Assembly: GCF_001043175.1 (NCBI RefSeq)
Contig: NZ_CP011494.1
Span: 1,736,001-1,800,000 of the forward strand
Reading direction: 5' to 3'
Origin: Marinobacter psychrophilus
Lineage (GTDB): Bacteria; Pseudomonadota; Gammaproteobacteria; Pseudomonadales; Oleiphilaceae
Length of the DNA stretch: 64,000 bases
Shown here in pieces: positions 1-64,000 of this stretch. Within the stretch, counting starts at the first letter, position 1. Each line of letters starts with the position of its first letter. A program made the position numbers and the translations under genes. Below the pieces are notes generated by a model. The model did not search any database, was not told the DNA's origin, and saw only the letters and a program-made list of their open reading frames with translations.

Positions 1-744
1 GAACAGGTTGAGCAGGTCTTTTACTTGCAGCCCTTCGCGGTCTTTGCCGGCAATGTCGAACACCACTTCGCCCTGGTGCAGCATCACGGTGCGGGTGCCT
101 ACTTCCAGCGCCTGCTTCATGCTGTGAGTGACCATCAGGGCGGTGAGTTTCTGTTCAGCGATAATATTCTGGGTCAGTTCCAGTACGAAAGACGCGGTTT
201 TTGGGTCCAGTGCAGCGGTGTGTTCGTCTAGCAGCAGAATGCTGGACGGTGTCAGGCTTGCCATCAACAGGCTAACGGCTTGGCGCTGGCCGCCAGAGAG
301 AAGGCCCATTTTATCGGTCAGACGGTTTTCCAGGCCCAAACCCAGAGTGGCCAGGCTGGCGCGAAAGTGTTCCCGATACTGTTTTTTCACCGCGGTGCCC
401 AGGCTGCGGTGTTTGCCGCGTTTGGTGGCCAAGGCCAGGTTTTCTTCAATCGACAGGCCTTCACACGTGCCGGCCAGCGGGTCTTGGAATACCCGCGCCA
501 CGCGCCCGGTGCGTTTGTGGGTGGGCAGCTTGGTGACGTCGATGTTATCGACAAGAATTTTGCCACTGTCGACCAGTACTTCGCCGGCCAGGGCGTTCAA
601 AAAAGTGGATTTTCCGGCGCCGTTACTGCCAATAACGGTGACAAATTCGCCTTGGTTGACGGTCAGGCTCATGCCACGCAGAGCCGGGTTTTCCAGGGGG
701 GTGCCTTCGCCGAAGGTCAGCCGGAGGTCTGTTGCGGTAATCAT
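1..744 (-). CDS. ABC transporter ATP-binding protein (partial, 3' end outside window)
   Basis: This is the nucleotide-binding subunit of a binding-protein-dependent importer; it hydrolyses ATP at the inner face of the cytoplasmic membrane to drive the permease encoded just upstream. The 248 codons visible show Walker A GSNGAGKST at about residues 39-47, a Q-loop (FQDP), the signature LSGGQRQ, Walker B ILLLDEHTAALD and the switch histidine in MVTHS. The His after DEH, where most ABC ATPases have Pro, is seen in the COG1101-type family that pairs with COG4120 permeases and COG2984 binding proteins, which fits the two neighbours. ATG at 744 is preceded by GAGGAG and lies 9 bp from the permease stop. 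The frame is still open at base 1. The substrate cannot be read from sequence; relatives are linked to tryptophan or other small amino compounds. Confidence 0.9.
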   Translation of the reverse strand, partial: MITATDLRLTFGEGTPLENPALRGMSLTVNQGEFVTVIGSNGAGKSTFLNALAGEVLVDSGKILVDNIDVTKLPTHKRTGRVARVFQDPLAGTCEGLSIEENLALATKRGKHRSLGTAVKKQYREHFRASLATLGLGLENRLTDKMGLLSGGQRQAVSLLMASLTPSSILLLDEHTAALDPKTASFVLELTQNIIAEQKLTALMVTHSMKQALEVGTRTVMLHQGEVVFDIAGKDREGLQVKDLLNLF

Positions 745-753
745 GGTGCCTCC

Positions 754-1656
754 TCAGGCCTTTCTGCGTTTGAATTTGTTCATCAGTGACACGCGGGCAC
801 CGGGCAGAACAATGGCCAGGGTGACCAGAACGGCGGTAATCAGGTTCAGGTCTTGCGCTTTCAGGCCCAGTACATCGGCGTTCAGTGCGAAGGCGATGGC
901 CAAGCGGTAAATGATGGCGCCGACCACGCAGGCCAGCAACGCACGAAATACGCTGGTGGGCGTTATAACCGCTTCACCGCCAATCAGCGATGCCAGGCCG
1001 ATCACAATAACGCCTACGCCCATGGTGACATCGGCTGCGCCCTGGCTTTGGGCGAACAGTGCTCCGGCCAGGCCTACCAGGCCGTTGGATACAGCCACAC
1101 CCAGAATAATCATGCCACCCGTTGCGATGCCCTGGGCCCTGGCCATACGAGCGTTAGCACCGGTGGCGCGCATGGCCAGCCCGATTTCAGATTTCATGAA
1201 ACGCCAAAGCAGAAACAGCGTGGCACCGATAACGAGGGTGAACAGCAACACCGATACCTGATGATATTCAAGCCCCAAGTTGTACCAGGGGGTCAGCACG
1301 GTGTCTTCCATTAACAGTGCCACGTTGGGGCGGCCCATAATGCGCAGATTTATGGAATAGAGCGCGATCATGGTCAGAATAGACGCCAGCAGGTTCAGAA
1401 TTTTCAGTTTTACGTTGAGCAGGGCGGTTACCGCACCAGCGGCCATGCCGGCCAGTATCGCAGCTCCGGTTGCCAGCCAAGGGTTCCAGCCGGCAATAAT
1501 CAGCATGGCGGCCACGGCAGCGCCAAGGGGGAAGCTGCCGTCTACGGTCAAGTCGGGGAAGTCCAGAACACGGAATGACAGGTAGATTCCGAAGGCAACC
1601 AGGCCGTATATCAAGCCGGTTTCTAATGCGCCGTAAAAGGCAATGTTACTGAGCAT
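754..1656 (-). CDS. ABC transporter permease (COG4120-type)
   Basis: This is the membrane subunit of the importer, 300 residues and almost entirely hydrophobic, with about eight predicted membrane segments. It resembles branched-chain-amino-acid-type permeases; the conserved FRVLDFPDLTVDGSFPLGA stretch near residues 28-46 is typical of the COG4120 group that works with COG2984 binding proteins. It lies between the binding protein gene (69 bp upstream) and the ATPase gene (9 bp downstream), all on the minus strand, so the three form one operon in the order binding protein, permease, ATPase. The C-terminus is basic (KFKRRKA), as expected for a cytoplasmic end. Confidence 0.9.
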   Translation of the reverse strand: MLSNIAFYGALETGLIYGLVAFGIYLSFRVLDFPDLTVDGSFPLGAAVAAMLIIAGWNPWLATGAAILAGMAAGAVTALLNVKLKILNLLASILTMIALYSINLRIMGRPNVALLMEDTVLTPWYNLGLEYHQVSVLLFTLVIGATLFLLWRFMKSEIGLAMRATGANARMARAQGIATGGMIILGVAVSNGLVGLAGALFAQSQGAADVTMGVGVIVIGLASLIGGEAVITPTSVFRALLACVVGAIIYRLAIAFALNADVLGLKAQDLNLITAVLVTLAIVLPGARVSLMNKFKRRKA

Positions 1657-1725
1657 GGATAAGGTTCGCTGTTAAAGAAAACGGACAGGTCGGTGTGGTT
1701 GCCGCCTGCCCGTGTAAGTCAGGCT

Positions 1726-2700
1726 TTACTTGGCGTTGGAAACCACTTCTTTGGCTTCCGCAATAATGTCATCGGCAATGGTCATGCCCATGCGTGCGGC
1801 GGCTTCAGGATTAACAAACAGGTCTAGGGTGTCCATGGTTTCTACCGGCATATCGGCGGTGCCAGCACCTTCCATGATGCGTACGACCATGGCGCCGGTC
1901 TGGCGGCCGTGATTGTAGTAATTGAAGCCCAGTGCAGCAACTGCTCCGCGGGAAACCGTGGCGGTGTCGGCGGCAAATACCGGAATTTTCGAGCGTTCAC
2001 CGACAGAAATCACGGCTTCTGCTGCGCTGATGACGGTGTTGTCAGTGGTCAGGTAGATAGCATCTACTTTGTCTACCAGCGAACGGGATGCGCCCAGCAC
2101 TTCGGAGGTTTTGGTAGCCGCGGCTTTAACCAGCACCATGTCGCGCGCTTTCATGCTTTCTTCAATCATGCCCACCAAGGCCACGGCGTTGGCTTCACCC
2201 GGGTTGTAAACCGTGCCAATACGCTTGGCGTTTGGTACCAGGCGCTGTAGCAAATCCAGATGTTTCTCGATAGGCAGCATGTCAGATACGCCGGTGATGT
2301 TGGCGCCGGGTGCGTCCAGCGATATCACCAACTTCGCGCCAACCGGATCGGTGACCGCGGAAAATACAACCGGAATGTTACGGGCTGCAGCGGCAACGGT
2401 TTGCGCAGACGGCGTGGCGATGGCAACGATAACAGCCGGGCTTTCACCTATAAACTTACGTGCAATCTGGGCGGCGATGCCGGTGTTGCCCTGAGCGCTT
2501 TCGTGGATGATGCGAATGTTGTCGCCGTCTACATAGCCACGCTCTGCCAGTTCATCTTTTATGCCTTCATAGACCGAGTCCAGAGCGGGATGTTCTACAA
2601 TCTGGGTAATAGCAACCACAGGAAGCTCTGCAGCCTGAGTAAAACTAGCAGCGGCAAGCACGGATGCACCAATCAGGGTGCGCAACATTCTATTGGCCAT
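1726..2700 (-). CDS. ABC transporter periplasmic substrate-binding protein (COG2984-type)
   Basis: This is the periplasmic ligand-binding subunit and first gene of the importer operon. Its 324 residues begin with a signal peptide (about residues 1-23, ending SFTQA before AELPVVAITQI). The mature protein has the type I periplasmic-binding fold of the COG2984/PF04392 family, with VVAIATPSAQ and PVVFSAVTDPVGA as recognisable family stretches. Relatives bind tryptophan or other small molecules; the ligand here is not assignable. Upstream sequence to 3015 is shared with the divergent acyl-CoA synthetase gene. Confidence 0.9.
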   Translation of the reverse strand: MANRMLRTLIGASVLAAASFTQAAELPVVAITQIVEHPALDSVYEGIKDELAERGYVDGDNIRIIHESAQGNTGIAAQIARKFIGESPAVIVAIATPSAQTVAAAARNIPVVFSAVTDPVGAKLVISLDAPGANITGVSDMLPIEKHLDLLQRLVPNAKRIGTVYNPGEANAVALVGMIEESMKARDMVLVKAAATKTSEVLGASRSLVDKVDAIYLTTDNTVISAAEAVISVGERSKIPVFAADTATVSRGAVAALGFNYYNHGRQTGAMVVRIMEGAGTADMPVETMDTLDLFVNPEAAARMGMTIADDIIAEAKEVVSNAK

Positions 2701-3015
2701 ACAACCATCTCCGAGTCGGTTAACTGATTTTACGTGGGTTATTTTTGCTGTGCGTGTACAAAGAGCGGAAGTTTACCACAGGATTTGCGCTTGCGGGGTA
2801 AGCAGCGGAGCGTGATTCTGCATCGGTCTGGCGGGAGTTACAAGGCCAGCAGACGATTGCCGATGTTGACAGCATTTAATGTTTGGCCCACTTATTTCAA
2901 GACATCATACGTTGGTGTAATGTGTAATGTGTCATCGTGATATACAGACCAATAAGCGCTTATTTCTGGGTTTAAAAGGCTGTTTTCCAATCGGACTGAA
3001 TGAGCAGGGTATCAA
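2701..3015. promoter_or_regulatory. Divergent intergenic region (315 bp)
   Basis: No gene is visible here between the minus-strand importer and the plus-strand acyl-CoA synthetase. TTGACA at 2866-2871 is a good -35 hexamer but is followed only by weak -10 candidates (ACTTAT or TTATTT, near 2890-2897). A short run of TGTAATG-type repeats lies at about 2915-2935. Promoters for both directions must lie here; none is certain. Confidence 0.35.
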
Positions 3016-4683
3016 ATGATAACAACGAACAAGCTACCTCTCGACCTGATTTACCATTGGGAGTCTACCATCGGGGACTCTTTATACCTGACCCAGCCGA
3101 TAGGAAACGGCCAGGTTGACGAGTTTACCTGGCGCCGTGCAGCCGACGAGGCCCGGCGCATGGCGGCGTATCTGAAATCGATGGACCTACCCGCTGGCAG
3201 CAGTATTGGGCTAATTTCGAAAAATTGTGCTCACTGGGTGATGGCAGACTGGGCAATCTGGATGTCGGGCTATGTGTCTGTGCCCATTTACCCGACCCTG
3301 AACGCGACCACGGTTGCCTACATTCTTGAACACTCCGAGTGCAAGGCTCTGTTTGTTGGCAAGCTGGACGATTGGGACATGATGAAACCCGGTGTGCCAG
3401 AGACCATGCACTGCATTTCGTTTCCTTCCAGCCCGCCCACAGACTTTGTGACCTGGAACGACATTATTCGCGACACGGCGCCACTGGAAGGCGAGGTGAA
3501 GCGCGAGGCCGGTGAGTTGGCCACGTTGGTGTACACGTCTGGCAGCACCGGTCAGCCCAAAGGCGTTATGTTGAGCTTTGCTAACCTGGCATTTGCTGCT
3601 GAAGGTGCCACTCAAACTCTGGGGCTTTCACCCAACGAGCGTATGCTGTCTTATTTGCCGCTGGCACACGTGTTTGAGCGCGCTTTTGTGGAGTTTGGCT
3701 CGCTGTATAACGGCTTTCAATTGTTCTTTGCGGAATCGCTGGATACGTTCGTGGCCGATGTGCAACGTGCGCAGCCTACGCTGTTCTTGTCTGTGCCCAG
3801 GCTGTGGGTGAAGTTCCAGCACGGCGTACTGCAGAAAATGCCGCAGAAAAAGCTCAACGTGTTGTTGAAAATCCCAATCGTTAGCGGTGTCATCAAGAAA
3901 AAAATTCTCAACGGCCTGGGGCTTGGCAAGGTGAAATTGGCGGGCAGTGGGTCTGCGCCGCTTTCTAATGATGTGCTGAGCTGGTATCGCAGCCTTGGGT
4001 TGGAATTGCTGGAAGGTTATGGCATGTCCGAGAACGTGGCCTATTCCCACATGAACAAACGGGGCCGCTCGCGCATCGGTTATGTTGGCGAGGCCTTGCC
4101 CGGTGTGGAAGTGCGCATCAGTGACAACGGTGAAGTTTTGATAAAAAGCCCGGCGACTATGATGGGCTACTTCAAGGATGAAGAACGCACCCGCGAAACC
4201 ATGAGCGAAGACGGCTTTTTGAAAACCGGTGATAAAGGCGAACTGGACGAGATGGGGCGCCTGAAACTAACTGGCCGTACCAAAGAGATGTTCAAAACCA
4301 GTAAAGGCAAGTACATTGCTCCGGCGGCTTTGGAAAACCGACTGATGGCAAATCAAAGTATTGAGATGGTTTGTGTTTCCGGCGCCAATCAGACCAACCC
4401 GTTTGCACTGGTGCTGCTCAATGAAAATTTGCGGCCGCAGATGGCAGATCCAGTGGTGCGCAAAACCGTTGAGGCAGAGCTGAACGCCCTGCGCGATGAG
4501 GTGAATCGTGCGGTAGACCCGCATGAAAAACTGGCGTTCATTGCGGTGGTTACGGATGAGTGGTCAATCGAAAACAGTTTTCTGACGCCTACTCTCAAGC
4601 TTAAACGTAACGTGGTTGAAGCGGCTTACGAAAGTGAGGTTGAAGGCTGGTATGCCGAGCGTAAGTCGGTGGTTTGGCACTAA
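3016..4683 (+). CDS. AMP-dependent long-chain acyl-CoA synthetase
   Basis: This enzyme activates a fatty acid with ATP and CoA, through an acyl-adenylate, to acyl-CoA. Its 555 residues carry the AMP-binding P-loop YTSGSTGQPKG at about residue 170, the acyl-adenylate motif GYGMSEN near 334, and the TGDKGELDEMGRLKLTGR hinge region near 403. The LPLAHVFER and LSVPRLWVKF stretches are typical of the long-chain/AMP-forming ligase branch. It has no signal peptide. It stands alone with its own terminator and is followed by a thioesterase gene, so the pair may work in acyl-CoA turnover (inference). Chain-length specificity is not readable; no fadD symbol is assigned because several paralogues are usual. 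Confidence 0.9.
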   Translation: MITTNKLPLDLIYHWESTIGDSLYLTQPIGNGQVDEFTWRRAADEARRMAAYLKSMDLPAGSSIGLISKNCAHWVMADWAIWMSGYVSVPIYPTLNATTVAYILEHSECKALFVGKLDDWDMMKPGVPETMHCISFPSSPPTDFVTWNDIIRDTAPLEGEVKREAGELATLVYTSGSTGQPKGVMLSFANLAFAAEGATQTLGLSPNERMLSYLPLAHVFERAFVEFGSLYNGFQLFFAESLDTFVADVQRAQPTLFLSVPRLWVKFQHGVLQKMPQKKLNVLLKIPIVSGVIKKKILNGLGLGKVKLAGSGSAPLSNDVLSWYRSLGLELLEGYGMSENVAYSHMNKRGRSRIGYVGEALPGVEVRISDNGEVLIKSPATMMGYFKDEERTRETMSEDGFLKTGDKGELDEMGRLKLTGRTKEMFKTSKGKYIAPAALENRLMANQSIEMVCVSGANQTNPFALVLLNENLRPQMADPVVRKTVEAELNALRDEVNRAVDPHEKLAFIAVVTDEWSIENSFLTPTLKLKRNVVEAAYESEVEGWYAERKSVVWH

Positions 4684-4700
4684 ACACCCGTGACTCGGTG

Positions 4701-4726
4701 AAAAGCCCGGCAATGACCGGGCTTTT
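4701..4726 (+). terminator. Rho-independent terminator after acyl-CoA synthetase
   Basis: A perfect 10-bp stem, AAAAGCCCGG with CCGGGCTTTT, around a 6-nt loop and ending in a T run; it lies 18 bp after the synthetase stop codon. Confidence 0.9.
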
Positions 4727-4813
4727 CTATAAAAAAACCAAAGTTTATTTGTGGGTATGCCGTTATAGGGGTGTCCCTGTTTTTTTTCAGGACTATGTTG
4801 TCAGGAGCATGGC

Positions 4814-5296
4814 ATGTCGCGCCTCGCGCAGTTTCAAAAGCGTATCAACCAGCAGATTCCATTAACCACGGCCTTGGGCCTTAAATTGCTGGAATGGGAC
4901 GGCACGGCATTGTTGTTGAGCGCTCCGCTTGCACCCAACAGTAATCACCAGGGCACGGGCTTTGGTGGCAGCCTCTACAGCGTTGGCGTATCGGCCGCCT
5001 GGAGTGTTGCTGAGTTGGCGCTGGCTGATCTTCAGTTGAAAGGCACGGTTGTGGTGCAAACGGGCACGATTGAATACAAGTCGCCGGTGGATGGGGATTT
5101 CTTTAGTGTGTGCCGTTTACCCGACGGCGAGATGCCAGACCACTTTCGGAAAAGTCTGGCTCGCCATGGCCGTGCGCGGTTGGAGTTAACGGCCGAGATT
5201 TTTTGCGGCGTACCCACGATGCAACCGCAGCAAGAGCCGGCGGCTGTTTTCAGGGGGCGCTTTGTGGTCTCTGACGTGCGCTCGCGATCTCGTTAA
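4814..5296 (+). CDS. YiiD C-terminal-type thioesterase
   Basis: A 160-residue hotdog-fold protein of the YiiD C-terminal thioesterase family (PF09500), expected to hydrolyse an acyl thioester. The family-typical stretches NHQGTGFGGSLYSVGVSAAW (about 36-55) and TIEYKSPVDGDF (about 84-95) are present. ATG 4814 is chosen because AGGAG lies 7 bp before it; the ATG five bases earlier is in another frame. It stands alone here, whereas E. coli YiiD has an N-terminal acetyltransferase domain fused to this module. The substrate is unknown. Confidence 0.85.
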   Translation: MSRLAQFQKRINQQIPLTTALGLKLLEWDGTALLLSAPLAPNSNHQGTGFGGSLYSVGVSAAWSVAELALADLQLKGTVVVQTGTIEYKSPVDGDFFSVCRLPDGEMPDHFRKSLARHGRARLELTAEIFCGVPTMQPQQEPAAVFRGRFVVSDVRSRSR

Positions 5297-5328
5297 CGCG
5301 CTGAAAACCTTTTCGCGTAGAAAGGGCG

Positions 5329-7017
5329 TCAGTTCATGGCTCGCGAGTTGGAAATGGAGCGGCTCATCAGAATGATGGGGATAATGCCGGCCACCACGAT
5401 AATCAGCGCCGGCAATGCGCTGTGGAACAGTTTTTCGTCAGATGCAAACTGGTACACGTAAGTGGCCAGGGTTTCAAAGTTGAACGGCCGCAGAATCAGC
5501 GTGGCTGGCAACTCCTTCATACAGTCTACAAATACCACCAGCGCTGCGGTTATCAGGGTGCCCCGCAACATGGGCAGGTGAACTTTCACCAGAGTTTTGC
5601 CCGGTGTATGCCCCAAAGAGCGTGAAGCCATGTCCATGCTTGGGGTGATTTTCTGCAGGGCGCTTTCCACGCTGCCGGCAGACACCGCCAAAAAACGCAC
5701 GGTGTAGGCGAATATCAGTGCAAACGCTGACCCGCTGAGCAGCAGACCGCTGCTGAAACCAAAGTAATCGCGCATCAGACTGTCTAGCCAATTATCAAAC
5801 CCTGCCAATGGCACAATCACCCCCACCGCAAGCACTGCGCCGGGCATGGCGTAGCCCAAGCTTGAAAGCCGCATAAGCACCTGCATGCCACGGGTGTTAT
5901 GCAGCCGGCGGCTGTAGGCCAGAGTTACGCCAATAGCCAGAGTGGTGAGCGCTGCAGCGCTGGACAGGAAGAGGCTGTTTAGGGTGTTTTGAATAAAATC
6001 CGGGTTCCAGCTTTCGCTGAAATACTCGATGGCGTAGGTGGCCAGAGTGGCGCCTGGAATGGCAAAGCCCAACAAAACCGGAATGCCACACACTGCCACA
6101 CAGACCATCTGGCGTGGAAAGGACATGGTAAAGCGGCGGATGGGGTCGCGGTTGTCTCGGGCGGCAAACTGCTGCTGGCGGCGGCGTGAATAACGTTCCA
6201 GGGTGACCAGTACCAGCACAAACACCAACATAACGCTGGCAATCTGGGCGGCGCCGCCAAGGTTGCCCAGGTTCATCCAGGTATCAAACAGGCCGGCCGT
6301 GAGGGTTTGCACAGCGAAGAAGTCGACGGTGCCGAAATCGTTGAGGGTTTCCATCATCACCAGTGACAAGCCAACGGCAATCGCCGGGCGGGCGATGGGC
6401 AGCACGATACGAAAAAACGTACTGATTGCGGAGTGGCCCAGGCTGCGGCTAACCTCGAACAGCGAGGGTGACTGCTCCAAAAACGCCGCGCGGGCCAGCA
6501 GGTACACATAAGGGTAGAGCACCAAACCGATCATCAGGATGGCGCCTTCCAGGCTGCGAATTTCGGGAAACCAGTAATCCGCTGCACTGGTCCAGCCAAA
6601 CACAGCGCGCAGGGCACTTTGCACCGGCCCGGCATAGTCCAACAGGCTGGTGTACACATACGCAATAACGTAAGCCGGCACCGCGAAGGGCAGCAGCATG
6701 GCCCACTCAAAGTACTTGCGGCCGGGAAACTCGCACATGGTGACGGCCCAGGCGCTGGACAGGCCAATGCCCAAGGCAAGTATGCCTACGCCCAGCATCA
6801 GTTTAAGGGTTGTTAGCAGGTAGCGCGGCAGGGTGGTGCTCATCAGGTGCGGCCAGATGTTCTCGTCCGGGGAAAATGCCAGGTAAATAACGGCAAGCAC
6901 GGGTAGAGCGACAATAGCGGTAATCAGTGCTGCGGCGATCAGCCAGCGTTTAGAGGTGCGCTTGATGTACAGAGGTTGAGCCGGAGCAATGTTGGCACCG
7001 GTGGTAGCTTCAGGCAT
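5329..7017 (-). CDS. fbpB: Ferric iron ABC transporter permease (FbpB/SfuB type)
   Basis: A 562-residue fused double permease: two copies of the six-helix binding-protein-dependent permease domain in one chain, as in FbpB/SfuB/HitB. EAA-loop-like sequences occur in both halves (EVSRSLGHSAISTFFRIVLP near 189 and MASRSLGHTPGKTLVKVHLP near 462). It moves Fe(III) through the inner membrane after delivery by the FbpA-type protein encoded upstream. The gap to fbpA is 173 bp and holds a 12-bp hairpin. No ATPase gene of the system lies in this window; it may be elsewhere, since the next gene downstream is the convergent thioesterase. Confidence 0.92.
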   Translation of the reverse strand: MPEATTGANIAPAQPLYIKRTSKRWLIAAALITAIVALPVLAVIYLAFSPDENIWPHLMSTTLPRYLLTTLKLMLGVGILALGIGLSSAWAVTMCEFPGRKYFEWAMLLPFAVPAYVIAYVYTSLLDYAGPVQSALRAVFGWTSAADYWFPEIRSLEGAILMIGLVLYPYVYLLARAAFLEQSPSLFEVSRSLGHSAISTFFRIVLPIARPAIAVGLSLVMMETLNDFGTVDFFAVQTLTAGLFDTWMNLGNLGGAAQIASVMLVFVLVLVTLERYSRRRQQQFAARDNRDPIRRFTMSFPRQMVCVAVCGIPVLLGFAIPGATLATYAIEYFSESWNPDFIQNTLNSLFLSSAAALTTLAIGVTLAYSRRLHNTRGMQVLMRLSSLGYAMPGAVLAVGVIVPLAGFDNWLDSLMRDYFGFSSGLLLSGSAFALIFAYTVRFLAVSAGSVESALQKITPSMDMASRSLGHTPGKTLVKVHLPMLRGTLITAALVVFVDCMKELPATLILRPFNFETLATYVYQFASDEKLFHSALPALIIVVAGIIPIILMSRSISNSRAMN

Positions 7018-7140
7018 GTGGATCCTTCTGATTCAGCCCGACACAGAGGCTGAAAAGCGATGAACCGTTGAACAAGACGGGCTCAAAATGATGATGAAAA
7101 GAATTCAGATTTTAGACAGCTGAAGGCTTGCCTGCAAGCA

Positions 7141-7171
7141 AACCGGCGGCAGGAAGTGACTGCCGCCGGTT
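7141..7171 (-). terminator. Stem-loop between fbpA and fbpB
   Basis: A perfect 12-bp stem (AACCGGCGGCAG with CTGCCGCCGGTT) with a 7-nt loop. On the minus strand no U tract follows, so it looks more like a transcript-stabilising or attenuating hairpin that lets the binding protein be made in excess than a full terminator. Confidence 0.6.
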
Positions 7172-7190
7172 GTTTTTCGATTAAACGGAC

Positions 7191-8210
7191 TTATTCGCCG
7201 TCAAAATCTACACGGTCGACCAGTTTTACAGCGGCGTTGCGATTGTCAGCAATTTCCTGCAATGAAATGGAGTCTGGATTGATTTCGCCCCACTCGGCAA
7301 CCATACCCACAGGCTTAACATTCGGGTTAGCCGGGTATTCTGCGTTCGCTTCGGCGTAAATGCGCTGGGCTTCTGCTGAAGACAGGAACTCCATTAATTT
7401 AATGGCGTTGTCTTTGTTTGGTGCGCTTTTGGTCAGGGCAATGCTGCTGATATTGATATGGGTGCCGCGGCCGTCGGCGTTGGGGAATACCAGACGCACA
7501 GCTTCGGCGGCTTCGCGTTCGTTTTCATCTTGCAGCATGTTGCCGTAGTAGTAGCTGTTACCAATGGCAACGTCACACACGCCGGCTGCAATGGCCTTAA
7601 TCTGATCGCGATCGCCGCCTTGGGGTTTGCGTGCCAGATTGTCTTTTACGCCTGCCAGCCACGTTTCGGTGTCTGCTTCACCGTGGTGAGCAATCATCGA
7701 TGAGATCAGTGCGATGTTGTAAGGGTGTTTGCCGCTGCGGGTACAAATGCGGTTGTCCCACTTGCTGTCTGCCAGGTCTTCGTAAGTGGTGATTGCACCT
7801 TCTTCAACACGGTCTTTGGAGGTGTAGATCAAACGGCCACGGGTTGTCAGTGCGAACCACTGGCCATCTGGATGGCGCAGGTTTTCCGGGATGTTCTTGT
7901 TCAGAATCTCGTTGTCCGTGATGCCTTGCAGCAGATTACGTTCTACTAGTTCGTCGATGCGGGAAATGTCGACCGTCATCACCACGTCGGCAGGGCTATT
8001 ACGACCTTCGCGGTCCAGGCGCTCGGCCAGGCCTTGCTTGGCGAATACCACGTTGGATTCAATGCCGGTCTCTTTTTCAAACGCGTTCAGCAGAGGTTCC
8101 AGCAAGTAAGCCTGGCGGTAAGAGTAAATGTTCACTTCGCCGTCAGCAAACGCGGCCATGGGCATGGCAGTCAGGGCAATGGCAGCTGTGGCAGCCAGTT
8201 TCAATCGCAT
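7191..8210 (-). CDS. fbpA: Fe(III) ABC transporter periplasmic binding protein (FbpA type)
   Basis: A 339-residue periplasmic ferric-binding protein with a signal peptide (residues 1-22, ending MAAFADG). It begins with the family hallmark VNIYSYRQAYLLEPLLNAFE and contains the iron-ligand tyrosine cluster GNSYYYGNML near residue 217. It binds Fe(III) in the periplasm and passes it to FbpB. It is first in the operon, with a Fur-like dyad 60-80 bp upstream, so iron repression is likely. Confidence 0.93.
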   Translation of the reverse strand: MRLKLAATAAIALTAMPMAAFADGEVNIYSYRQAYLLEPLLNAFEKETGIESNVVFAKQGLAERLDREGRNSPADVVMTVDISRIDELVERNLLQGITDNEILNKNIPENLRHPDGQWFALTTRGRLIYTSKDRVEEGAITTYEDLADSKWDNRICTRSGKHPYNIALISSMIAHHGEADTETWLAGVKDNLARKPQGGDRDQIKAIAAGVCDVAIGNSYYYGNMLQDENEREAAEAVRLVFPNADGRGTHINISSIALTKSAPNKDNAIKLMEFLSSAEAQRIYAEANAEYPANPNVKPVGMVAEWGEINPDSISLQEIADNRNAAVKLVDRVDFDGE

Positions 8211-8271
8211 AATGTAAACCTTGGTTAATGGAGTATCGTTTTGTCAGGCTTGGTGAATCAATGTTAACAAC

Positions 8272-8290
8272 ACAAACCATTATCATTTGT
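8272..8290 (-). promoter_or_regulatory. Fur-box-like dyad upstream of fbpA
   Basis: On the minus strand, ACAAATGATAATGGTTTGT contains the exact Fur core ATGATAAT and is itself a dyad (ACAAA-N9-TTTGT). It matches about 11 of 19 positions of the Fur consensus. Placement before an iron-uptake gene strengthens the call. Confidence 0.5.
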
Positions 8291-8384
8291 ATTAACTGGA
8301 TAGTCAATCTTGCTTGTTTATACTTTGAGAAATTTGGTGGTATTCTTCATGTAAACAATATTCGTCAGCCTTGGTGCAAAATTT

Positions 8385-8663
8385 ATGAACCCAGATGACC
8401 GCCGCGAGCACTTGCGTACATCCATGAGTGCGACTGTAAAAGTTGAGCATGAAACTCTGGGAAAATTTGTGTTTGGTACCCGCGACATATCCGACGGCGG
8501 CGTGTTTATTGCGATTGAGGGTCAGCAATTTGCCCCTCAACTCGGTGATAAAGTGACCGTTCAAGTGCAGGGCTTGCCGATAGAAGCTCCTATTTTGCAC
8601 ATGATGGTGCGACGTGAAACGCCTGAGGGTTACGGTTTACAGTTTGCCGACAGCAACCCATAA
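8385..8663 (+). CDS. PilZ domain protein
   Basis: A single 92-residue PilZ domain, expected to bind cyclic di-GMP. The two ligand motifs are visible: RREHLR at residues 6-11 (RxxxR) and DISDGG at about 37-42 ([D/N]xSxxG). The ending, ETPEGYGLQFAD, is the usual last strand. The ATG at 8385 places the RxxxR motif at the usual distance from the N-terminus. It is monocistronic; the partner is unknown. The window also encodes two GGDEF-type proteins, so c-di-GMP signalling is present. Confidence 0.88.
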   Translation: MNPDDRREHLRTSMSATVKVEHETLGKFVFGTRDISDGGVFIAIEGQQFAPQLGDKVTVQVQGLPIEAPILHMMVRRETPEGYGLQFADSNP

Positions 8664-8798
8664 CGGTTAATATTCCCGCCCGATTAAGTCTGTCGTGCGC
8701 TTTAACAAGCGATGCGGCACGCAGTCTATGAAAAGTGACGCAGTATCCAGTCACGCAGTTCCCGCATTCAGTCTCATGTTTTTCTGTCAGGAATGTCT

Positions 8799-9749
8799 AT
8801 GGCGTACGCTCTGGAAATTCAGGGCCTGACCAAAACCTATGGCAATGGTTTTCAGGCTCTTAAAAGTATTGACCTCAAAGTGGCCGAAGGCGACTTTTTT
8901 GCGTTGTTAGGCCCCAACGGTGCCGGCAAATCTACCACCCTGGGGGTGGTGTCGTCGCTGGTGAATAAATCTGCCGGGCAGGTGCGAGTGTTTGGCCATG
9001 ATTTGGATACCGAACTGTCGGCGGCCAAGCTTAACCTGGGCGTGGTGCCCCAGGAGTTCAATTTTAACCAGTTTGAAAAAGTGCTGGATATTGTGACCAC
9101 TCAGGCTGGCTATTACGGTATTCCGCTGAAGCAGGCTTTGATCTCTGCCGAGAAATACCTGAAACAGCTTGGGCTATGGGATAAGCGCAAGGCTTCGGCA
9201 CGCACGCTGTCTGGCGGCATGAAGCGGCGCCTTATGATTGCCCGTGCGCTGGTGCACGAACCGCGGCTATTGATTCTGGACGAACCCACCGCGGGCGTGG
9301 ATATTGAACTGCGCCGTTCTATGTGGACGTTTCTGCAAGAAATGAACCGTAATGGCACCACCATTATTCTGACAACCCACTACCTGGAAGAAGCCGAAGC
9401 CCTGTGCCGTAACATCGCCATTATTGATCACGGCCAGATCCTGCGAAACACCAGCAAGCGCGAGTTACTGCAGCAACTGAGCGTGGAAACGTTTGTCCTG
9501 GATCTTGCCGGCGGCTACCAACATTTACCCGAGCTTGAGGGCTATATTCACCGCTTTGATAAAGACGGTGCGTTGGAAGTGGATGTGCAAAAAGGCACCG
9601 GGTTGAATCAGGTTTTTGTGCAGCTGCAACAACAGGGCATCGAGGTAGAGAGCATGCGCACCAAAGCGAATCGCCTGGAAGAGCTTTTTGTACGTATGGT
9701 TGAAGCCAATGCCGACAACAGTGACAACGATCCAAAGGCGCAGTTATGA
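8799..9749 (+). CDS. ABC-2 type exporter ATP-binding protein (YadG-like)
   Basis: An ATPase subunit of an ABC-2 export system, about 316 residues from ATG 8799. Walker A GPNGAGKST (about 38-46), signature LSGGMKRRL, Walker B LLILDEPTAGVD and the switch histidine in TTHYLEEAE are intact. ATG 8799 is preferred over ATG 8793 because the CAGGA ribosome site ends right against 8793 but lies 6 bp before 8799. A C-terminal domain of about 85 residues follows the ATPase core. Its stop overlaps the permease start by 4 bp, so the two are translationally coupled. The pair resembles YadG/YadH; the substrate is unknown. Confidence 0.9.
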   Translation: MAYALEIQGLTKTYGNGFQALKSIDLKVAEGDFFALLGPNGAGKSTTLGVVSSLVNKSAGQVRVFGHDLDTELSAAKLNLGVVPQEFNFNQFEKVLDIVTTQAGYYGIPLKQALISAEKYLKQLGLWDKRKASARTLSGGMKRRLMIARALVHEPRLLILDEPTAGVDIELRRSMWTFLQEMNRNGTTIILTTHYLEEAEALCRNIAIIDHGQILRNTSKRELLQQLSVETFVLDLAGGYQHLPELEGYIHRFDKDGALEVDVQKGTGLNQVFVQLQQQGIEVESMRTKANRLEELFVRMVEANADNSDNDPKAQL

Positions 9750-10519
9750 CATCGCACGCTCTGTGGACTGCATTTTATACAATTCTGAGTCGTGAAATTC
9801 GCCGCTTCACTCGCATCTGGCCACAAACCCTGTTGCCACCGGCGGTCACCATGACCCTGTATTTTATTATTTTTGGCAATCTGATTGGTTCTCGTATCGG
9901 TAAAATGGACGGCTTCGACTACATGCAGTTCATTGTGCCGGGCCTGATTATGCTGGCGGTTATTACCAGTTCCTACGGCAACGTGGTGTCGTCGTTCTTC
10001 TCGATGAAGTTTCAGCACAGTATTGAAGAGCTGCTGGTAGCGCCGGTGCCAAACTGGGTCATTCTGGCCGGCTACGTGTGTGGGGGTATGGCTCGCGGTC
10101 TGGGCATTGGAGTGATTGTGACGTTTGTATCGTTGGCGTTCACCCACTTGCAAATTCACAACTTGCTGATGGTTGTGGTTACGGTGATTCTGACCTCGGC
10201 GCTATTTTCCCTGGGCGGTTTTATCAACGCCATGCTGGCGACAAAATTCGATGATATTTCGATTGTGCCTACCTTTATTCTGACACCGCTGACCTACCTG
10301 GGCGGCGTTTTTTATAGCATTAATCTGCTGCCGGACATTTGGCGCATGGTGTCTATGGCCAACCCGATTCTGTACATGGTGAATGGCTTTCGCTATGGCA
10401 TTCTGGGTGTGTCCGACGTAAATCCGTTTGTGTCTTTGGGTATGATTCTGCTGTTTATTGTGGTGTTGGCGGCGGTTGCATTGAACTTGTTGCGCCGTGG
10501 CAAAGGCATTCGTAACTGA
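9746..10519 (+). CDS. ABC-2 type transporter permease (YadH-like)
   Basis: A 257-residue ABC-2 membrane protein with about six membrane segments, the partner of the ATPase encoded immediately upstream (ATGA overlap). The stretches FGNLIGSRIGKMDGFDYMQFIVPGL and PLTYLGGVFYSINLLP are typical of the YadH/ABC-2 group. It ends 13 bp before the queF start, so it could be co-transcribed with it. Exported substrate not assignable. Confidence 0.9.
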   Translation: MTSHALWTAFYTILSREIRRFTRIWPQTLLPPAVTMTLYFIIFGNLIGSRIGKMDGFDYMQFIVPGLIMLAVITSSYGNVVSSFFSMKFQHSIEELLVAPVPNWVILAGYVCGGMARGLGIGVIVTFVSLAFTHLQIHNLLMVVVTVILTSALFSLGGFINAMLATKFDDISIVPTFILTPLTYLGGVFYSINLLPDIWRMVSMANPILYMVNGFRYGILGVSDVNPFVSLGMILLFIVVLAAVALNLLRRGKGIRN

Positions 10520-10532
10520 TTCAGGAAAATTT

Positions 10533-11351
10533 ATGGCACTTGATAATGCGCCGCTGGGTAAAATCAGCGAATACCCGGACACCTACGATCCCGGCCAACT
10601 GTTTCCGATTCCGCGGCTGCACAACCGCCAGCGTATCGGCCTGGAAGACGGTCTCTGGCCCTGGTTTGGCGGGGACTTATGGCAGGCTTGGGAAGTGTCT
10701 TGGCTGCGTTCTGGCGGTGTGCCAGTGGTGGCCTGGGCGGAAATCGAGTTTGCGGCAGAATCGCCGCAGCTGGTTGAGTCCAAATCGCTGAAGCTGTATC
10801 TGAATTCACTGAACCAGACCGTATACGCCAGTGCTGAGCGGGTTTGCGAGGTGATCGTTGCAGATTTGTCGTCAGCCTCTGGCGCCGCGGTTCGGGTGAC
10901 CCTGCACAGCGTTGATGAAGGCGCTCTGGCCCAGGGACGGCCACATGAATATCAGTTAATTGATGACGAACCTTTGACGGATGTGGTTTACAGCTATGCG
11001 CCGGAGTCCCTCGTAACCGGTACAAAGATCGTTAGCGAAAAGCTGTGTTCACATCTGTTGAAGAGCAATTGCCCGGTAACCGGGCAGCCAGATTGGGGTT
11101 CGGTATTAATTGACTATACCGGCCCGAAGCTGAACCGGGTTGGCCTGTTGCGTTATATAGTTAGTTTTCGCCAGAAGCAGGATTTTCACGAGCATTGTGT
11201 AGAGACTCTATTCACGGATCTGATGCGCCATTGTAAGCCGCAAGCGTTGACGGTAACCGCCCGCTATACCCGCCGCGGCGGCCTGGATATTAATCCGTGG
11301 CGCAGCACTCGTGCTGATGCCAATTCCGGCCCCCGCCTGATACGGCAGTAG
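10533..11351 (+). CDS. queF: NADPH-dependent 7-cyano-7-deazaguanine (preQ0) reductase
   Basis: QueF reduces the nitrile of preQ0 to the aminomethyl group of preQ1 in queuosine synthesis, the step before Tgt; queA and tgt are also in this window. The 272-residue length is that of the two-domain YqcD/E. coli-type QueF. The catalytic region CPVTGQPDWGSV (active-site Cys near residue 185) and the NADPH/substrate stretch ESKSLKLYLNS are present. Start 10533 follows CAGGAAA; an earlier in-frame ATG at 10497 lies inside the upstream permease gene and would add 12 atypical residues. Confidence 0.93.
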   Translation: MALDNAPLGKISEYPDTYDPGQLFPIPRLHNRQRIGLEDGLWPWFGGDLWQAWEVSWLRSGGVPVVAWAEIEFAAESPQLVESKSLKLYLNSLNQTVYASAERVCEVIVADLSSASGAAVRVTLHSVDEGALAQGRPHEYQLIDDEPLTDVVYSYAPESLVTGTKIVSEKLCSHLLKSNCPVTGQPDWGSVLIDYTGPKLNRVGLLRYIVSFRQKQDFHEHCVETLFTDLMRHCKPQALTVTARYTRRGGLDINPWRSTRADANSGPRLIRQ

Positions 11352-11377
11352 TTTTTTATGAGTCGCGTTCGCGCTGG

Positions 11378-12811
11378 TCAGTCCCGCTGATGGCGCAAAC
11401 GGCTAGCGGCTTCGTCTAGCGCCTGCAATATGGCAACCCGGTCGTTTTCGTTCACTTTTTCCGAATCCAGATACAGTGTAAAGCCGCTGTGCTCGTGTTC
11501 CATAAAGCTGCGGTTGCGGCCCAGGTCGCAGCGGTGATCGATTACCTGATACACCGCAATAGGCCTACTGAAGCCCTTAACCGTTACCTCGCCCTTATCG
11601 CGGCACATAATGCTGTCTTTAATCAGCGAAAAGGCTTCATGGGTGACCAAAATTTCACCGGGCTGTGCCAGATGCTCCATCCGGCTGGCGAGGTTCACTT
11701 CCTTGCCAATGATGGTGTAATCCATGCGATTTTCGGCGCCAAAGTTGCCAACGGTGGTATAGCCAGTGCTGATGCCCATACGAATCTGTAGCGGTGTCTT
11801 GATACCTTGACTGCGCCATTTCTGGCGCAGTATTTTCATGTGTTTGCGCATGTCGATGGCCATTGATACGCAAGCCAGCGTATCTGCTCGTTGACCACGG
11901 CTGGTGGGGTCGCCGAAAAAGATCATGATGGAGTCGCCCACAAACTTGTCGATGGTGCCGCCGTGCTTGAGGGCAATTTGCGACATTTCATTGAGGTAGT
12001 GATTCAACACATCGGTCAAGGCCTCCGGTTCCATTTCTTCCGATAGGTCGGTAAATCCTTGAATATCTGAGAAAAACACCGCTAGCTTTTTCCGCTGGGT
12101 TTCCAGGCGTGCATCCCGCTGGCCGGTAAAAATGGTTTGCCATACCTGCGGTGACATGTACTTCGACAGTTTTTGCGACAGTGCGATGGACTGCTCGCGC
12201 TGGGCTTGAATCAATAAGGTTGCGTGGCGCAGGGCTTTGGCTTGCTGGTGGGAAAACAGAGCAGTTGCGCAAATGTAAACACCGGCGACGATCACCGCCA
12301 GTAAATCTGCAACCGGCGGCAGGGTGATGGCATAGCCAGGGTTGAATAGAAAGAACACGGTCAGCGCCGCCGCAGAAAGTATAAGGCTGCCTGAGGCCCA
12401 CTGCTTTAAACCACCCACCACAAAGCAGGTGACCATCATCATTAAGGCAATGGCCGCGGCAGAAATGCTGATCAGTCCCAGGCTTCCGATAAACGCCCCG
12501 GAAATGGCAGAATCTATCAGTAACAGGTGCTGGCGAATGGTGGATGAGTTGCGTTTGCGCGCATCCAGTGAAAACAGTTGGGCCAGGTGGGGCCAGACTA
12601 TTGCAAACCCGGCCATACCAAAGAGCCACACTGAGTGGACCCCGTCGGCGATACCGGCGATCATAATGGCGGCCATGGCGGCGTAACCGAGCGTACGGCC
12701 AAGATAGTCGGGCATGATATGCACGGTTGTTGACGGTGTTCCTTCAGCAGAGTCAATGGCGTTAGCGGGAATTTTTCCAGTATCGCGAATGTTGGCAGGT
12801 GCTCTGATCAT
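11378..12811 (-). CDS. Membrane-anchored class III adenylate/guanylate cyclase
   Basis: A 477-residue protein with an N-terminal region of about six hydrophobic segments (roughly 35-190), a coiled linker, and a C-terminal class III cyclase domain (about 235-430). Both metal-binding aspartates appear, in FFSDIQGFT and in KFVGDSIMIFFGDP, and the transition-state Asn/Arg pair is in VNLASRMEHL. It should form a cyclic nucleotide at the inner membrane in response to an unknown signal sensed by the membrane domain. It starts 1 bp after the stop of the Mpo1-like gene, so the two are co-transcribed. Specificity for ATP or GTP is not decided here. Confidence 0.88.
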   Translation of the reverse strand: MIRAPANIRDTGKIPANAIDSAEGTPSTTVHIMPDYLGRTLGYAAMAAIMIAGIADGVHSVWLFGMAGFAIVWPHLAQLFSLDARKRNSSTIRQHLLLIDSAISGAFIGSLGLISISAAAIALMMMVTCFVVGGLKQWASGSLILSAAALTVFFLFNPGYAITLPPVADLLAVIVAGVYICATALFSHQQAKALRHATLLIQAQREQSIALSQKLSKYMSPQVWQTIFTGQRDARLETQRKKLAVFFSDIQGFTDLSEEMEPEALTDVLNHYLNEMSQIALKHGGTIDKFVGDSIMIFFGDPTSRGQRADTLACVSMAIDMRKHMKILRQKWRSQGIKTPLQIRMGISTGYTTVGNFGAENRMDYTIIGKEVNLASRMEHLAQPGEILVTHEAFSLIKDSIMCRDKGEVTVKGFSRPIAVYQVIDHRCDLGRNRSFMEHEHSGFTLYLDSEKVNENDRVAILQALDEAASRLRHQRD

Positions 12812-12812
12812 T

Positions 12813-13136
12813 TCAGAATCGAATCCTTCCTGTCAGCATGTCTTTGAACATAACCCAGTCGCCCATCAAGCTGTATAGGGGGTGGCGGAATGTAGCAGGG
12901 CGATTTTTCTCATAGCCAAAATGGCCCACCCAGGCGAAGCCATACCCAATCACTGGAAGCGCCAGCAGCCAAAGCAGGTTGCCAGACACAGCCACCCAGA
13001 CTATGACGGCAAGTACCAGTGAGCTGCCAATAAAGTGCAATCGCCTACAGGTTCGGTTACGGTGCTCATTTAAGTAAAAGGGATAGAATTCAGCAAAGCT
13101 ATGAAAGATTTTTGGTGCGCTCACAGTAGCCTCCAT
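12813..13136 (-). CDS. Mpo1-like (DUF962) membrane protein
   Basis: A small membrane protein of the Mpo1/DUF962 family; the yeast member is an iron-dependent dioxygenase acting in 2-hydroxy fatty acid breakdown. Conserved histidines are visible in YLNEHRNRTCRRLHFIGSS and WVGHFGYEKNRPATFRHPLYSL, as the family requires. ATG 13136 (107 residues) gives a family-typical length; an alternative start at 13202 adds 22 polar residues and has no better ribosome site. It precedes the cyclase gene with 1-bp spacing. Confidence 0.8.
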   Translation of the reverse strand: MEATVSAPKIFHSFAEFYPFYLNEHRNRTCRRLHFIGSSLVLAVIVWVAVSGNLLWLLALPVIGYGFAWVGHFGYEKNRPATFRHPLYSLMGDWVMFKDMLTGRIRF

Positions 13137-13246
13137 GTCGCTTTTAATTGTTGGTTTTACACGAGGGCACTCAGCCCGACATTCATGTTTGATTGTCACC
13201 ATTGAGTGCTATAACAAGGCTTTACTCTAACACTTGACAGGACTTT

Positions 13247-13801
13247 ATGACCGCTATCAGCGATTTTATTCTTGGCCGAAGTTCCGAGCCGCGTCTGCAA
13301 GCACCGGCACCGGGGCCGGGCGTTCTGGCGCGGGCTTTTGCTTGCGCGGCGCGAGCGCCAGATCACGGTCTTTTACGGCCCTGGCGTTACTTGGTGGTGG
13401 AAGGAGAAGGCCTTGAGCGCTTGGGCGATTTGTTTGCAGACACCTACGGTCCGGAAGCCGATGAAAAAATCCTGGCCAAGCTTCGCAAATCGCCACTGCG
13501 GGCACCCATGGTGATTATTGCGATTGCGTCACCGGTTGAACATCCGAAAATTCCGGCCCACGAGCAAGTTTTGTCCGCTGCCGCGAGCACCACCTTGCTT
13601 GAGTTGGCGCTTCAGGATGCGGGCTTTGGTGTTATGTGGCGAACCGGGTCTCCGGCTTATAATCCGGCGGTCACAGAGGCGTTGGGTTTGAGCAAGCAGG
13701 AATCGGTGATTGGCTTTATTTACACCGGCAGCGTTATTTCTGCCAAGCCTGCGGTGCCGCGTCTGGAACCGACGGTGTTTGTGTCGCGCTGGCCGCAGTA
13801 G
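13247..13801 (+). CDS. Nitroreductase family protein (YdjA-like)
   Basis: A 184-residue FMN-dependent oxidoreductase of the nitroreductase superfamily, compact YdjA subgroup. RSSEPRLQAPAPGPGVL near the N-terminus, RAPDHGLLRPWR (about 36-47) and GFGVMWRTG (about 124-132) are subgroup hallmarks around the FMN site. The start is supported by AGGAC 7 bp upstream. It stands alone between two minus-strand genes. The physiological substrate is unknown. Confidence 0.88.
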   Translation: MTAISDFILGRSSEPRLQAPAPGPGVLARAFACAARAPDHGLLRPWRYLVVEGEGLERLGDLFADTYGPEADEKILAKLRKSPLRAPMVIIAIASPVEHPKIPAHEQVLSAAASTTLLELALQDAGFGVMWRTGSPAYNPAVTEALGLSKQESVIGFIYTGSVISAKPAVPRLEPTVFVSRWPQ

Positions 13802-13870
13802 CCAGCGCTTATGTGCTCTTTGGGGCATTCTTTAAAGCAATCTTCTTAGCGTACTCGTCAACGTACCCTT

Positions 13871-14521
13871 TTAGAGGTCGTTCAGTAGCTCCAGCGTGTA
13901 AGCCAGGCGCTGGGGCGCTGACTCCATTTCCAGAATTTCCTGCATGAGCTCAGGCTCAAAGTGCACTACGCCAAACAACGCCAGGCTGAATTGACCGTCG
14001 GTTTTTTTCAACCATTCTTCTGATTCCGCCAGTTGTTTCACCGATTTCCGAATCGTCGGGTCGCCGTGGCCCAGAGCGACCAGTCGGTGCAGAATTTTAT
14101 CCCGCAATTCGGCGCAATCGCGGGTTTCACTGTCGCTTAGCGGTTGGTCACTAAACTCTGTGCATTCATAGATCTGGTACGGCAACTGCTGAAGCTGCTT
14201 GTCGAGCCGGTAGCGCTGCAGTATGTGCACGTTCAGCAGCAGGCGCCCGTCTTCCATGGTTTCCAAAAGCTCGCAGCGGCCTGCGCTGAATACGTCGTAG
14301 GGCCGATAAGTGGCCTGGTTAGAGCTTAGCGCCTGTTCCAGAGACCCTGCTTGCTTGCCCGGGCTTAACTGTTTTTCGGTGTGGCAGATAGCCAATAGGG
14401 TTTCGGTTTCCAGGCAGTGTTGAATCATCGCGCGGTAGCGCGGCTCAAACACGTGCAGCGGGAACACAGTGCCGGGGAAGGTGACGCACCCGGGAATAGG
14501 GAAGATGCAGATTTTGGCCAC
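13871..14521 (-). CDS. LON peptidase substrate-binding domain protein
   Basis: A 216-residue protein consisting of the Lon N-terminal (PUA-like) domain only, without ATPase or protease parts. It opens with the family sequence IFPIPGCVTFPGTVFPLHVFEPRYR. Such stand-alone proteins are common in proteobacteria and their role is not established. The start codon is GTG at 14521, with GGAGC about 7 bp upstream on the minus strand. Confidence 0.88.
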   Translation of the reverse strand: MAKICIFPIPGCVTFPGTVFPLHVFEPRYRAMIQHCLETETLLAICHTEKQLSPGKQAGSLEQALSSNQATYRPYDVFSAGRCELLETMEDGRLLLNVHILQRYRLDKQLQQLPYQIYECTEFSDQPLSDSETRDCAELRDKILHRLVALGHGDPTIRKSVKQLAESEEWLKKTDGQFSLALFGVVHFEPELMQEILEMESAPQRLAYTLELLNDL

Positions 14522-14813
14522 GGGCTTGCTCCAAGATGGTTGGCGGAAAATGGTCAGCTAAAGGTGGTCGACGAAAGTGGCGTCTACGTATTTTACGCTG
14601 CCGTTGCGCTAACTGCTCACATCCGGGCGGCAAAAACGTTGTGATTGGCGAGTGCCTGGAGGGCAGTTGCTTGCCGTTTTTTTGCAGTGGCCTCGGTGTG
14701 CCATTGTTCGAGCGGCTCAATGCCGACGTTATTGAGAGATTTTTAGCCTTTTAAAGCCTAAAAACAACGCTGCAATCCTGTTAAGACAAAAATTTCCACA
14801 GTTTTCACCATTC
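14522..14813. other. Intergenic region before flgB promoter
   Basis: No gene is supported between the LON-domain gene and the flgB promoter. It contains a 25-bp near-palindrome at 14740-14764 (TTTTTAG...CTAAAAA, one mismatched pair), 50-74 bp upstream of the -24 element, where an enhancer-binding protein could act. Confidence 0.4.
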
Positions 14814-14829
14814 TGGCATTGCACTTGCT
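14814..14829 (+). promoter_or_regulatory. Sigma-54 promoter of flgBCDE
   Basis: TGGCATTGCACTTGCT matches the -24/-12 consensus TGGCAC-N5-TTGCW with the GG and GC doublets 12 bp apart. It lies 69 bp before the flgB start. Sigma-54 (RpoN) control of rod and hook genes is established in Pseudomonas-type flagellar hierarchies. Confidence 0.85.
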
Positions 14830-14897
14830 TTTAACTCTTCATACACCTGAAACCGGCAATCTTTCGTTAACCGCCGGCACAGAATTGCGGAGGCAGT

Positions 14898-15308
14898 ATG
14901 GCAATCAACTTTGACAGTGCACTGGGTATTCACCAATACGCCCTTCAGGCGCGGGTTCAGCGCGCAGAAATTCTGGCCAATAATCTCGCCAACGCCGACA
15001 CCCCGGGCTTCAAGGCCCGTGATATCGACTTCCAGGCGATCATGAAGCGAGCGCAGAGCAGCGCCAGCGGCTTCGACATGAACACTACCAACAGTGGCCA
15101 TATGAACGAAGGTGGCGGTGCGCCCGGCTCTGCAAGCGACAATGATTTGTTGTATCGCACACCGCATCAGCCTTCGGTAGACGGCAATACGGTAGACGCT
15201 CAGCAAGAACAGAGCCGCTTTATGCGCAACGCCATGGACTACCAGGCCAGCTTCCAGTTTCTTAGCAGCAAATTCAGCGGGATTAGCAAAGCGCTGACAG
15301 GCCAGTAA
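14898..15308 (+). CDS. flgB: Flagellar basal body rod protein FlgB
   Basis: A proximal rod subunit of the flagellar basal body, 136 residues. The N-terminal coiled region contains the rod/hook family signature LANNLANADTPGFKARDIDF (about 29-48), and the C-terminal helix FMRNAMDYQASFQFLSSKF is typical. It is exported by the flagellar type III apparatus without a cleaved signal. It is first in the flgBCDE unit, behind a sigma-54 promoter, with GGAGG before ATG. Confidence 0.96.
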   Translation: MAINFDSALGIHQYALQARVQRAEILANNLANADTPGFKARDIDFQAIMKRAQSSASGFDMNTTNSGHMNEGGGAPGSASDNDLLYRTPHQPSVDGNTVDAQQEQSRFMRNAMDYQASFQFLSSKFSGISKALTGQ

Positions 15309-15342
15309 GCCGCAGGCAATACAGTGAACACAGGAGATTTTT

Positions 15343-15786
15343 ATGTCACTGGGTAACATTTTCGACATCGCCGGTTCCGGTATGACTGCGCAATCGCTGC
15401 GACTAAACACCACAGCGTCTAACATTGCCAACGCCGAAACCGCCAGTTCCAGCACCGGTGAAACCTACCGCGCCCGTAAGCCAGTGTTTGCGGCGGTCCA
15501 GCAGTCGCTGTTAAACGGCAACCAGCCGGCGTTCGGCTCTGGGGCAGAAGGTGGTGCCGGCGTTCGGGTGGAAGGCATAGTCGAAAGCGATGCCGATCTG
15601 CAGATGCGCTATGAGCCCAACCACCCTGCTGCTAGTGAAGACGGCTATGTGTACTACCCCAATGTGAATGTGGCAGAAGAAATGGCCGATATGATGTCCT
15701 CTTCGCGCAGCTTCCAGATGAATGTAGACATCATGAACACTGCCAAGTCGATGATGCAGCGCATTTTAACTCTGGGCCAGAACTAA
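15343..15786 (+). CDS. flgC: Flagellar basal body rod protein FlgC
   Basis: A proximal rod protein of 147 residues. N-terminal IFDIAGSGMTAQSLRLNTTA and the signature SNIANAETASS are followed by the FlgC-specific centre, and the C-terminus ends SRSFQMNVDIMNTAKSMMQRIL. It lies 34 bp after flgB and 16 bp before flgD in the same operon. Confidence 0.96.
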   Translation: MSLGNIFDIAGSGMTAQSLRLNTTASNIANAETASSSTGETYRARKPVFAAVQQSLLNGNQPAFGSGAEGGAGVRVEGIVESDADLQMRYEPNHPAASEDGYVYYPNVNVAEEMADMMSSSRSFQMNVDIMNTAKSMMQRILTLGQN

Positions 15787-15802
15787 CAGGCGGTAATCAA
15801 TC

Positions 15803-16477
15803 ATGAGTGCAGTAAACGCAAGCCAGGCAACGGATGTCCTAAGCCAATACCAGCTGAAACAGCAATCGGCAAGCAGCAAAGGCGATCTGGGCAAAAATGA
15901 ATTCATGGAGTTGATGCTGGCCCAGTTGAAGAATCAGGACCCGCTGGATCCGCAAGACAACGGCGAATTTATTTCCCAGTTGGCGCAGTTCAGTTCGCTG
16001 GAAGAAATGCAGAAGTTGTCGGGCAACGTGGACAGCGTGATCGGTGAATTCCGTTCTACCCAGGCTCTGCAGGCCTCCGCCATGGTTGGCAAAACCGTGT
16101 TGGTGGCGTCGGATTTGGCGATGCTTGGTGCCAGCGGCGAGGTTAATGGAACCGTTGATGTGCCTGCCTCAACCGGTGGCGTACAGGTGTCGATATTGAA
16201 CGGTTCGGGTGAGTTGGTGCGGCAGATGGAATTGGGTAGCAAGCCCGCCGGTTCTGCCAAGTTCACGTGGGACGGTAAAGACGGCAACGGCAGTGCTGTG
16301 CCGCAAGGATCTTATTATACAGTGGCTTCCGGGGCCTATCCCGGTGGTTCGCAGCAGCTGGGTACCATGATGAGCGCAAATGTCGACAGCGTGTCTTTGG
16401 GTAAAGGCGGCTCTATTTCTCTGAATCTTGCGGGCATGGGTTCGATTGACCTGTCGCAAGTTCAACAAATTAATTAA
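15803..16477 (+). CDS. flgD: Flagellar hook assembly scaffold FlgD
   Basis: The hook-capping protein that sits at the tip of the growing hook and orders FlgE subunits; it is discarded when the hook is complete. Its 224 residues include the conserved N-terminal export/cap segment (KNEFMELMLAQLKNQDPLDP, about 33-52), the FSSLEEMQKL stretch, and a C-terminal tudor/Fn3-like hook-binding part with the FlgD Ig-like TWDGKDGNG motif. It lies between flgC and flgE. Confidence 0.95.
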   Translation: MSAVNASQATDVLSQYQLKQQSASSKGDLGKNEFMELMLAQLKNQDPLDPQDNGEFISQLAQFSSLEEMQKLSGNVDSVIGEFRSTQALQASAMVGKTVLVASDLAMLGASGEVNGTVDVPASTGGVQVSILNGSGELVRQMELGSKPAGSAKFTWDGKDGNGSAVPQGSYYTVASGAYPGGSQQLGTMMSANVDSVSLGKGGSISLNLAGMGSIDLSQVQQIN

Positions 16478-16501
16478 TACCGGCGTCAGCAGGGGTGAAT
16501 C

Positions 16502-17809
16502 ATGGCATTTAACACAGGATTAAGCGGCCTCAGGGCAGCGGCGGTAGACTTGGACGTAACCGGCAATAACATTGCAAACGCCAGTACAGTGGGCTTCAAA
16601 GGCAGCCGCGTGCAGTTTGGAGACTTATACGCCAACGGCTTTCTAAGTTCTGGCAGCGCTCCGGTTGGCGACGGGGTTAATGTGCAAAGCGTTAAACAGT
16701 CGTTTGGCCAGGGTAACATCAGCTTTACGGATAGCGGGCTAGACCTTGCTATCGACGGCGACGGCTTTTTCGTGCTGAACAATGGCGGTGAACTGCGATA
16801 TTCCCGCGCTGGCCAGTTCGGTACCGACAAAGACGGTTTTGTGGTGAATAGCCAGAATATGCGGGTGCAAGGCTTTGTTGCAGACGCCGCCGGTAACTTG
16901 TCTGGCATTCGTGACGATTTGCAAATAGCGAGCGATAACCTGGCGCCGCAGCGCACCACCAACCTGCGTACAGACCTCAATCTGGATGCGCGGGAGCAAG
17001 TGCTCTCGACAACTCCGCCTTCTCCGTTCGATCCGTTAGATCCGACGACCTACAATCACGTTACGGCAACCAACATCTTCGACAGCTTGGGAAATCCCCA
17101 CGAGGTCACGCAGTTTTATACTAAACAAGATCCAGCAGGGGGTTCGCAGAGCAATTGGTTGTTACACCTGCAGATAGATGGCGAAGCAGTGGGTGGTGCA
17201 ACTGGGTCTACAACGACACCGCCTAACTACGTGCCGTATGAATTGGTGTTTGACCAAAATGGAAATCTGGCCACTGCTAATAACAATGCAAATGGCGTAA
17301 TTTCAGTCGATAACTGGGTGCCGAAAGATGGGGATTTAAACGCGAATGGAGCTGCGTCTGGAGTCGGAGCGACGTTTGATCTGAATTTGGGTAGCGCCAC
17401 TCAATATGGCAACAACTTCGGTGTCAATGATCAACGCCAAGATGGCTACACCACTGGCCGGCTGTCGGGGCTGGACGTTTCGCAGCAAGGCGTCATTTTT
17501 GCCCGTTACACCAATGGCCAGTCGAAATCCCTGGGGCAGGTAGCGTTGGCCAGCTTTTCGAATGCCAACGGCCTGTCACCTTCCGGTGACACCAGCTGGG
17601 TGGAAACCTTCGAATCTGGCCAGGCGGTTATTGGCCGGCCTGACACCGGAACCTTGGGCGCGATTCAGGCTAGCTCAGTTGAAGAATCTAACGTAGACCT
17701 GTCTGCGGAACTGGTGAACCTGATTATTGCCCAGCGTAATTATCAGGCAAATGCCAAAACCATTGAAACCTCGGATGCGGTCACCCAGACCATCATCAAT
17801 CTGAGGTAA
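16502..17809 (+). CDS. flgE: Flagellar hook protein FlgE
   Basis: The structural subunit of the hook, the universal joint between rod and filament. Its 435 residues have the conserved N-terminus (MAFNTGLSGLRAAAVDLDV, then NNIANASTVGFKGSR) and C-terminus (NYQANAKTIETSDAVTQTIINLR) that form the inner coiled core, with a variable exposed middle. It is last in the flgBCDE unit, followed by a strong hairpin. Confidence 0.96.
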   Translation: MAFNTGLSGLRAAAVDLDVTGNNIANASTVGFKGSRVQFGDLYANGFLSSGSAPVGDGVNVQSVKQSFGQGNISFTDSGLDLAIDGDGFFVLNNGGELRYSRAGQFGTDKDGFVVNSQNMRVQGFVADAAGNLSGIRDDLQIASDNLAPQRTTNLRTDLNLDAREQVLSTTPPSPFDPLDPTTYNHVTATNIFDSLGNPHEVTQFYTKQDPAGGSQSNWLLHLQIDGEAVGGATGSTTTPPNYVPYELVFDQNGNLATANNNANGVISVDNWVPKDGDLNANGAASGVGATFDLNLGSATQYGNNFGVNDQRQDGYTTGRLSGLDVSQQGVIFARYTNGQSKSLGQVALASFSNANGLSPSGDTSWVETFESGQAVIGRPDTGTLGAIQASSVEESNVDLSAELVNLIIAQRNYQANAKTIETSDAVTQTIINLR

Positions 17810-17838
17810 GCAATCAAGCGCCCGCTAGGGTGCTTTTA

Positions 17839-17870
17839 ACAGAACCGGGCCAGATAAGGCCCGGTTCTGT
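17839..17870 (+). terminator. Terminator after flgE
   Basis: A perfect 13-bp stem (ACAGAACCGGGCC with GGCCCGGTTCTGT) around a 6-nt loop; the following T tract is short. It separates the flgBCDE and flgF-L units. Confidence 0.75.
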
Positions 17871-17908
17871 TTACTCCTGAGCTTTTCTTATTTCGTTGCC
17901 AATAAAAC

Positions 17909-17924
17909 TGGCACGACTCCTGCT
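17909..17924 (+). promoter_or_regulatory. Sigma-54 promoter of flgFGHIJKL
   Basis: TGGCACGACTCCTGCT fits the -24/-12 consensus (TGGCACG-N5-TGCT, GG to GC spacing 12 bp) and ends 42 bp before the flgF start, giving a second RpoN-dependent flagellar unit. Confidence 0.88.
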
Positions 17925-17966
17925 TTAAGACTGGTAACAGTCAAATATCCGGCAGGAGTCTTCCCC

Positions 17967-18719
17967 ATGGACAAAGCCCTTTATATCGGAATGTCCGGTG
18001 CCAAGCAGAACATGCTGGCCCAGCGCGCCCACGCTAACAACTTGGCTAACGTGACCACCACCGGTTTCAAAAAAGACTTCGCTCAGGCGCGCAGTATGCC
18101 GGTGTATGGCGGGCATCACCCTACACGCGCCTACGCCATGACTGAGCGCCCGGGTACCGATTTGTCTTCGGGCGCACTGATGGAAACCGGGCGAAAACTG
18201 GATGTGGCGATTGAAGGCGACAGCTGGCTGGCGGTGCAAAACAACCTGGGTGAAGAAGTGTTCACTCGCAGTGGCTCGTTGCAGATAGATGTGAATGGCC
18301 TGCTGCGATTGGCTAACGGTGAAATGGTGCTGGGCAATGGTGGCCCGGTGGCTTTGCCGCCTTTTGATAACGTTGAGATTGGTGCCGACGGCACCGTGTC
18401 TATTGTTCCGGTGGGTGGCCCCCCCGATCAGTTGGTGGAGGTGGATCGGCTTAAGCTGGTAACGCCGCCGACACAGGCCCTGGAAAAAGGCCCGGATGGC
18501 TTTATACGTCGCAAGCCCGATCAGGCGCTTGGTGGTGGTGAACCGGCTGATGCGAACGCTCGGGTTTCCGGTGGCTTTCTGGAAAGCTCCAACGTAAACG
18601 CGGTGGCCGAAATGATTTCCAATCTGCAGCTTTCGCGGCAATACGAAATGCAGGTGAAAGTAATGAGCACCGCGAAAGAAAATTCTGAAGCAGCGGCACG
18701 GCTATTGCAGAACCTTTAA
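17967..18719 (+). CDS. flgF: Flagellar basal body rod protein FlgF
   Basis: A rod protein linking the proximal rod to FlgG, 250 residues. The start MDKALYIGMSGAKQNMLAQ and signature NNLANVTTTGFKKDF are followed by the FlgE/F/G-type core (AIEGDSWLAVQ) and the C-terminal helix SRQYEMQVKVMSTAKENSEAA. It is first in the second flagellar unit. Confidence 0.95.
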   Translation: MDKALYIGMSGAKQNMLAQRAHANNLANVTTTGFKKDFAQARSMPVYGGHHPTRAYAMTERPGTDLSSGALMETGRKLDVAIEGDSWLAVQNNLGEEVFTRSGSLQIDVNGLLRLANGEMVLGNGGPVALPPFDNVEIGADGTVSIVPVGGPPDQLVEVDRLKLVTPPTQALEKGPDGFIRRKPDQALGGGEPADANARVSGGFLESSNVNAVAEMISNLQLSRQYEMQVKVMSTAKENSEAAARLLQNL

Positions 18720-18818
18720 TAGCACGGGTATCAAAACTTGAAACAACACGCCGGCGGGCGGGAAAGCGGCAAGATTTCGCCGCCATCCACAACCGCCTGA
18801 CGGTAGGGAGCGATAAAA

Positions 18819-19607
18819 ATGCATCCAGCATTATGGGTCAGTAAAACCGGGTTAAGCGCGCAGGACACTAATATGTCCACTATCTCTAACAACCTGGCGA
18901 ACGTGAACACCACCGGTTTCAAACGCGACCGCGCGGTGTTTCAGGATCTGCTGTATCAGGTGAAACGCCAACCCGGTGGTTTGAACACGCAGAATACCGA
19001 ACTGCCATCCGGGTTGCAGTTGGGTACCGGTGTGCGGGTTGTGGGCACCGCCAAACAGTTTACCCAAGGCAATTTGCAGATAACCGAGCAGCCCCTGGAT
19101 ATGGCGGTTAACGGTCGCGGCTTCTTGCAGGTGCAATTGCCAGACGGACAAACCGCCTATACCCGCGACGGTCAGTTTCAGCTGAATTCCGATGGTGATG
19201 TTGTAAACCCTGAGGGCAACGCGTTGCAGCCCAACATCAACATTCCAGCAAACGCCACGAAAGTGACCATTGGTCGCGACGGCACTGTAACCGCTATCAC
19301 CGATGATCAGGCCGCTCCCATCAACCTTGGCCAGATAACCCTGGTGGACTTTATTAACCCGCAGGGTCTACAGGCGATTGGTAACAACCTGTTCAAGCAG
19401 ACCAACGCCAGTGGCGACCCAGCCGAAGGTGAACCTGGCTTAGCCGGGCTGGGCTCGCTGGAGCAGGGCTCTATTGAGTCTTCTAACGTGGAAGTGGTGG
19501 AAGAGCTGGTGAACATGATTACCACCCAGCGCGCCTATGAAATGAACTCGAAAGTCGTGTCGACTGTTGACCAGATGCTGCAGTTCATCACCAACAATAT
19601 TGGTTAA
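18819..19607 (+). CDS. flgG: Flagellar distal rod protein FlgG
   Basis: The distal rod subunit, which forms the drive shaft through the periplasm, 262 residues (the usual length). Signature NNLANVNTTGFKRDRAVFQDL at about 24-44, core MAVNGRGFLQVQLPDG, and C-terminus TTQRAYEMNSKVVSTVDQML. It lies 99 bp after flgF and 30 bp before flgH. Confidence 0.96.
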   Translation: MHPALWVSKTGLSAQDTNMSTISNNLANVNTTGFKRDRAVFQDLLYQVKRQPGGLNTQNTELPSGLQLGTGVRVVGTAKQFTQGNLQITEQPLDMAVNGRGFLQVQLPDGQTAYTRDGQFQLNSDGDVVNPEGNALQPNINIPANATKVTIGRDGTVTAITDDQAAPINLGQITLVDFINPQGLQAIGNNLFKQTNASGDPAEGEPGLAGLGSLEQGSIESSNVEVVEELVNMITTQRAYEMNSKVVSTVDQMLQFITNNIG

Positions 19608-19637
19608 TGCCGGTGGTTGCCGGTCAGAGGTTTCGCT

Positions 19638-20339
19638 ATGACAGCTAACGCCATTTTTTCACAGTTCCGCCGTAGCGCCAGTGTCGCGTTGGTTCTGGTG
19701 CTGGCGGCGCTTCAGGGTTGCACCGCCATGAGCCGGCACCGCGCCATGCCAGATGACCCGGAATACGCTCCGGTGCGTGCTCAGGCGATGATGCAGCGCG
19801 ATCTCGAAACCGGTTCTATTTACCAGATTAGCCGCAATTACAATTTTTACGGCGATACAGTGGCTCTCAACGTGGGCGATGTGCTGACGGTTACCCTGAA
19901 CGAGTCTACCCGCGCCAGTAAAAACGCGGAAACCAGTATCTCGAAAGACAGTGACATCAGTCTGACCGAACCCAACATATTCGGTAGAAACCAGCTGGGG
20001 CTGGCAACATCTATTGAGCAAGAGCGAGATTTTAAGGGTGCTGCAGAAGCCGATCAAAGCAACAGCCTTGCCGGCAGTATCACCGTAACGGTCACCGAAG
20101 TATTGCCTAATGGCGTGTTGCGCATTCGTGGCGAGAAGTGGCTGTCGCTGACCAATGGCGAAGAATACATTCGCCTGACAGGATTGGTGCGGCCTCAGGA
20201 TATCAAGCCGGACAATACTCTGGCGTCTAATCGCATTGCCGATGCCCGCATTGCTTACGGTGGCACCGGTGATTTTGACCAAGCCAACCAGATGGGCTGG
20301 ATGGGGCGTTTCTTCAACAGCGAATGGTGGCCTCTGTGA
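19638..20339 (+). CDS. flgH: Flagellar L-ring lipoprotein FlgH
   Basis: An outer-membrane lipoprotein that forms the L-ring bushing around the rod. From ATG 19638 it has 233 residues with a lipoprotein signal and lipobox ending LQGC near residue 28. Characteristic stretches are [19 protein letters not shown] and [21 protein letters not shown]. The upstream in-frame ATG at 19617 is rejected because AGAGG precedes 19638 and the shorter form gives a normal signal peptide. Confidence 0.94.
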
Positions 20340-21463
20340 ACCTTTCCAAAGTGATTCTGTGTAAAACGACTGTGCGCAAATGTTTGGCAATAGCATTAAT
20401 GACGTTAATGGTGGCTTCGCCGGTGTTGGCTGACAGGCTTAAAGACTTGGCCCGCATCAAAGGCGTGCGTGACAACCAGCTGGTGGGTTATGGCCTGGTG
20501 GTTGGATTGGCCGGCACCGGCGACAAAGCGCCATTTACCAACCAGACCTTCCGCAACATGATGAACCAGTTTGGCGTTACTCTGCCAGAAGGTGTTGATC
20601 CAAAGCTGGCAAACGTCGCTGCGGTTACGGTGAACGCCACCATCCCACCGTTTTCCAAGCCCGGTCAGCAAATTGACATTACCGTGTCGTCTATCGGCAA
20701 CGCCAAAAGCTTGCGCGGCGGCACCCTGCTGATGACCACACTGAAAGGCGCTGACGGCAACGTGTATGCGCTTGCTCAAGGCAGCCTGATTGTCGGTGGC
20801 TTTGGCGCTGAAGGGCTGGATGGCTCGCGTATTACCGTCAATATTCCCAGCGCAGGTCGAATCCCCAACGGCGCCACCGTTGAGCGCGAAGTGGATTCGC
20901 CGTTTAACCGTGGCGATACCGTTACGTTTAATCTGTTGCGCGCAGACTTCACTACCGCCCGTCGGGTTGTTGACGCCATCAACGGCAATTTGGGCCCGGA
21001 TATGGCCTACGCCCACGACGCCACGTCTGTTTCTGTGCGCGCTCCGCGGGATGCGTCCCAGCGAGTCAGCTTTCTTTCGATTCTGGAAAACATTGAAGTG
21101 AATCCGGCTGAAGCCGCCGCCAAGGTGGTGATCAACAGCCGCACTGGCACCATTGTGGTGGGCCAGAATGTGAAGGTCAGCGCGGCTGCGGTCACCCACG
21201 GCAATCTGACGGTGATGATTCAGGAAAACCCCAATGCGGTGCAGCCTAATCCGTTAGCGGCAGGCAACACCGAAGTGGTGCAAGACTCTCAGATTGCGGT
21301 GACCGAAGACCCGGCTCGCATGTTCAAGTTTGGCCCTGCGGTTACCTTGAACGAAATCGTTCAGGCGGTAAACCAGGTGGGTGCGGCTCCGGGCGACGTA
21401 ATGGCGGTACTGGAAGCGTTAAAACAAGCCGGTGCACTGCGCGCCGAGCTGATTGTTATTTAG
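20324..21463 (+). CDS. flgI: Flagellar P-ring protein FlgI
   Basis: A periplasmic P-ring subunit, 379 residues with a Sec signal peptide ending [16 protein letters not shown], the normal first residues of mature FlgI. The body shows [18 protein letters not shown] and [23 protein letters not shown]. The chosen start overlaps flgH by 16 bp; a shorter start inside the signal peptide cannot be excluded. Confidence 0.94.
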
Positions 21464-21481
21464 AGTAGCAGGGGCAGAACG

Positions 21482-22474
21482 ATGCAGGACTACCGGATTC
21501 AACAGGCCAATGTCTACACCGACTTTGAAGGCTTGAACGCGCTGAAAACCCAGGCCCGTACCGACAAAGAGTCGGCACTGCGGGAAGTGGCGCGGCAATT
21601 TGAAAGCCTGTTTCTGGCGGAAATGCTCAAGTCTATGCGCAAAGCCGGTGATGTGATGGCGGAGGGCAACTACCTGAACACCAACGAGAGCCAGGCTTAC
21701 CGGGATATGTTCGACAATCAGATAAGCCTGTCGATGTCTGGCAACCAGGGTACCGGTCTGGCGGACGCTTTGGTGCGCCAGCTTAGCCCGAAAGTACCCG
21801 GTATGAGGTCTGACGGTAGCCCGCTGGCTGGCCAAAAAGCGACGTTGGCCGATTACGATCGCAGCGTGCCGCCTTTGTCACCACGGTTGCCAGCGGAAGT
21901 TAAGAGTGTGCAACAGCTGGCTGAAGCCTTGCCGGTTATGGCTGATGGCTCCGAAGACGATGCGCCATTGCTCGCGCGCTTTGACTCTCCGGAACAGTTC
22001 GTACAAACCCTGCTGCCCATGGCGCAACGCATCGCCAAAGACAGCGGCATTAACCCACGGTTTATGGTGGCTCAGGCCGCGCTTGAAACCGGTTGGGGCA
22101 AACACATGATTGAAGGTGAGAGTGACAGTCCCAGCTATAACCTGTTTGGCATAAAGGCAGATCAGCGTTGGCAGGGTGATTCGGTTTCTATTACCACCAC
22201 GGAGTTCCGCGAAGGCGTGCCGATGAAAGAGCAGGCAGAGTTCCGTGTTTACGCCGATTACGAAGCCAGTATGCGGGACTACGTAGATTTTCTGGAATCT
22301 AATCCACGTTATCGGGACGTGTTGGCCGTGGCGGACAAACCCGCCCAGTTTGCTGAAAAACTGCAGCAGGCCGGTTACGCCACCGATCCGAATTACGCTG
22401 AGAAAATTCGCAGCATCATGAACCGTGATTCTCTGATGACGGTTTCCATGGGCCGAGCTGAGGCCGGGGAGTAA
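21482..22474 (+). CDS. flgJ: Flagellar rod-capping peptidoglycan hydrolase FlgJ
   Basis: A dual-domain FlgJ of 330 residues: an N-terminal rod-scaffold domain (about 30-100, FESLFLAEMLKSMRKA) and a C-terminal glucosaminidase domain (about 165-320) that opens the peptidoglycan for the rod. The catalytic-region stretch ARFMVAQAALETGWGK, with its Glu, and YNLFGIKAD are present. It is followed 5 bp later by flgK. Confidence 0.95.
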   Translation: MQDYRIQQANVYTDFEGLNALKTQARTDKESALREVARQFESLFLAEMLKSMRKAGDVMAEGNYLNTNESQAYRDMFDNQISLSMSGNQGTGLADALVRQLSPKVPGMRSDGSPLAGQKATLADYDRSVPPLSPRLPAEVKSVQQLAEALPVMADGSEDDAPLLARFDSPEQFVQTLLPMAQRIAKDSGINPRFMVAQAALETGWGKHMIEGESDSPSYNLFGIKADQRWQGDSVSITTTEFREGVPMKEQAEFRVYADYEASMRDYVDFLESNPRYRDVLAVADKPAQFAEKLQQAGYATDPNYAEKIRSIMNRDSLMTVSMGRAEAGE

Positions 22475-22479
22475 ACGCA

Positions 22480-24498
22480 ATGGCAGGATTACTGGGCATT
22501 GGTTTAAGCGGCATACTCGGGCACCAGGCTGCGCTGAACACCACCGCTAATAACATTACCAACGCCAACACACCGGGTTATAGTCGCCAGGAGGTCCAGT
22601 TTGGCGCTCAGACACCGCAGCGCACCGGCGCCGGTAGTATTGGCACCGGCGTCAATGTGGAAAACATTCACCGCCTGGCAAACGAATACCTGACGCAGCA
22701 AATCCGTGAAGACTCAAGCCTTGAGGGCGAGCAAAGAACTCTGAACAACGAGTTAAGTCGCTTGGATAACCTGCTGGGTGGCGAGTCTACGGGCCTCAAC
22801 ACATCCTTGAATAACTTTTTTGCCAGTCTGCAGAATGCCGCTGAAGACCCTACCTCATTGCCCCAGCGTCAGCTTGTCATAAGTGAAGGCGAGCAAGTGG
22901 TAAAACGCTTTTCTGCGCTCAATGAAAAGTTCATTCAGCAGCGCGAATCGGTCAAAACCCAGATGCAGCAGGGCGCCAAAGACGCCAACGCGCTGATTGC
23001 CAGTATTGCCGATCTTAACTCGGCAATAGCCCAATCCCCCGGCCTTGCCCAGGGCAGAATGCCCAACGATCTTCTGGACCAGCGTGATGAAAAATTGCGC
23101 CAGCTGTCAGAGCTGGTCAGCATAAAAGTCAGCCCAACCGAAGGCGCTCAGGTGAATGTCACCCTGAACAACGGCCAGGGCCTGGTTATAGGCAACATTG
23201 CTGCAGAGCTGGGCACCCGGCCCAGTACCTCTGACCCCTTAATGCTGGAGTTTACGCTGAACACCAGTGGCCGGGTTGTAAACGTCGACGGCCAGATTGA
23301 CGGTGGAAAGCTAGGCGGCCTGCGTCATTTTCAGCAGCAGGCCTTAGCGCCGGCGTTTGACGAGCTTGGCCGTATTGCCATCGCGCTGGCCGATACCATG
23401 AACAGCCAGCATCAGATTGGTATGGATTTAGAAGGCGAACTGGGGGGGCTGTTTTTTAAGGACTTCAATAGCGCGGCTTTGCAGGCTAGCCGGGTGATTC
23501 CGAGCGGCAATAATCAGTCCGCGAGTAACGCCCAGTTGGCCGTCGAAATAACCGACAGCTCTGCGCTTGCCGCCGGCACCTGGAGTTTACAATTTGGCGC
23601 TACCAGCAGTTACCAGCTGACTAATGATCGCACTGGCGAAGTAGTAAGCGGCAGTTTGCCCGCGGTTGGCGACGAAATCATTATGCCCGGATTCAGTATC
23701 CGTTATGACGGCGGTACGTTAACGGATGGCCACAGCTTCCAGATTCAGCCCACGCGCAATGGCGCCGCTGATATTGCGATGCAGGTTCGACGTGAAGAAG
23801 ACCTGGCGTTTGCTAGCCCGATTCGAGCTGAAGGCGGTCAAGGTAACAAAGGCACTGGAGCCATTAGCCAAGGCACTATGCAGGCGGTAACGTATCCGGA
23901 CGGCACATCCTTACCCGGGTTTACGTCTAGCACCGGATTGGCAAACGGGCCGTTGCAAGTGAGTTTTGTCGACGACGGTAGTGGTGGGCTTAACTATATA
24001 ATTACCGACGGTGACACCGTTCCCAATACCGTCGTTAGCGCGACGCCATACACTGAGGGTCAGGGGCTATTCAGTGATAATCCGGCACTCATACCGAACT
24101 ACCAGGGCTATCAGTTCAGCGTGACAGGTCAACCCAAAGCGGGTGATGTCTTTACCATTGAATCCAACGAAAACGGCGTATCTGACAACCGCAACGTCGA
24201 GGCTCTGGCGTCGTTTGGCATAAAAAACACGCTGAACAACGGCAGCCAGAGCTTTGCCGAGGGCTACGCCGGGTTGGTGGAAAATGTCGGTGTACAAACC
24301 CGCCAGAGTCAGCTGGATTTGCAGGCAGGAAAAACCTTGCTGGAGCAGTCGTTCAATCAGCGAGAAGCTGTTTCCGGGGTGAATCTGGATCAGGAAGCCG
24401 GCAAATTGATTCAGTACCAGGCCGCTTACAACGCGTCGGCCAAAGTGATTACTGTTGCACAGGACCTGTTCAACACATTGCTGCAAACCTTCCGCTAA
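22480..24498 (+). CDS. flgK: Flagellar hook-associated protein FlgK (HAP1)
   Basis: The first hook-filament junction protein, 672 residues. N-terminal GIGLSGILGHQAALNTTANN followed by ITNANTPGYSRQEV, and the C-terminal coiled end NLDQEAGKLIQYQAAYNASA, are diagnostic. The middle is longer than in E. coli (547 residues), as is usual in marine gammaproteobacteria. GGGGAG precedes the start. Confidence 0.95.
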   Translation: MAGLLGIGLSGILGHQAALNTTANNITNANTPGYSRQEVQFGAQTPQRTGAGSIGTGVNVENIHRLANEYLTQQIREDSSLEGEQRTLNNELSRLDNLLGGESTGLNTSLNNFFASLQNAAEDPTSLPQRQLVISEGEQVVKRFSALNEKFIQQRESVKTQMQQGAKDANALIASIADLNSAIAQSPGLAQGRMPNDLLDQRDEKLRQLSELVSIKVSPTEGAQVNVTLNNGQGLVIGNIAAELGTRPSTSDPLMLEFTLNTSGRVVNVDGQIDGGKLGGLRHFQQQALAPAFDELGRIAIALADTMNSQHQIGMDLEGELGGLFFKDFNSAALQASRVIPSGNNQSASNAQLAVEITDSSALAAGTWSLQFGATSSYQLTNDRTGEVVSGSLPAVGDEIIMPGFSIRYDGGTLTDGHSFQIQPTRNGAADIAMQVRREEDLAFASPIRAEGGQGNKGTGAISQGTMQAVTYPDGTSLPGFTSSTGLANGPLQVSFVDDGSGGLNYIITDGDTVPNTVVSATPYTEGQGLFSDNPALIPNYQGYQFSVTGQPKAGDVFTIESNENGVSDNRNVEALASFGIKNTLNNGSQSFAEGYAGLVENVGVQTRQSQLDLQAGKTLLEQSFNQREAVSGVNLDQEAGKLIQYQAAYNASAKVITVAQDLFNTLLQTFR

Positions 24499-24528
24499 AG
24501 CGGGCAAGGTTCAAAAAGGTAATGCGAG

Positions 24529-25758
24529 ATGATTAGAATATCTTCACAACAAATCTTTTCCGGCGGTATCAACCGGCTGCAGGATCTGAGCGCGCAGCTG
24601 AACAAAACCGATGAGCAGATTGCCACCGGTAAGCGCGTGAACCGACCGTCAGACGACCCGGTCGCGGCGGCGCGTATTCTGAAGCTGGATCAGGAAGTGA
24701 AACGCATCGAAACCTACGAGCGCAACGCGCAACTGGCCAACAACCGGCTGGGTCAGGAAGAAAGCGCCATTTCCAGTTCCCTGGACATTCTGCAGCGCGT
24801 GCGTGAGTTGACGGTGCAGGCCGGTAACGGCTCGCTGTCGGCCAGCGATCGCTTGTCTATCAGCTCGGAAATGAAAGAGCGTCTGCAGCAGTTGGCACAA
24901 ACGGCCAATACCCAGGACGCCTCTGGTGAGTACATTTTTAGTGGTTTTCAGGGCGGCTCACCGGCTTACGCTAAAGAAGCCGGTGAATGGACGTATCAGG
25001 GCGACGAAGGGCAACGGATGCTGGAAATTGATGACGGCGTTACTGTCGCCATCAGCGATAATGGTAAAGGCATCTTTGACCGTATTCCTGCGACGGCGAG
25101 TGGGGCGCTAACCGGCCCCCTCCCTCTTCCTGTGCCGGCTCCCGATGGTCGCATTAACAGTATCAGTGTGATTAATCGTTCGGATTTACAGGCTGGCGGT
25201 TTTTCAACGCTCGAGGTGCGAGCGTCGGCTTCGATTTTGGGCGGCGAGTTGGATGGGCTGGACGTGCTGAATACAGATGGCACGATTAACAAAACAGTGC
25301 CTTTTGTCGCTGGCGAGCCGGTCACGGTGAACGGCGTGCAATTTACCCTAACAGATGCGGTGGTAAACGATGTATTTACCATCGAAACCGGCGAAAAACA
25401 GTCAGTATTCAGAACCATAGAAAATCTGATTAGCGGCCTGGATAACCTGAGCAAAAGCGGTAGCGCAGGGTCAGACGCCTACAACGATCTGATTGCCGGC
25501 TCTCTAGCAAACATCGATAATGCTCAGGAAAGTTTTATTTTAAAGCAGACCGAACTGGGTGGGCGGATGAATTCGGTGGAATCCACCCAGGCGTTTCTGG
25601 AAGATTCCGCACTCTACAGCAAAGAGATTCGCTCCCAGCTGCAAGACATAGATTACGCGGAGGCTATCAGCACGTTGAGCTTTCAGAGCTTTGTATTGCA
25701 GGCGGCACAACAATCGTTTGCACGCGTTTCTCAGCTTTCGCTGTTTGACCGTTTGTAA
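24529..25758 (+). CDS. flgL: Flagellar hook-associated protein FlgL (HAP3)
   Basis: The second hook-filament junction protein, 409 residues, with a flagellin-like N-terminus (IDRLQDLSAQLNKT-type helix, then GKRVNRPSDDPVAAARIL at about 34-51) and a C-terminal helix (YAEAISTLSFQSFVLQAAQQSF). It is last in the flgF-L unit and is followed by a weak hairpin. Confidence 0.95.
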   Translation: MIRISSQQIFSGGINRLQDLSAQLNKTDEQIATGKRVNRPSDDPVAAARILKLDQEVKRIETYERNAQLANNRLGQEESAISSSLDILQRVRELTVQAGNGSLSASDRLSISSEMKERLQQLAQTANTQDASGEYIFSGFQGGSPAYAKEAGEWTYQGDEGQRMLEIDDGVTVAISDNGKGIFDRIPATASGALTGPLPLPVPAPDGRINSISVINRSDLQAGGFSTLEVRASASILGGELDGLDVLNTDGTINKTVPFVAGEPVTVNGVQFTLTDAVVNDVFTIETGEKQSVFRTIENLISGLDNLSKSGSAGSDAYNDLIAGSLANIDNAQESFILKQTELGGRMNSVESTQAFLEDSALYSKEIRSQLQDIDYAEAISTLSFQSFVLQAAQQSFARVSQLSLFDRL

Positions 25759-25761
25759 ATT

Positions 25762-25780
25762 ATTGCCGGGGCAGGGCAAT
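25762..25780 (+). terminator. Weak terminator after flgL
   Basis: A 6-bp stem ATTGCC/GGCAAT with a 7-nt loop and a T-rich tail (TGTTCTGCTTTTG). Confidence 0.4.
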
Positions 25781-25796
25781 TGTTCTGCTTTTGTCA

Positions 25797-25824
25797 TTGA
25801 TTTCAGGCTCAACGTCAGTATACT
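25797..25824 (+). promoter_or_regulatory. Promoter of tRNA-Leu
   Basis: TTGATT (-35) and TATACT (-10) separated by 16 bp, ending 15 bp before the tRNA; a good sigma-70 promoter. Confidence 0.65.
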
Positions 25825-25839
25825 TGCCCCTCTTCCGAT

Positions 25840-25926
25840 GGCGGCGTGGTGGAATTGGTAGACACGACGGATTCAAAATCCGTTGCTAGTAATAGTGTGG
25901 CGGTTCGAGTCCGCCCGCCGCTACCA
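25840..25926 (+). tRNA. tRNA-Leu (anticodon CAA)
   Basis: An 87-nt class II tRNA with encoded CCA. Acceptor GGCGGCG pairs with CGCCGCT (one G-U pair), T8 and the D-loop GGTAGAC are present, the anticodon stem ACGGA/TCCGT encloses TTCAAAA (anticodon CAA), and the long variable arm is followed by the T arm GGCGG-TTCGAGT-CCGCC. The 3' end is used as the integration site of the island that follows. Confidence 0.95.
25900..25926 (+). repeat. attL: tRNA-Leu 3' end
   Basis: The last 14 bases, GCCCGCCGCTACCA, recur exactly at 34335-34348. Extended to 27 bp, the copy at 34322-34348 differs at only four positions. This is the left attachment site and reconstitutes a functional tRNA 3' end. Confidence 0.9.
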
Positions 25927-26039
25927 CGGGGAGATTTTTACACCTCCTCATACCTCGGAAATACCCCTATAAATCAATCTTTTAGGCCAAAATCAAGCCC
26001 CCAAGCCTCTTGGTGCTTACCCACACCAGTACTAATTTT

Positions 26040-26081
26040 CTTGTACACAGCCTTGTACACTGGCGGTTCGTGTGTACAAGG
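26040..26081. repeat. CTTGTACAC direct and inverted repeats at integrase start
   Basis: CTTGTACAC occurs at 26040-26048 and 26052-26060 (12-bp period). CCTTGTACAC at 26051-26060 faces its exact inverse GTGTACAAGG at 26072-26081 across 11 bp. The same dyad recurs inside the integrase gene at 26356-26384 (10-bp spacer). Position suggests integrase arm-type sites or an autoregulatory operator. Confidence 0.7.
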
Positions 26082-26089
26082 ATAGTGCC

Positions 26090-27319
26090 GTGAAACGATC
26101 AGCTATTAAGCGTAGACCCCTCGCAGACAGTGTTCTCAGTGCCTTAGATCTAGATGCCAAGGATTACAGGGAGCGTGACAGCGCTGGGCTGTATTTCCGT
26201 GTACAGAAGAATGGCAGCAAATCCTGGTTGCTACGGTACAAACGCCCTTGCGATACGTGGGCCTGGAAAGGTCTGGGCGGATACCCAGGTGTGTCGGGTA
26301 AATTGGCACGTGAGAAGGCCAGAGACTTATTAAATCATTCCTCAGGCGGTAAAGACCTTGTACACATGAGTTCGTGTGTACAAGAAAAGATGACTTTTAA
26401 AGAAGCCGCTGAAGACTGGTATGACCGTAAGGTGAAGGCAGGCCGCGTAGCGGGTAGCCTGAAACAATACGGTCTGTATCTGAATAAAGACATCTATCCG
26501 GCCATTGGCCACAAAGCGTTGGATGCAGTCACACGATTAGACTGTGCGGCGATCCAATCCAAGATGGAAGCCCGTGGTGCCGGTGCCATTGCCGGTAAAG
26601 TGAGAATCTGGATCAATCAAATATTTTCACTGGCGATGGCTCAAGGCCATTGCACTGTAAACCCCGCAAGTGAATTACGGTATCTGGCTCAGCAAGGTCA
26701 TCAGGAAACGCCGCACCCTCATCTATTAGAAGACGAGTTACCGGCTTTCCTTATGGCCCTTAGAAAATCTACGAGTAAACAGATCACCTTAATCATGACA
26801 CGCCTGGTGCTGCGTACAGCTTGTCGCCCAGGCATGGCACGTTTCAGTGAATGGGTTGATATGGATTTGGATAACTCTTTATGGACGATACCCGCTGCAA
26901 AAATGAAGATGCGTCGAGATCACATTATTCCGTTGTCACCTCAAACAGTGGCTGAACTGCGAACCATGCACGAAACGTCAGGCGTAGGTAGGTATGTGTT
27001 CCCAGGCTTTGGTCCTAAGAACCCAACGATGAGCGAGAACACAATTAATAAGTGTCTGCGGTTGGTTGGGTACAAAGGCAAGCTCGTAGGTCACGGTGCC
27101 AGGCACACAGCCAGTACGTTGTTGCGTGAACATCGTTGGGACAAAGACTACGTAGAGATGCAGTTAGCACACGTTGAGGGCGGTGACGCTGGTGTGTACA
27201 ACCAGGCCCAGTACTTGGATAAGCGTAGGGAAATGATGTGTTGGTATTCGGACTACCTGGATTACCTTGAAACGGGTAAGGGTAAGGGTAAGAGGCCGAT
27301 GCACCTTTTAACTGAGTAG
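26090..27319 (+). CDS. int: Island tyrosine integrase (P4-type, DUF4102 N-terminal domain)
   Basis: A site-specific recombinase that inserts and excises the island at the tRNA-Leu 3' end. About 409 residues from GTG 26090: N-terminal arm-binding domain (GLYFRVQKNGSKSWLLRY), core-binding domain (FKEAAEDWYDRKV), and a C-terminal catalytic domain with Arg in RTACRPGMARFSEW, His/Arg in HGARHTASTLLRE, and the nucleophile Tyr in YNQAQYLDKRREMM. Start GTG 26090 has AAGGA 7 bp upstream; an alternative GTG at 26072 lies inside the inverted repeat. Appears intact. Confidence 0.92.
   Translation: MKRSAIKRRPLADSVLSALDLDAKDYRERDSAGLYFRVQKNGSKSWLLRYKRPCDTWAWKGLGGYPGVSGKLAREKARDLLNHSSGGKDLVHMSSCVQEKMTFKEAAEDWYDRKVKAGRVAGSLKQYGLYLNKDIYPAIGHKALDAVTRLDCAAIQSKMEARGAGAIAGKVRIWINQIFSLAMAQGHCTVNPASELRYLAQQGHQETPHPHLLEDELPAFLMALRKSTSKQITLIMTRLVLRTACRPGMARFSEWVDMDLDNSLWTIPAAKMKMRRDHIIPLSPQTVAELRTMHETSGVGRYVFPGFGPKNPTMSENTINKCLRLVGYKGKLVGHGARHTASTLLREHRWDKDYVEMQLAHVEGGDAGVYNQAQYLDKRREMMCWYSDYLDYLETGKGKGKRPMHLLTE
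26356..26384. repeat. Second copy of the TTGTACAC dyad inside int
   Basis: CCTTGTACAC, a 10-bp spacer (sharing GTTCGT with the upstream copy) and GTGTACAAG. It lies within the coding sequence, where chance recurrence of such a dyad is unlikely. Confidence 0.65.
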
Positions 27320-27395
27320 TCTGAATAGCACTGTTCATGATGGCTTCGGAATACGTGTAGATGCCCGAGAGTCGGAACTTCACCGGAGCCATCTT

Positions 27396-27572
27396 ATCAT
27401 CACGTTCTTTGAAACCATTCGGGCAGCGGTCATTACTGATTCTACGGCGATCCAGGATTCCAGTATGTTCGGACGGGTAGGGAACAACCCGTTTGAGACA
27501 GGTGCTCTGGATTTGCCAGGGGCTTTGGATGAGACACTTGTGATGCAGGGTGCTCTGGGACCGTTCAACTAA
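27396..27572 (+). other. Open frame without clear start (possible gene remnant)
   Basis: The frame ending at TAA 27570-27572 reads ETIRAAVITDSTAIQDSSMF and on to GALGPFN, of protein-like composition, but it has no convincing start codon or ribosome site and is shared with int sequence upstream. It could be the 3' end of a decayed gene displaced by int. Family not recognised. Confidence 0.2.
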
Positions 27573-27587
27573 AATAGGAGTAGACAC

Positions 27588-27617
27588 AAAAAAGCCTCAT
27601 GATTCATGGGGCTTTTT
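27588..27617. terminator. Bidirectional terminator
   Basis: AAAAAAGCCTCAT...ATGGGGCTTTTTT forms a long stem (one G-U pair) with A and T runs on both sides; it serves the plus-strand frame ending at 27572 and the minus-strand lipoprotein gene. Confidence 0.75.
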
Positions 27618-27622
27618 TCTAT

Positions 27623-27898
27623 TTACCGACAGTAAAAATGCAGTGCGTATGCTCGTTTCGCAGAGGCAAAACCTACGCTACGAGCGCCTCTCGTACCCTT
27701 AATGATGTGAGTGATCAAGCCTTGTTCTGAGCACTTAACATCTGCTTGCCCATACATACTGTTCACCATGTCTGCAAACCCAAATTCAGATTCATCCATG
27801 ATCATGTACTGGTTTTCGTCTGTGCTGTGCATTTGTGGGGCCGATGAACAGCCCACGAGAAAAAGTGACATAAGGGTTAGTGTCAGGATAAATTTCAT
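27623..27898 (-). CDS. Small putative lipoprotein
   Basis: 91 residues from ATG 27898, with a lipoprotein signal (MKFILTLTLMSLFLVGC, lipobox LVGC) followed by SSAPQMHSTDENQYM. The mature part has two further cysteines and no family I recognise. AGGAT lies about 6 bp before the start; an upstream ATG at 27931 is unlikely because it would bury the signal peptide. An island gene of unknown function with its own terminator. Confidence 0.7.
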   Translation of the reverse strand: MKFILTLTLMSLFLVGCSSAPQMHSTDENQYMIMDESEFGFADMVNSMYGQADVKCSEQGLITHIIKGTRGARSVGFASAKRAYALHFYCR

Positions 27899-27917
27899 AC
27901 AGATCCTATTCGGGGAA

Positions 27918-27948
27918 GTAAAAAACCCCAAGGAGTTCCCTAGGGTTT
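27918..27948 (-). terminator. Terminator of the 63-residue membrane-protein gene
   Basis: On the minus strand a stem AAAACCCTAGGGA / TCCTTGGGGTTTT (two imperfect pairs) is followed by a T run; it lies just after the stop at 27955. Confidence 0.6.
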
Positions 27949-27954
27949 TACAGG

Positions 27955-28146
27955 TCAGTCACGCTTGTCTTCATCTCCGCTATTTGCTGCGGCAACACAA
28001 ATAAAGGCGATAAAAAATATTCCGCCTACTGAGATGGCCACGGAGACTGCCACTGATATGACAGAGAATACGAACCCTCCAAAAAATGCGAGGGCCGTAA
28101 TCAACGCAGCGCACAAACCTTTACCTATTGCTCGTATAAGTGTCAT
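27955..28146 (-). CDS. Small membrane protein, unknown
   Basis: 63 residues, almost wholly hydrophobic between residues 10 and 53, probably two membrane helices with a Gly hinge (VAISVGGIFF), ending in the charged tail NSGDEDKRD. AGGCGG precedes the ATG. It is followed by a terminator and preceded by two nonsense-broken genes on the same strand. No family recognised. Confidence 0.55.
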   Translation of the reverse strand: MTLIRAIGKGLCAALITALAFFGGFVFSVISVAVSVAISVGGIFFIAFICVAAANSGDEDKRD

Positions 28147-28158
28147 AGCATCCGCCTA

Positions 28159-28479
28159 TTAACAAAACAGCTTCTTACTCTTTGCTGGTTCGTCTTCAAC
28201 GCTGTCGTTTTCGGCGGGTTCGTCTACGTCAAACGGTGGGGTCTCTTCAGGTTCAACCACTTCAACCACTTTAGGTACTTGAGTAGTTTAAGGCTTGGAT
28301 TCTGGTACAGACTCCTTCACTGGCTCTGTGGGTGTTTTGGCAGCAGCAGGGGTACGTTTAACTAGTACTTTAGGAATGTCTACCTGGTCGTCCTGACTTC
28401 CTAGCACCACTTCGGCACTGACACTCTGACCGCCTTTACGTGTGACGAGAAATTCCACATCCTTTAAAGGACTGGTCAT
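28159..28479 (-). pseudogene. Small acidic Pro/Glu-rich gene broken by an in-frame TAA
   Basis: ATG 28479 opens a frame of 63 residues (MTSPLKDVEFLVTRKGGQSV onward), interrupted by TAA at 28288-28290. The same frame then runs on with matching composition (TTQVPKVVEVVEPEETPPFD ... EPAKSKKLFC) to TAA at 28159. One C-to-T change (CAA to TAA) would explain the break. The charged Pro/Glu-rich C-terminal half continues across the stop, which is why I read it as one gene. It overlaps the HTH gene upstream. Function unknown. Confidence 0.6.
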
Positions 28480-28627
28480 ACCATTCTTTAAACTCTTTTG
28501 GGCGGCCTGGATCGTTAGTACGTTTGCGATTCAGTTCAGCAACACTGATACCAAGAATAGCCGCAGCTTATTTTGTGCCAATCTGCACGTATGCAGGGTT
28601 AATAATTTTCTGGTTCAAATTATTCAT
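28436..28627 (-). pseudogene. Small helix-turn-helix protein gene broken by an in-frame TAA
   Basis: ATG 28627, preceded by AAGG, opens MNNLNQKIINPAYVQIGTK, then TAA at 28568-28570. The frame continues as AAAILGISVAELNRKRTNDP, GRPKEFKEWYDQ and on to a stop at 28436. The continuation is a clear HTH of the AlpA/MerR-like type, where the stop sits at the position usually held by Gln or Glu before AA-IL-GIS. It overlaps the next gene by 44 bp. Probably once an island regulator or excisionase. Confidence 0.6.
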
Positions 28628-29085
28628 TTATACATACCTTTTCTGGTCGATGTAGGCCGTAACCCGATCGACAATGATTTGTTTAATGGTTTGGGTGGGT
28701 ATCCACTTGCTGGGTACGGTGTTTGGCTTTATGGGTTCCGATATAAGAAGCCACTAGATAAGCGGAGTTTGCTAAGAAATTACCGCACTAGGAAAGACCA
28801 CATATGAGAAAGTCTAGAATGAAATTCAGATTAAGTTAGCACTTAAGCCTGAAAGCTACGCTCTATAAATCTTTGAATGGCTCTCAGAAAAGCATTTTAG
28901 CCAATAAAAAAATAGTTGAGTCAGAACTCTCTTGCGACGAATTAACGAATGAAGATTAAGCGACCAAAGCTATCAGATTAAAATGACGCAGCTAATAAAC
29001 AGTTAACCACACTGCGATCCTGTTGAGACAATCTGGCGATGATTTTAATTTTTTACGAAGACAATACGAATATATCCGACGAAAA
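28628..29085. other. AT-rich non-coding stretch with possible IS3-type debris
   Basis: No intact gene. At 28803-29020 scattered matches to an IS3-family orfA appear: MRKSR at 28803, ATLYK near 28857, and KRPKLSD-N-AANKQL near 28957, interrupted by stops and frame changes. The rest shows nothing I can name. Confidence 0.3.
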
Positions 29086-29102
29086 TGCACCTTCATGGAT
29101 GC
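29086..29102 (+). promoter_or_regulatory. NtrC-like element 1 upstream of hupE
   Basis: TGCACC-N5-GGATGC: the left half matches the NtrC half-site TGCACC exactly, the right half is poor. It lies about 210-225 bp before the -24 element. Confidence 0.3.
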
Positions 29103-29184
29103 TGCGCGGAATCTGCCGTTGTTTGAAGCAACACTTTCACAGTAAATGAAAACAGTCCTTTGTACGCACTAAGATAAGGCGAGG

Positions 29185-29201
29185 TTCCCCACGTTGGTGC
29201 G
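29185..29201 (+). promoter_or_regulatory. NtrC-like element 2 upstream of hupE
   Basis: TTCCCC-N5-GGTGCG matches 9 of 12 fixed positions of TGCACC-N5-GGTGCA and lies about 110 bp before the -24 element, a usual enhancer distance. Confidence 0.35.
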
Positions 29202-29269
29202 ATTTATGGTTGTAGTAATTGACTTTTTATTATTGAGTAAACAAAAATACAACAGCAAAAAAAACCTGC

Positions 29270-29282
29270 AATCAATACGTTA
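29270..29282 (+). promoter_or_regulatory. IHF binding site consensus
   Basis: AATCAATACGTTA matches WATCAANNNNTTR at every fixed position. It sits between the NtrC-like elements and the sigma-54 promoter in an AT-rich stretch, the place where IHF bends DNA at sigma-54 promoters. Confidence 0.65.
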
Positions 29283-29310
29283 TATGATTTATGCAATTAA
29301 AAAATATTTA

Positions 29311-29326
29311 TGGCATAAGTTTTGCT
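29311..29326 (+). promoter_or_regulatory. Sigma-54 promoter of the nitrile hydratase operon
   Basis: TGGCATAAGTTTTGCT fits TGGCAC-N5-TTGCW with GG and GC doublets 12 bp apart, ending 51 bp before the hupE start. It is as good as the two flagellar sigma-54 promoters in this window. Confidence 0.75.
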
Positions 29327-29377
29327 GTATAAATTATTGCAATTTCGCACATACCATCACATGGAAGCGCTGCAATC

Positions 29378-30001
29378 ATGCACCCACGATATAAAAAAAT
29401 TGCCATGTCAGTTTCTGTTTTACTATTTTTTGTCAGTACAGCGGCATTCGCACACCATCCTATGCAAGGTGAAATGCCAACTTCTTATATTCAAGGACTT
29501 CTTTCTGGATTGGCACACCCCATAATTGGCGCCGATCACCTTGCCTTCGTTATTGGTGTCGGTATCGTGTTTGGACTCGGCGTTACGCGCCCCATTATCT
29601 CCTCAACAGCGATGCTAATAGCGCTTGCTGTAGGCACTCTTCTAAGTTGGTACGGCATAATCCTACCTTTTATTGAAACTATTGTTGCGCTTACGGTAAT
29701 TGCGATCGCCGCAACTGTTGTCTTCAAGCTTCAAATTATGGGTTTTGTTACGTGGGCTATTGCTGCCGCTGCTTTTTGTCATGGGCAGGCGTTCGGGGTC
29801 GCCATTATTGGAGCCGAGCCTACTCCGTTAGTTACTTACCTGATTGGTCTAAGTATTGTACAGATTGCGATGGCTTCCATTATTTACTATCTCACTAAGA
29901 AGATTGCGGCTCGCAGCGCCACACAATTGCGTATTCTTACTGCCGGTGGGGGTGTAGCACTAGGAATCGCAGGAGTCTTATTCATGACATTAAGCGTGTA
30001 A
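29378..30001 (+). CDS. HupE/UreJ family metal permease
   Basis: A 207-residue inner-membrane protein of the HupE/UreJ family, whose members take up nickel or cobalt. Signal-like N-terminus (about residues 1-25), mature start HHPMQGEM rich in metal ligands, then the family motif HPIIGADHLAFVIGVG (about 47-62) and FCHGQAFG near 130. It heads the operon that ends in a cobalt-type nitrile hydratase, so Co(II) uptake is the likely role, like NhlF in Rhodococcus although from a different family (inference). GGAAG is 11 bp before ATG; a start at 29405 is possible. Confidence 0.85.
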   Translation: MHPRYKKIAMSVSVLLFFVSTAAFAHHPMQGEMPTSYIQGLLSGLAHPIIGADHLAFVIGVGIVFGLGVTRPIISSTAMLIALAVGTLLSWYGIILPFIETIVALTVIAIAATVVFKLQIMGFVTWAIAAAAFCHGQAFGVAIIGAEPTPLVTYLIGLSIVQIAMASIIYYLTKKIAARSATQLRILTAGGGVALGIAGVLFMTLSV

Positions 30002-30060
30002 TTGTAGCACTTGCGAAGAAATATCGATGATCTAGATTACAATTCATGGCTGGAGGTCGT

Positions 30061-31062
30061 ATGAAAAAACTCCCTGTAACTCTTATTACTGGTTATCTCG
30101 GGTCCGGGAAAACGACACTTTTGAATCGTATTTTAACTGAGGACCACGGGGAAAAGATTTGCGTCATCGTCAATGAATTTGGCGAAGTGGGTATAGACAA
30201 TGAGCTGATTGTTCATTCTGACGAAGAAATTATCGAAATGAACAATGGATGCATCTGTTGCACCGTTCGTTCTGATCTTATCGATACTTTCGAACGACTT
30301 TTGGGTGAAAACGGCCATTCATTTGATCGGATCATAATAGAGACAACGGGTCTGGCCGACCCGGGACCAGTGATTCAGACTTTCTTCTTAGACGAGCGCT
30401 CGATGTCAGCATTACAGCTGGACGCTGTAATCACAGTAGTCGACTCGGCCAATATCGAGCGCCATTGGGATAGTGATGAGCTTCAAGAGCAAATTGCGTT
30501 CGCCAATGTATTACTTCTGAATAAATCAGACCTCTGTTCTCTTGAAGCCCTTCGAAACATTCGTGATCGGGTACGTCGATTTAATCCCTTGGCGTCCATA
30601 CACGAAACTTCTAATTGTAACGTTCAGCTTGAGAAAATCATGGACATTGGGGCTTTTGACCTTCGAGCTGCCCTTGTTATTGACCCTGAGTTGCTTTCGG
30701 ATACAGATCACGAGCACGAAAACGCAGTTTCGTCAGTCAGCATTCGGCTGAAAGGGACCCTGGATAGCGACCGATTTAATCGTTGGATCAATGAGTTCGT
30801 GCAGCTCCACGGTCCGGACCTGTATCGAATAAAAGGCATACTGGATATGGACGACTCTCCCCGTCGATTTGTTTTCCAAGGCGTTCACATGGTTCTTGAT
30901 GGTCGTCCTGGTCTACCTTGGCAGCCTCAAGATAATCGCATTAGCCAAATCGTCTTCATAGGTCGAAATCTTAACGAGGATGAAATTTCGCGGAGCTTTA
31001 AAGGCTGTCTAGCCTGCTGCGATTTGCCGGATAAGGTTTCTTTAGTCGTTGAATCCGCTTAA
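30061..31062 (+). CDS. CobW/COG0523-family GTPase (putative metallochaperone)
   Basis: A 333-residue P-loop GTPase of the CobW/COG0523 family. Walker A TGYLGSGKTT (about 10-19), the metal-binding CxCC motif in NNGCICCTVRSDL (about 65-77), ETTGLADPGP (switch/Walker B region), LNKSDL for guanine binding, and a C-terminal CobW_C domain ending with an extra GCLACCDLP cysteine cluster. Related COG0523 proteins deliver metal to Fe- or Co-type nitrile hydratases; with hupE before it and nitrile hydratase after it, cobalt delivery is the best reading. ATG 30061 follows GGAGGT; ATG 30046 lies before that ribosome site. Confidence 0.88.
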   Translation: MKKLPVTLITGYLGSGKTTLLNRILTEDHGEKICVIVNEFGEVGIDNELIVHSDEEIIEMNNGCICCTVRSDLIDTFERLLGENGHSFDRIIIETTGLADPGPVIQTFFLDERSMSALQLDAVITVVDSANIERHWDSDELQEQIAFANVLLLNKSDLCSLEALRNIRDRVRRFNPLASIHETSNCNVQLEKIMDIGAFDLRAALVIDPELLSDTDHEHENAVSSVSIRLKGTLDSDRFNRWINEFVQLHGPDLYRIKGILDMDDSPRRFVFQGVHMVLDGRPGLPWQPQDNRISQIVFIGRNLNEDEISRSFKGCLACCDLPDKVSLVVESA

Positions 31063-31110
31063 TGGAATAAGTCCTCTGTCCCGCCGTCTAACAGAATAAT
31101 GAGGTAAGCC

Positions 31111-31617
31111 ATGCAAAATATAACTGCAATGAGTATAGGAATTGGTCTTCTCGGCGCTCTCGCCACATATCTCACCGCTACAGTGCTATTACTTCCTGTG
31201 TGGGTAATATTTATAGCCTGGGCATCATTCTTCGCTGCTGGGGGCGGGATTGGGGGATTAACGAAGTCCATTGCGTCAAACTTGACAGGCGTTGCTATCG
31301 CAAGCCTGAGCCTCTTAGCGGCTACCAGTTTGGGAGGTACTCCTATCGCTGCCGCAATTTGTGTAGGTCTTGGAAGTGCGGCGATGGTGCAATTCGGTCG
31401 TATTGCGATCCTCTCATTTACACCATGTATTGTCTTCGGTTTTGCTTCCCTAGTGGGCACCTCTGCTGCGCTCGGACTTCCGATAACTCATTCTGGCATC
31501 GATAACCCAGCATTTGTAGCAGCTGCGGCAGTTGTGGTGGGGGGAATTTTCGGTATAGCGCACGAAAGCTTGTCTTCTTTTTTAATGAAAAAGAGAGTTG
31601 CTTCAGTAACAGAATAG
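31111..31617 (+). CDS. DUF1097-like inner membrane protein
   Basis: A 168-residue polytopic membrane protein with about five helices and Gly-rich turns. The organisation and the LSFTPCIVFGFASLVG stretch resemble the DUF1097/YcdZ family. No function is established for the family. It lies between cobW and the nitrile hydratase beta gene with short gaps (48 and 51 bp), so it is an operon member; passage of nitrile, amide or metal across the inner membrane is a reasonable but untested idea. Confidence 0.65.
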   Translation: MQNITAMSIGIGLLGALATYLTATVLLLPVWVIFIAWASFFAAGGGIGGLTKSIASNLTGVAIASLSLLAATSLGGTPIAAAICVGLGSAAMVQFGRIAILSFTPCIVFGFASLVGTSAALGLPITHSGIDNPAFVAAAAVVVGGIFGIAHESLSSFLMKKRVASVTE

Positions 31618-31668
31618 CACTGAATAGGCGTTCCTTATATCGCACCGCAAGACCCTGTGGAGGTTGCA

Positions 31669-32388
31669 ATGAAATTACAACATAGTTTGGGGGGCCTGGA
31701 AAATGTTGGGCCCGTTAGTACAGAACGTAATGTATTTGTCTGCGAATGGGAAAAACGGATCTTCGGAATACATATGGCGATGATGTCATTGAGTAATCAT
31801 TTACCAGACCGTCCGGATAACCTCGAGTTTGATAGTGAATGGACTTGGGCAGATCTGCGGAAGGGCGCAGAGGCGATGAATCCGTTCGAGTATTTCAAAT
31901 ACCGCTACTACGAAAAGTGGCTTGGTGGAATTTCAGGGTTCATTATTTCAGAAGGTTATATTACGGCTGAGGAGCTCGAAGATCGCGCGAGCAAATATTT
32001 AGAAGGAGGACCACCTGCTGTGGCTGGTCAAGCTGGGCCGGAGGTCGATGGCCAAATATTGAAATATATGCAGTTTGGTGATTCCCCAAAAAGTGATGTG
32101 GAAAAAACGCCTCGTTTTGCCGAGAAGGATCGAGTGCGTATTCGTGATAATCATGTCACTGACCATACGAAGCTCCCAGGCCATCTTCGAAACAAGATAG
32201 GAACTGTGGTAGATGTAAGTGATGGTACGTACTCATATTTCCAACATACAGGCCCGGATGGCATCGGTGACGCAATGCCTGTCTACACCGTGATGTTTGA
32301 GCAAGATGAGCTGTGGGGTGAGTTGGGCGAACCTAATACACGGGTTTACGCCGATTTGTTTGAAGCTTATCTCGATGTCGCTGAGTGA
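31669..32388 (+). CDS. nthB: Nitrile hydratase beta subunit
   Basis: The beta subunit of nitrile hydratase, which hydrates nitriles to amides in the cytoplasm as an alpha-beta heterodimer. 239 residues: helical N-terminal part (HSLGGLENVGPV, then FVCEWEKRIFGIHMAM, and the YRYYEKWLGG stretch near 85), a linker, and the C-terminal SH3-like barrel (FAEKDRVRIRDNH ... HLRNKIGTVVDV ... YTVMFEQDELWGE). ATG 31669 is chosen because GGAGG lies just before it; a GTG at 31657 would overlap that ribosome site. Beta before alpha is the order of cobalt-type operons such as nhlBA. Confidence 0.93.
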   Translation: MKLQHSLGGLENVGPVSTERNVFVCEWEKRIFGIHMAMMSLSNHLPDRPDNLEFDSEWTWADLRKGAEAMNPFEYFKYRYYEKWLGGISGFIISEGYITAEELEDRASKYLEGGPPAVAGQAGPEVDGQILKYMQFGDSPKSDVEKTPRFAEKDRVRIRDNHVTDHTKLPGHLRNKIGTVVDVSDGTYSYFQHTGPDGIGDAMPVYTVMFEQDELWGELGEPNTRVYADLFEAYLDVAE

Positions 32389-32403
32389 AAAAAGGGGTTT
32401 GAA

Positions 32404-33021
32404 ATGCAAAGTTTATTCAAGTATGTAGATGATCGTGAGCAAAAAAATGCCGCTCGAGCGATGGCGCTTGAGGACTTACTTATAAAAAAAGGGCTTATTA
32501 CACAAGACTCTATTGATACTATTCTTGAATATTTTGAAACAAAGATGGGTCCGTTCAATGGTGCTCGAATCGTGGCTCGCGCCTGGACTGACGAGTCTTT
32601 CAAGCAGTATCTGTTGCAAGACACGCCAGGTGCGATTGCATCCATGGACTTCCCTACCGGAATGGCTGGAGCTGAAGGGGAGCATATGAAGGCTGTTGCG
32701 AATGCTCCAAGCGACCACAATATGATCATCTGCACGCTGTGCTCATGCTACCCATTTCCTGTTCTCGGTCTTCCGCCATACTGGTATAAAGATCCGTCCT
32801 TCAGATCTCGCGCAGTTCGTGAACCGAGAGCAGTATTAAAAGAATTCGGAGTAAACTTACCGTCTGATGTCCAGGTCCATCTCTGGGATAGCAGTGCTCA
32901 GATTCGTTGGTTTGTAATTCCAGAGCAGCCTCTAGGTACTGAGGATTGGACTGAAGAAGAGTTGGTGAAGTTGGTTACCCCGGAGTCGATGATGGGTGTA
33001 GCTATGGTTGAGAAACCATGA
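32404..33021 (+). CDS. nthA: Nitrile hydratase alpha subunit (cobalt-type motif)
   Basis: The catalytic subunit, 205 residues. The metal-binding claw C-T-L-C-S-C lies at residues 110-115; Thr after the first Cys marks the cobalt type (Ser marks the iron type). In known enzymes two of these cysteines are oxidised to sulfinic and sulfenic acids and bind the metal with backbone amides. Downstream, PVLGLPPYWYKDP, REPRAVLKEFG and LWDSSAQIRWFVIPEQP are family-typical. One oddity: CYPFP where most family members read CYPWP. It lies 15 bp after nthB. Confidence 0.95.
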   Translation: MQSLFKYVDDREQKNAARAMALEDLLIKKGLITQDSIDTILEYFETKMGPFNGARIVARAWTDESFKQYLLQDTPGAIASMDFPTGMAGAEGEHMKAVANAPSDHNMIICTLCSCYPFPVLGLPPYWYKDPSFRSRAVREPRAVLKEFGVNLPSDVQVHLWDSSAQIRWFVIPEQPLGTEDWTEEELVKLVTPESMMGVAMVEKP

Positions 33022-33058
33022 TGCATTGAAAAAAATTCGTTTTGGAGACGCGTCGTCC

Positions 33059-33080
33059 CTCGGCCAGAATATAGGCCGAG
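33059..33080 (+). other. Stem-loop between nthA and the accessory gene
   Basis: A perfect 7-bp stem CTCGGCC/GGCCGAG with an 8-nt loop and no T run; it may stabilise the nthBA message or reduce expression of the downstream gene. Confidence 0.45.
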
Positions 33081-33126
33081 AATTTACTCCTCAGTAAAAC
33101 AGCTACTCTTGGTAGGTTGACCAGCT

Positions 33127-33477
33127 ATGCAAACAAAATTTGAACACTATGCTGTGACAAATCTCTTAGGAGGCACTCAGTCTCCCCCAAGATATAACGG
33201 AAAACTTCAATTTGAATCAGAGTGGGAGAGTCGCGCGTTTGGACTGGCGCTCGTGTTATCCAAAGCAGGCTATTTTGAATGGGAGGCTTTTCAGCAACAA
33301 CTGATTCGGGCCATCGCAGAGTGGGAGCAGGCTAATGATCTACGTGATCCATCATGGAACTATTACGAAAGATGGTTGCTTGCTCTGGAGCGCGTGGTTC
33401 GATCTTCAGGGTTGATTGACTCCCTAGAGACAGCTGATGATGTGGCAGGGATTCGCCAAGGCGTACTCCAGTCATAG
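33127..33477 (+). CDS. Nitrile hydratase accessory protein (beta N-terminal-like)
   Basis: A 116-residue homologue of the N-terminal half of the beta subunit (FESEWESRAFGLALVLSKAG, then NYYERWLLALERVV near 80), as in NhlE/P14K-type activators. In the J1 system the E protein pairs with alpha, loads cobalt and exchanges with beta (self-subunit swapping). Its place after alpha and its homology to beta support that role here. It lacks the C-terminal SH3-like barrel and is followed by a hairpin and no further operon gene. Confidence 0.85.
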   Translation: MQTKFEHYAVTNLLGGTQSPPRYNGKLQFESEWESRAFGLALVLSKAGYFEWEAFQQQLIRAIAEWEQANDLRDPSWNYYERWLLALERVVRSSGLIDSLETADDVAGIRQGVLQS

Positions 33478-33812
33478 AAATGCACAAACCAAGGACGCGT
33501 TACTCTCATAATTAAGAATCAGTTTGTAATATCGGGCTGCGGTCGCCCGATAAATCTTGAGTCAGGCAAACGCGTTTTCTGCCAGATGTCTGAGCTTGTA
33601 CAACGGCCAGTCGAGTCCCCTGTTGCTCTTACTCGAATTTATCTTTTTGAGCATAATAGCGCTCTCTCCGAGCGGTTCCTCCTTCACCACATATTGTATA
33701 GCCAACATAATTTTTGTGCGCTATTAGCGGTAGGTGCCAATAAATCAGCACCTACATCTTGGCTCGCCAATTGCTGACACTGAACTCCTCACCCATTCCA
33801 TGAGGAATCAGC
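33478..33812. other. Intergenic stretch after the nitrile hydratase operon
   Basis: 335 bp without a gene. It holds the hairpin at 33531-33551 and a second 8-bp stem, GTAGGTGC (33730-33737) with GCACCTAC (33748-33755), near where the left end of an IS66 element would be expected; a terminal inverted repeat was not recognised. Confidence 0.4.
33531..33551 (+). terminator. Hairpin after nitrile hydratase operon
   Basis: A 7-bp GC-rich stem ATCGGGC/GCCCGAT with a 7-nt loop; the T tract after it is weak (AAATCTTG). Confidence 0.5.
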
Positions 33813-34160
33813 ATGACGCTGACCGAACGAGCACAGGTCTGGCAGCGGCATATCACTGACTGGCAAGTCTCCGGCGTGTCCGGCAGCGCTTACTGCAAGC
33901 AACAGTCACTGGTTTATCATCAATTTGTTTATTGGCGCCAGAAGCTAACCCAGACTGAAGACTGTCCAAAGCAGGCGCAGGCGTCCACCAGCTTCGTTGA
34001 GCCTGTGCATGGGGTGGGGCAGATGAGTGAAGCAGCCAGAATTATAGGTCAGTTAAACAATGCGACACTCGGTACACCGGTGGCCCTTGTGGCTGTGTTC
34101 TACTTTGGTGGCGGTGCCCTGGAAGGCGTGGTGAGCAGGATGAAGACCAAGCCAAGTTGA
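33813..34160 (+). pseudogene. IS66-type tnpA fragment fused to unrelated sequence
   Basis: Residues 1-70 (TLTERAQVWQRHITDWQVSG, SGSAYCKQQSLVYHQFVYWRQKL) are an IS66-family accessory protein TnpA with its HTH. From about residue 70 the sequence changes to SEAARIIGQLNNATLGTPVA and a single hydrophobic segment (LVAVFYFGGGALEGVV) not found in TnpA. No tnpB or tnpC follows. I read this as IS66 debris joined in frame to the 3' part of another small membrane-protein gene. The frame is open and may still be expressed. Confidence 0.65.
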
Positions 34161-34196
34161 CGGGGAGAGTAGGCCCACGTAGTCTTCTCGAACAGA

Positions 34197-34221
34197 AAGC
34201 CCCCTCCATTGGGGGTTTTTT
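34197..34221 (+). terminator. Rho-independent terminator near the island right end
   Basis: AAAGCCCCC / GGGGGTTTT stem (one G-U pair), 6-nt loop, then TTTTTT. Confidence 0.85.
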
Positions 34222-34265
34222 CTACAGGCCAACAGTAATATCAGGATCTTAGGAGAGAAAAGCGT

Positions 34266-34284
34266 GTATACCCTCCTGTATACC
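34266..34284. repeat. GTATACC direct repeats near attR
   Basis: Two GTATACC units 12 bp apart, each with a GTATAC palindrome, lie 38 bp before attR. The 12-bp period equals that of the CTTGTACAC repeats near attL, so these could be recombinase or excisionase sites. Confidence 0.4.
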
Positions 34285-34321
34285 TAAATGTTATTGACCT
34301 GTAAGTTGTTGTTTTACAAGC

Positions 34322-34348
34322 GCGGTTTGGGTTAGCCCGCCGCTACCA
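34322..34348 (+). repeat. attR: partial copy of tRNA-Leu 3' end
   Basis: GCCCGCCGCTACCA at 34335-34348 is identical to the tRNA 3' end; the 13 bases before it match the tRNA T arm at nine positions. This marks the right end of the island, 45 bp before queA. Confidence 0.9.
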
Positions 34349-34393
34349 TATACTTATAAGCCGCACCCTGCGGTTTCGTGCATAGTTCTTCCC

Positions 34394-36639
<2,246 letters not shown>

Positions 36640-36682
36640 ACCTATTATTCACACCTTTTTATTCAATTAACGGAGAAAATAC

Positions 36683-37045
36683 ATGAAATCGATCAAATTA
36701 CTTGTTGCCGCACTGCTGGCACTGGCTCCCACGCTTGCAATGGCGCAGGACGCGGCTGGCGGTAGTATGGGTGTTATAGGGCAAGTTATCTTTTTTGCCG
36801 GCTTTATTCTGATTTTTTACTTCCTAATCTGGCGTCCGCAGTCTAAACGCGCCAAAGAGCACAAGTCACTGATGTCTGGCCTGAACAAAGGCGACGAAGT
36901 GGTTACTTCTGGCGGTATGGTTGGCAAGATCACCAAAGTGTCTGATGACTTTATTGTTCTGGAAGTGGCCGACAATGTCTCAGTTCGTATCCAAAAAGTA
37001 GCGGTTTCCGGTGCTTTGCCAAAAGGCTCGTTGAAAGACATCTGA
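36683..37045 (+). CDS. yajC: Sec translocon accessory subunit YajC
   Basis: A single-span inner-membrane protein that associates with SecDF. 120 residues: cleavable-looking N-terminus (MKSIKLLVAALLALAPTLAMA), one membrane helix (VIFFAGFILIFYFLIW) followed at once by RPQSKRAKEHKSL, and a soluble domain with GDEVVTSGGMVGKITKV. Located directly before secD as in most proteobacteria; GGAG precedes the start. Confidence 0.95.
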   Translation: MKSIKLLVAALLALAPTLAMAQDAAGGSMGVIGQVIFFAGFILIFYFLIWRPQSKRAKEHKSLMSGLNKGDEVVTSGGMVGKITKVSDDFIVLEVADNVSVRIQKVAVSGALPKGSLKDI

Positions 37046-37141
37046 GCCTCGCCAACGGACGTTCAGCCGGGCTTTTTAGCCAGGCTGGTTCTATCTGGCT
37101 GAAACACCACGGTCGGCGCCAGCCCGGCTTATAGGAACCCC

Positions 37142-39028
37142 ATGCTTAACAAGTATCCACTCTGGAAAAACCTCATTATTCTGGTTGCCCTCGCAATCGG
37201 TTTTGTCTATGCACTCCCCAACCTGTTCCCAGATGATTTTGCCGTTCAGGTTACCGGTGCTCGCAGCAGTACCGAAGTTGACGCACTCGTTCTGGAACGT
37301 GCAGTGCAGGCTCTGGAGTCCCAGGGTATTGAGGTAAAAAGTAGCAGTTTGCAGGATCGTGATGCGCTTATTCGGGTAACCAGCGGCGAAGATCAGCTTC
37401 AGGCCCGCCCTGCAGTGCAAGCGGTATTGGGTAACGACTATTTGGTCGCGCTGAATATGGCCGCTTCTACTCCGGGCTGGTTGCGCAGTCTGGGTGCCGG
37501 TCCAATGAAGTTGGGCCTGGATTTGCGCGGCGGCGTCCACTTTCTGTTGGAAGTGGATATGGAAACTGCGGTTAGTCAGCGTCTGGAAGCTTTAGCCGGG
37601 CAGATTAAACGTGAACTGCGTGAAGAGCGCATTCGCTACCGTGGCGGTGAGTTAGAGGGGGCCCTGGAAGACGGGCAGGAAATTATTCTCAGCTTTCGCG
37701 ATGACGAATCCCGCGCCGAGGCCTTCACCCTGATTCGCCGTCAGTACCTTCAGTTTTTGATGGATGAGCGCACCCGTGGCGACGAGCGCCTTATTGCGTT
37801 GACCCTGTCCGAAGCCGAAGTACGATCCATTCAGGAATACGCCCTTGAGCAGAACCTGACCACCATCCGTAACCGTGTGAACGAACTGGGTGTGGCAGAG
37901 CCGCTGGTTCAGCGCCAGGGCACCAGTCGTATCATCGTTGAATTGCCGGGTGTTCAAGATACCGCGCAAGCCAAACGCGTTCTGGGTGCAACCGCAAATC
38001 TGGAATTCCGGATGGAAGCGCGGCCAGACACGCCAGCCAGCAGCATAGAAAACTTCGGTTTTCGCGATACGCCCCAACGTACTGCACGCCTGGAGCGTGA
38101 GCTCATTGCCACGGGTAATAACGTGGCCAACGCCCAGCAACAATTCGATGAAAATGGCCAGCCACAAGTCAGCATTACTATGGATTCTGTAGGCGGCGAT
38201 TTGATGAACCGCGCCACTCGCAACGCTGTTGGCCGGCGTATGGCGGTTCTGTTTATTGAGTTCCGCACCGAAACCGAAGACCGTATGGTTGACGGCGAAG
38301 TGGTCACCGAAGAAAAACGGGTAGTGGATAAAGGCATCATTAGCCTGGCTACGGTGCAGTCTGCACTGGGTGCAAGTTTCCGTATAACCGGTCTGGACTC
38401 GATTCCGGAAGCGTCGGAGCTGGCACTGCTGCTGCGCGCCGGTGCGCTGGCTGCGCCCATGTACTTTGTACAGGAACGAACCATTGGCCCTAGCCTGGGT
38501 CAGAAAAATATCGACGCCGGTATGATGTCGGTATTGTTGGGCTTTGTGCTGGTGCTGATTTATATGGCGCTTTACTACCGCGGTTTCGGGCTTATTGCCA
38601 ACGTATCGCTAACCTTGAACCTGATGCTACTTATTGCCTGCATGTCGATTCTGTCGGCCACGCTGACACTGCCGGGTATCGCTGGCATCGTTTTAACGGT
38701 GGGTATGGCAGTAGACGCCAACGTCCTCATATTTGAACGCATAAGGGAAGAGCTTAAAGCCGGCACCGCGCCGCAGCTGGCTATAAATGCCGGTTACTCG
38801 CGGGCTTTTGTCTCCATTTTTGATGCTAACATCACAACCTTATTGGTGGCGCTCATTTTGTTTGCCATGGGTTCCGGTCCGGTGAAGGGTTTTGCGATTA
38901 CCTTAAGCTTGGGCATTATGACATCGATGTTCTCTGGCCTGGTGGTCAGCCGCAGTATCGTCAATGTGGTTTATGGTGGCCGCAGGGTCGAAAAACTTTC
39001 GATCGGAGGGAAGCAGGCTAATGCATGA
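37142..39028 (+). CDS. secD: Protein translocase subunit SecD
   Basis: A proton-motive-force-driven SecDF component that helps pull preproteins through the periplasmic side. 628 residues, with an N-terminal membrane helix, the periplasmic P1 region opening with MKLGLDLRGGVHFLLEVDM (about 122-140), and the C-terminal RND-like membrane block ending TVGMAVDANVLIFERIREEL (about 519-538). The end overlaps the secF start by 8 bp. Confidence 0.96.
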   Translation: MLNKYPLWKNLIILVALAIGFVYALPNLFPDDFAVQVTGARSSTEVDALVLERAVQALESQGIEVKSSSLQDRDALIRVTSGEDQLQARPAVQAVLGNDYLVALNMAASTPGWLRSLGAGPMKLGLDLRGGVHFLLEVDMETAVSQRLEALAGQIKRELREERIRYRGGELEGALEDGQEIILSFRDDESRAEAFTLIRRQYLQFLMDERTRGDERLIALTLSEAEVRSIQEYALEQNLTTIRNRVNELGVAEPLVQRQGTSRIIVELPGVQDTAQAKRVLGATANLEFRMEARPDTPASSIENFGFRDTPQRTARLERELIATGNNVANAQQQFDENGQPQVSITMDSVGGDLMNRATRNAVGRRMAVLFIEFRTETEDRMVDGEVVTEEKRVVDKGIISLATVQSALGASFRITGLDSIPEASELALLLRAGALAAPMYFVQERTIGPSLGQKNIDAGMMSVLLGFVLVLIYMALYYRGFGLIANVSLTLNLMLLIACMSILSATLTLPGIAGIVLTVGMAVDANVLIFERIREELKAGTAPQLAINAGYSRAFVSIFDANITTLLVALILFAMGSGPVKGFAITLSLGIMTSMFSGLVVSRSIVNVVYGGRRVEKLSIGGKQANA

Positions 39029-39974
39029 CGCTCAGGAAAAACCGTTTGATTTTATGGGTTTTCGGAAGATTGCTACGATACTCTCGATTACTCTATTGGT
39101 GCTCGCTATCGGTCTGTTGGCGATTCGCGGGCTGAACTTCGGCATGGATTTCACCGGCGGCACGTCGGTGGAATTTGAATACGAGCAAGCGCCAGCGCTT
39201 GCTGGGATACGCACAGCGTTGAGTGATGCCGGCTATGACCAATTTGTAGTGCAGAATTTCGGTTCTGATAAAACGGTCTTGGTGCGGTTGTCTGAGTCTG
39301 CTAACGACATGCTGGCCCAAGAGATCACCAGCACCTTAACCGCCGGCGGAGCGGAGCTGAAGCTGATCAGTTCGGAGTTTATAGGCTCCCAGGTAGGCGA
39401 AGAGCTGAAAGAAGACAGCGGTTTGGGCATGCTGATTGCCTTGCTGGTGGTGCTGGTTTACGTCGGCATGCGCTTTCAGTTCAAATTCGGTATTGCTGCC
39501 GTGCTGCCTCTGGCTCACGACGTTATCATTGTACTGGGTGTTTTTTCGCTATTTCAGTGGACCTTTGATCTTACAGTTCTGGCCGCCCTGTTAGCCATCA
39601 TCGGCTACTCTCTAAACGACACTATTGTGGTGGCGGACCGTATCCGGGAAAACTTCCGCACCATGCGGGTAGGGGACTCATGGGAGGTGATCAACACCTC
39701 CATTCACCAGACCATCAGCCGTACCATTAATACCTCCGGTACCACGCTGGTGGTGCTGATTGCGCTTTACGTGTTCGGCGGTGAGGCGATTAATAAATTC
39801 GCCCTGGCGTTGATCATCGGCGTAGTGGTGGGTACCTATTCCTCTATTTACGTATCGGCGAACTTGCTGATTGCGCTCGGCGTGTGCCGTGAAGATCTGA
39901 TCCTGCCGGTGAAGGAAGGTGTGGTCGGCCAGGATGAAGACGAGCAGCCGCCGGAATGGTTGAACCGTATGTAG
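39021..39974 (+). CDS. secF: Protein translocase subunit SecF
   Basis: The partner of SecD, 317 residues from ATG 39021. GMDFTGGTSVEFEY near 41, and in the membrane block GYSLNDTIVVADRIRENFRT with the family DTIVV motif. ATG 39021 lies 10 bp after GGAGGGA and inside the end of secD; an earlier in-frame ATG at 38964 lies within secD. Followed by a strong terminator. Confidence 0.96.
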   Translation: MHDAQEKPFDFMGFRKIATILSITLLVLAIGLLAIRGLNFGMDFTGGTSVEFEYEQAPALAGIRTALSDAGYDQFVVQNFGSDKTVLVRLSESANDMLAQEITSTLTAGGAELKLISSEFIGSQVGEELKEDSGLGMLIALLVVLVYVGMRFQFKFGIAAVLPLAHDVIIVLGVFSLFQWTFDLTVLAALLAIIGYSLNDTIVVADRIRENFRTMRVGDSWEVINTSIHQTISRTINTSGTTLVVLIALYVFGGEAINKFALALIIGVVVGTYSSIYVSANLLIALGVCREDLILPVKEGVVGQDEDEQPPEWLNRM

Positions 39975-40036
39975 CTCTTTTGAAAGGGCCCTGTTGGGAA
40001 GCCCTGCTATTTTATTGGCAGCGGTTTCGTAACCAC

Positions 40037-40074
40037 AAAAAAACCGCCAGTCTCTCGGGATTGGCGGTTTTTTT
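40037..40074. terminator. Bidirectional terminator between secF and suhB-like gene
   Basis: A perfect 13-bp stem AAAAAAACCGCCA / TGGCGGTTTTTTT with a 12-nt loop; works in both directions for the converging secF and suhB-like genes. Confidence 0.92.
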
Positions 40075-40112
40075 GTGCCTGCCTTGCTAGTTGCTAGTAG
40101 GGCAAGTGTGCT

Positions 40113-40925
40113 TTAGCGGGGCAAGCGGCCACGGAACGGATGCAGTTCCTTCAGCAATTCACGAAACAGCTTGGGGTTAGCCACAATCAGCTGCTTTGCG
40201 TTACTGGCTGATGGGTTGCCAGAGAAGTCCCCGGTCAGGGCGCCCGATTCCATGGCCAAGGCAACGCCCAGGTCTAGGTCGGCGCCTTCAGGACGAAAGG
40301 CAATCACTGCGTCAAGATGGCCGGCCGATACCCGTGCGATGTCCAGTACCACACATCCGGATGTACGGAAAATGCGTGAGTTGGTCGCCAGAACGGTGGC
40401 TATTTCGCCCCAAAGCTGAGGGTTGTCGTCTTTGCGGGCCTGATCCAGAACGTTAGTAGCCAGAGCCGCGCTGGTTAGCTGGCGCACTTCTGATACTCGC
40501 ACCCGGCGGCTGTTCAGTGCGGCACCGTGGCCGCGGCTGGCCGCGTATTCTTCGCCAGTGATTGGGTTAACAATCAGTAGACTCTCTATTCGGTTGTTTT
40601 TTTTCTGGGCCAGTGCTAGAACAAATTCCGGAATACCTCGCAGAAAATTGTCGCGACCCAGAACCGGAAAGATGTGCCAGCTTTTGTCATAGGTGCCAGC
40701 ATCCGCTGCGTTCAGGGGAGCAATGTTGTGGTCTTTATAAGCTTTTTCGAGCTGCTCTACGAAATTATCGTAAATGGCCTTTTCGACGCGATCCAGCTGA
40801 CGCTCACGCTCGCTGTTGTCTTTGTCGCTGGGTTCCTGGCGCTCGAAATGTGCTTTCAGGTAGTCCGATCCCTGGCGCGCAACGCGCAGGGCCATTTTAA
40901 TCGCTGGTTGCATCTGAGTAATCAT
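40113..40925 (-). CDS. suhB: SuhB/inositol monophosphatase-like protein with degenerate active site
   Basis: About 270 residues over the full SuhB length, beginning MITQMQPAIKMALRVARQ. SuhB landmarks are recognisable in position (EEYAASRGHGAALNSRRVRV, GCVVLDIARVSAGHLDAVIA), but the catalytic metal motifs are gone: the usual DPLDGTTNF reads VLGRDNF, the GEE motif reads AADAG, and the WD-AAG motif reads LDLGVAL. It is therefore probably not an inositol phosphatase. SuhB also works in rRNA antitermination independently of catalysis, which could be its retained role (inference). The start is ATG 40925 or 40913; no strong ribosome site decides. Confidence 0.85.
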   Translation of the reverse strand: MITQMQPAIKMALRVARQGSDYLKAHFERQEPSDKDNSERERQLDRVEKAIYDNFVEQLEKAYKDHNIAPLNAADAGTYDKSWHIFPVLGRDNFLRGIPEFVLALAQKKNNRIESLLIVNPITGEEYAASRGHGAALNSRRVRVSEVRQLTSAALATNVLDQARKDDNPQLWGEIATVLATNSRIFRTSGCVVLDIARVSAGHLDAVIAFRPEGADLDLGVALAMESGALTGDFSGNPSASNAKQLIVANPKLFRELLKELHPFRGRLPR

Positions 40926-41091
40926 TATCCGGGTGTATGAAGGCCGCGTATCATAGCAGTCGATGCGCGCTTTGTCTGTTTTTAGACTCCGCACAAGCAC
41001 GGATAATAGCCATTTGACTCGCGGGTTGCCCGCCGGCTTTCGTGATTTATCTGTTATTATTGCCGCCTAATTTTGCTGACAGGCCGTTACC

Positions 41092-41964
41092 ATGCACAAA
41101 CCGTCGCGCCCGCTGGGCTCACCCGACACCTACAATGACCGAATTCGTATTGTTCTGGTGGAAACCTCCCACTCTGGCAACATTGGTGCGGTAGCGCGAG
41201 CCATGAAAAATATGGGGTTGGGAAATTTGTGGATGGTAAACCCGCGATCGTTCCCTGACGAAACTTCGTACGCTCGAGCCGCCGGAGCATCGGATGTTCT
41301 GGACACTGCAACCGTGGTGGGTAGCCTTGATGAAGCACTGGCAGATTGCGTGTTGGTGATGGGCACCAGCGCCCGCGGGCGCAAGGTACCCTGGCCAGTG
41401 ATGCCGCCAGATCAGGCCGCAACTGCGGCAGCCAGTCATTGCGGCCAAGGCACAGTGGCGCTGGTGTTCGGCCGAGAGAATCATGGGCTGAGCAACGATG
41501 AACTGCAACGTTGCCACTATCATATTCATATTCCGTCCAATCCGGATTACAGCTCATTGAATCTGGCGATGGCGGTTCAAGTGATGTGTTATGAGCTGCG
41601 TATGAATTATCTGAAGGGCCTTGAAACAGATGCCAGGCGGCCCTACTTAGAACCGATTGCGCAGCCTGGTGACGCCGGGTGGGATGTTGCTCCTGCCAGC
41701 GTTGGCGATGTCGAAGGCTTTTTTGGCCATTTACAGCAAGTACTCGAAGAAATCGATTTTCATCGTCGGGACAAGCCACGCCAACTGATGGCGCGTCTGC
41801 GCAGGTTGTTCCAGCGGGCGAAATTGGACCAGATGGAAGTTAATATCCTAAGAGGTGTTTTGTCGGCTGTTCAAAAAACAGCAGGCGCCTCGGGTGTCGA
41901 GCAATCAACCTCCGATACCGGGCCGCAAGCGCCGGAGCAGGATCAAGGCAAAAGTCATGTTTAG
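41092..41964 (+). CDS. trmJ: tRNA (cytidine/uridine-32-2'-O)-methyltransferase TrmJ
   Basis: A SPOUT-family RNA methyltransferase that modifies position 32 of tRNAs. 290 residues: [23 protein letters not shown] near the N-terminus, [17 protein letters not shown] (about 86-102), [17 protein letters not shown] (about 122-138) and the knot segment [22 protein letters not shown]-terminal extension follows. It overlaps cysE by 8 bp; in many gammaproteobacteria trmJ lies next to the isc cluster. Confidence 0.94.
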
Positions 41965-42922
41965 ACGTCTAAGAGAAGATATCAGCAGTGTGTTCCACCG
42001 CGACCCCGCTGCGCGTAATACTTTTGAAGTTCTGACCAACTATCCCGGCCTGCACGCACTTTTGCTGCATCGGGTGGCACACTGGTTATGGGGGGTGGGC
42101 TTGAAGTGGCTGGGTCGTACCCTTTCTACGCTTACGCGTTGGTTCACGGGTATTGAGATTCATCCCGGTGCCACCATTGGTCGGCGCTTTTTTATCGACC
42201 ACGGTATGGGCGTGGTTATTGGTGAAACCACGATTATTGGTGACGATGTTACGCTGTATCAGGGCGTTACCTTGGGCGGCACCAGTTGGAACAAGGGCAA
42301 GCGCCATCCCACCATTGGTGACGGGGTGGTTGTAGGCGCCGGAGCCAAAATATTAGGGCCCTTTGAAGTAGGCGCTGGTGCCAAAGTGGGTTCCAACTCC
42401 GTGGTCACAAAAGCGGTGCCAGCTGGCGCAACCGTTGTTGGAATACCGGGCCGCGTGATTGAAAAAGATAAAGACGAGCGAAGCTCGCGGCGGCGGGAAA
42501 TGGAAGAACGCATGGGCTTTGACGCTTATGGCGTTACCGAAGAAATGCCAGACCCACTGGCGCGGGCAATGCGTTCGCTGCTTGATCACATGCACGCGGT
42601 AGATGATCGCATGGAAATAATGTGCAAAGCCCTGCGCAAGGTAAGCGTTGATTATCCGAACGGAGACTTGCCGGTGTTGTCAGAGGATGATTTTGATTGC
42701 CTACGCGATGCAGACAGCGACGCCTCGCGCAAAAAAACCTTCGAAGACACAAAAGCGGTTGCAGCGGCGGCGGTCGAATCGAACGTCAAAGCCGATAGTA
42801 TAGTCAGCGCACACGAGAGCGCTAAAAAGAGTGCCGAAGAGAGCGCCGAAGAGAGTGCCGAAGAGAGTGCCGAAGAGGGCACCAAAAAAAACGCAAGCGA
42901 GCCCACCAAGGATAGCGGCTGA
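41957..42922 (+). CDS. cysE: Serine O-acetyltransferase with a repetitive C-terminal tail
   Basis: CysE makes O-acetylserine for cysteine synthesis. From ATG 41957 it has 321 residues: an N-terminal helical region ([20 protein letters not shown]) and the left-handed beta-helix ([20 protein letters not shown], then [13 protein letters not shown]). This is the short, NifP/EpsC-like SAT form, which usually ends near residue 260. Here a low-complexity acidic tail follows, including four tandem SAEE units (42830-42877). Cysteine feedback usually acts at the C-terminus, so the tail could matter. The ORF could start earlier only inside trmJ. Confidence 0.93.
42830..42877 (+). repeat. Four 12-bp tandem repeats in cysE (SAEE)n
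   Basis: AGTGCCGAAGAG repeated four times, the second with one silent change (AGC for AGT), encoding SAEE x4. The 12-bp unit keeps frame, so copy number can vary without breaking the gene. Confidence 0.9.
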
Positions 42923-42947
42923 ATACTTGACTGAATTAGTAGGTCAA
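42923..42947 (+). promoter_or_regulatory. IscR type 1 site overlapping the iscR promoter
   Basis: ATACTTGACTGAATTAGTAG followed by GTCAA resembles the type 1 IscR site (ATASYYGACTRWWWYAGTCRRSTAT), with a few mismatches at the 3' end. TTGACT at 42927-42932 doubles as a -35, with CATACT at 42950-42955 as -10 (17-bp spacer). Fits [2Fe-2S]-IscR autorepression. Confidence 0.65.
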
Positions 42948-42999
42948 TTCATACTCGTGTTTGCGAATCGAGGTCAATTCCCATCGCGGGGCGGAGTTT

Positions 43000-43497
43000 A
43001 TGAAGTTGACTACAAAGGGTCGGTATGCGGTAACCGCTATGCTAGACCTTGCACTGCACGGTGATCATGGGCCGGTTACACTTGCGGAGATATCAACCCG
43101 CCAGGAAATCTCCCTGTCGTACCTGGAACAGTTATTTTCGCGGCTGCGGCGCAGGCACTTGGTGGCCAGTATTCGCGGCCCGGGTGGTGGTTATCGCTTG
43201 AGTCGCGGCGCCGATGCCATTTTTATATCAGAAGTGGTAGAAGCGGTCAGCGAGTCTCTTGATACCACACGCTGTGGCAACAAGGGCGATTGTCAGAGTG
43301 GCGAGAAATGCCTGACTCATCACCTTTGGTCTGACCTCAGCGAGCAGATTCATCAGTTTCTGGATAACATTAGCTTGAACGACCTGATGAAAAAACGTGA
43401 AATCCGCCAAGTAGCGGACCGCCAAAATCTGCGTCAGAGCGCTGCGGGTTTTGAAACGATCAACACCCGGCTGCTAAGCGAACAGGCGCCGGTTTAA
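43000..43497 (+). CDS. iscR: Fe-S cluster regulator IscR
   Basis: An Rrf2-family transcription regulator that binds [2Fe-2S] and controls Fe-S assembly genes. 165 residues from ATG 43000 ([20 protein letters not shown]), winged helix in the first 80 residues, then the three cluster cysteines in C-N6-C-N5-C spacing ([13 protein letters not shown]), followed by the usual His. GGAG precedes 43000; the upstream frame to 42961 is not needed. A type 1 IscR site lies over its promoter. Confidence 0.95.
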
Positions 43498-43513
43498 GTC
43501 TGGTTTTAGCACC

Positions 43514-44701
43514 ATGAAGAAACCCGTTTACCTCGATTATGCGGCCACTACGCCCGCAGATTTTGCCGTAGCCGCAGAAATGATGCGCTACCTGACACTG
43601 GATGGCGCCTTTGGTAACCCTGCCTCGCGTACCCATGGTTATGGCTGGCAGGCCGAAGCGGCGGTGGAAACTGCACGCCGCCAGGTGGCAACGTTGATTA
43701 ACGCCGACCCCCGCGAGATCGTGTGGACATCTGGCGCGACCGAGTCTGACAATCTGGCGATTCAAGGCGCAGTGGCCGGACACGATGCTGCCCACATTAT
43801 TACTTCCATGATCGAACACAAAGCCGTTCTGGATACCTGTAGCTGGCTGCAGGAGCAGGGCGTAAAGGTTACTTGGCTAAAGCCTGATGCCTGTGGCCGC
43901 ATTCACGTCGGACAAGTGGTTGAGGCGCTGACGCCACAGACCGTGCTTGTGAGCCTGATGTTGGTGAACAACGAATTGGGCGTTATTAGTGACATTGCTG
44001 CCATCGGCGCCCAACTGCGCGGCCGCGGCGTGCTTTTTCATGTTGATGCAGCCCAGGCCCCCGGGAAAATACCGGTGGATGTAAAGGCCTTGAACGCCGA
44101 CTTGCTGTCACTGTCGGCGCATAAGGTTTATGGCCCCAAAGGGATAGGCGCGCTTTACGTGCGACGCTCTCCGGACGTGCGTATTCAAGCGCAGATTCAC
44201 GGTGGCGGTCATGAGCGCGGCATGCGCTCTGGCACCCTGCCGACGCATCAGATTGTGGGTATGGGTAAAGCGTTTGAGTTGGCAGCAGACAGCCTTTCTG
44301 CCGACAGTGCCAGGCTGGAACAGCTGCGTGGACGTTTTCTTGGGGCGCTGGCAGAGCTTGCAGGGGTTTCTCTAAACGGGAGTCTCGATACCGGTTTCAA
44401 CGGCCGTGAAACCAATGATGACACCAAACTGCGAGTGCCCGGCATTATCAATTTGTCGTTCTCGGGCGTTGACGCAGAAACCCTGATGCTGGGCCTGCGT
44501 GAATTGGCAGTGTCTTCCGGTTCAGCCTGTTCATCGGCGACACTCGATCCGTCTTATGTCTTGCGGGGGATCGGGCTAGACGACAAGCAGGCTCATCGTG
44601 CGCTGCGGTTTTCATTTGGCCGTTACACCAGCGGCGAAGAAGTCGACTTTGCGGCGGCACAAATTATTGATGTTGTTGGCCGGCTGCGGTCTGCGCGGTA
44701 G
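43514..44701 (+). CDS. iscS: Cysteine desulfurase IscS lacking the C-terminal tail
   Basis: A PLP enzyme taking sulfur from cysteine as a persulfide for Fe-S clusters and tRNA thiolation. 395 residues: N-terminal VYLDYAATTP, PLP lysine in SAHKVYGPKG, catalytic cysteine in SSGSACSSAT. The chain stops at VGRLRSAR, where E. coli-type IscS continues with about 20-25 residues that help dock IscU. It also has an insertion around FNGRETNDDTK. Next gene is ndk after 68 bp; iscU, iscA, hscBA and fdx are absent from this locus. Confidence 0.93.
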   Translation: MKKPVYLDYAATTPADFAVAAEMMRYLTLDGAFGNPASRTHGYGWQAEAAVETARRQVATLINADPREIVWTSGATESDNLAIQGAVAGHDAAHIITSMIEHKAVLDTCSWLQEQGVKVTWLKPDACGRIHVGQVVEALTPQTVLVSLMLVNNELGVISDIAAIGAQLRGRGVLFHVDAAQAPGKIPVDVKALNADLLSLSAHKVYGPKGIGALYVRRSPDVRIQAQIHGGGHERGMRSGTLPTHQIVGMGKAFELAADSLSADSARLEQLRGRFLGALAELAGVSLNGSLDTGFNGRETNDDTKLRVPGIINLSFSGVDAETLMLGLRELAVSSGSACSSATLDPSYVLRGIGLDDKQAHRALRFSFGRYTSGEEVDFAAAQIIDVVGRLRSAR

Positions 44702-44769
44702 GCACCGGCCCCGGGACTGCGTATAATCGCAGGCTCGTTTTTTTATCTAACCTCTAATGGAGAATCACC

Positions 44770-45198
44770 ATGGCAAATGAACGCACGCTGTCGATCATCA
44801 AGCCTGATGCCGTTGCAAAAAATGTAATCGGCAAAATCATCAGCCGTTTTGAAAAAGCGGAACTGCATGTTGTTGCAGCAAAAATGATGCACCTGAGCCA
44901 GGACCAGGCTGAAGGCTTTTATGCCGAGCACAAAGAGCGTCCGTTCTTTAACGATCTAGTTGCATTTATGACGTCTGGTCCAGTGGTTGTTCAGGCTTTG
45001 GAAGGTGAAGGCGCCATTTTGACAAACCGTGATCTGATGGGTGCTACTAATCCGAAAGAAGCGGAAGCTGGCACCATTCGCGCCGACTTTGCATCGTCTA
45101 TTGATGCTAACGCGGTCCATGGCTCGGACTCGGCGGCTTCCGCAGAGCGCGAAATTGCTTATTTTTTCAATGATAACGAGATCTGCCCGCGCGGCTGA
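44770..45198 (+). CDS. ndk: Nucleoside diphosphate kinase
   Basis: Ndk transfers the gamma phosphate from ATP to NDPs through a phosphohistidine. 142 residues; active-site histidine in NAVHGSDS near residue 117, N-terminal [11 protein letters not shown], and GAT-P-EA ([18 protein letters not shown]). Start has GGAG upstream, and TATAAT at 44722-44727 may be its -10. Begins the conserved run to der. Confidence 0.97.
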
Positions 45199-45258
45199 TT
45201 TTGTTCACCGGGGGCAGCGTTGCTGCACCCGGAATGGTTATTTGATTGAGGTTATATA

Positions 45259-46371
45259 ATGACAGCACCCGCTGAAAAAACAAATCTTCTGGGAATGCCC
45301 AAAGCCAAGCTTGAGGCTTATTTTGAGTCCCTGGGGGAAAAACGTTTTCGCGCTACTCAGGTGCTGCAGTGGATTCACCAGCGTGGTGTGGGTGACTTCG
45401 ATGAAATGACCAATATGAGCAAGCCCCTGCGGGACAAGCTCAAGCTGATTGCCGAAGTACGTGGCCCGGAGGTGGTCTACGACGAATTGGCCAAAGACGG
45501 CACCCGTAAATGGGTGATGCGCATGGACAACGGCAACAACATAGAAACCGTGCTGATACCTGACGGTGAACGTGGCACCCTGTGCGTGTCATCACAGATT
45601 GGTTGCAGTCTGGATTGCAGTTTTTGTTCAACGGGTAAGAGAGGCTTTAACCGTAACCTGACCTCTGCCGAGATTATTGGGCAGGTGTGGGCTGCGCGTA
45701 AAACGTTCATGCCATATGCTCCGGGCCCAGATCGTCCGATTACCAACGTGGTAATGATGGGTATGGGCGAGCCTTTGTTGAACTTCGACAACGTCGTAGA
45801 CGCCATGAATCTGATGATGGAAGACTTGGCCTACGGCATTTCCAAACGCCGGGTAACATTAAGCACGTCGGGTGTGGTTCCAGCGATCGACAAACTGGGT
45901 GAGGTTACCGATGTTTCATTGGCTATTTCTTTGCACGCCGCAAATGATGAACTCCGTAACCAGTTAGTTCCTATAAATAAAAAGTATCCAATAGCAGAGT
46001 TGCTGGCCGCTACCCGCCGCTACTTAAGCCGTCTGCCAGACAAGCGTAAGGCTACGATTGAATACACTTTGATGGCTGGTGTGAACGATCATGTCGATCA
46101 AGCGCGAGAACTGGCTGAGGTTCTGCGTGGCTTGCCATGTAAGATCAATTTGATACCATTCAATCCGTTCCCGGAAAGTGGCTATGAACGCCCGAGCATG
46201 AATGCCACCCGACGGTTCCAGACGGTGTTGAACGAGGCAGGGTACATTGCGACCGTACGTATGCCCCGTGGCGATGACATAGACGCTGCTTGTGGGCAAC
46301 TGGTGGGTAAGGTAGAAGACCGAACTCGCCGCAGCGCTCGCTATATTGCGGTGCAGCAGGTTTCAGCGTAA
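45259..46371 (+). CDS. rlmN: Dual-specificity rRNA/tRNA methyltransferase RlmN
   Basis: A radical-SAM enzyme that methylates C2 of A2503 in 23S rRNA and A37 of some tRNAs. 370 residues; cluster cysteines C116, C120, C123 (CSLDCSFC), [12 protein letters not shown] near 171, [20 protein letters not shown], and the C-terminal [11 protein letters not shown] with the methyl-carrying Cys. It lies between ndk and pilF, the standard order. Confidence 0.96.
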
Positions 46372-46432
46372 ATACCCGGCTGTGGATGCGGCGGGCTTTC
46401 TCCAGTAGCAGCTTCAGGATGAGTTCACAGCG

Positions 46433-47236
46433 ATGGTAAATCAGTTTGTCAGTGCCCGTTTTATGATGTTGCTGATGCTGGTGGCAGCGATGTTATCGGG
46501 CTGTGTGACGACCACAGACAGCCGCTTTGCCCGCGAAGCAGATCGCCAAAAAGCGTTGGCAGATTACGTTCAGTTAGCATCAGCGTACATCGGTCAAGGA
46601 AATTTTGAGCGAGCCCGTCATCATTTGGAACGGGCTCTGGAAATTGATTCGAAGAATTCGCCGGCGTTAGCCGCAAAAGGCCTTGTTTTTGCCAGCGAGG
46701 GTGAACCCGAACTGGCTGAAAGCAATTTCAGGCGCTCGATCTCTGCCGATTCAAAAAATACCCGCGCCAACGTTTATTATGGCGCGTTTTTGTATGGCCA
46801 AGGCAGAATGGAAGAGGCCCGTGATCAGTTTGCCAAGGCCTCTGGCGACACCGGTTATCAGGATCGAGGCTCCGTTTTTTTTAACCTGGGAATGACTCAG
46901 GAGCAGTTGGGTGATTTGTCATCTGCGGTTAGCAGCTATCGCCGTGCGACCGAGTTGACACGCAGCGATCCCAAAACGTTGCTGGCGTTGTCCCGAGTGC
47001 TGCTAGAAACCGGTGATGTGAAATCAGCCGACTTCTATTACAGTCGGCTGCTAACTATAATGCAGCGCAGCGATCGCTTGCAGCACTCATCTGAAAGCCT
47101 GTTGGTGGGAGTTCGCATTGCCCGCCTACTGGACAAACGCGACCAAGAGGCCAGTTTGGCGTTAATGTTGCGGAACAATTTCCCCGAATCAGCAGAACTC
47201 CGGCAATACAAGGTACTGATGTCTAATGGTCAATGA
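46433..47236 (+). CDS. pilF: Type IV pilus biogenesis/stability lipoprotein PilF
   Basis: An outer-membrane pilotin that localises the PilQ secretin. 267 residues with a lipoprotein signal (lipobox LSGC near residue 23) and about six TPR repeats, e.g. YIGQGNFERARHHLERALEI and RANVYYGAFLYGQGRMEEAR. It ends 11 bp inside the rodZ start. Position between rlmN and rodZ is conserved in Pseudomonas-type genomes. Confidence 0.92.
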   Translation: MVNQFVSARFMMLLMLVAAMLSGCVTTTDSRFAREADRQKALADYVQLASAYIGQGNFERARHHLERALEIDSKNSPALAAKGLVFASEGEPELAESNFRRSISADSKNTRANVYYGAFLYGQGRMEEARDQFAKASGDTGYQDRGSVFFNLGMTQEQLGDLSSAVSSYRRATELTRSDPKTLLALSRVLLETGDVKSADFYYSRLLTIMQRSDRLQHSSESLLVGVRIARLLDKRDQEASLALMLRNNFPESAELRQYKVLMSNGQ

Positions 47237-48257
47237 AGAGAATCAAGCTGCTCCTGGCAATCGGCCGGTGGGCCCGCAGTTAAAAAAAGCCCGCGAGGCA
47301 AAAGGGCTGAGTGTGGTTGAAGTGGCCGAAGCCCAGTATCTTCGCCCGGCCATTATCCAGGCCATCGAAAATGGCAAATATGAGCTGATTGATACAGAGC
47401 TCTTTCTGAAAGGCTACATACGTGCCTATGCTCGCCAAATAGGCTTGGATGGTAACGCCCTGATTGCCGACCTTGACCGAGAGCTGGAGCCAATGCGCGA
47501 GGAGCAGGCACAGGCCAAAGCTGCAAATCCGTTGATTGATATAGAACGCCGGCGGTGCAAAAAACGCCGTGTAGCCAAAACCGCATTTTGGCTGGTCGCG
47601 CTGGCAGTATTGGGCTTTTTGATATTTGCGTTTATTTACAGTCCTTCGCAGTTGGCGAATTTGCCGGGTGCCGGCGCATTCACCGGTGACACAGCACAAC
47701 AGAATGTTTTAGAAAGTGGTTTAAACGGTGCCGTAAGTAGCATCGATGATGACTCAACAACACAATCTACGCCAGATGATTTTCTGCCAAACGAAACGAA
47801 TGATGGCGATGTGTCGGCTTCGCCCGCGAACGCAGAGGGTGCGCTAGAACCGCTTATAGGGGCAGGCACAGGAACTTTTTCTGACGGCGAGGCTCCAGCT
47901 GACGGCTTGGGGTCTTCGCCAGCGCAAACAGTAGGAAATTTGGCTGCTATCGTCGACAATGATATTTTGACGTTAGATGCAGAAGAGGCACCCCAAGTTG
48001 CCGATAACCGGGGCCGGTTGGAAATTGAATTTATTGATGATTGCTGGGTTCAGATTCGAGATTCTTACGGCAGAAGCCTGGCCAGCGGTCTGAAACGCCA
48101 GAGCGACCGCATTGATTTGCGCAGCGAAACTGACATTCGCCTGGTGATTGGTGCCGCTAATGCGATAGGGATCATGCGCTTTGAAGGCGCCTCGGTCGAT
48201 CTTGGCAGTAAAGGTATTATTGGTAATCGCGCCGAGTTTGTTTTGGCTTTGAATTAA
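47226..48257 (+). CDS. rodZ: Cell-shape protein RodZ-like (HTH plus DUF4115)
   Basis: A bitopic membrane protein linked to MreB and rod shape. 343 residues: N-terminal Xre-like HTH (GPQLKKAREAKGLSVVEVAE, about 17-36), a basic juxtamembrane stretch (RRRCKKRRVAKT), one membrane helix (FWLVALAVLGFLIFAFIY, about 121-138), an acidic linker, and the periplasmic DUF4115 domain (LEIEFIDDCWVQIRDSYG). Overlaps pilF by 11 bp and precedes ispG. Confidence 0.92.
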   Translation: MVNEENQAAPGNRPVGPQLKKAREAKGLSVVEVAEAQYLRPAIIQAIENGKYELIDTELFLKGYIRAYARQIGLDGNALIADLDRELEPMREEQAQAKAANPLIDIERRRCKKRRVAKTAFWLVALAVLGFLIFAFIYSPSQLANLPGAGAFTGDTAQQNVLESGLNGAVSSIDDDSTTQSTPDDFLPNETNDGDVSASPANAEGALEPLIGAGTGTFSDGEAPADGLGSSPAQTVGNLAAIVDNDILTLDAEEAPQVADNRGRLEIEFIDDCWVQIRDSYGRSLASGLKRQSDRIDLRSETDIRLVIGAANAIGIMRFEGASVDLGSKGIIGNRAEFVLALN

Positions 48258-48309
48258 TAGCTCAACGTAAACGCCGATACTTTTGGTTTTCACAGATGGG
48301 TTCTCCCAA

Positions 48310-49428
48310 ATGAAGCACGAATCTCCGATTAAAAGACGTAAATCCCGCCAGATTATGGTGGGCAACGTGCCAGTGGGTGGCGACGCACCGATTGCCGTCC
48401 AGAGTATGACCAACACTGAAACCTGCGACGTGGAAGCAACGCTGGGGCAGATACAGGCCCTTCAAGACGCCGGTGCCGATATTGTCCGCGTGTCTGTGCC
48501 GTCAATGGAAGCCGCAGAAGCGTTTGGCCGTATTCGTGCCCGCGCGGGTGTTCCGCTGGTTGCCGATATTCATTTCGATTACAAGATCGCGTTACGGGTG
48601 GCAGAACTGGGCGTTGACTGCATACGCATCAACCCGGGTAACATTGGTCGGGAAGACCGCATCAGTGCGGTCATCAGTGCCTGCCGCGACCGCAATATTC
48701 CAATTCGGATCGGCGTTAACGCAGGCTCGCTAAGTAAAGACCTGCAGCGTAAGTACGGCGAGCCTAATGCAGACGCACTGGTGGAATCTGCCATGCGCAA
48801 TGTCGATATTCTTGACCGCCACGACTTCCAAAATTTTAAGGTCAGCCTCAAAGCGTCTGAAGTGTTTATGACGGTAGAAGCCTATCGCAAGATTGCCACG
48901 CAGATTGACCAGCCTTTGCACCTAGGCATCACCGAAGCCGGCGGTTTCCGTTCCGGTACTGTGAAGTCGTCTATCGGGCTTGGTCTATTGTTGATGGATG
49001 GTATTGGCGACACTATCCGTGTATCGCTAGCAGCAGATCCTGTGCAGGAAATTAAGGTTGGCTACGACATACTCAAAAGTTTGCGCTTGCGCTCCCGCGG
49101 CATTAACTTTATTGCCTGCCCCAGTTGTTCGCGGCAGAATTTCGATGTTATCAAGACCATGAACGATCTGGAAGTGCGTTTGGAAGACGTGAAGGAGGCT
49201 CTGGATGTGGCCGTTATTGGTTGTATCGTGAACGGCCCAGGCGAAGCCAAAGAGGCCGATATTGGTTTGACCGGTGGCAGCCCGAAAAACCTGTTTTATA
49301 TGAATGGTAAGCCTCATCAGAAATTGGACAACGCAAATTTAACCGACGATCTTGAGCGTCTGATTCGCAAAGAAATCGCTCGCCGTCAAGAAGCCGAAAA
49401 AGCTATTTTTGCCCGTTCCTCTGAATGA
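48310..49428 (+). CDS. ispG: 4-hydroxy-3-methylbut-2-enyl-diphosphate synthase IspG
   Basis: A [4Fe-4S] enzyme of the MEP isoprenoid pathway, converting MEcPP to HMBPP. 372 residues from ATG 48310, the E. coli length. N-terminal TIM-barrel stretches [17 protein letters not shown] and INPGNIG; cluster ligands in [13 protein letters not shown] and [18 protein letters not shown]. An earlier frame start at 48283 adds nine atypical residues. Confidence 0.96.
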
Positions 49429-49548
49429 TAGGCAACGAAGACCGTTACAGCGATCGACAACACGTATCGATGACAACAGCCACAACAGGTAGACAATGCA
49501 TTGGCGCAGCGCCATTGCACAAACCACAGAGACGTTTAAGGGTTCAAC

Positions 49549-50829
49549 TTGGCTAAGATTCAGGCAATTCGCGGGATGAACGATATCCTGCCCGAACAGA
49601 CTCCAGTCTGGCAATATGTCGAAGCAACGGTGCGCAAGGTGTTGGGGCAATACGGGTACCAGGAAATCCGTATGCCGATTGTGGAACAGACCGACCTGTT
49701 CAAGCGCTCTATCGGTGAAGTGACCGACATTGTTGAAAAAGAAATGTACACCTTTGACGACCGTAACGGCGACAGCCTGACTCTGCGGCCTGAAGGTACT
49801 GCTGGTTGCGTGCGTGCGGCCGAACAGCACGGCCTGCTGTTCAACCAAACTCGGCGGATGTGGTACACCGGCCAGATGTTTCGTTACGAGCGCCCGCAGA
49901 AAGGGCGTTACCGCCAGTTTCACCAGGTAGGTGTTGAATGTTTCGGTATGGCTGGGCCAGACATAGACGCAGAACTTCTTATTCTGACAGCGCGCTTATG
50001 GAAAACGTTTGGTTTGGCTGACCATGCGCGTCTCGAAATCAACTCGATTGGCACCGCTGAAGCTCGCCGAAACTATCGTGAGGCGTTGGTTGCCTACCTG
50101 CAGCAATTCAAAGCCGAGCTCGATGAAGACAGTCAGCGCCGGCTTGAAAGCAACCCTTTACGGATTCTGGACAGCAAAAGCGTGGCTACCCGTAAGGTTC
50201 TGGAGCAGGCACCAAAACTAGACGCCTGGCTTGACGACGAATCTCGCGACCATTTTGAACGCTTGAAGCAGTTGTTGGATGCCGCCGGGATCGAGTACAC
50301 GGTGAATCCGGCGCTGGTTCGCGGCCTGGACTACTACGGTAAGACAGTATTTGAGTGGATCACAGAGAGCCTGGGCGCCCAAGGCACAATTTGCGCCGGT
50401 GGCCGCTATGATGGGCTGGTAGAGCAGTTGGGCGGCAAACCCACGGTCGCCGTTGGTTTTGCCATGGGCGTGGAGCGTCTTATCCTACTGTTAGAAACCC
50501 TTAATTTGATACCCGAGTCGGTCAACAATCAGGCCGATGTGTACGTTACCGCCATGGGCGATCAGGCGGTTTCGCCAGCGCTGCTTCTTGCTGAAGAACT
50601 GCGGGACCAGCTGCCGGGCTACATCATTATTAGCCATTGCGGTGCGGGCAGCTTTAAAAGCCAAATGAAAAAAGCCGATCGAAGCGGCGCCCGTTATGCA
50701 CTCATTCTTGGTGATAACGAGCTTCAGAATCAGAGTGTCGGCCTTAAATCTTTGCGTACAGACGACCCCCAGCAAGAATTCCCTCGGCAGCAGATTGCCG
50801 AGGCTCTGGCGCAGGCGTTGTCGCACTAA
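49549..50829 (+). CDS. hisS: Histidyl-tRNA synthetase
   Basis: A class IIa synthetase, 426 residues. Start codon is TTG ([15 protein letters not shown]), with AGGG upstream; no ATG fits the conserved N-terminus. Motif 1 region ([19 protein letters not shown]), motif 2 (GMWYTG-type: [25 protein letters not shown] region), the histidine motifs [15 protein letters not shown] and [15 protein letters not shown], and a C-terminal anticodon-binding domain are all present. Confidence 0.96.
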
Positions 50830-50870
50830 TTCTTTAAAAGCGCCGTTTCTAATTTATAACAGGAGTTATC

Positions 50871-51524
50871 ATGGCCGAATTGCGTACAGATGAAGAACAG
50901 GTTGAAGCGATCAAGCAGTGGTGGAAAAACAACGGTAGTTCGCTGATGATTGGTATTGGTGCGGCCCTGGCGATTGTGTTCGGCTGGCAGGCGTGGCAAA
51001 ACCAGCAGGCCGAGCAGCGTACCGAGGCCGCCAGCCAGTTTGTCACTCTGATGAACGCCTTTGGCACCGAAGATGAAACCAGCGCCGACACCATCGCTTT
51101 CGTGGCTAAGACGCTGCGTGATGATCATGCCGACAGCGCTTACGCGGTTTACGCCAATTTAATGCTGGCTCGGGTTCAGCTCATGCAGAACAATGACGCC
51201 GAAGGCGCTGTTGAATCCTTGCAGTGGGCACTGGATAAAGCGGTGGAGACTCAGCCTCTGGCATTGGTTGTGCGCAGCCGGCTGGCGCAAGCTCAAATGG
51301 CTCTCGAAGATTATGATTCTGCGTTGGCCACCATTGACGGTGCCAAAGACAGTGACGCTTTTGGTGCCAGGTTTGCCGAATTGCGCGGCGATATTTTGCT
51401 CGCGAAAGGCGATCAGGCAGGGGCACGTGATGCCTACCTGGCGGCCCGCGAACAGGGCGAAGAAAATCGCAATGGCGTTCTGCAACTCAAACTGGCGGAT
51501 CTGGGTGTCGGGGGTGATGCGTGA
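50871..51524 (+). CDS. yfgM: YfgM family SecYEG-associated protein
   Basis: A bitopic inner-membrane protein with a periplasmic TPR-like domain that works with SecYEG/PpiD. 217 residues: TDEEQVEAIKQWWKNNGSSL at the N-terminus, one membrane helix (LMIGIGAALAIVFGWQAW), then helical repeats. Its stop overlaps the bamB GTG start by 4 bp. Confidence 0.93.
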   Translation: MAELRTDEEQVEAIKQWWKNNGSSLMIGIGAALAIVFGWQAWQNQQAEQRTEAASQFVTLMNAFGTEDETSADTIAFVAKTLRDDHADSAYAVYANLMLARVQLMQNNDAEGAVESLQWALDKAVETQPLALVVRSRLAQAQMALEDYDSALATIDGAKDSDAFGARFAELRGDILLAKGDQAGARDAYLAAREQGEENRNGVLQLKLADLGVGGDA

Positions 51525-52693
51525 CGGTAAGCGCATGTTTCCGGCAACTGCGCGCCAATGCTGTAGTGCTTATGACAGCCACTCTTATGATTGGTTGCAG
51601 CGCCAACGATACGTTTGAACAGCCCGCCCAATTGCCTGATGTTGATCAGCAGGTTTCATTTGAGCGGGTTTGGAACGTTACGGTGGGTGACGGCCATGAC
51701 GACGAATTTTTGTACCTGGCACCGCTGAACGCCGGCGACGTTGTGTACGCCGCATCGGCTGACGGAGAGTTGCTCGCCCTAAACGCAGAAACCGGCAAAC
51801 AGATTTGGGAAAATTCGGTGAAAGACCGGATTTTTGCCGGTGTTGGCGGCGATGCCAGTCAATTGTATCTGGTGAGCCGTGATGCCGATTTGCTGGCGCT
51901 GTCGCGGGAAGACGGCAGCGAGCTTTGGCGCGCGTCACTACCGACTGAAGTTCTGTCGGCACCGCAGTCTAATGGCAGTCTGGTGGTTGTGCAAACCACC
52001 GACGGCCGCGTGCTGGCATTCAATGCCTCTGACGGTGAAAAACGTTGGCAATATGACAGTGTTGTGCCGGCCTTGTCGGTTCGTGCCGCAGCAGCGCCGC
52101 TGGTAGGTGCTGACGTTATAATAAGCGGCTTTGCCAACGGCAAACTGTTGGCTCTGTCTACAGAATCTGGCCAGCCGCTGTGGCAGTACGAGGTAGGTGC
52201 GCCCCAGGGCCGTACCGAGCTTGAGCGCTTGGTCGATATCACCAGCCAGCCTCTGGTGCTGGAAAACACGATTCTGGCGGTGGGCTATCAGGGCAAGCTG
52301 GCACTGATTGATTTGCGCACCGGCAATGACATCTGGAGTAAGGCAGCCTCTAGCCTGTATTCGCCAATGGTCAGTAATGGCAACATTTTTCTGGCGTCTG
52401 CTAACGGCGACCTGGTTGCTATGCGTGGGTCCGATCGCCGTGGCCTGTGGACCCAAGATAAACTGGCCTGGCGCCAGCTGACCCAGCCAGTGCCCTTCGA
52501 CGATTACCTGGTGGTGGGTGACTTTGATGGTTACCTGCACGTGGTGTCCCAGGAAAGTGGTGAGCTAGTAGGGCAGATGAAATTTGATGGTGACGGTATC
52601 CGCGTACCGGCCCAGCGCCTGAGTAATGGTAATCTGCTGATCTTCGGCAACGGCGGCAAACTCGCCGCTTACAGGTTGCAATCGAAAAACTGA
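51521..52693 (+). CDS. bamB: Outer membrane protein assembly factor BamB
   Basis: A lipoprotein of the BAM complex that inserts beta-barrel proteins. 390 residues, GTG start, lipobox MIGC near residue 26, then an eight-bladed PQQ-like beta-propeller with repeats such as LNAETGKQIWE, LSREDGSELWRA and FNASDGEKRWQYD. The GTGA overlap with yfgM indicates coupling. Confidence 0.94.
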   Translation: MTVSACFRQLRANAVVLMTATLMIGCSANDTFEQPAQLPDVDQQVSFERVWNVTVGDGHDDEFLYLAPLNAGDVVYAASADGELLALNAETGKQIWENSVKDRIFAGVGGDASQLYLVSRDADLLALSREDGSELWRASLPTEVLSAPQSNGSLVVVQTTDGRVLAFNASDGEKRWQYDSVVPALSVRAAAAPLVGADVIISGFANGKLLALSTESGQPLWQYEVGAPQGRTELERLVDITSQPLVLENTILAVGYQGKLALIDLRTGNDIWSKAASSLYSPMVSNGNIFLASANGDLVAMRGSDRRGLWTQDKLAWRQLTQPVPFDDYLVVGDFDGYLHVVSQESGELVGQMKFDGDGIRVPAQRLSNGNLLIFGNGGKLAAYRLQSKN

Positions 52694-52702
52694 CGTGACA
52701 CG

Positions 52703-52726
52703 CGGCCCGGCTTTTAAACCGGGCCG
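52703..52726 (+). terminator. Terminator between bamB and der
   Basis: A perfect 8-bp stem CGGCCCGG/CCGGGCCG, 8-nt loop, then ACTTCTTTT. Confidence 0.7.
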
Positions 52727-52775
52727 ACTTCTTTTGTGAGTAGCGAATGACATTTTTTTTGAGTAGTGAAACACT

Positions 52776-54200
52776 ATGAACCTAGTAATTGCCCTAGTGG
52801 GCCGCCCCAACGTGGGCAAGTCCACACTGTTTAACCAGATGACCCGTTCGCGGGATGCACTGGTCGCCGATTTTCCGGGACTGACCCGCGACCGTAAATA
52901 CGGTGAAGGCAATTACGAAAATCAGCGCTTTATTGTTATTGATACCGGTGGCTTGATGGGCGACGAGCTCGGACTTGACGCCGCAATGGCCAAGCAGTCT
53001 TTGCAGGCGGTTGAAGAAGCCGACATTGTTCTGTTTATTGTGGATGGTCGCGCTGGTGTAATGCCGGGTGATCAGGTACTTGCTGATCAGCTGCGCCGAT
53101 CGGGTACGCAGGCTCACCTGGTGATTAACAAAACCGATGGCCAGGATCCAAACCTGGTAGCATCCGATTTTTATGCACTGGGTTTTCAATCCCAATTTCG
53201 CATTGCCGCATCTCACAATCGCGGCGTTCGATCTATGTTGGAAATTTTGTTGCCGACGCCGGAGGAAGATGCAGATATAGACGGAGCGCATAATCACCCC
53301 GGCATTCGCATCGGTATCGTGGGCCGCCCCAACGTGGGCAAATCGACACTTGTAAACCGTATGCTCGGTGAAGAGCGCGTTGTAGTTTATGATTTGCCAG
53401 GTACCACCCGCGACAGCATTTATATTCCCTACGAGCGCTTGGGGCAGGAATATACCCTGATTGATACGGCTGGGGTGCGGCGGCGCAAAAATGTGCGAGA
53501 GGTGGTAGAGAAGTTCTCGATCATCAAAACCTTGCAGGCCATAGACGACGCCCACGTTGTGATTTTGGTGATTGACGCCCGCGAGGGGTTGGTCGACCAA
53601 GACATGCATCTTATGGGCTTCGTGCTGAGTGCCGGCCGTTCGTTGGTGATTGCTATCAATAAATGGGATGGCATGAACGGCGAAGACCGTGACAAAGTAA
53701 AGGAACAGATTCGCCGGCGTTTGGATTTTTTGGACTACGCCGACAAGCATTACATTTCGGCGTTGCACGGTTCCGGAGTGGGTGTGATGTACCAGTCGGT
53801 CAACGCCTGCTACGAATCGGCTATGGCAAAATGGCCTACCAATCGTCTGACTACGATTTTGGAAGATGCGATTGCCCAGCACCAGCCACCCATGGTTCAT
53901 GGCCGTCGTATTAAGCTGCGCTACGCTCACCAGGGTGGCTCCAATCCGCCGACGGTTGTAGTACACGGCAATCAGACAGACTCTTTGCCCGGTGCTTACA
54001 AACGCTACCTGGAGAATAGCTTCCGCAAGGTGTTAGCGGTAACCGGCACCCCAATCCGTTTCGAATTTCGCTCCAGTGAAAACCCGTTTGCCCATAAAGT
54101 GGACCGGATGACGCCGCGGCAAAAAGTTAAAAAAGACAACGATGAAAAGAAGGGCGGGGGTAAGCCCAAAAAAGCGCGTCAGAAGAGTTTGAAGCGATGA
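52776..54200 (+). CDS. der: Ribosome assembly GTPase Der (EngA)
   Basis: A double-GTPase essential for 50S maturation. 474 residues: GRPNVGKST at residues 9-17 and again at about 183-191, DTGG and DTAG switch regions, NKTDGQD and NKWDGM guanine motifs, a C-terminal KH domain ([20 protein letters not shown]), and a basic tail. Last of the conserved run; a strong bidirectional terminator follows. Confidence 0.97.
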
Positions 54201-54226
54201 GCGCTAGAATAGTATAAAGCGCTAGC

Positions 54227-54269
54227 AAAAAAACCGGCCCGTTATGAACAATAACAGGCCGGTTTTTTT
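54227..54269. terminator. Bidirectional terminator between der and pta
   Basis: A stem AAAAAAACCGGCC/GGCCGGTTTTTTT with an inner GTTAT/ATAAC extension; works for der (+) and pta (-). Confidence 0.93.
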
Positions 54270-54290
54270 ATGGGCGTTGACCCGGCGAGG

Positions 54291-56441
54291 TCAGGTTTTG
54301 CTGGCGTCTTCCACCTGCTTGGCCTGAACAGCGGTTATGGCGATGGTGAATACGATGTCCTCCACCAGTGCGCCCCGCGATAGGTCATTCACCGGTTTAT
54401 TTAGGCCCTGCAGCATAGGACCAATGCTGACCACGTTGGCGCTTCGCTGCACTGCTTTGTACGTCGTGTTGCCAGTATTCAGGTCAGGGAACACAAACAC
54501 GGTTGCGCGGCCGGCTACCTGGCTATTGGGTGCTTTGCTAAGGCCCACGCTTGCAATGGCGGCGGCGTCGTACTGCAGAGGGCCGTCAATCAGCAGGTCC
54601 GGGCGCCTTTCGCGCGCCAGCCGGGTAGCTTCGCGTACCTTATCGACATCCCGACCGCTGCCAGACTCGCCGGTGCTGTAACTGATCATCGCCACGCGCG
54701 GCTCAATGCCGAATGCTTCGGCTGATTGGGCGCTCTGGATGGCAATGTCTGCCAGCTGCTCCGGGTTGGGGTCCGGATTTATGGCGCAGTCTCCGTAAAC
54801 CACAACCTGCTGCGGTAACAGCATGAAAAATACCGACGACACCACTTTGGCGTTGTTGTGAGTCTTGATTAGCTGTAGGGCAGGGCGCACGGTGTTGGCG
54901 GTGGTGTGGATAGCACCGGACACCAGACCGTCGGCTTCGTCTAACGCGACCATCATGGTACCTAAAACCACATTGTCTTCGAGCATGCTTTCCGCCATTT
55001 CGGCTGAAGTACCTTTGTGTTTTCGCAATTCCACCATAGGCGCCACGTAGCGCTTGCGCACCTCAGACGGCTCGATAATTTCCAGATCGGGTGGTAACTC
55101 CATGCCCAGAGAAGCCGCTACGGCGCGTATCTCGGCGGCACTGCCGATCAGCGCGCAGCGCGCAAGCTGGCGCTGATGGCAGATGATCGCTGCCTGCACT
55201 GTGCGCGGCTCGTGGCCTTCCGGTAAAACAATGCGCTTGTTGGCGGCACGGGCGCGCTCAGAAAGCTGGTGGCGAAACGCCGGTGGCGACATACGGGTCT
55301 GGCGCGGCACCTTAAGGTGTTCCTGTAGCCAGTCGGTATCAATACGAGGCGCGATCAGGTTCATGGCAGTGTCAATCCGCTCCGGGTCGTCGATAGGGAT
55401 AGACCTCGACAGGCCGGCCAGCATGTGAGCAGTTTCGTAGGTGTTGGTGGTGGTGCTAAGAACCGGCATGCCGGTTTCCATGGCCCGGCGACACAATTCG
55501 ATAACCCTTTGGTCTGGTAATAGACCGCCAGTGAGCAGAATCCCGGCCATGGGCACGCCATTCAGGGCCGCTACGGCGGCGGCCACAACGATATCTTCGC
55601 GGTCTCCGGGAGTCACCAAAAGGGTGCCAGACTTGAGGATTTCGGTCATATTGCTGATGGTGCGTGCGCAAACAGAAACACGGTGCACCCTGCGGGTCTG
55701 CATCTGGCCCTCGTGCAGCACGTCTACCTTCAGTTCGCGCGCTATGTCTGAAACCCTTGGCGCCAACAGGCTTGGTTCCCAAGGTATTTCGGCTAACAAC
55801 CGATACTGCCCGCTACTAAACACGTTGCATTTGTTGCGGTAATCTTCAGGCGGTATCGCGGTGAGGGTTGTCATACCGGGTATTTTTCGTTCTTTTGGCG
55901 CACCGATCTTGTTAAGAATGACGCCTAAAACGTCGGCTTCATTATGCCCCGAAAGCAGTCGTGCAGAAAAACCAAGTTGTTCGTCCAGCTCGATGGGGTT
56001 ACAGCCTTTGGGTGACGTTAGCAAAATGATTTCAGAACCCAGGTTCCGCGCGACCTCGGCGTTCAGGCGGGTAATGTAGGTGCCATCCTGATCGGGTTCC
56101 AGGCCCTCTATAATCACCACGTCGACCGTGCACGCCACTTTCTGGTACTCGCCCACGACACGTTCAAGCAACAAGTCCGATTTGTTGTGATTGAGCGCGT
56201 GCTGGGCTTCTTTCAGGGTAATCGGTGTCGGCGGTCGAAGATGGCTGTGGGAGCGCACAAACTCGACGGAAGAGTCTTTGCCTTTATTGTGGGTTGCATC
56301 GGCTTGGTGCACCACCTGGCAAAACGGCTTATAAAAACCAACGCTGACACCTACCCGCTCCAGTGCCCTCAGCAGGCCCAGACACACAGACGTCAGGCCG
56401 GAATCTGAAGAGGTTGGTGCAATAAAAAGACTTTTTGCCAT
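54291..56441 (-). CDS. pta: Phosphate acetyltransferase (long form)
   Basis: Pta interconverts acetyl-CoA and acetyl phosphate. About 716 residues from ATG 56441: N-terminal P-loop-like/BioD-type domain (LFIAPTSSDSGLTSVCLGLL), a central DRTGG domain, and the C-terminal catalytic PTA domain (ALDEADGLVSGAIHTTANTV and FVFPDLNTGNTTYKAVQRSA). The first 10 residues of the longer frame (from 56471) are dropped because ATG 56441 gives the family start MAKSLFIAPT. Follows ackA in one unit. Confidence 0.95.
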   Translation of the reverse strand: MAKSLFIAPTSSDSGLTSVCLGLLRALERVGVSVGFYKPFCQVVHQADATHNKGKDSSVEFVRSHSHLRPPTPITLKEAQHALNHNKSDLLLERVVGEYQKVACTVDVVIIEGLEPDQDGTYITRLNAEVARNLGSEIILLTSPKGCNPIELDEQLGFSARLLSGHNEADVLGVILNKIGAPKERKIPGMTTLTAIPPEDYRNKCNVFSSGQYRLLAEIPWEPSLLAPRVSDIARELKVDVLHEGQMQTRRVHRVSVCARTISNMTEILKSGTLLVTPGDREDIVVAAAVAALNGVPMAGILLTGGLLPDQRVIELCRRAMETGMPVLSTTTNTYETAHMLAGLSRSIPIDDPERIDTAMNLIAPRIDTDWLQEHLKVPRQTRMSPPAFRHQLSERARAANKRIVLPEGHEPRTVQAAIICHQRQLARCALIGSAAEIRAVAASLGMELPPDLEIIEPSEVRKRYVAPMVELRKHKGTSAEMAESMLEDNVVLGTMMVALDEADGLVSGAIHTTANTVRPALQLIKTHNNAKVVSSVFFMLLPQQVVVYGDCAINPDPNPEQLADIAIQSAQSAEAFGIEPRVAMISYSTGESGSGRDVDKVREATRLARERRPDLLIDGPLQYDAAAIASVGLSKAPNSQVAGRATVFVFPDLNTGNTTYKAVQRSANVVSIGPMLQGLNKPVNDLSRGALVEDIVFTIAITAVQAKQVEDASKT

Positions 56442-56476
56442 AGTTAAAATTCCGCCGCTAGCGTCGTACAAATCGG

Positions 56477-57664
56477 TTAGTTGAGTTCAGCCAGGCGTGC
56501 TGCTTCGCCAGCGATAACCCTTTCTTCGTCGGTAGCAATCACCAGTATTGGGAATCGCGACTCTTTACAGTCAATTCGGCCACCACGATTGAGGCCATTA
56601 TCATCATTATTGTGCTGATCAATGGCGAAGCCAAGCAGCCCCAGCTGATTGACGGTCTGCTGGCGTACACGAGCGCTGTTTTGGCCAATGCCACCGGTGA
56701 ACACCAAGGCGTCAAGCCGGTTCAGCGATACCATCATGGCTGCGACATATTTGGCCAGGCGGAAGCAGAACACATCGATGGCCAGTTGCGCTGACGGATC
56801 ACCTTGGTCCGCCAGGTCGCTCAGGGTGCGCATGTCGTTGGTTTGCCCTGACAGCCCCAGAAGACCGCTGCTGTGGTTGAGTTCGTTGTGCAGTTGCTCG
56901 GCGCTCACGCCTTTGCTCTGCAAGTAATCAAACAGTCCGGGATCTACGTCCCCACTTCGGGTACCCATTACCAGACCCTCTAGAGGTGTCAGGCCCATGC
57001 TGGTATCAACGCTTTTGCCATCGCGTATGGCGGTAATGCTGCAGCCGTTGCCCAGATGCGCGGAAATAATGGAGGTCACAGCGGTGGATTGCTCCAGGCG
57101 GAGAGCTGCCTGTTGCAGCATGTAAGCGTGGCTTGTGCCGTGGAAGCCGTAGCGGCGAACGCCCCAGTCACGGTAGTAGTTCTGTGGCAGCGCGTAATGG
57201 AATGCGTGTTCCGGCAGGGTCTGGTGGAAAGCTGTATCAAACACCGCCACCTGTGGCACCAACGGAAACAGCTCGCGGGTTGCCATAATGCCTTCAACGT
57301 TAACCGGGTTGTGCAGTGGAGCTAGCAAATTACAGGCCTGTATAGCGGCCAGCACCTCGTCGTTGATCAGTACCGCTTCGCGAAAGGTTTCGCCACCATG
57401 AACAATCCGGTGGCCAATAGCCGCTGGTTGTTTCGGCATCAGGCCCTTTTTCTGCGCTGTATCCATCAGTACGGCCAGGGCTTCCTTGTGCGTGGTGTTG
57501 GGGGGCAGCTTGGTGGCGTCGCGTTGCTTTCCAATGCGAAAGCGGGCATTAGGAGTGTTCAGTCGTCCTGCCAGCATCGAGGCAATCTTTTGTCGATCTT
57601 TGTCAAAAAGCGCAATTTTTAGCGAGGAGCTACCGCAGTTCACCACTAATAATGTGTTTTCCAT
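56477..57664 (-). CDS. ackA: Acetate kinase
   Basis: AckA makes ATP and acetate from acetyl phosphate, or the reverse, with Pta. 395 residues from ATG 57664: VVNCGSSSLKIALFD at the N-terminus, GHRIVHGGETF, FDTAFHQTLPE, RRYGFHGTSHAYM, AHLGNGCSITAIRDGKS, and MGTRSGDVDPG, all family signatures. The longer frame to 57721 runs into the upstream gene. Gap to pta start is 35 bp. Confidence 0.96.
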   Translation of the reverse strand: MENTLLVVNCGSSSLKIALFDKDRQKIASMLAGRLNTPNARFRIGKQRDATKLPPNTTHKEALAVLMDTAQKKGLMPKQPAAIGHRIVHGGETFREAVLINDEVLAAIQACNLLAPLHNPVNVEGIMATRELFPLVPQVAVFDTAFHQTLPEHAFHYALPQNYYRDWGVRRYGFHGTSHAYMLQQAALRLEQSTAVTSIISAHLGNGCSITAIRDGKSVDTSMGLTPLEGLVMGTRSGDVDPGLFDYLQSKGVSAEQLHNELNHSSGLLGLSGQTNDMRTLSDLADQGDPSAQLAIDVFCFRLAKYVAAMMVSLNRLDALVFTGGIGQNSARVRQQTVNQLGLLGFAIDQHNNDDNGLNRGGRIDCKESRFPILVIATDEERVIAGEAARLAELN

Positions 57665-57693
57665 AATTCTGGATTTCCAGTTTTTCAGATTTT

Positions 57694-60105
57694 TTAATGG
57701 CTTGTGTACGAATCCAACCACTGACTGAATTCAATAGCGGGTAGTGGTCGACTGTAAAAGTAGCCTTGGGCGCAATCGCAACCTGCCTCTTGCAGAAATT
57801 GGACCTGTTCTTCCTCTTCAACGCCTTCTGCAATCAGTCTGAGCCCCATGCTGTGTGCCATATTGATGATTGCACTGACAAGAACTGCGTCATCCGGGTC
57901 TTTCAGAACGTCTTGTACAAACGATTTATCAATTTTGAGTGTGTCAAACGGGAATCTTTTCAAGAAACTGAGGGCGGAATAGCCGGTGCCAAAGTCGTCT
58001 ACAGACAGGCGTACGCCGTGCTCGTCGAGCTCTTGTAAAATCTGGGCGGTTTCAATCGAGTTGTCCAGAATGAGGCGCTCGGTAATTTCCAGTTCCAGAA
58101 ACTCGGCCGCCAGGCCGCTGGTAGACAATGCGTTCATCACAGAGGTAACAAAGCCTGCGGCGCGGAACTGTCGAGGTGAAACGTTCACCGAAATTCCAAT
58201 ATCGCGACCCAGTTGGTTTTTCCAAGTCACAGCATTTTGGCAGGCCTGCTGAATGACCCATTCACCAATAGCCGTTATAAGCCCGGTCTCTTCGGCCAAC
58301 GGAATGAAGCGGTCAGGCATGACCTGGCCAATTTCCGGATTGTTCCAGCGCAGTAAGGCCTCTGCTGCCAGCAGGTTGCCGTTAGAGGTGTTTACAATGG
58401 GTTGGTAAAATAACTCGAATTCTTCTTGTTGCAGTGCGCGCCTTAGGCGGGATTCAAGCTGAAGGCGTTCGTGGGATATTTCGCTCATCTCTGGCGAAAA
58501 GTGCACGTAGTCGCTTTTGCCTTTTCGTTTGGCTTGGTACATAGCCGCATCGGCGTGCTGCATCAGCTCGCCGCTGTTGTCAGAATCTGCTGGGAACGCC
58601 GCAATACCGATGCTGGTGGTGACGTATACCTCGTGACTGTTTAACTGATAGGGCATTGAGAAAGTTTTGAGTATGCGTTCGGCTACTTGAGACGACACCT
58701 CGGCGCTTTGCAGCCCCGGCAGAATCACCAAAAATTCATCGCCGCCCAGGCGAGCGACTGTGCTGCTGCCCCGCAGGCAGCTAGAAATGCGCCTGGCGGC
58801 TTCGATCAGCAGGGTGTCACCGGCATCGTGGCCGAGGGTATCGTTAACATGCTTGAAGTTGTCGAGGTCAAGAAACATCACTCCAACTTCGGTGCTTTCG
58901 CGCCGGGCTTGCGCCAGCGCGAGCTTTAGGCGATCGAGTGCGAGCATGCGATTTGGCAGTCCGGTCAGGATATCGTAATTGGCCTGGCGCAGCAGTTGGC
59001 GCTCATAGCGTTTCCGAATACTGATGTCTTCACCCAGAATGAGAAATCCGGTGGTATCTGCTTTTGCATCCTTGATGGGCGTTACGATTAGCTGCTCCCA
59101 GAAGCGCTCGCCGTTGCGCCGGGCGCTGGTCACTTCGCCCTGCCAGACGCCCACTCGCTGCACCTGCAGGCGAATGGACTTCCACAGTTTTTCGGCCTCC
59201 CGATTATCCGAGTTATCGCTGCCCAGTGACCCCGGGTGTTTGCCGATGATGGAGAGGGGACTGTGACCTGTTAGTTGGCTGAATTTTTGATTAACAAATT
59301 CAATGTGCCATTGACGGTCGCAAATGATGACGGATGACGGGCTTTGCTCAATGGCCTGAGAAAATTTCTGGATTTCCAGAGCATCTTGCTCTTGGCGGGC
59401 GATGTCCTGATTCAGGCGCTCGCGCATTTGGTTAATCGCGTCAGTTACCTGGCCTAATTCGTCTTGACGTCGGCCGGGCGTATCAGGTCGATTCAGCGTT
59501 AGCGGGCGTTTCAGATTATGAATTGAAAATTCCCTGGCGTAATCCGCCATAGTGGTCAGATGTCGGGTAACAAAAAACCGGAAAATCCAGATAATAAGAA
59601 TGGAAATAAACAGCGTTTGTAAAAATTGAGTGGCGAGAATAATGCCCACACGCCTTTTCATGTCTTGATTTACTCGCGCAAGGTCAGCGGTAATGGTAAG
59701 TCGCCCTAGCTTGAACTCGTCGCCCTCAACATGAACTAGCTCAAAGCTGTGAACAATGGTGGCGACGTCGCGGGGGATTTCACCAATCACTAATTCAGAA
59801 CTGGGCTCAATCGCAAGCCGTAAGTGGACAATGTCCGGGAGGCTGAGAATGCCTTCCAGCTGAATTTGCAAAAGCTTCTGGTCCAGTGCCCACAGGCTTC
59901 GTGCCAGCCCTGAGCTGTCGCTGGATTCAACGGCCTGCATGCGTGCTGTGATTTGCGTAAGCTCTTTGCGGTAGTCTGAGTAAAGTTGAATGGCAGAAGA
60001 GATGAATGTAAATGCCAGGCTGAATATCAAGACCCAGGCCAGTAAACGCAAAGACAGCAGCGAGCGCTGACGAAGCAGGTTCAGGCGCCTAAAAAATGTT
60101 GTCAT
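57694..60105 (-). CDS. Membrane GGDEF-EAL protein with PAS domain
   Basis: 803 residues: N-terminal membrane helix (about 17-40), a periplasmic sensor part (about 45-160), a second helix (about 165-185), a HAMP-like segment, PAS/PAC (about 250-365), GGDEF (about 375-530) and EAL (about 545-800). The cyclase motif is canonical (RLGGDEF near 453), and the phosphodiesterase motifs are also intact (EALLRW, DDFGTGYS near 702), so either activity is possible. It should make or degrade cyclic di-GMP at the inner membrane. It lies 29 bp upstream of ackA on the same strand, so co-transcription is possible. Confidence 0.92.
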   Translation of the reverse strand: MTTFFRRLNLLRQRSLLSLRLLAWVLIFSLAFTFISSAIQLYSDYRKELTQITARMQAVESSDSSGLARSLWALDQKLLQIQLEGILSLPDIVHLRLAIEPSSELVIGEIPRDVATIVHSFELVHVEGDEFKLGRLTITADLARVNQDMKRRVGIILATQFLQTLFISILIIWIFRFFVTRHLTTMADYAREFSIHNLKRPLTLNRPDTPGRRQDELGQVTDAINQMRERLNQDIARQEQDALEIQKFSQAIEQSPSSVIICDRQWHIEFVNQKFSQLTGHSPLSIIGKHPGSLGSDNSDNREAEKLWKSIRLQVQRVGVWQGEVTSARRNGERFWEQLIVTPIKDAKADTTGFLILGEDISIRKRYERQLLRQANYDILTGLPNRMLALDRLKLALAQARRESTEVGVMFLDLDNFKHVNDTLGHDAGDTLLIEAARRISSCLRGSSTVARLGGDEFLVILPGLQSAEVSSQVAERILKTFSMPYQLNSHEVYVTTSIGIAAFPADSDNSGELMQHADAAMYQAKRKGKSDYVHFSPEMSEISHERLQLESRLRRALQQEEFELFYQPIVNTSNGNLLAAEALLRWNNPEIGQVMPDRFIPLAEETGLITAIGEWVIQQACQNAVTWKNQLGRDIGISVNVSPRQFRAAGFVTSVMNALSTSGLAAEFLELEITERLILDNSIETAQILQELDEHGVRLSVDDFGTGYSALSFLKRFPFDTLKIDKSFVQDVLKDPDDAVLVSAIINMAHSMGLRLIAEGVEEEEQVQFLQEAGCDCAQGYFYSRPLPAIEFSQWLDSYTSH

Positions 60106-60267
60106 ATCAGGGATAAGTTGCCCGCAAGTTGTCAGAATCTAGCGAAAGGTCTTAATGAACTATAGCAGCCAAAGTTTCGCGTTGTCTTGTATTGGTCGGG
60201 GTTAAAAGGAAGAAAAATAAAAGTTGGAATACATGCAACGGCTTATTTTTTTAAGCCACTATAGGGC

Positions 60268-60281
60268 TTGATGTAGATCAA
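60268..60281 (+). promoter_or_regulatory. FNR/Anr box upstream of the ccoM-like gene
   Basis: TTGATGTAGATCAA matches TTGAT-N4-ATCAA exactly, 66 bp before the start codon, with a possible -10 (TAACCT, 60304-60309) at the class II distance. Indicates low-oxygen induction. Confidence 0.8.
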
Positions 60282-60347
60282 CACGAGGATATGCGGCAAG
60301 TCGTAACCTGAGTTCAGATCGAAACACGAGAATTTAGGAGATTTGCC

Positions 60348-60503
60348 ATGTATCTGGACACTGTTGTTATCGCTGGCATCGTAACTGTGCTGCTGGTGGT
60401 GGCATTTTTTGTAGGGTTTGGCGTCTTTATTATGCGCGATCAAAAAGCCCATGGCCCTGACGCTAATGAAATCGCGGGTAAGAAGATAGATAAGCCATCT
60501 TAA
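60348..60503 (+). CDS. ccoM: CcoM-like small cytochrome cbb3 oxidase subunit
   Basis: A 51-residue single-span membrane protein: short N-terminus MYLDTVV, one helix (about residues 6-28, IAGIVTVLLVVAFFVGFGVF), then a polar tail starting MRDQKAHGPD. It closely follows the pattern of CcoM, a small subunit found with cbb3 oxidase in Pseudomonas stutzeri (D-VV-AG-VTV---AFF-GFG-FI--D). AGGAG lies before ATG, a perfect FNR/Anr box lies upstream and a terminator downstream, so it is a real, oxygen-controlled gene although far from any cco operon here. The name rests on recalled family pattern only. Confidence 0.72.
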   Translation: MYLDTVVIAGIVTVLLVVAFFVGFGVFIMRDQKAHGPDANEIAGKKIDKPS

Positions 60504-60548
60504 TTGAGGTCACGAGACCTGACAGGAAAAAATTGAGACGAGTAATAT

Positions 60549-60589
60549 AAAAAATCTCCGGAGACTTTGACAGTTTGCGGAGATTTTTT
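60549..60589 (+). terminator. Terminator after the ccoM-like gene
   Basis: A 12-bp stem AAAAAATCTCCG/CGGAGATTTTTT with a 17-nt loop; T run at the end. Confidence 0.85.
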
Positions 60590-60623
60590 GTATTCCAAAA
60601 TAAGGCAAATAGGTTGAGCGAAT

Positions 60624-60699
60624 TGGCGTCCCCTAGGGGGTTCGAACCCCTGTTGCCGCCGTGAAAGGGCGGAGTCCTAGGCCGCTAGACGAAGGGGAC
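60624..60699 (-). tRNA. tRNA-Glu (anticodon TTC)
   Basis: A 76-nt tRNA with encoded CCA: acceptor GTCCCCT, D arm TCGTCTAGCGGCCTAGGA-type, anticodon arm CCGCC-CTTTCAC-GGCGG (anticodon TTC), T arm AGGGG-TTCGAAC-CCCCT. No second tRNA beside it. Confidence 0.96.
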
Positions 60700-60786
60700 G
60701 CAACATATTCAACTACTTGCCTCATTGAGGAGGCGCACATAATATGAGCCGACCTTGCCTGTGTCAACACTTTTTGCCGCTATTAT

Positions 60787-61692
60787 TCAGTTTGCGATCG
60801 CATCCTTTAGCGCAAGCTCCAACTCCGTGAAGCGGAATTCGAAACCCTCAGCCTGAAGCCTGGCGGGAATTGCGCGCTGCCCGGTCAGCAGCAGTCCGGA
60901 CATTTCGCCCAACGCCAGCTTTAAGGCCACGGCGGGTGCCGGCAAAATCGTAGGGCGATGGAGCACACTACCCAAGGTTTTTGTAAATGTTGCATTGGTC
61001 ACTGGAGACGGACTAACAACGTTGTATGCCCCCACTGCGGTCTCGGTAGTCAACATCCACAGCAAAGCCCCTACAACATCCTGTCGGTGCACCCAAGGCA
61101 TGTACTGCTCGCCACTGCCAAGCTTGCCACCGACACCGAGTTTGAACGGCAGAATCATGCGTTGTAAAAAGCCGCCGTTGGGGCCCACCACGATTCCGGT
61201 TCGCGACAGGCAAACGCGCACACCCATATCAGCGAGCTCCATAGCGGTTTGTTCCCAGTCACTGCAGAGGCGATGGGTGAATTCGTTATGTGGAGGCGTC
61301 GCCTCGGTTACTTCAAGGCCACCCTGGGCGCCGTAAAAACCAACAGCGGATCCAGACACCATAGCCTGCGGCGGCTGCAGCCAGGTTTTTGCCACATCAA
61401 CCAGCTGTTGCGTCAGTTCAATACGGCTGTCGCGAATTGCTTGTTTGCGCGTCTCGCTCCAGCGCTTATCAGCAATGCCTTCGCCTGCCAGGTTGATAAT
61501 GGCGTCAAAGCCTTTATGGCCCCGCAATTTGGCCAAATCCGGCAGCGCCTCAACTCGACCGCATATAGCGCGCACATCTGCTGCACTCTGTCGGCTCAAA
61601 ACCGTAATTTGGTCTCCGTTTGCGAGTAATTCGCGGCATAGAATCCGTCCGATAAAACCGGTGCCACCGGTCAGCAATATGTGTCTGCTCAT
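60787..61692 (-). CDS. TIGR01777-type SDR epimerase (YfcH-like)
   Basis: An extended short-chain dehydrogenase/reductase of 301 residues: nucleotide-binding LTGGTGFIGRILCREL at residues 7-22, DAIINLAGEGIADKRW, SGSAVGFYGAQG (with the family YG in place of YxxxK), and a C-terminal DUF1731 segment (GQRAIPARLQAEGFEFRF). Relatives are called YfcH or cell-division inhibitor SulA-like in old annotations; the reaction is unknown. Confidence 0.9.
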   Translation of the reverse strand: MSRHILLTGGTGFIGRILCRELLANGDQITVLSRQSAADVRAICGRVEALPDLAKLRGHKGFDAIINLAGEGIADKRWSETRKQAIRDSRIELTQQLVDVAKTWLQPPQAMVSGSAVGFYGAQGGLEVTEATPPHNEFTHRLCSDWEQTAMELADMGVRVCLSRTGIVVGPNGGFLQRMILPFKLGVGGKLGSGEQYMPWVHRQDVVGALLWMLTTETAVGAYNVVSPSPVTNATFTKTLGSVLHRPTILPAPAVALKLALGEMSGLLLTGQRAIPARLQAEGFEFRFTELELALKDAIAN

Positions 61693-61813
61693 GATGTTTC
61701 CATTCCTTGCGTAGAAGGCCCCTTAGTGCTGAAGGGTGTCTGTTGCCTTGTTTCCCGCGTACACTGTCGCATAAACAATTACTATGGCAACAACCTTAAC
61801 AGGGTAATGGTGA

Positions 61814-62416
61814 ATGTTCGATTGGAAAGACATTCTGGATTTCTGGTTTGGTGAGTTAGACAAAAATGGGCTGCCTGACCCGGCTCATAGCAATCGCTGG
61901 TTTCTGAGTAACCGAAAGTTCGATCAGGAAATCCGTAGGCGTTTTTTGTCGTTGGTATTGTTTGCCTCTGAGCAGGGTCTTGACCATTGGCAGAAAAAGG
62001 CTGGCGGCGTGCTCGCTGAAATTCTGTTGCTTGACCAGTTTTCGCGCAACATTTTTCGCGGCGGTGCTTTGGCATTTGAGCAGGATATTCTGGCTCGAAA
62101 GTTATGTAAGCAGGGTATGAGCAAAGGTTTTGACGTGTCGTTACCGGCCATTCAGCGGGGATTTTTTTATATGCCCTTGCAGCACTCCGAACGCCAAGAA
62201 GATCAGTCACTTGCGATAGAGTGTTTTGAACAGCTCACAGCATCCACTAGCGGCTTGTTGAAGGAGTTTATGGGCAGTTTTTTGCAATCTGCCCTTGAAC
62301 ACCAGGCAATAATCACGCGCTTCCGCCGTTTTCCGCATCGGAATAAAGCACTGGGGCGAACTAACACAAAAGAAGAGAGCGACTATTTGCTCAATGGAAC
62401 ACGTTTTGGCCAGTAA
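61814..62416 (+). CDS. DUF924 family protein
   Basis: A 200-residue helical protein of the DUF924 family (TPR-like fold), beginning FDWKDILDFWFGELDKNGLP with the family FWF motif; LLLDQFSRNIFRGGALAFEQ near 74 and YMPLQHSERQEDQ near 117 are the conserved cores. Function not established. Stands alone, 59 bp before the next gene. Confidence 0.88.
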   Translation: MFDWKDILDFWFGELDKNGLPDPAHSNRWFLSNRKFDQEIRRRFLSLVLFASEQGLDHWQKKAGGVLAEILLLDQFSRNIFRGGALAFEQDILARKLCKQGMSKGFDVSLPAIQRGFFYMPLQHSERQEDQSLAIECFEQLTASTSGLLKEFMGSFLQSALEHQAIITRFRRFPHRNKALGRTNTKEESDYLLNGTRFGQ

Positions 62417-62475
62417 GTTTATGATGTTCCTGTCACCGGATTGGCCAGTAATGGATTTTCCTCACTAGGGACGCT

Positions 62476-64000
62476 ATGCACCAAACAATAACCACTGCGC
62501 AATTTATTTATGATCTGATCGGGCGTAGAAGCCCGCTCGATGTCATTTTGTCGGCGATAAGTACAATGGTTGAAGAGCAGTTTCCCGATGCCATGGTGTC
62601 GGTGATGCTCTATTCCGCGCAAACCCGAACGCTGACCTTGGTCGCCGGTGATGCTTTCAGCCAGAACTATCGGCAAGCAATGCGCGACATACCGATTGGT
62701 CCGGAGGTGGGTTCTTGCGGAGCCGCCGCCTATCGTCGCGAGATTGTGGTGTGTGAAGACCTATTAACCGATAGCTGCTGGGTAAGTTTTATCGACCTGG
62801 TGAAGTCGGAGAAAATCGCAGCTTGCTGGTCAGCACCGATCATTTCCCCCTCAGGTGAACTACTGGGAACCTTCGCCACCTATTACCGTCACTGTAAATC
62901 GCCAGAATTGTCCGAAATCACCCTTATCCGCAAAGCGGCCGGCCTTGCCGCCCTTGCGATAGAGCACCATGCGGAAAGGGATCGCAGAGTGTCGAGTGAG
63001 CAGCGTTACCGGTCTTTGTTCAGCCAGCACCCTGATTGTGTCTTTGAGATTGGCCTTGATGGCCGCTTTGTGGACTGTAATCCGACAGCGGAAGTCATCT
63101 CCGGTTATAGTCGCGACCAGTTGGTCGGAGAGCATTTTAGTAAGGTGTTGTTACCCGAGTTTTACGACGTTGCTAATGAAGCGTTGATTTTGATGGCTGG
63201 AGGTGAGTCCCATAGTTACGAAATCGCTGGTTTGAACGCGTCGGGCGAAGCCATATTCGTAGACGTCATTAACCTGCCTATCGTCGTTGATGGCGACGTT
63301 AGGGGCGGTTATGGCATCGCCCGGGACATCAGCGAACGTAAAAAAGCTGAAGATCGTATGCGGTTGCTTGAACGCGGCATTGAGGCAAGTCCAAACGGCG
63401 TTGTGATGCTAGACGCGAGCGTGCAGGACTATCCAATGGTTTATGTGAACCCGGCATTCACTGAAATGTCAGGCTATCAGCCCGAGGAAGCTATCGGGAA
63501 GGGTTATTTGGTGCTCTTTGGCAAAGACACTGCGCCGGAAGCGTTGCGCTTGATCCGGTCAGCGTTGGAGCATCAGGAAGAGTGTGATATCACGCTTCTG
63601 TCCTATCGGAAAAATGGTTTCACCTTCTGGAAAAAACTGACAATAACCCCGGTCTACGATGGCCGTGGAGAGTGCACTCACTACATTGCGGCCCAGCAGG
63701 ACGTTACGCGTCAACTGAAAAGTGAAGAGCTTCTTGACTATCAGGCTCGCCACGACCCCGTTACCGGATTGCCAAACCATCGGCTGTTCGAGGCGCACCT
63801 CAGTCAGGTATTTGTCCGCGCGCGCGGCAGGACCAGCGACATGGTGCTGTTGTATGTCGACCTTGACGATTTCAAGTCGCTGAACGAAAGTCTTGGCCGC
63901 CAGGTGGGGGATTTGTTGTTGGCGGTAGTCGCCGATCGCCTGCGCAATTTGTTAGCCAATGATGATGTGCTCACCCGTTTGGCAGCAGACGAATTTGTTA
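62476..64000 (+). CDS. GAF-PAS-PAS-GGDEF signalling protein (3' end outside window)
   Basis: At least 508 residues, no membrane helix seen: GAF domain (about 15-165, GPEVGSCGAAAYRRE), PAS 1 (about 180-295, RSLFSQHPDCVFEIGLDGRF), PAS 2 with PAC (about 305-425, VYVNPAFTEMSGYQPEEAIG) and a GGDEF domain from about 430 (HDPVTGLPNHRLFEAHL). The motif reads AADEF instead of GGDEF, so diguanylate cyclase activity is probably lost. An EAL domain often follows such degenerate domains but would lie past base 64000. Start ATG 62476 has AGGG 6 bp upstream. Confidence 0.9.
   Translation, partial: MHQTITTAQFIYDLIGRRSPLDVILSAISTMVEEQFPDAMVSVMLYSAQTRTLTLVAGDAFSQNYRQAMRDIPIGPEVGSCGAAAYRREIVVCEDLLTDSCWVSFIDLVKSEKIAACWSAPIISPSGELLGTFATYYRHCKSPELSEITLIRKAAGLAALAIEHHAERDRRVSSEQRYRSLFSQHPDCVFEIGLDGRFVDCNPTAEVISGYSRDQLVGEHFSKVLLPEFYDVANEALILMAGGESHSYEIAGLNASGEAIFVDVINLPIVVDGDVRGGYGIARDISERKKAEDRMRLLERGIEASPNGVVMLDASVQDYPMVYVNPAFTEMSGYQPEEAIGKGYLVLFGKDTAPEALRLIRSALEHQEECDITLLSYRKNGFTFWKKLTITPVYDGRGECTHYIAAQQDVTRQLKSEELLDYQARHDPVTGLPNHRLFEAHLSQVFVRARGRTSDMVLLYVDLDDFKSLNESLGRQVGDLLLAVVADRLRNLLANDDVLTRLAADEFV

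Follow-up and report, generated by a model that had tools for sequence, protein, structure and literature searches.

Nitrile hydratase genes at tRNA-Leu(CAA)

We focused on one locus in a 64-kb stretch of DNA, hereafter the window. A tRNA-Leu(CAA) gene occupies positions 25840–25926 (+ strand). In a covariance scan of the locus, tRNA-Leu alone reached the Rfam gathering score; no cobalamin riboswitch did so. The 3' end of the gene (25900–25926) is the left attachment repeat, and a direct repeat of it lies at 34322–34348 (23/27 bases identical). The last 14 bases of the repeat, GCCCGCCGCTACCA, occur nowhere on the window's + strand except in these two repeats. Beside the tRNA gene is an ORF for a tyrosine integrase (26072–27319, + strand; PF00589, PF22022 and PF13356). 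Comparison with a phage copy indicates that translation may start at GTG 26090. GC content falls to 0.42–0.49 between 26 and 34 kb (eight 1-kb steps), against mostly 0.51–0.58 in the rest of the window.

The right half of this island contains six ORFs, all on the + strand, that form an intact operon. All six score above curated family cut-offs. The first encodes a HupE/UreJ-type permease (29378–30001; PF04955, 92.1 bits). Its sequence HPIIGADH is an instance of the HupE/UreJ motif HPXXGXDH (PMC7689651). The second encodes a COG0523 or CobW-type GTPase (30046–31062; cobW and CobW_C domains) with a GCICC motif, for which the nearest solved structure is YjiA. The third product is a DUF1097 membrane protein with six predicted helices (31111–31617; PF06496, 100.8 bits against a gathering score of 24.6). 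An ALMT-like channel fold is no more than a candidate for it. The remaining genes encode the nitrile hydratase (EC 4.2.1.84) beta subunit (31657–32388; TIGR03888, 210.1 bits, cut-off 152.2), alpha subunit (32404–33021; TIGR01323, 288.1 bits, cut-off 249.85) and accessory protein (33127–33477; TIGR03889, 66.8 bits, cut-off 46). The thiocyanate hydrolase gamma model scored 173.9, below its cut-off of 291.45. By the rule given in PMC2770081, CTLCSC marks cobalt enzymes and CSLCSC iron enzymes. The alpha subunit has CTLCSCY. Together with the neighbouring genes, this motif points to an enzyme that uses cobalt, not iron. A promoter scan returned 4 sites where 9.8 were expected, an uninformative count. 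The tRNA gene, integrase, attachment repeats and operon were all found where an earlier note on this DNA had placed them.

Comparison of the tRNA-Leu/queA junction in relatives supports an insertion at tRNA-Leu(CAA). The exact empty site is present in a sister genome, G004 (QueA 95% identical). Here, ...GCCGCTACCA runs straight into the sequence that lies 3' of the right repeat in the window. QueA loci were returned for 29 of the 57 relatives searched and, in 25 of these, the tRNA gene is no more than 138 bp from queA. The cassette occurs in 1/97 genomes. Four other genomes of the genus have a different nitrile hydratase (40–47% identity). The earlier note's view of the locus as an island thus holds on the two points where it might have failed: a relative with an empty junction exists, and the operon does not occupy this place in all relatives without an integrase.

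The ends of the insertion are phage arms

The DNA flanking the operon matches a phage. The first block (25900–27454, + strand) is 88% identical to phage positions 53310–51756 and includes the integrase, which is 89% identical to that of IMG/VR contig 3300032040_000005. This arm stops within a small phage gene on the opposite strand (positions 11217–11465 of L128, the reference phage contig). Hence, the small gene adjoining the integrase gene is truncated in the window. Its product had no Pfam or PHROG match and, by position alone, we guess that it could be an excisionase. The second block (27444–28488, – strand) is 90% identical to phage positions 768–1, followed by 79% and 78% identical pieces of 73935–73520. 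It encodes the C-terminal end of a virion RNA polymerase (vRNAP; about 27339–27577 in + strand numbering), a lipoprotein (27623–27931, – strand) and a small membrane ORF (27955–28146, – strand). The vRNAP remnant comprises 77 C-terminal residues, the only such residues between the attachment sites, and was present in 1 of the 97 genomes searched. The sequence from about 28640 to 29377 matched nothing. The other arm (34045–34348, + strand; 86% identical to phage 53587–53284) includes the right attachment repeat. It also holds the end of a 133-aa phage ORF (phrog_9646, a family with no assigned function). A holin assignment for this ORF was dropped, as no family match named a holin. The left half of the island had been described as AT-rich debris. 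The low GC content is real; the sequence is largely recognisable as phage, with pieces between 25900 and 28488.

The two arms are adjacent in the reference contig, a 73.9-kb IMG/VR record that carries the joined attP. Its attP core is identical to the right repeat of the window (27/27). Window 34045–34348 corresponds to L128 9552–9855 and window 25900–27454 to L128 9829–11383, a single continuous phage stretch. In all, five island blocks match the phage record. They are collinear on the phage map when the two termini of the record, identical over 127 bases, are connected. The attachment repeat therefore exceeds chance, because these 27 bases also form the attP of the phage whose two arms flank it.

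The reference contig (L128/L231) encodes the giant virion RNA polymerase expected of an N4-like phage. Briefly, a 1306-aa ORF matches the PHROG virion RNA polymerase (E=1.3e-299) and is 34% identical over its length to the N4 gp50-like protein of Pseudomonas phage LIT1. A DNA polymerase gene lies alongside. The contig also encodes a reverse transcriptase, and all 22 mismatches between its template and variable repeats fall at template adenines. N4-like phages were long considered strictly lytic. In PMC10654107, 40 proviruses of N4-like type are described, along with four uncultured genomes in which an integrase and a diversity-generating retroelement (DGR) are adjacent (subfamily SF8). The reference contig resembles these temperate, Schitoviridae-type viruses in its vRNAP, integrase, reverse transcriptase and template/variable repeats. 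The main text of that paper has 0 mentions of Marinobacter. Compared with the viruses it describes, the present locus adds a chromosomal footprint with attB, attP, attL and attR read at base level. With all four in hand (attB from the sister genome, attP from the contig, attL and attR here), N4-like integration becomes testable at base level.

Judged from sequence, the vRNAP scrap and DNA blocks are the remnant of an N4-like prophage, not an intact one. Hence, the locus is very probably a gutted temperate N4-like prophage at tRNA-Leu(CAA) that now holds an intact cobalt-type nitrile hydratase operon.

The operon fills a gap in the phage map

Compared with the phage, about 51 kb and about 20 kb of DNA are missing from the island, and the operon and a scrap of an IS66-family element fill the second gap. 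These sizes presume that the ancestor had the gene order of the reference, which is an uncultured contig. The most likely sequence of events would begin with a temperate N4-like phage of ~74 kb, whose own tyrosine integrase inserted it at the 3' end of tRNA-Leu(CAA). Later, the prophage would have shed the 51 kb that separate the integrase arm from the end of the vRNAP gene, as well as the 20 kb of later genes, where the operon and IS66 scrap now sit.

The IS66 remnant (33730–34044, + strand; NF047593) consists of the 5' end and N-terminal part of tnpA, and stops where phage sequence resumes. Of the genes of an IS66 element (tnpA, tnpB and tnpC), this part of tnpA is all that is present. An ORF at 33813–34160, absent from the earlier note, is the tnpA scrap fused to the truncated phage ORF. 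The operon may have entered the resident prophage after integration, by IS66-related or other transposition or recombination, with deletion of neighbouring phage genes. The scrap sits at the very junction of the operon with the resumed phage arm, an 82% identical copy of 33730–33985 is found elsewhere in the chromosome, and nitrile hydratase DNA has no match in the phage record. However, what remains is a single end of a single IS66 copy. A search for a second copy or a target duplication left of the operon returned the query only. We give this route a little under an even chance.

Alternatively, a relative of L128 brought the operon as late-region cargo and converted its host, the phage genes decaying afterwards. 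The operon does sit in a single gap of the phage map, and the prophage is the sole mobile element recognised around it. However, the closest phage contig lacks the operon and, with the patterns used, the 7 matches in IMG/VR yielded no confirmed relative of the alpha subunit. The IS66 scrap at the boundary also points to another route, so we regard delivery by the phage as quite improbable.

One feature misfits a simple history of two deletions. Just left of the operon (28472–28627, – strand) is a further scrap of the small integrase-proximal gene, more diverged than the first, with 60% amino acid identity to L128 and 56% to a further contig, L130. Another phage related to the first, or a rearrangement, may lie behind it. 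Two related elements could have sat in tandem at the same tRNA gene and recombined, the operon arriving with the second. In keeping with this, contigs L129 and L130 have attP of the same type, and that of L130 is identical to the tRNA end (27/27). However, the + strand of the window has two attachment repeats and no third core, and tandem elements are an unlikely source of the operon.

Mobility of the island

The earlier note proposed one self-sufficient mobile unit. An intact integrase ORF, two attachment repeats and the exact empty site in the sister genome would suit a purpose-built, still mobile integrative island with the nitrile hydratase unit as cargo. However, the integrase and the two ends come from the decayed N4-like prophage, phage remains lie between them and the gene next to the integrase is truncated. 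The relaxase and transfer genes of an integrative and conjugative element were not found among the scanned island ORFs, nor was a replication gene, and the island has no amidase gene. A profile built from 73 viral integrases found no tyrosine integrase in 85 other loci with nitrile hydratase genes, and so no case of the cassette beside another integrase; as a control, this profile recovered the integrase of the window and four others in relatives. A search of 60 further genomes of the genus detected no close integrase. Hence, self-mobility is unlikely and the element is probably now immobile; a purpose-built mobile island is very improbable.

A variant of a widespread cassette

Returning to the operon within its prophage shell, we examined 80 related loci. 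A COG0523 GTPase gene lies within 4 kb in 39/55 nearer loci and 0/25 more distant ones. Of the 39 loci with the GTPase, 38 have the cobalt motif CTLCSC. Neither the GTPase nor DUF1097 is a constant partner; they are absent within 4 kb in 16/55 and 15/55 nearer loci, respectively. The GTPase is missing from mycobacterial and Streptomyces cassettes. The cobalt transporter beside the relatives' cassettes varies between NicO (L064, L066), CbtA (L061) and CbiM (L073). All six genes occur together, in another order, in two cyanobacterial loci (L091, L094), and many more loci have these genes minus HupE, a core of five. The gene set is not new, and the operon is one version of a cassette with a wide distribution.

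DUF1097 was also rejected as a strict partner of nitrile hydratase. In an unselected phylum sample, 12/398 genomes gave DUF1097 matches, four of which adjoin nitrile hydratase: the window's own and three at 48–57% identity. The other 8 (31–39%) have no nitrile hydratase within 1.5-kb flanks.

Across cassettes, protein distances correlate with those of the alpha subunit (GTPase, rho 0.53; DUF1097, 0.50; beta, 0.54; accessory, 0.64). The Mantel p=0.002 for all four is the minimum possible with 499 permutations, and host kinship may explain the correlations. The nearest relatives of the window's proteins differ: cyanobacteria for the GTPase, Streptomyces for DUF1097, Rhodospirillales for beta, Paenibacillus for the accessory protein and rhizobia for alpha. 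These differences leave joint inheritance of the genes as a block unproven.

The closest named alpha subunits are from Spiribacter sp. SSL99 (81%) and a Spiribacter salinus MAG (80%), whose DUF1097 proteins are 74% and 79% identical, respectively. In each, the two genes probably share a contig, because the contigs are equally long. HupE from these contigs was not among the 120 listed of 141 matches. The conjugative plasmid IRBL74_p of Agrobacterium pusense (NC_022536.1) has the same order of GTP-binding protein, DUF1097, nthB, nthA and accessory genes, with an alpha subunit 70.9% identical to that of the window. It differs in having CbtB-CbtA downstream in place of HupE, and in encoding a GlxA-type regulator that has no counterpart on the island. 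The claim that cobalt import, metal GTPase and enzyme go together therefore stands for this locus; elsewhere the company is kept with other transporters, as on this plasmid. The Co-type operons described in PMC7193024 share with the island the order beta-alpha-activator, CTLCSCY and a TIGR03889 accessory protein. Compared with them, the island adds the COG0523 GTPase, DUF1097 and HupE.

A possible route for cobalt

According to PMC2770081 and PMC9164220, the Nha3 activators (COG0523) clustered exclusively with Fe-type enzymes, and Co-type enzymes apparently need no GTPase. Like Nha3, the island protein is a COG0523 GTPase with a CxCC motif encoded beside nitrile hydratase genes. However, the setting of Nha3 is Fe-type, whereas here and in 38/39 related loci the motif is that of cobalt. 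We make this distinction by the alpha subunit motif (here CTLCSCY). The pairing of GTPase and cobalt-type enzyme is the most testable novelty of the locus, because the reviews, in the statements cited, link COG0523 activators with enzymes of the iron type.

We tentatively propose that cobalt-type enzymes of this lineage mature with two chaperones, the COG0523 GTPase and an NhlE-like subunit-swapping protein. The cobalt importer would be interchangeable and DUF1097 a dedicated membrane channel, with one copy of the system parked inside what is left of a temperate N4-like phage. If the two-chaperone reading is true, the accepted split, with a GTPase for iron and swapping for cobalt, fails. The many cobalt-motif cassettes with GTPase, NhlE-like protein and DUF1097 offer a clean genetic test of which protein delivers the metal. 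The question is of practical interest, since these enzymes are used in amide production.

In our main reading of the operon, HupE, predicted on its context to be a cobalt importer, would bring in the metal. The GTPase would hold, deliver or guard it, and the NhlE-like accessory protein would assist maturation of the alpha subunit. The alpha/beta enzyme would turn nitriles into amides by hydration, and DUF1097 would form a small channel in the membrane through which substrate or product passes. The breakdown would be completed by host amidases; six amidase-signature genes are present elsewhere on the chromosome.

Structure of the nitrile hydratase island

The M. psychrophilus genome is a single contig of 3,998,597 bases, with the window at 1736001-1800000. 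Here, tRNA-Leu(CAA) (25840-25926) lies upstream of an integrase ORF (26072-27319). The 27-base end of the tRNA gene recurs as a direct repeat at 34322-34348; the copies are identical at 23 of 27 bases and match exactly over the last 14. A six-ORF operon (29378-33477), with all ORFs on the same strand, encodes a HupE/UreJ permease, a COG0523 GTPase, a DUF1097 protein, nitrile hydratase beta and alpha subunits and an accessory protein. All six proteins score above curated family cut-offs. The alpha subunit contains CTLCSCY, a type given in PMC2770081 as the cobalt form of the nitrile hydratase motif. The closest solved structures are nitrile hydratases, several of which are labelled cobalt-containing.

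Remains of an N4-like prophage

Searching IMG/VR with the window integrase identified an 89% match in a contig of 73,935 bases (L128, the reference phage). Window segments 34045-34348 and 25900-27454 form one unbroken stretch in this contig, joined at the 27-base core. The core is identical to the right repeat of the window (27/27). Those of two related phage contigs differ from it at two (L129) and four (L130) positions, and the L130 core is identical to the tRNA-Leu copy of the repeat. Using the whole island as the query, we mapped five blocks to the phage record: 25900-27454 (88%), 27444-28211 (90%), 28085-28359 (79%), 28409-28488 (78%) and 34045-34348 (86%). As the ends of the record share 127 identical bases, all five blocks follow a single direction along the phage map. 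Relative to this map, approximately 51 kb (51755-769) and 20 kb (73519-53588) are absent from the island.

Window 28489-34044 did not match the phage record, apart from a more divergent scrap (28472-28627). This is a divergent second copy of a small phage gene adjoining the integrase. The AT-rich stretch after it (28640-29377) had no match in the searches made. The virion RNA polymerase remnant consists of 77 residues from the C-terminal end and matched nothing in any other of 97 genomes (E<=1e-20). The integrase also lacked a close match within the genus, of which 60 other genomes were searched. An IS66 scrap at the right border of the cassette favours later insertion of the cassette into the prophage. 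Alternatively, the phage may have delivered the cassette, or a second phage may have been its source. Another IS66 piece (G000:C1:345877-346130, locus L216 of the same genome) is 82% identical to window 33730-33985.

The reference phage is N4-like. The 1306-aa ORF at the start of its record matches the PHROG virion RNA polymerase (E=1.3e-299) and, over its length, is 34% identical to Pseudomonas phage LIT1. The genes downstream of the phage integrase include a DNA polymerase and a helicase-like ORF; a tail protein and reverse transcriptase (L128 7375-8334) are close to the integrase. Beside the reverse transcriptase is a 116-base repeat pair (L128 6953-7068 and 7144-7259) in which all 22 mismatches fall at template adenines. 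Mismatches confined to adenines of one repeat copy are the mark of a diversity-generating retroelement. Hence, the reference phage carries such an element.

N4-like proviruses are described in PMC10654107, along with four uncultured genomes in which an integrase and a diversity-generating retroelement are adjacent. On that account, temperate N4-like phages are already known; the main text of that paper never uses the word Marinobacter. What the prophage locus adds is a chromosomal site.

The tRNA-Leu/queA site in relatives

QueA was present in 57 of the 58 genomes searched, our own included, and we compared the loci of this genome and 29 relatives. The tRNA-Leu(CAA) end is at most 138 bases from queA in 25 of the 29. 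In the other four (L007, L015, L021 and L028) a 1.0-2.3-kb insert separates the two, and an integrase profile search of these four inserts found no integrase. The four inserts are also covered by L043-L046, and insertion at this site is recurrent. In the nearest relative (G004), where the site is empty, the tRNA-Leu end is followed by TATATTTATAAGCCGCACC. In the window, TATACTTATAAGCCGCACC follows the right repeat.

Island cargo: one form of a widespread cassette

The alpha subunit of the window occurs in one of 97 genomes; four others in the genus have an alpha subunit at 40-47%. In a class sample of 369 genomes (E<=1e-65), alpha was found in our own genome and in two others at 51-54%. Among named sequences, the nearest alpha subunits come from Spiribacter (80-81%). 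Other genus members with a different nitrile hydratase, whose alpha is at about 45% (L032, L034, L038, L040 and L047), have a HupE-like gene close to it.

A contig scan gave 588 confirmed relatives of alpha, and our counts concern the best 80 of 588, which are biased to near relatives. Among these, alpha is at least 58.5% identical at 55 loci. Within 4 kb, the GTPase is found at 39 of the 55, DUF1097 at 40, both at 26 and HupE at five. The complete six-gene set is present at two (L091 and L094). None of the remaining 25 loci (alpha <58.5%) has the GTPase, DUF1097 or HupE. The alpha motif at the 39 GTPase-bearing loci is CTLCSCY in 38 cases and CSLCSCY in one, and every GTPase contains GCICC or GCVCC. 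The island operon is one version of a widespread gene cassette.

Family tests of four transporter ORFs adjoining related cassettes identified NicO (twice), CbtA and CbiM. The variety of importers beside related cassettes argues for HupE as a supplier of cobalt in the island. A conjugative A. pusense plasmid carries GTPase-DUF1097-nthB-nthA-accessory-CbtB-CbtA and a GlxA regulator. A Gloeocapsa plasmid carries the GTPase, the three nitrile hydratase genes and two amidases, without DUF1097.

Mycobacterial and Streptomyces loci (L086:8491-9246, L077, L079, L083, L084 and others) have DUF1097 without the GTPase, and the alpha motif of these GTPase-less cassettes is CTLCSCF, not CTLCSCY. Nitrile hydratase alpha is encoded more than once within 20 kb at two cyanobacterial loci (L081 and L091). 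A soil MAG cassette (L048) has tRNA-Met (2437-2513) about 0.5 kb upstream and no integrase according to the integrase profile. On A. pusense plasmid pR76 (L243:4552-7945), a nitrile-hydratase-like alpha is flanked by two SH3-like ORFs; the locus also has aquaporin, DUF302 and CbtB-CbtA, and a Tn3 transposase adjoins.
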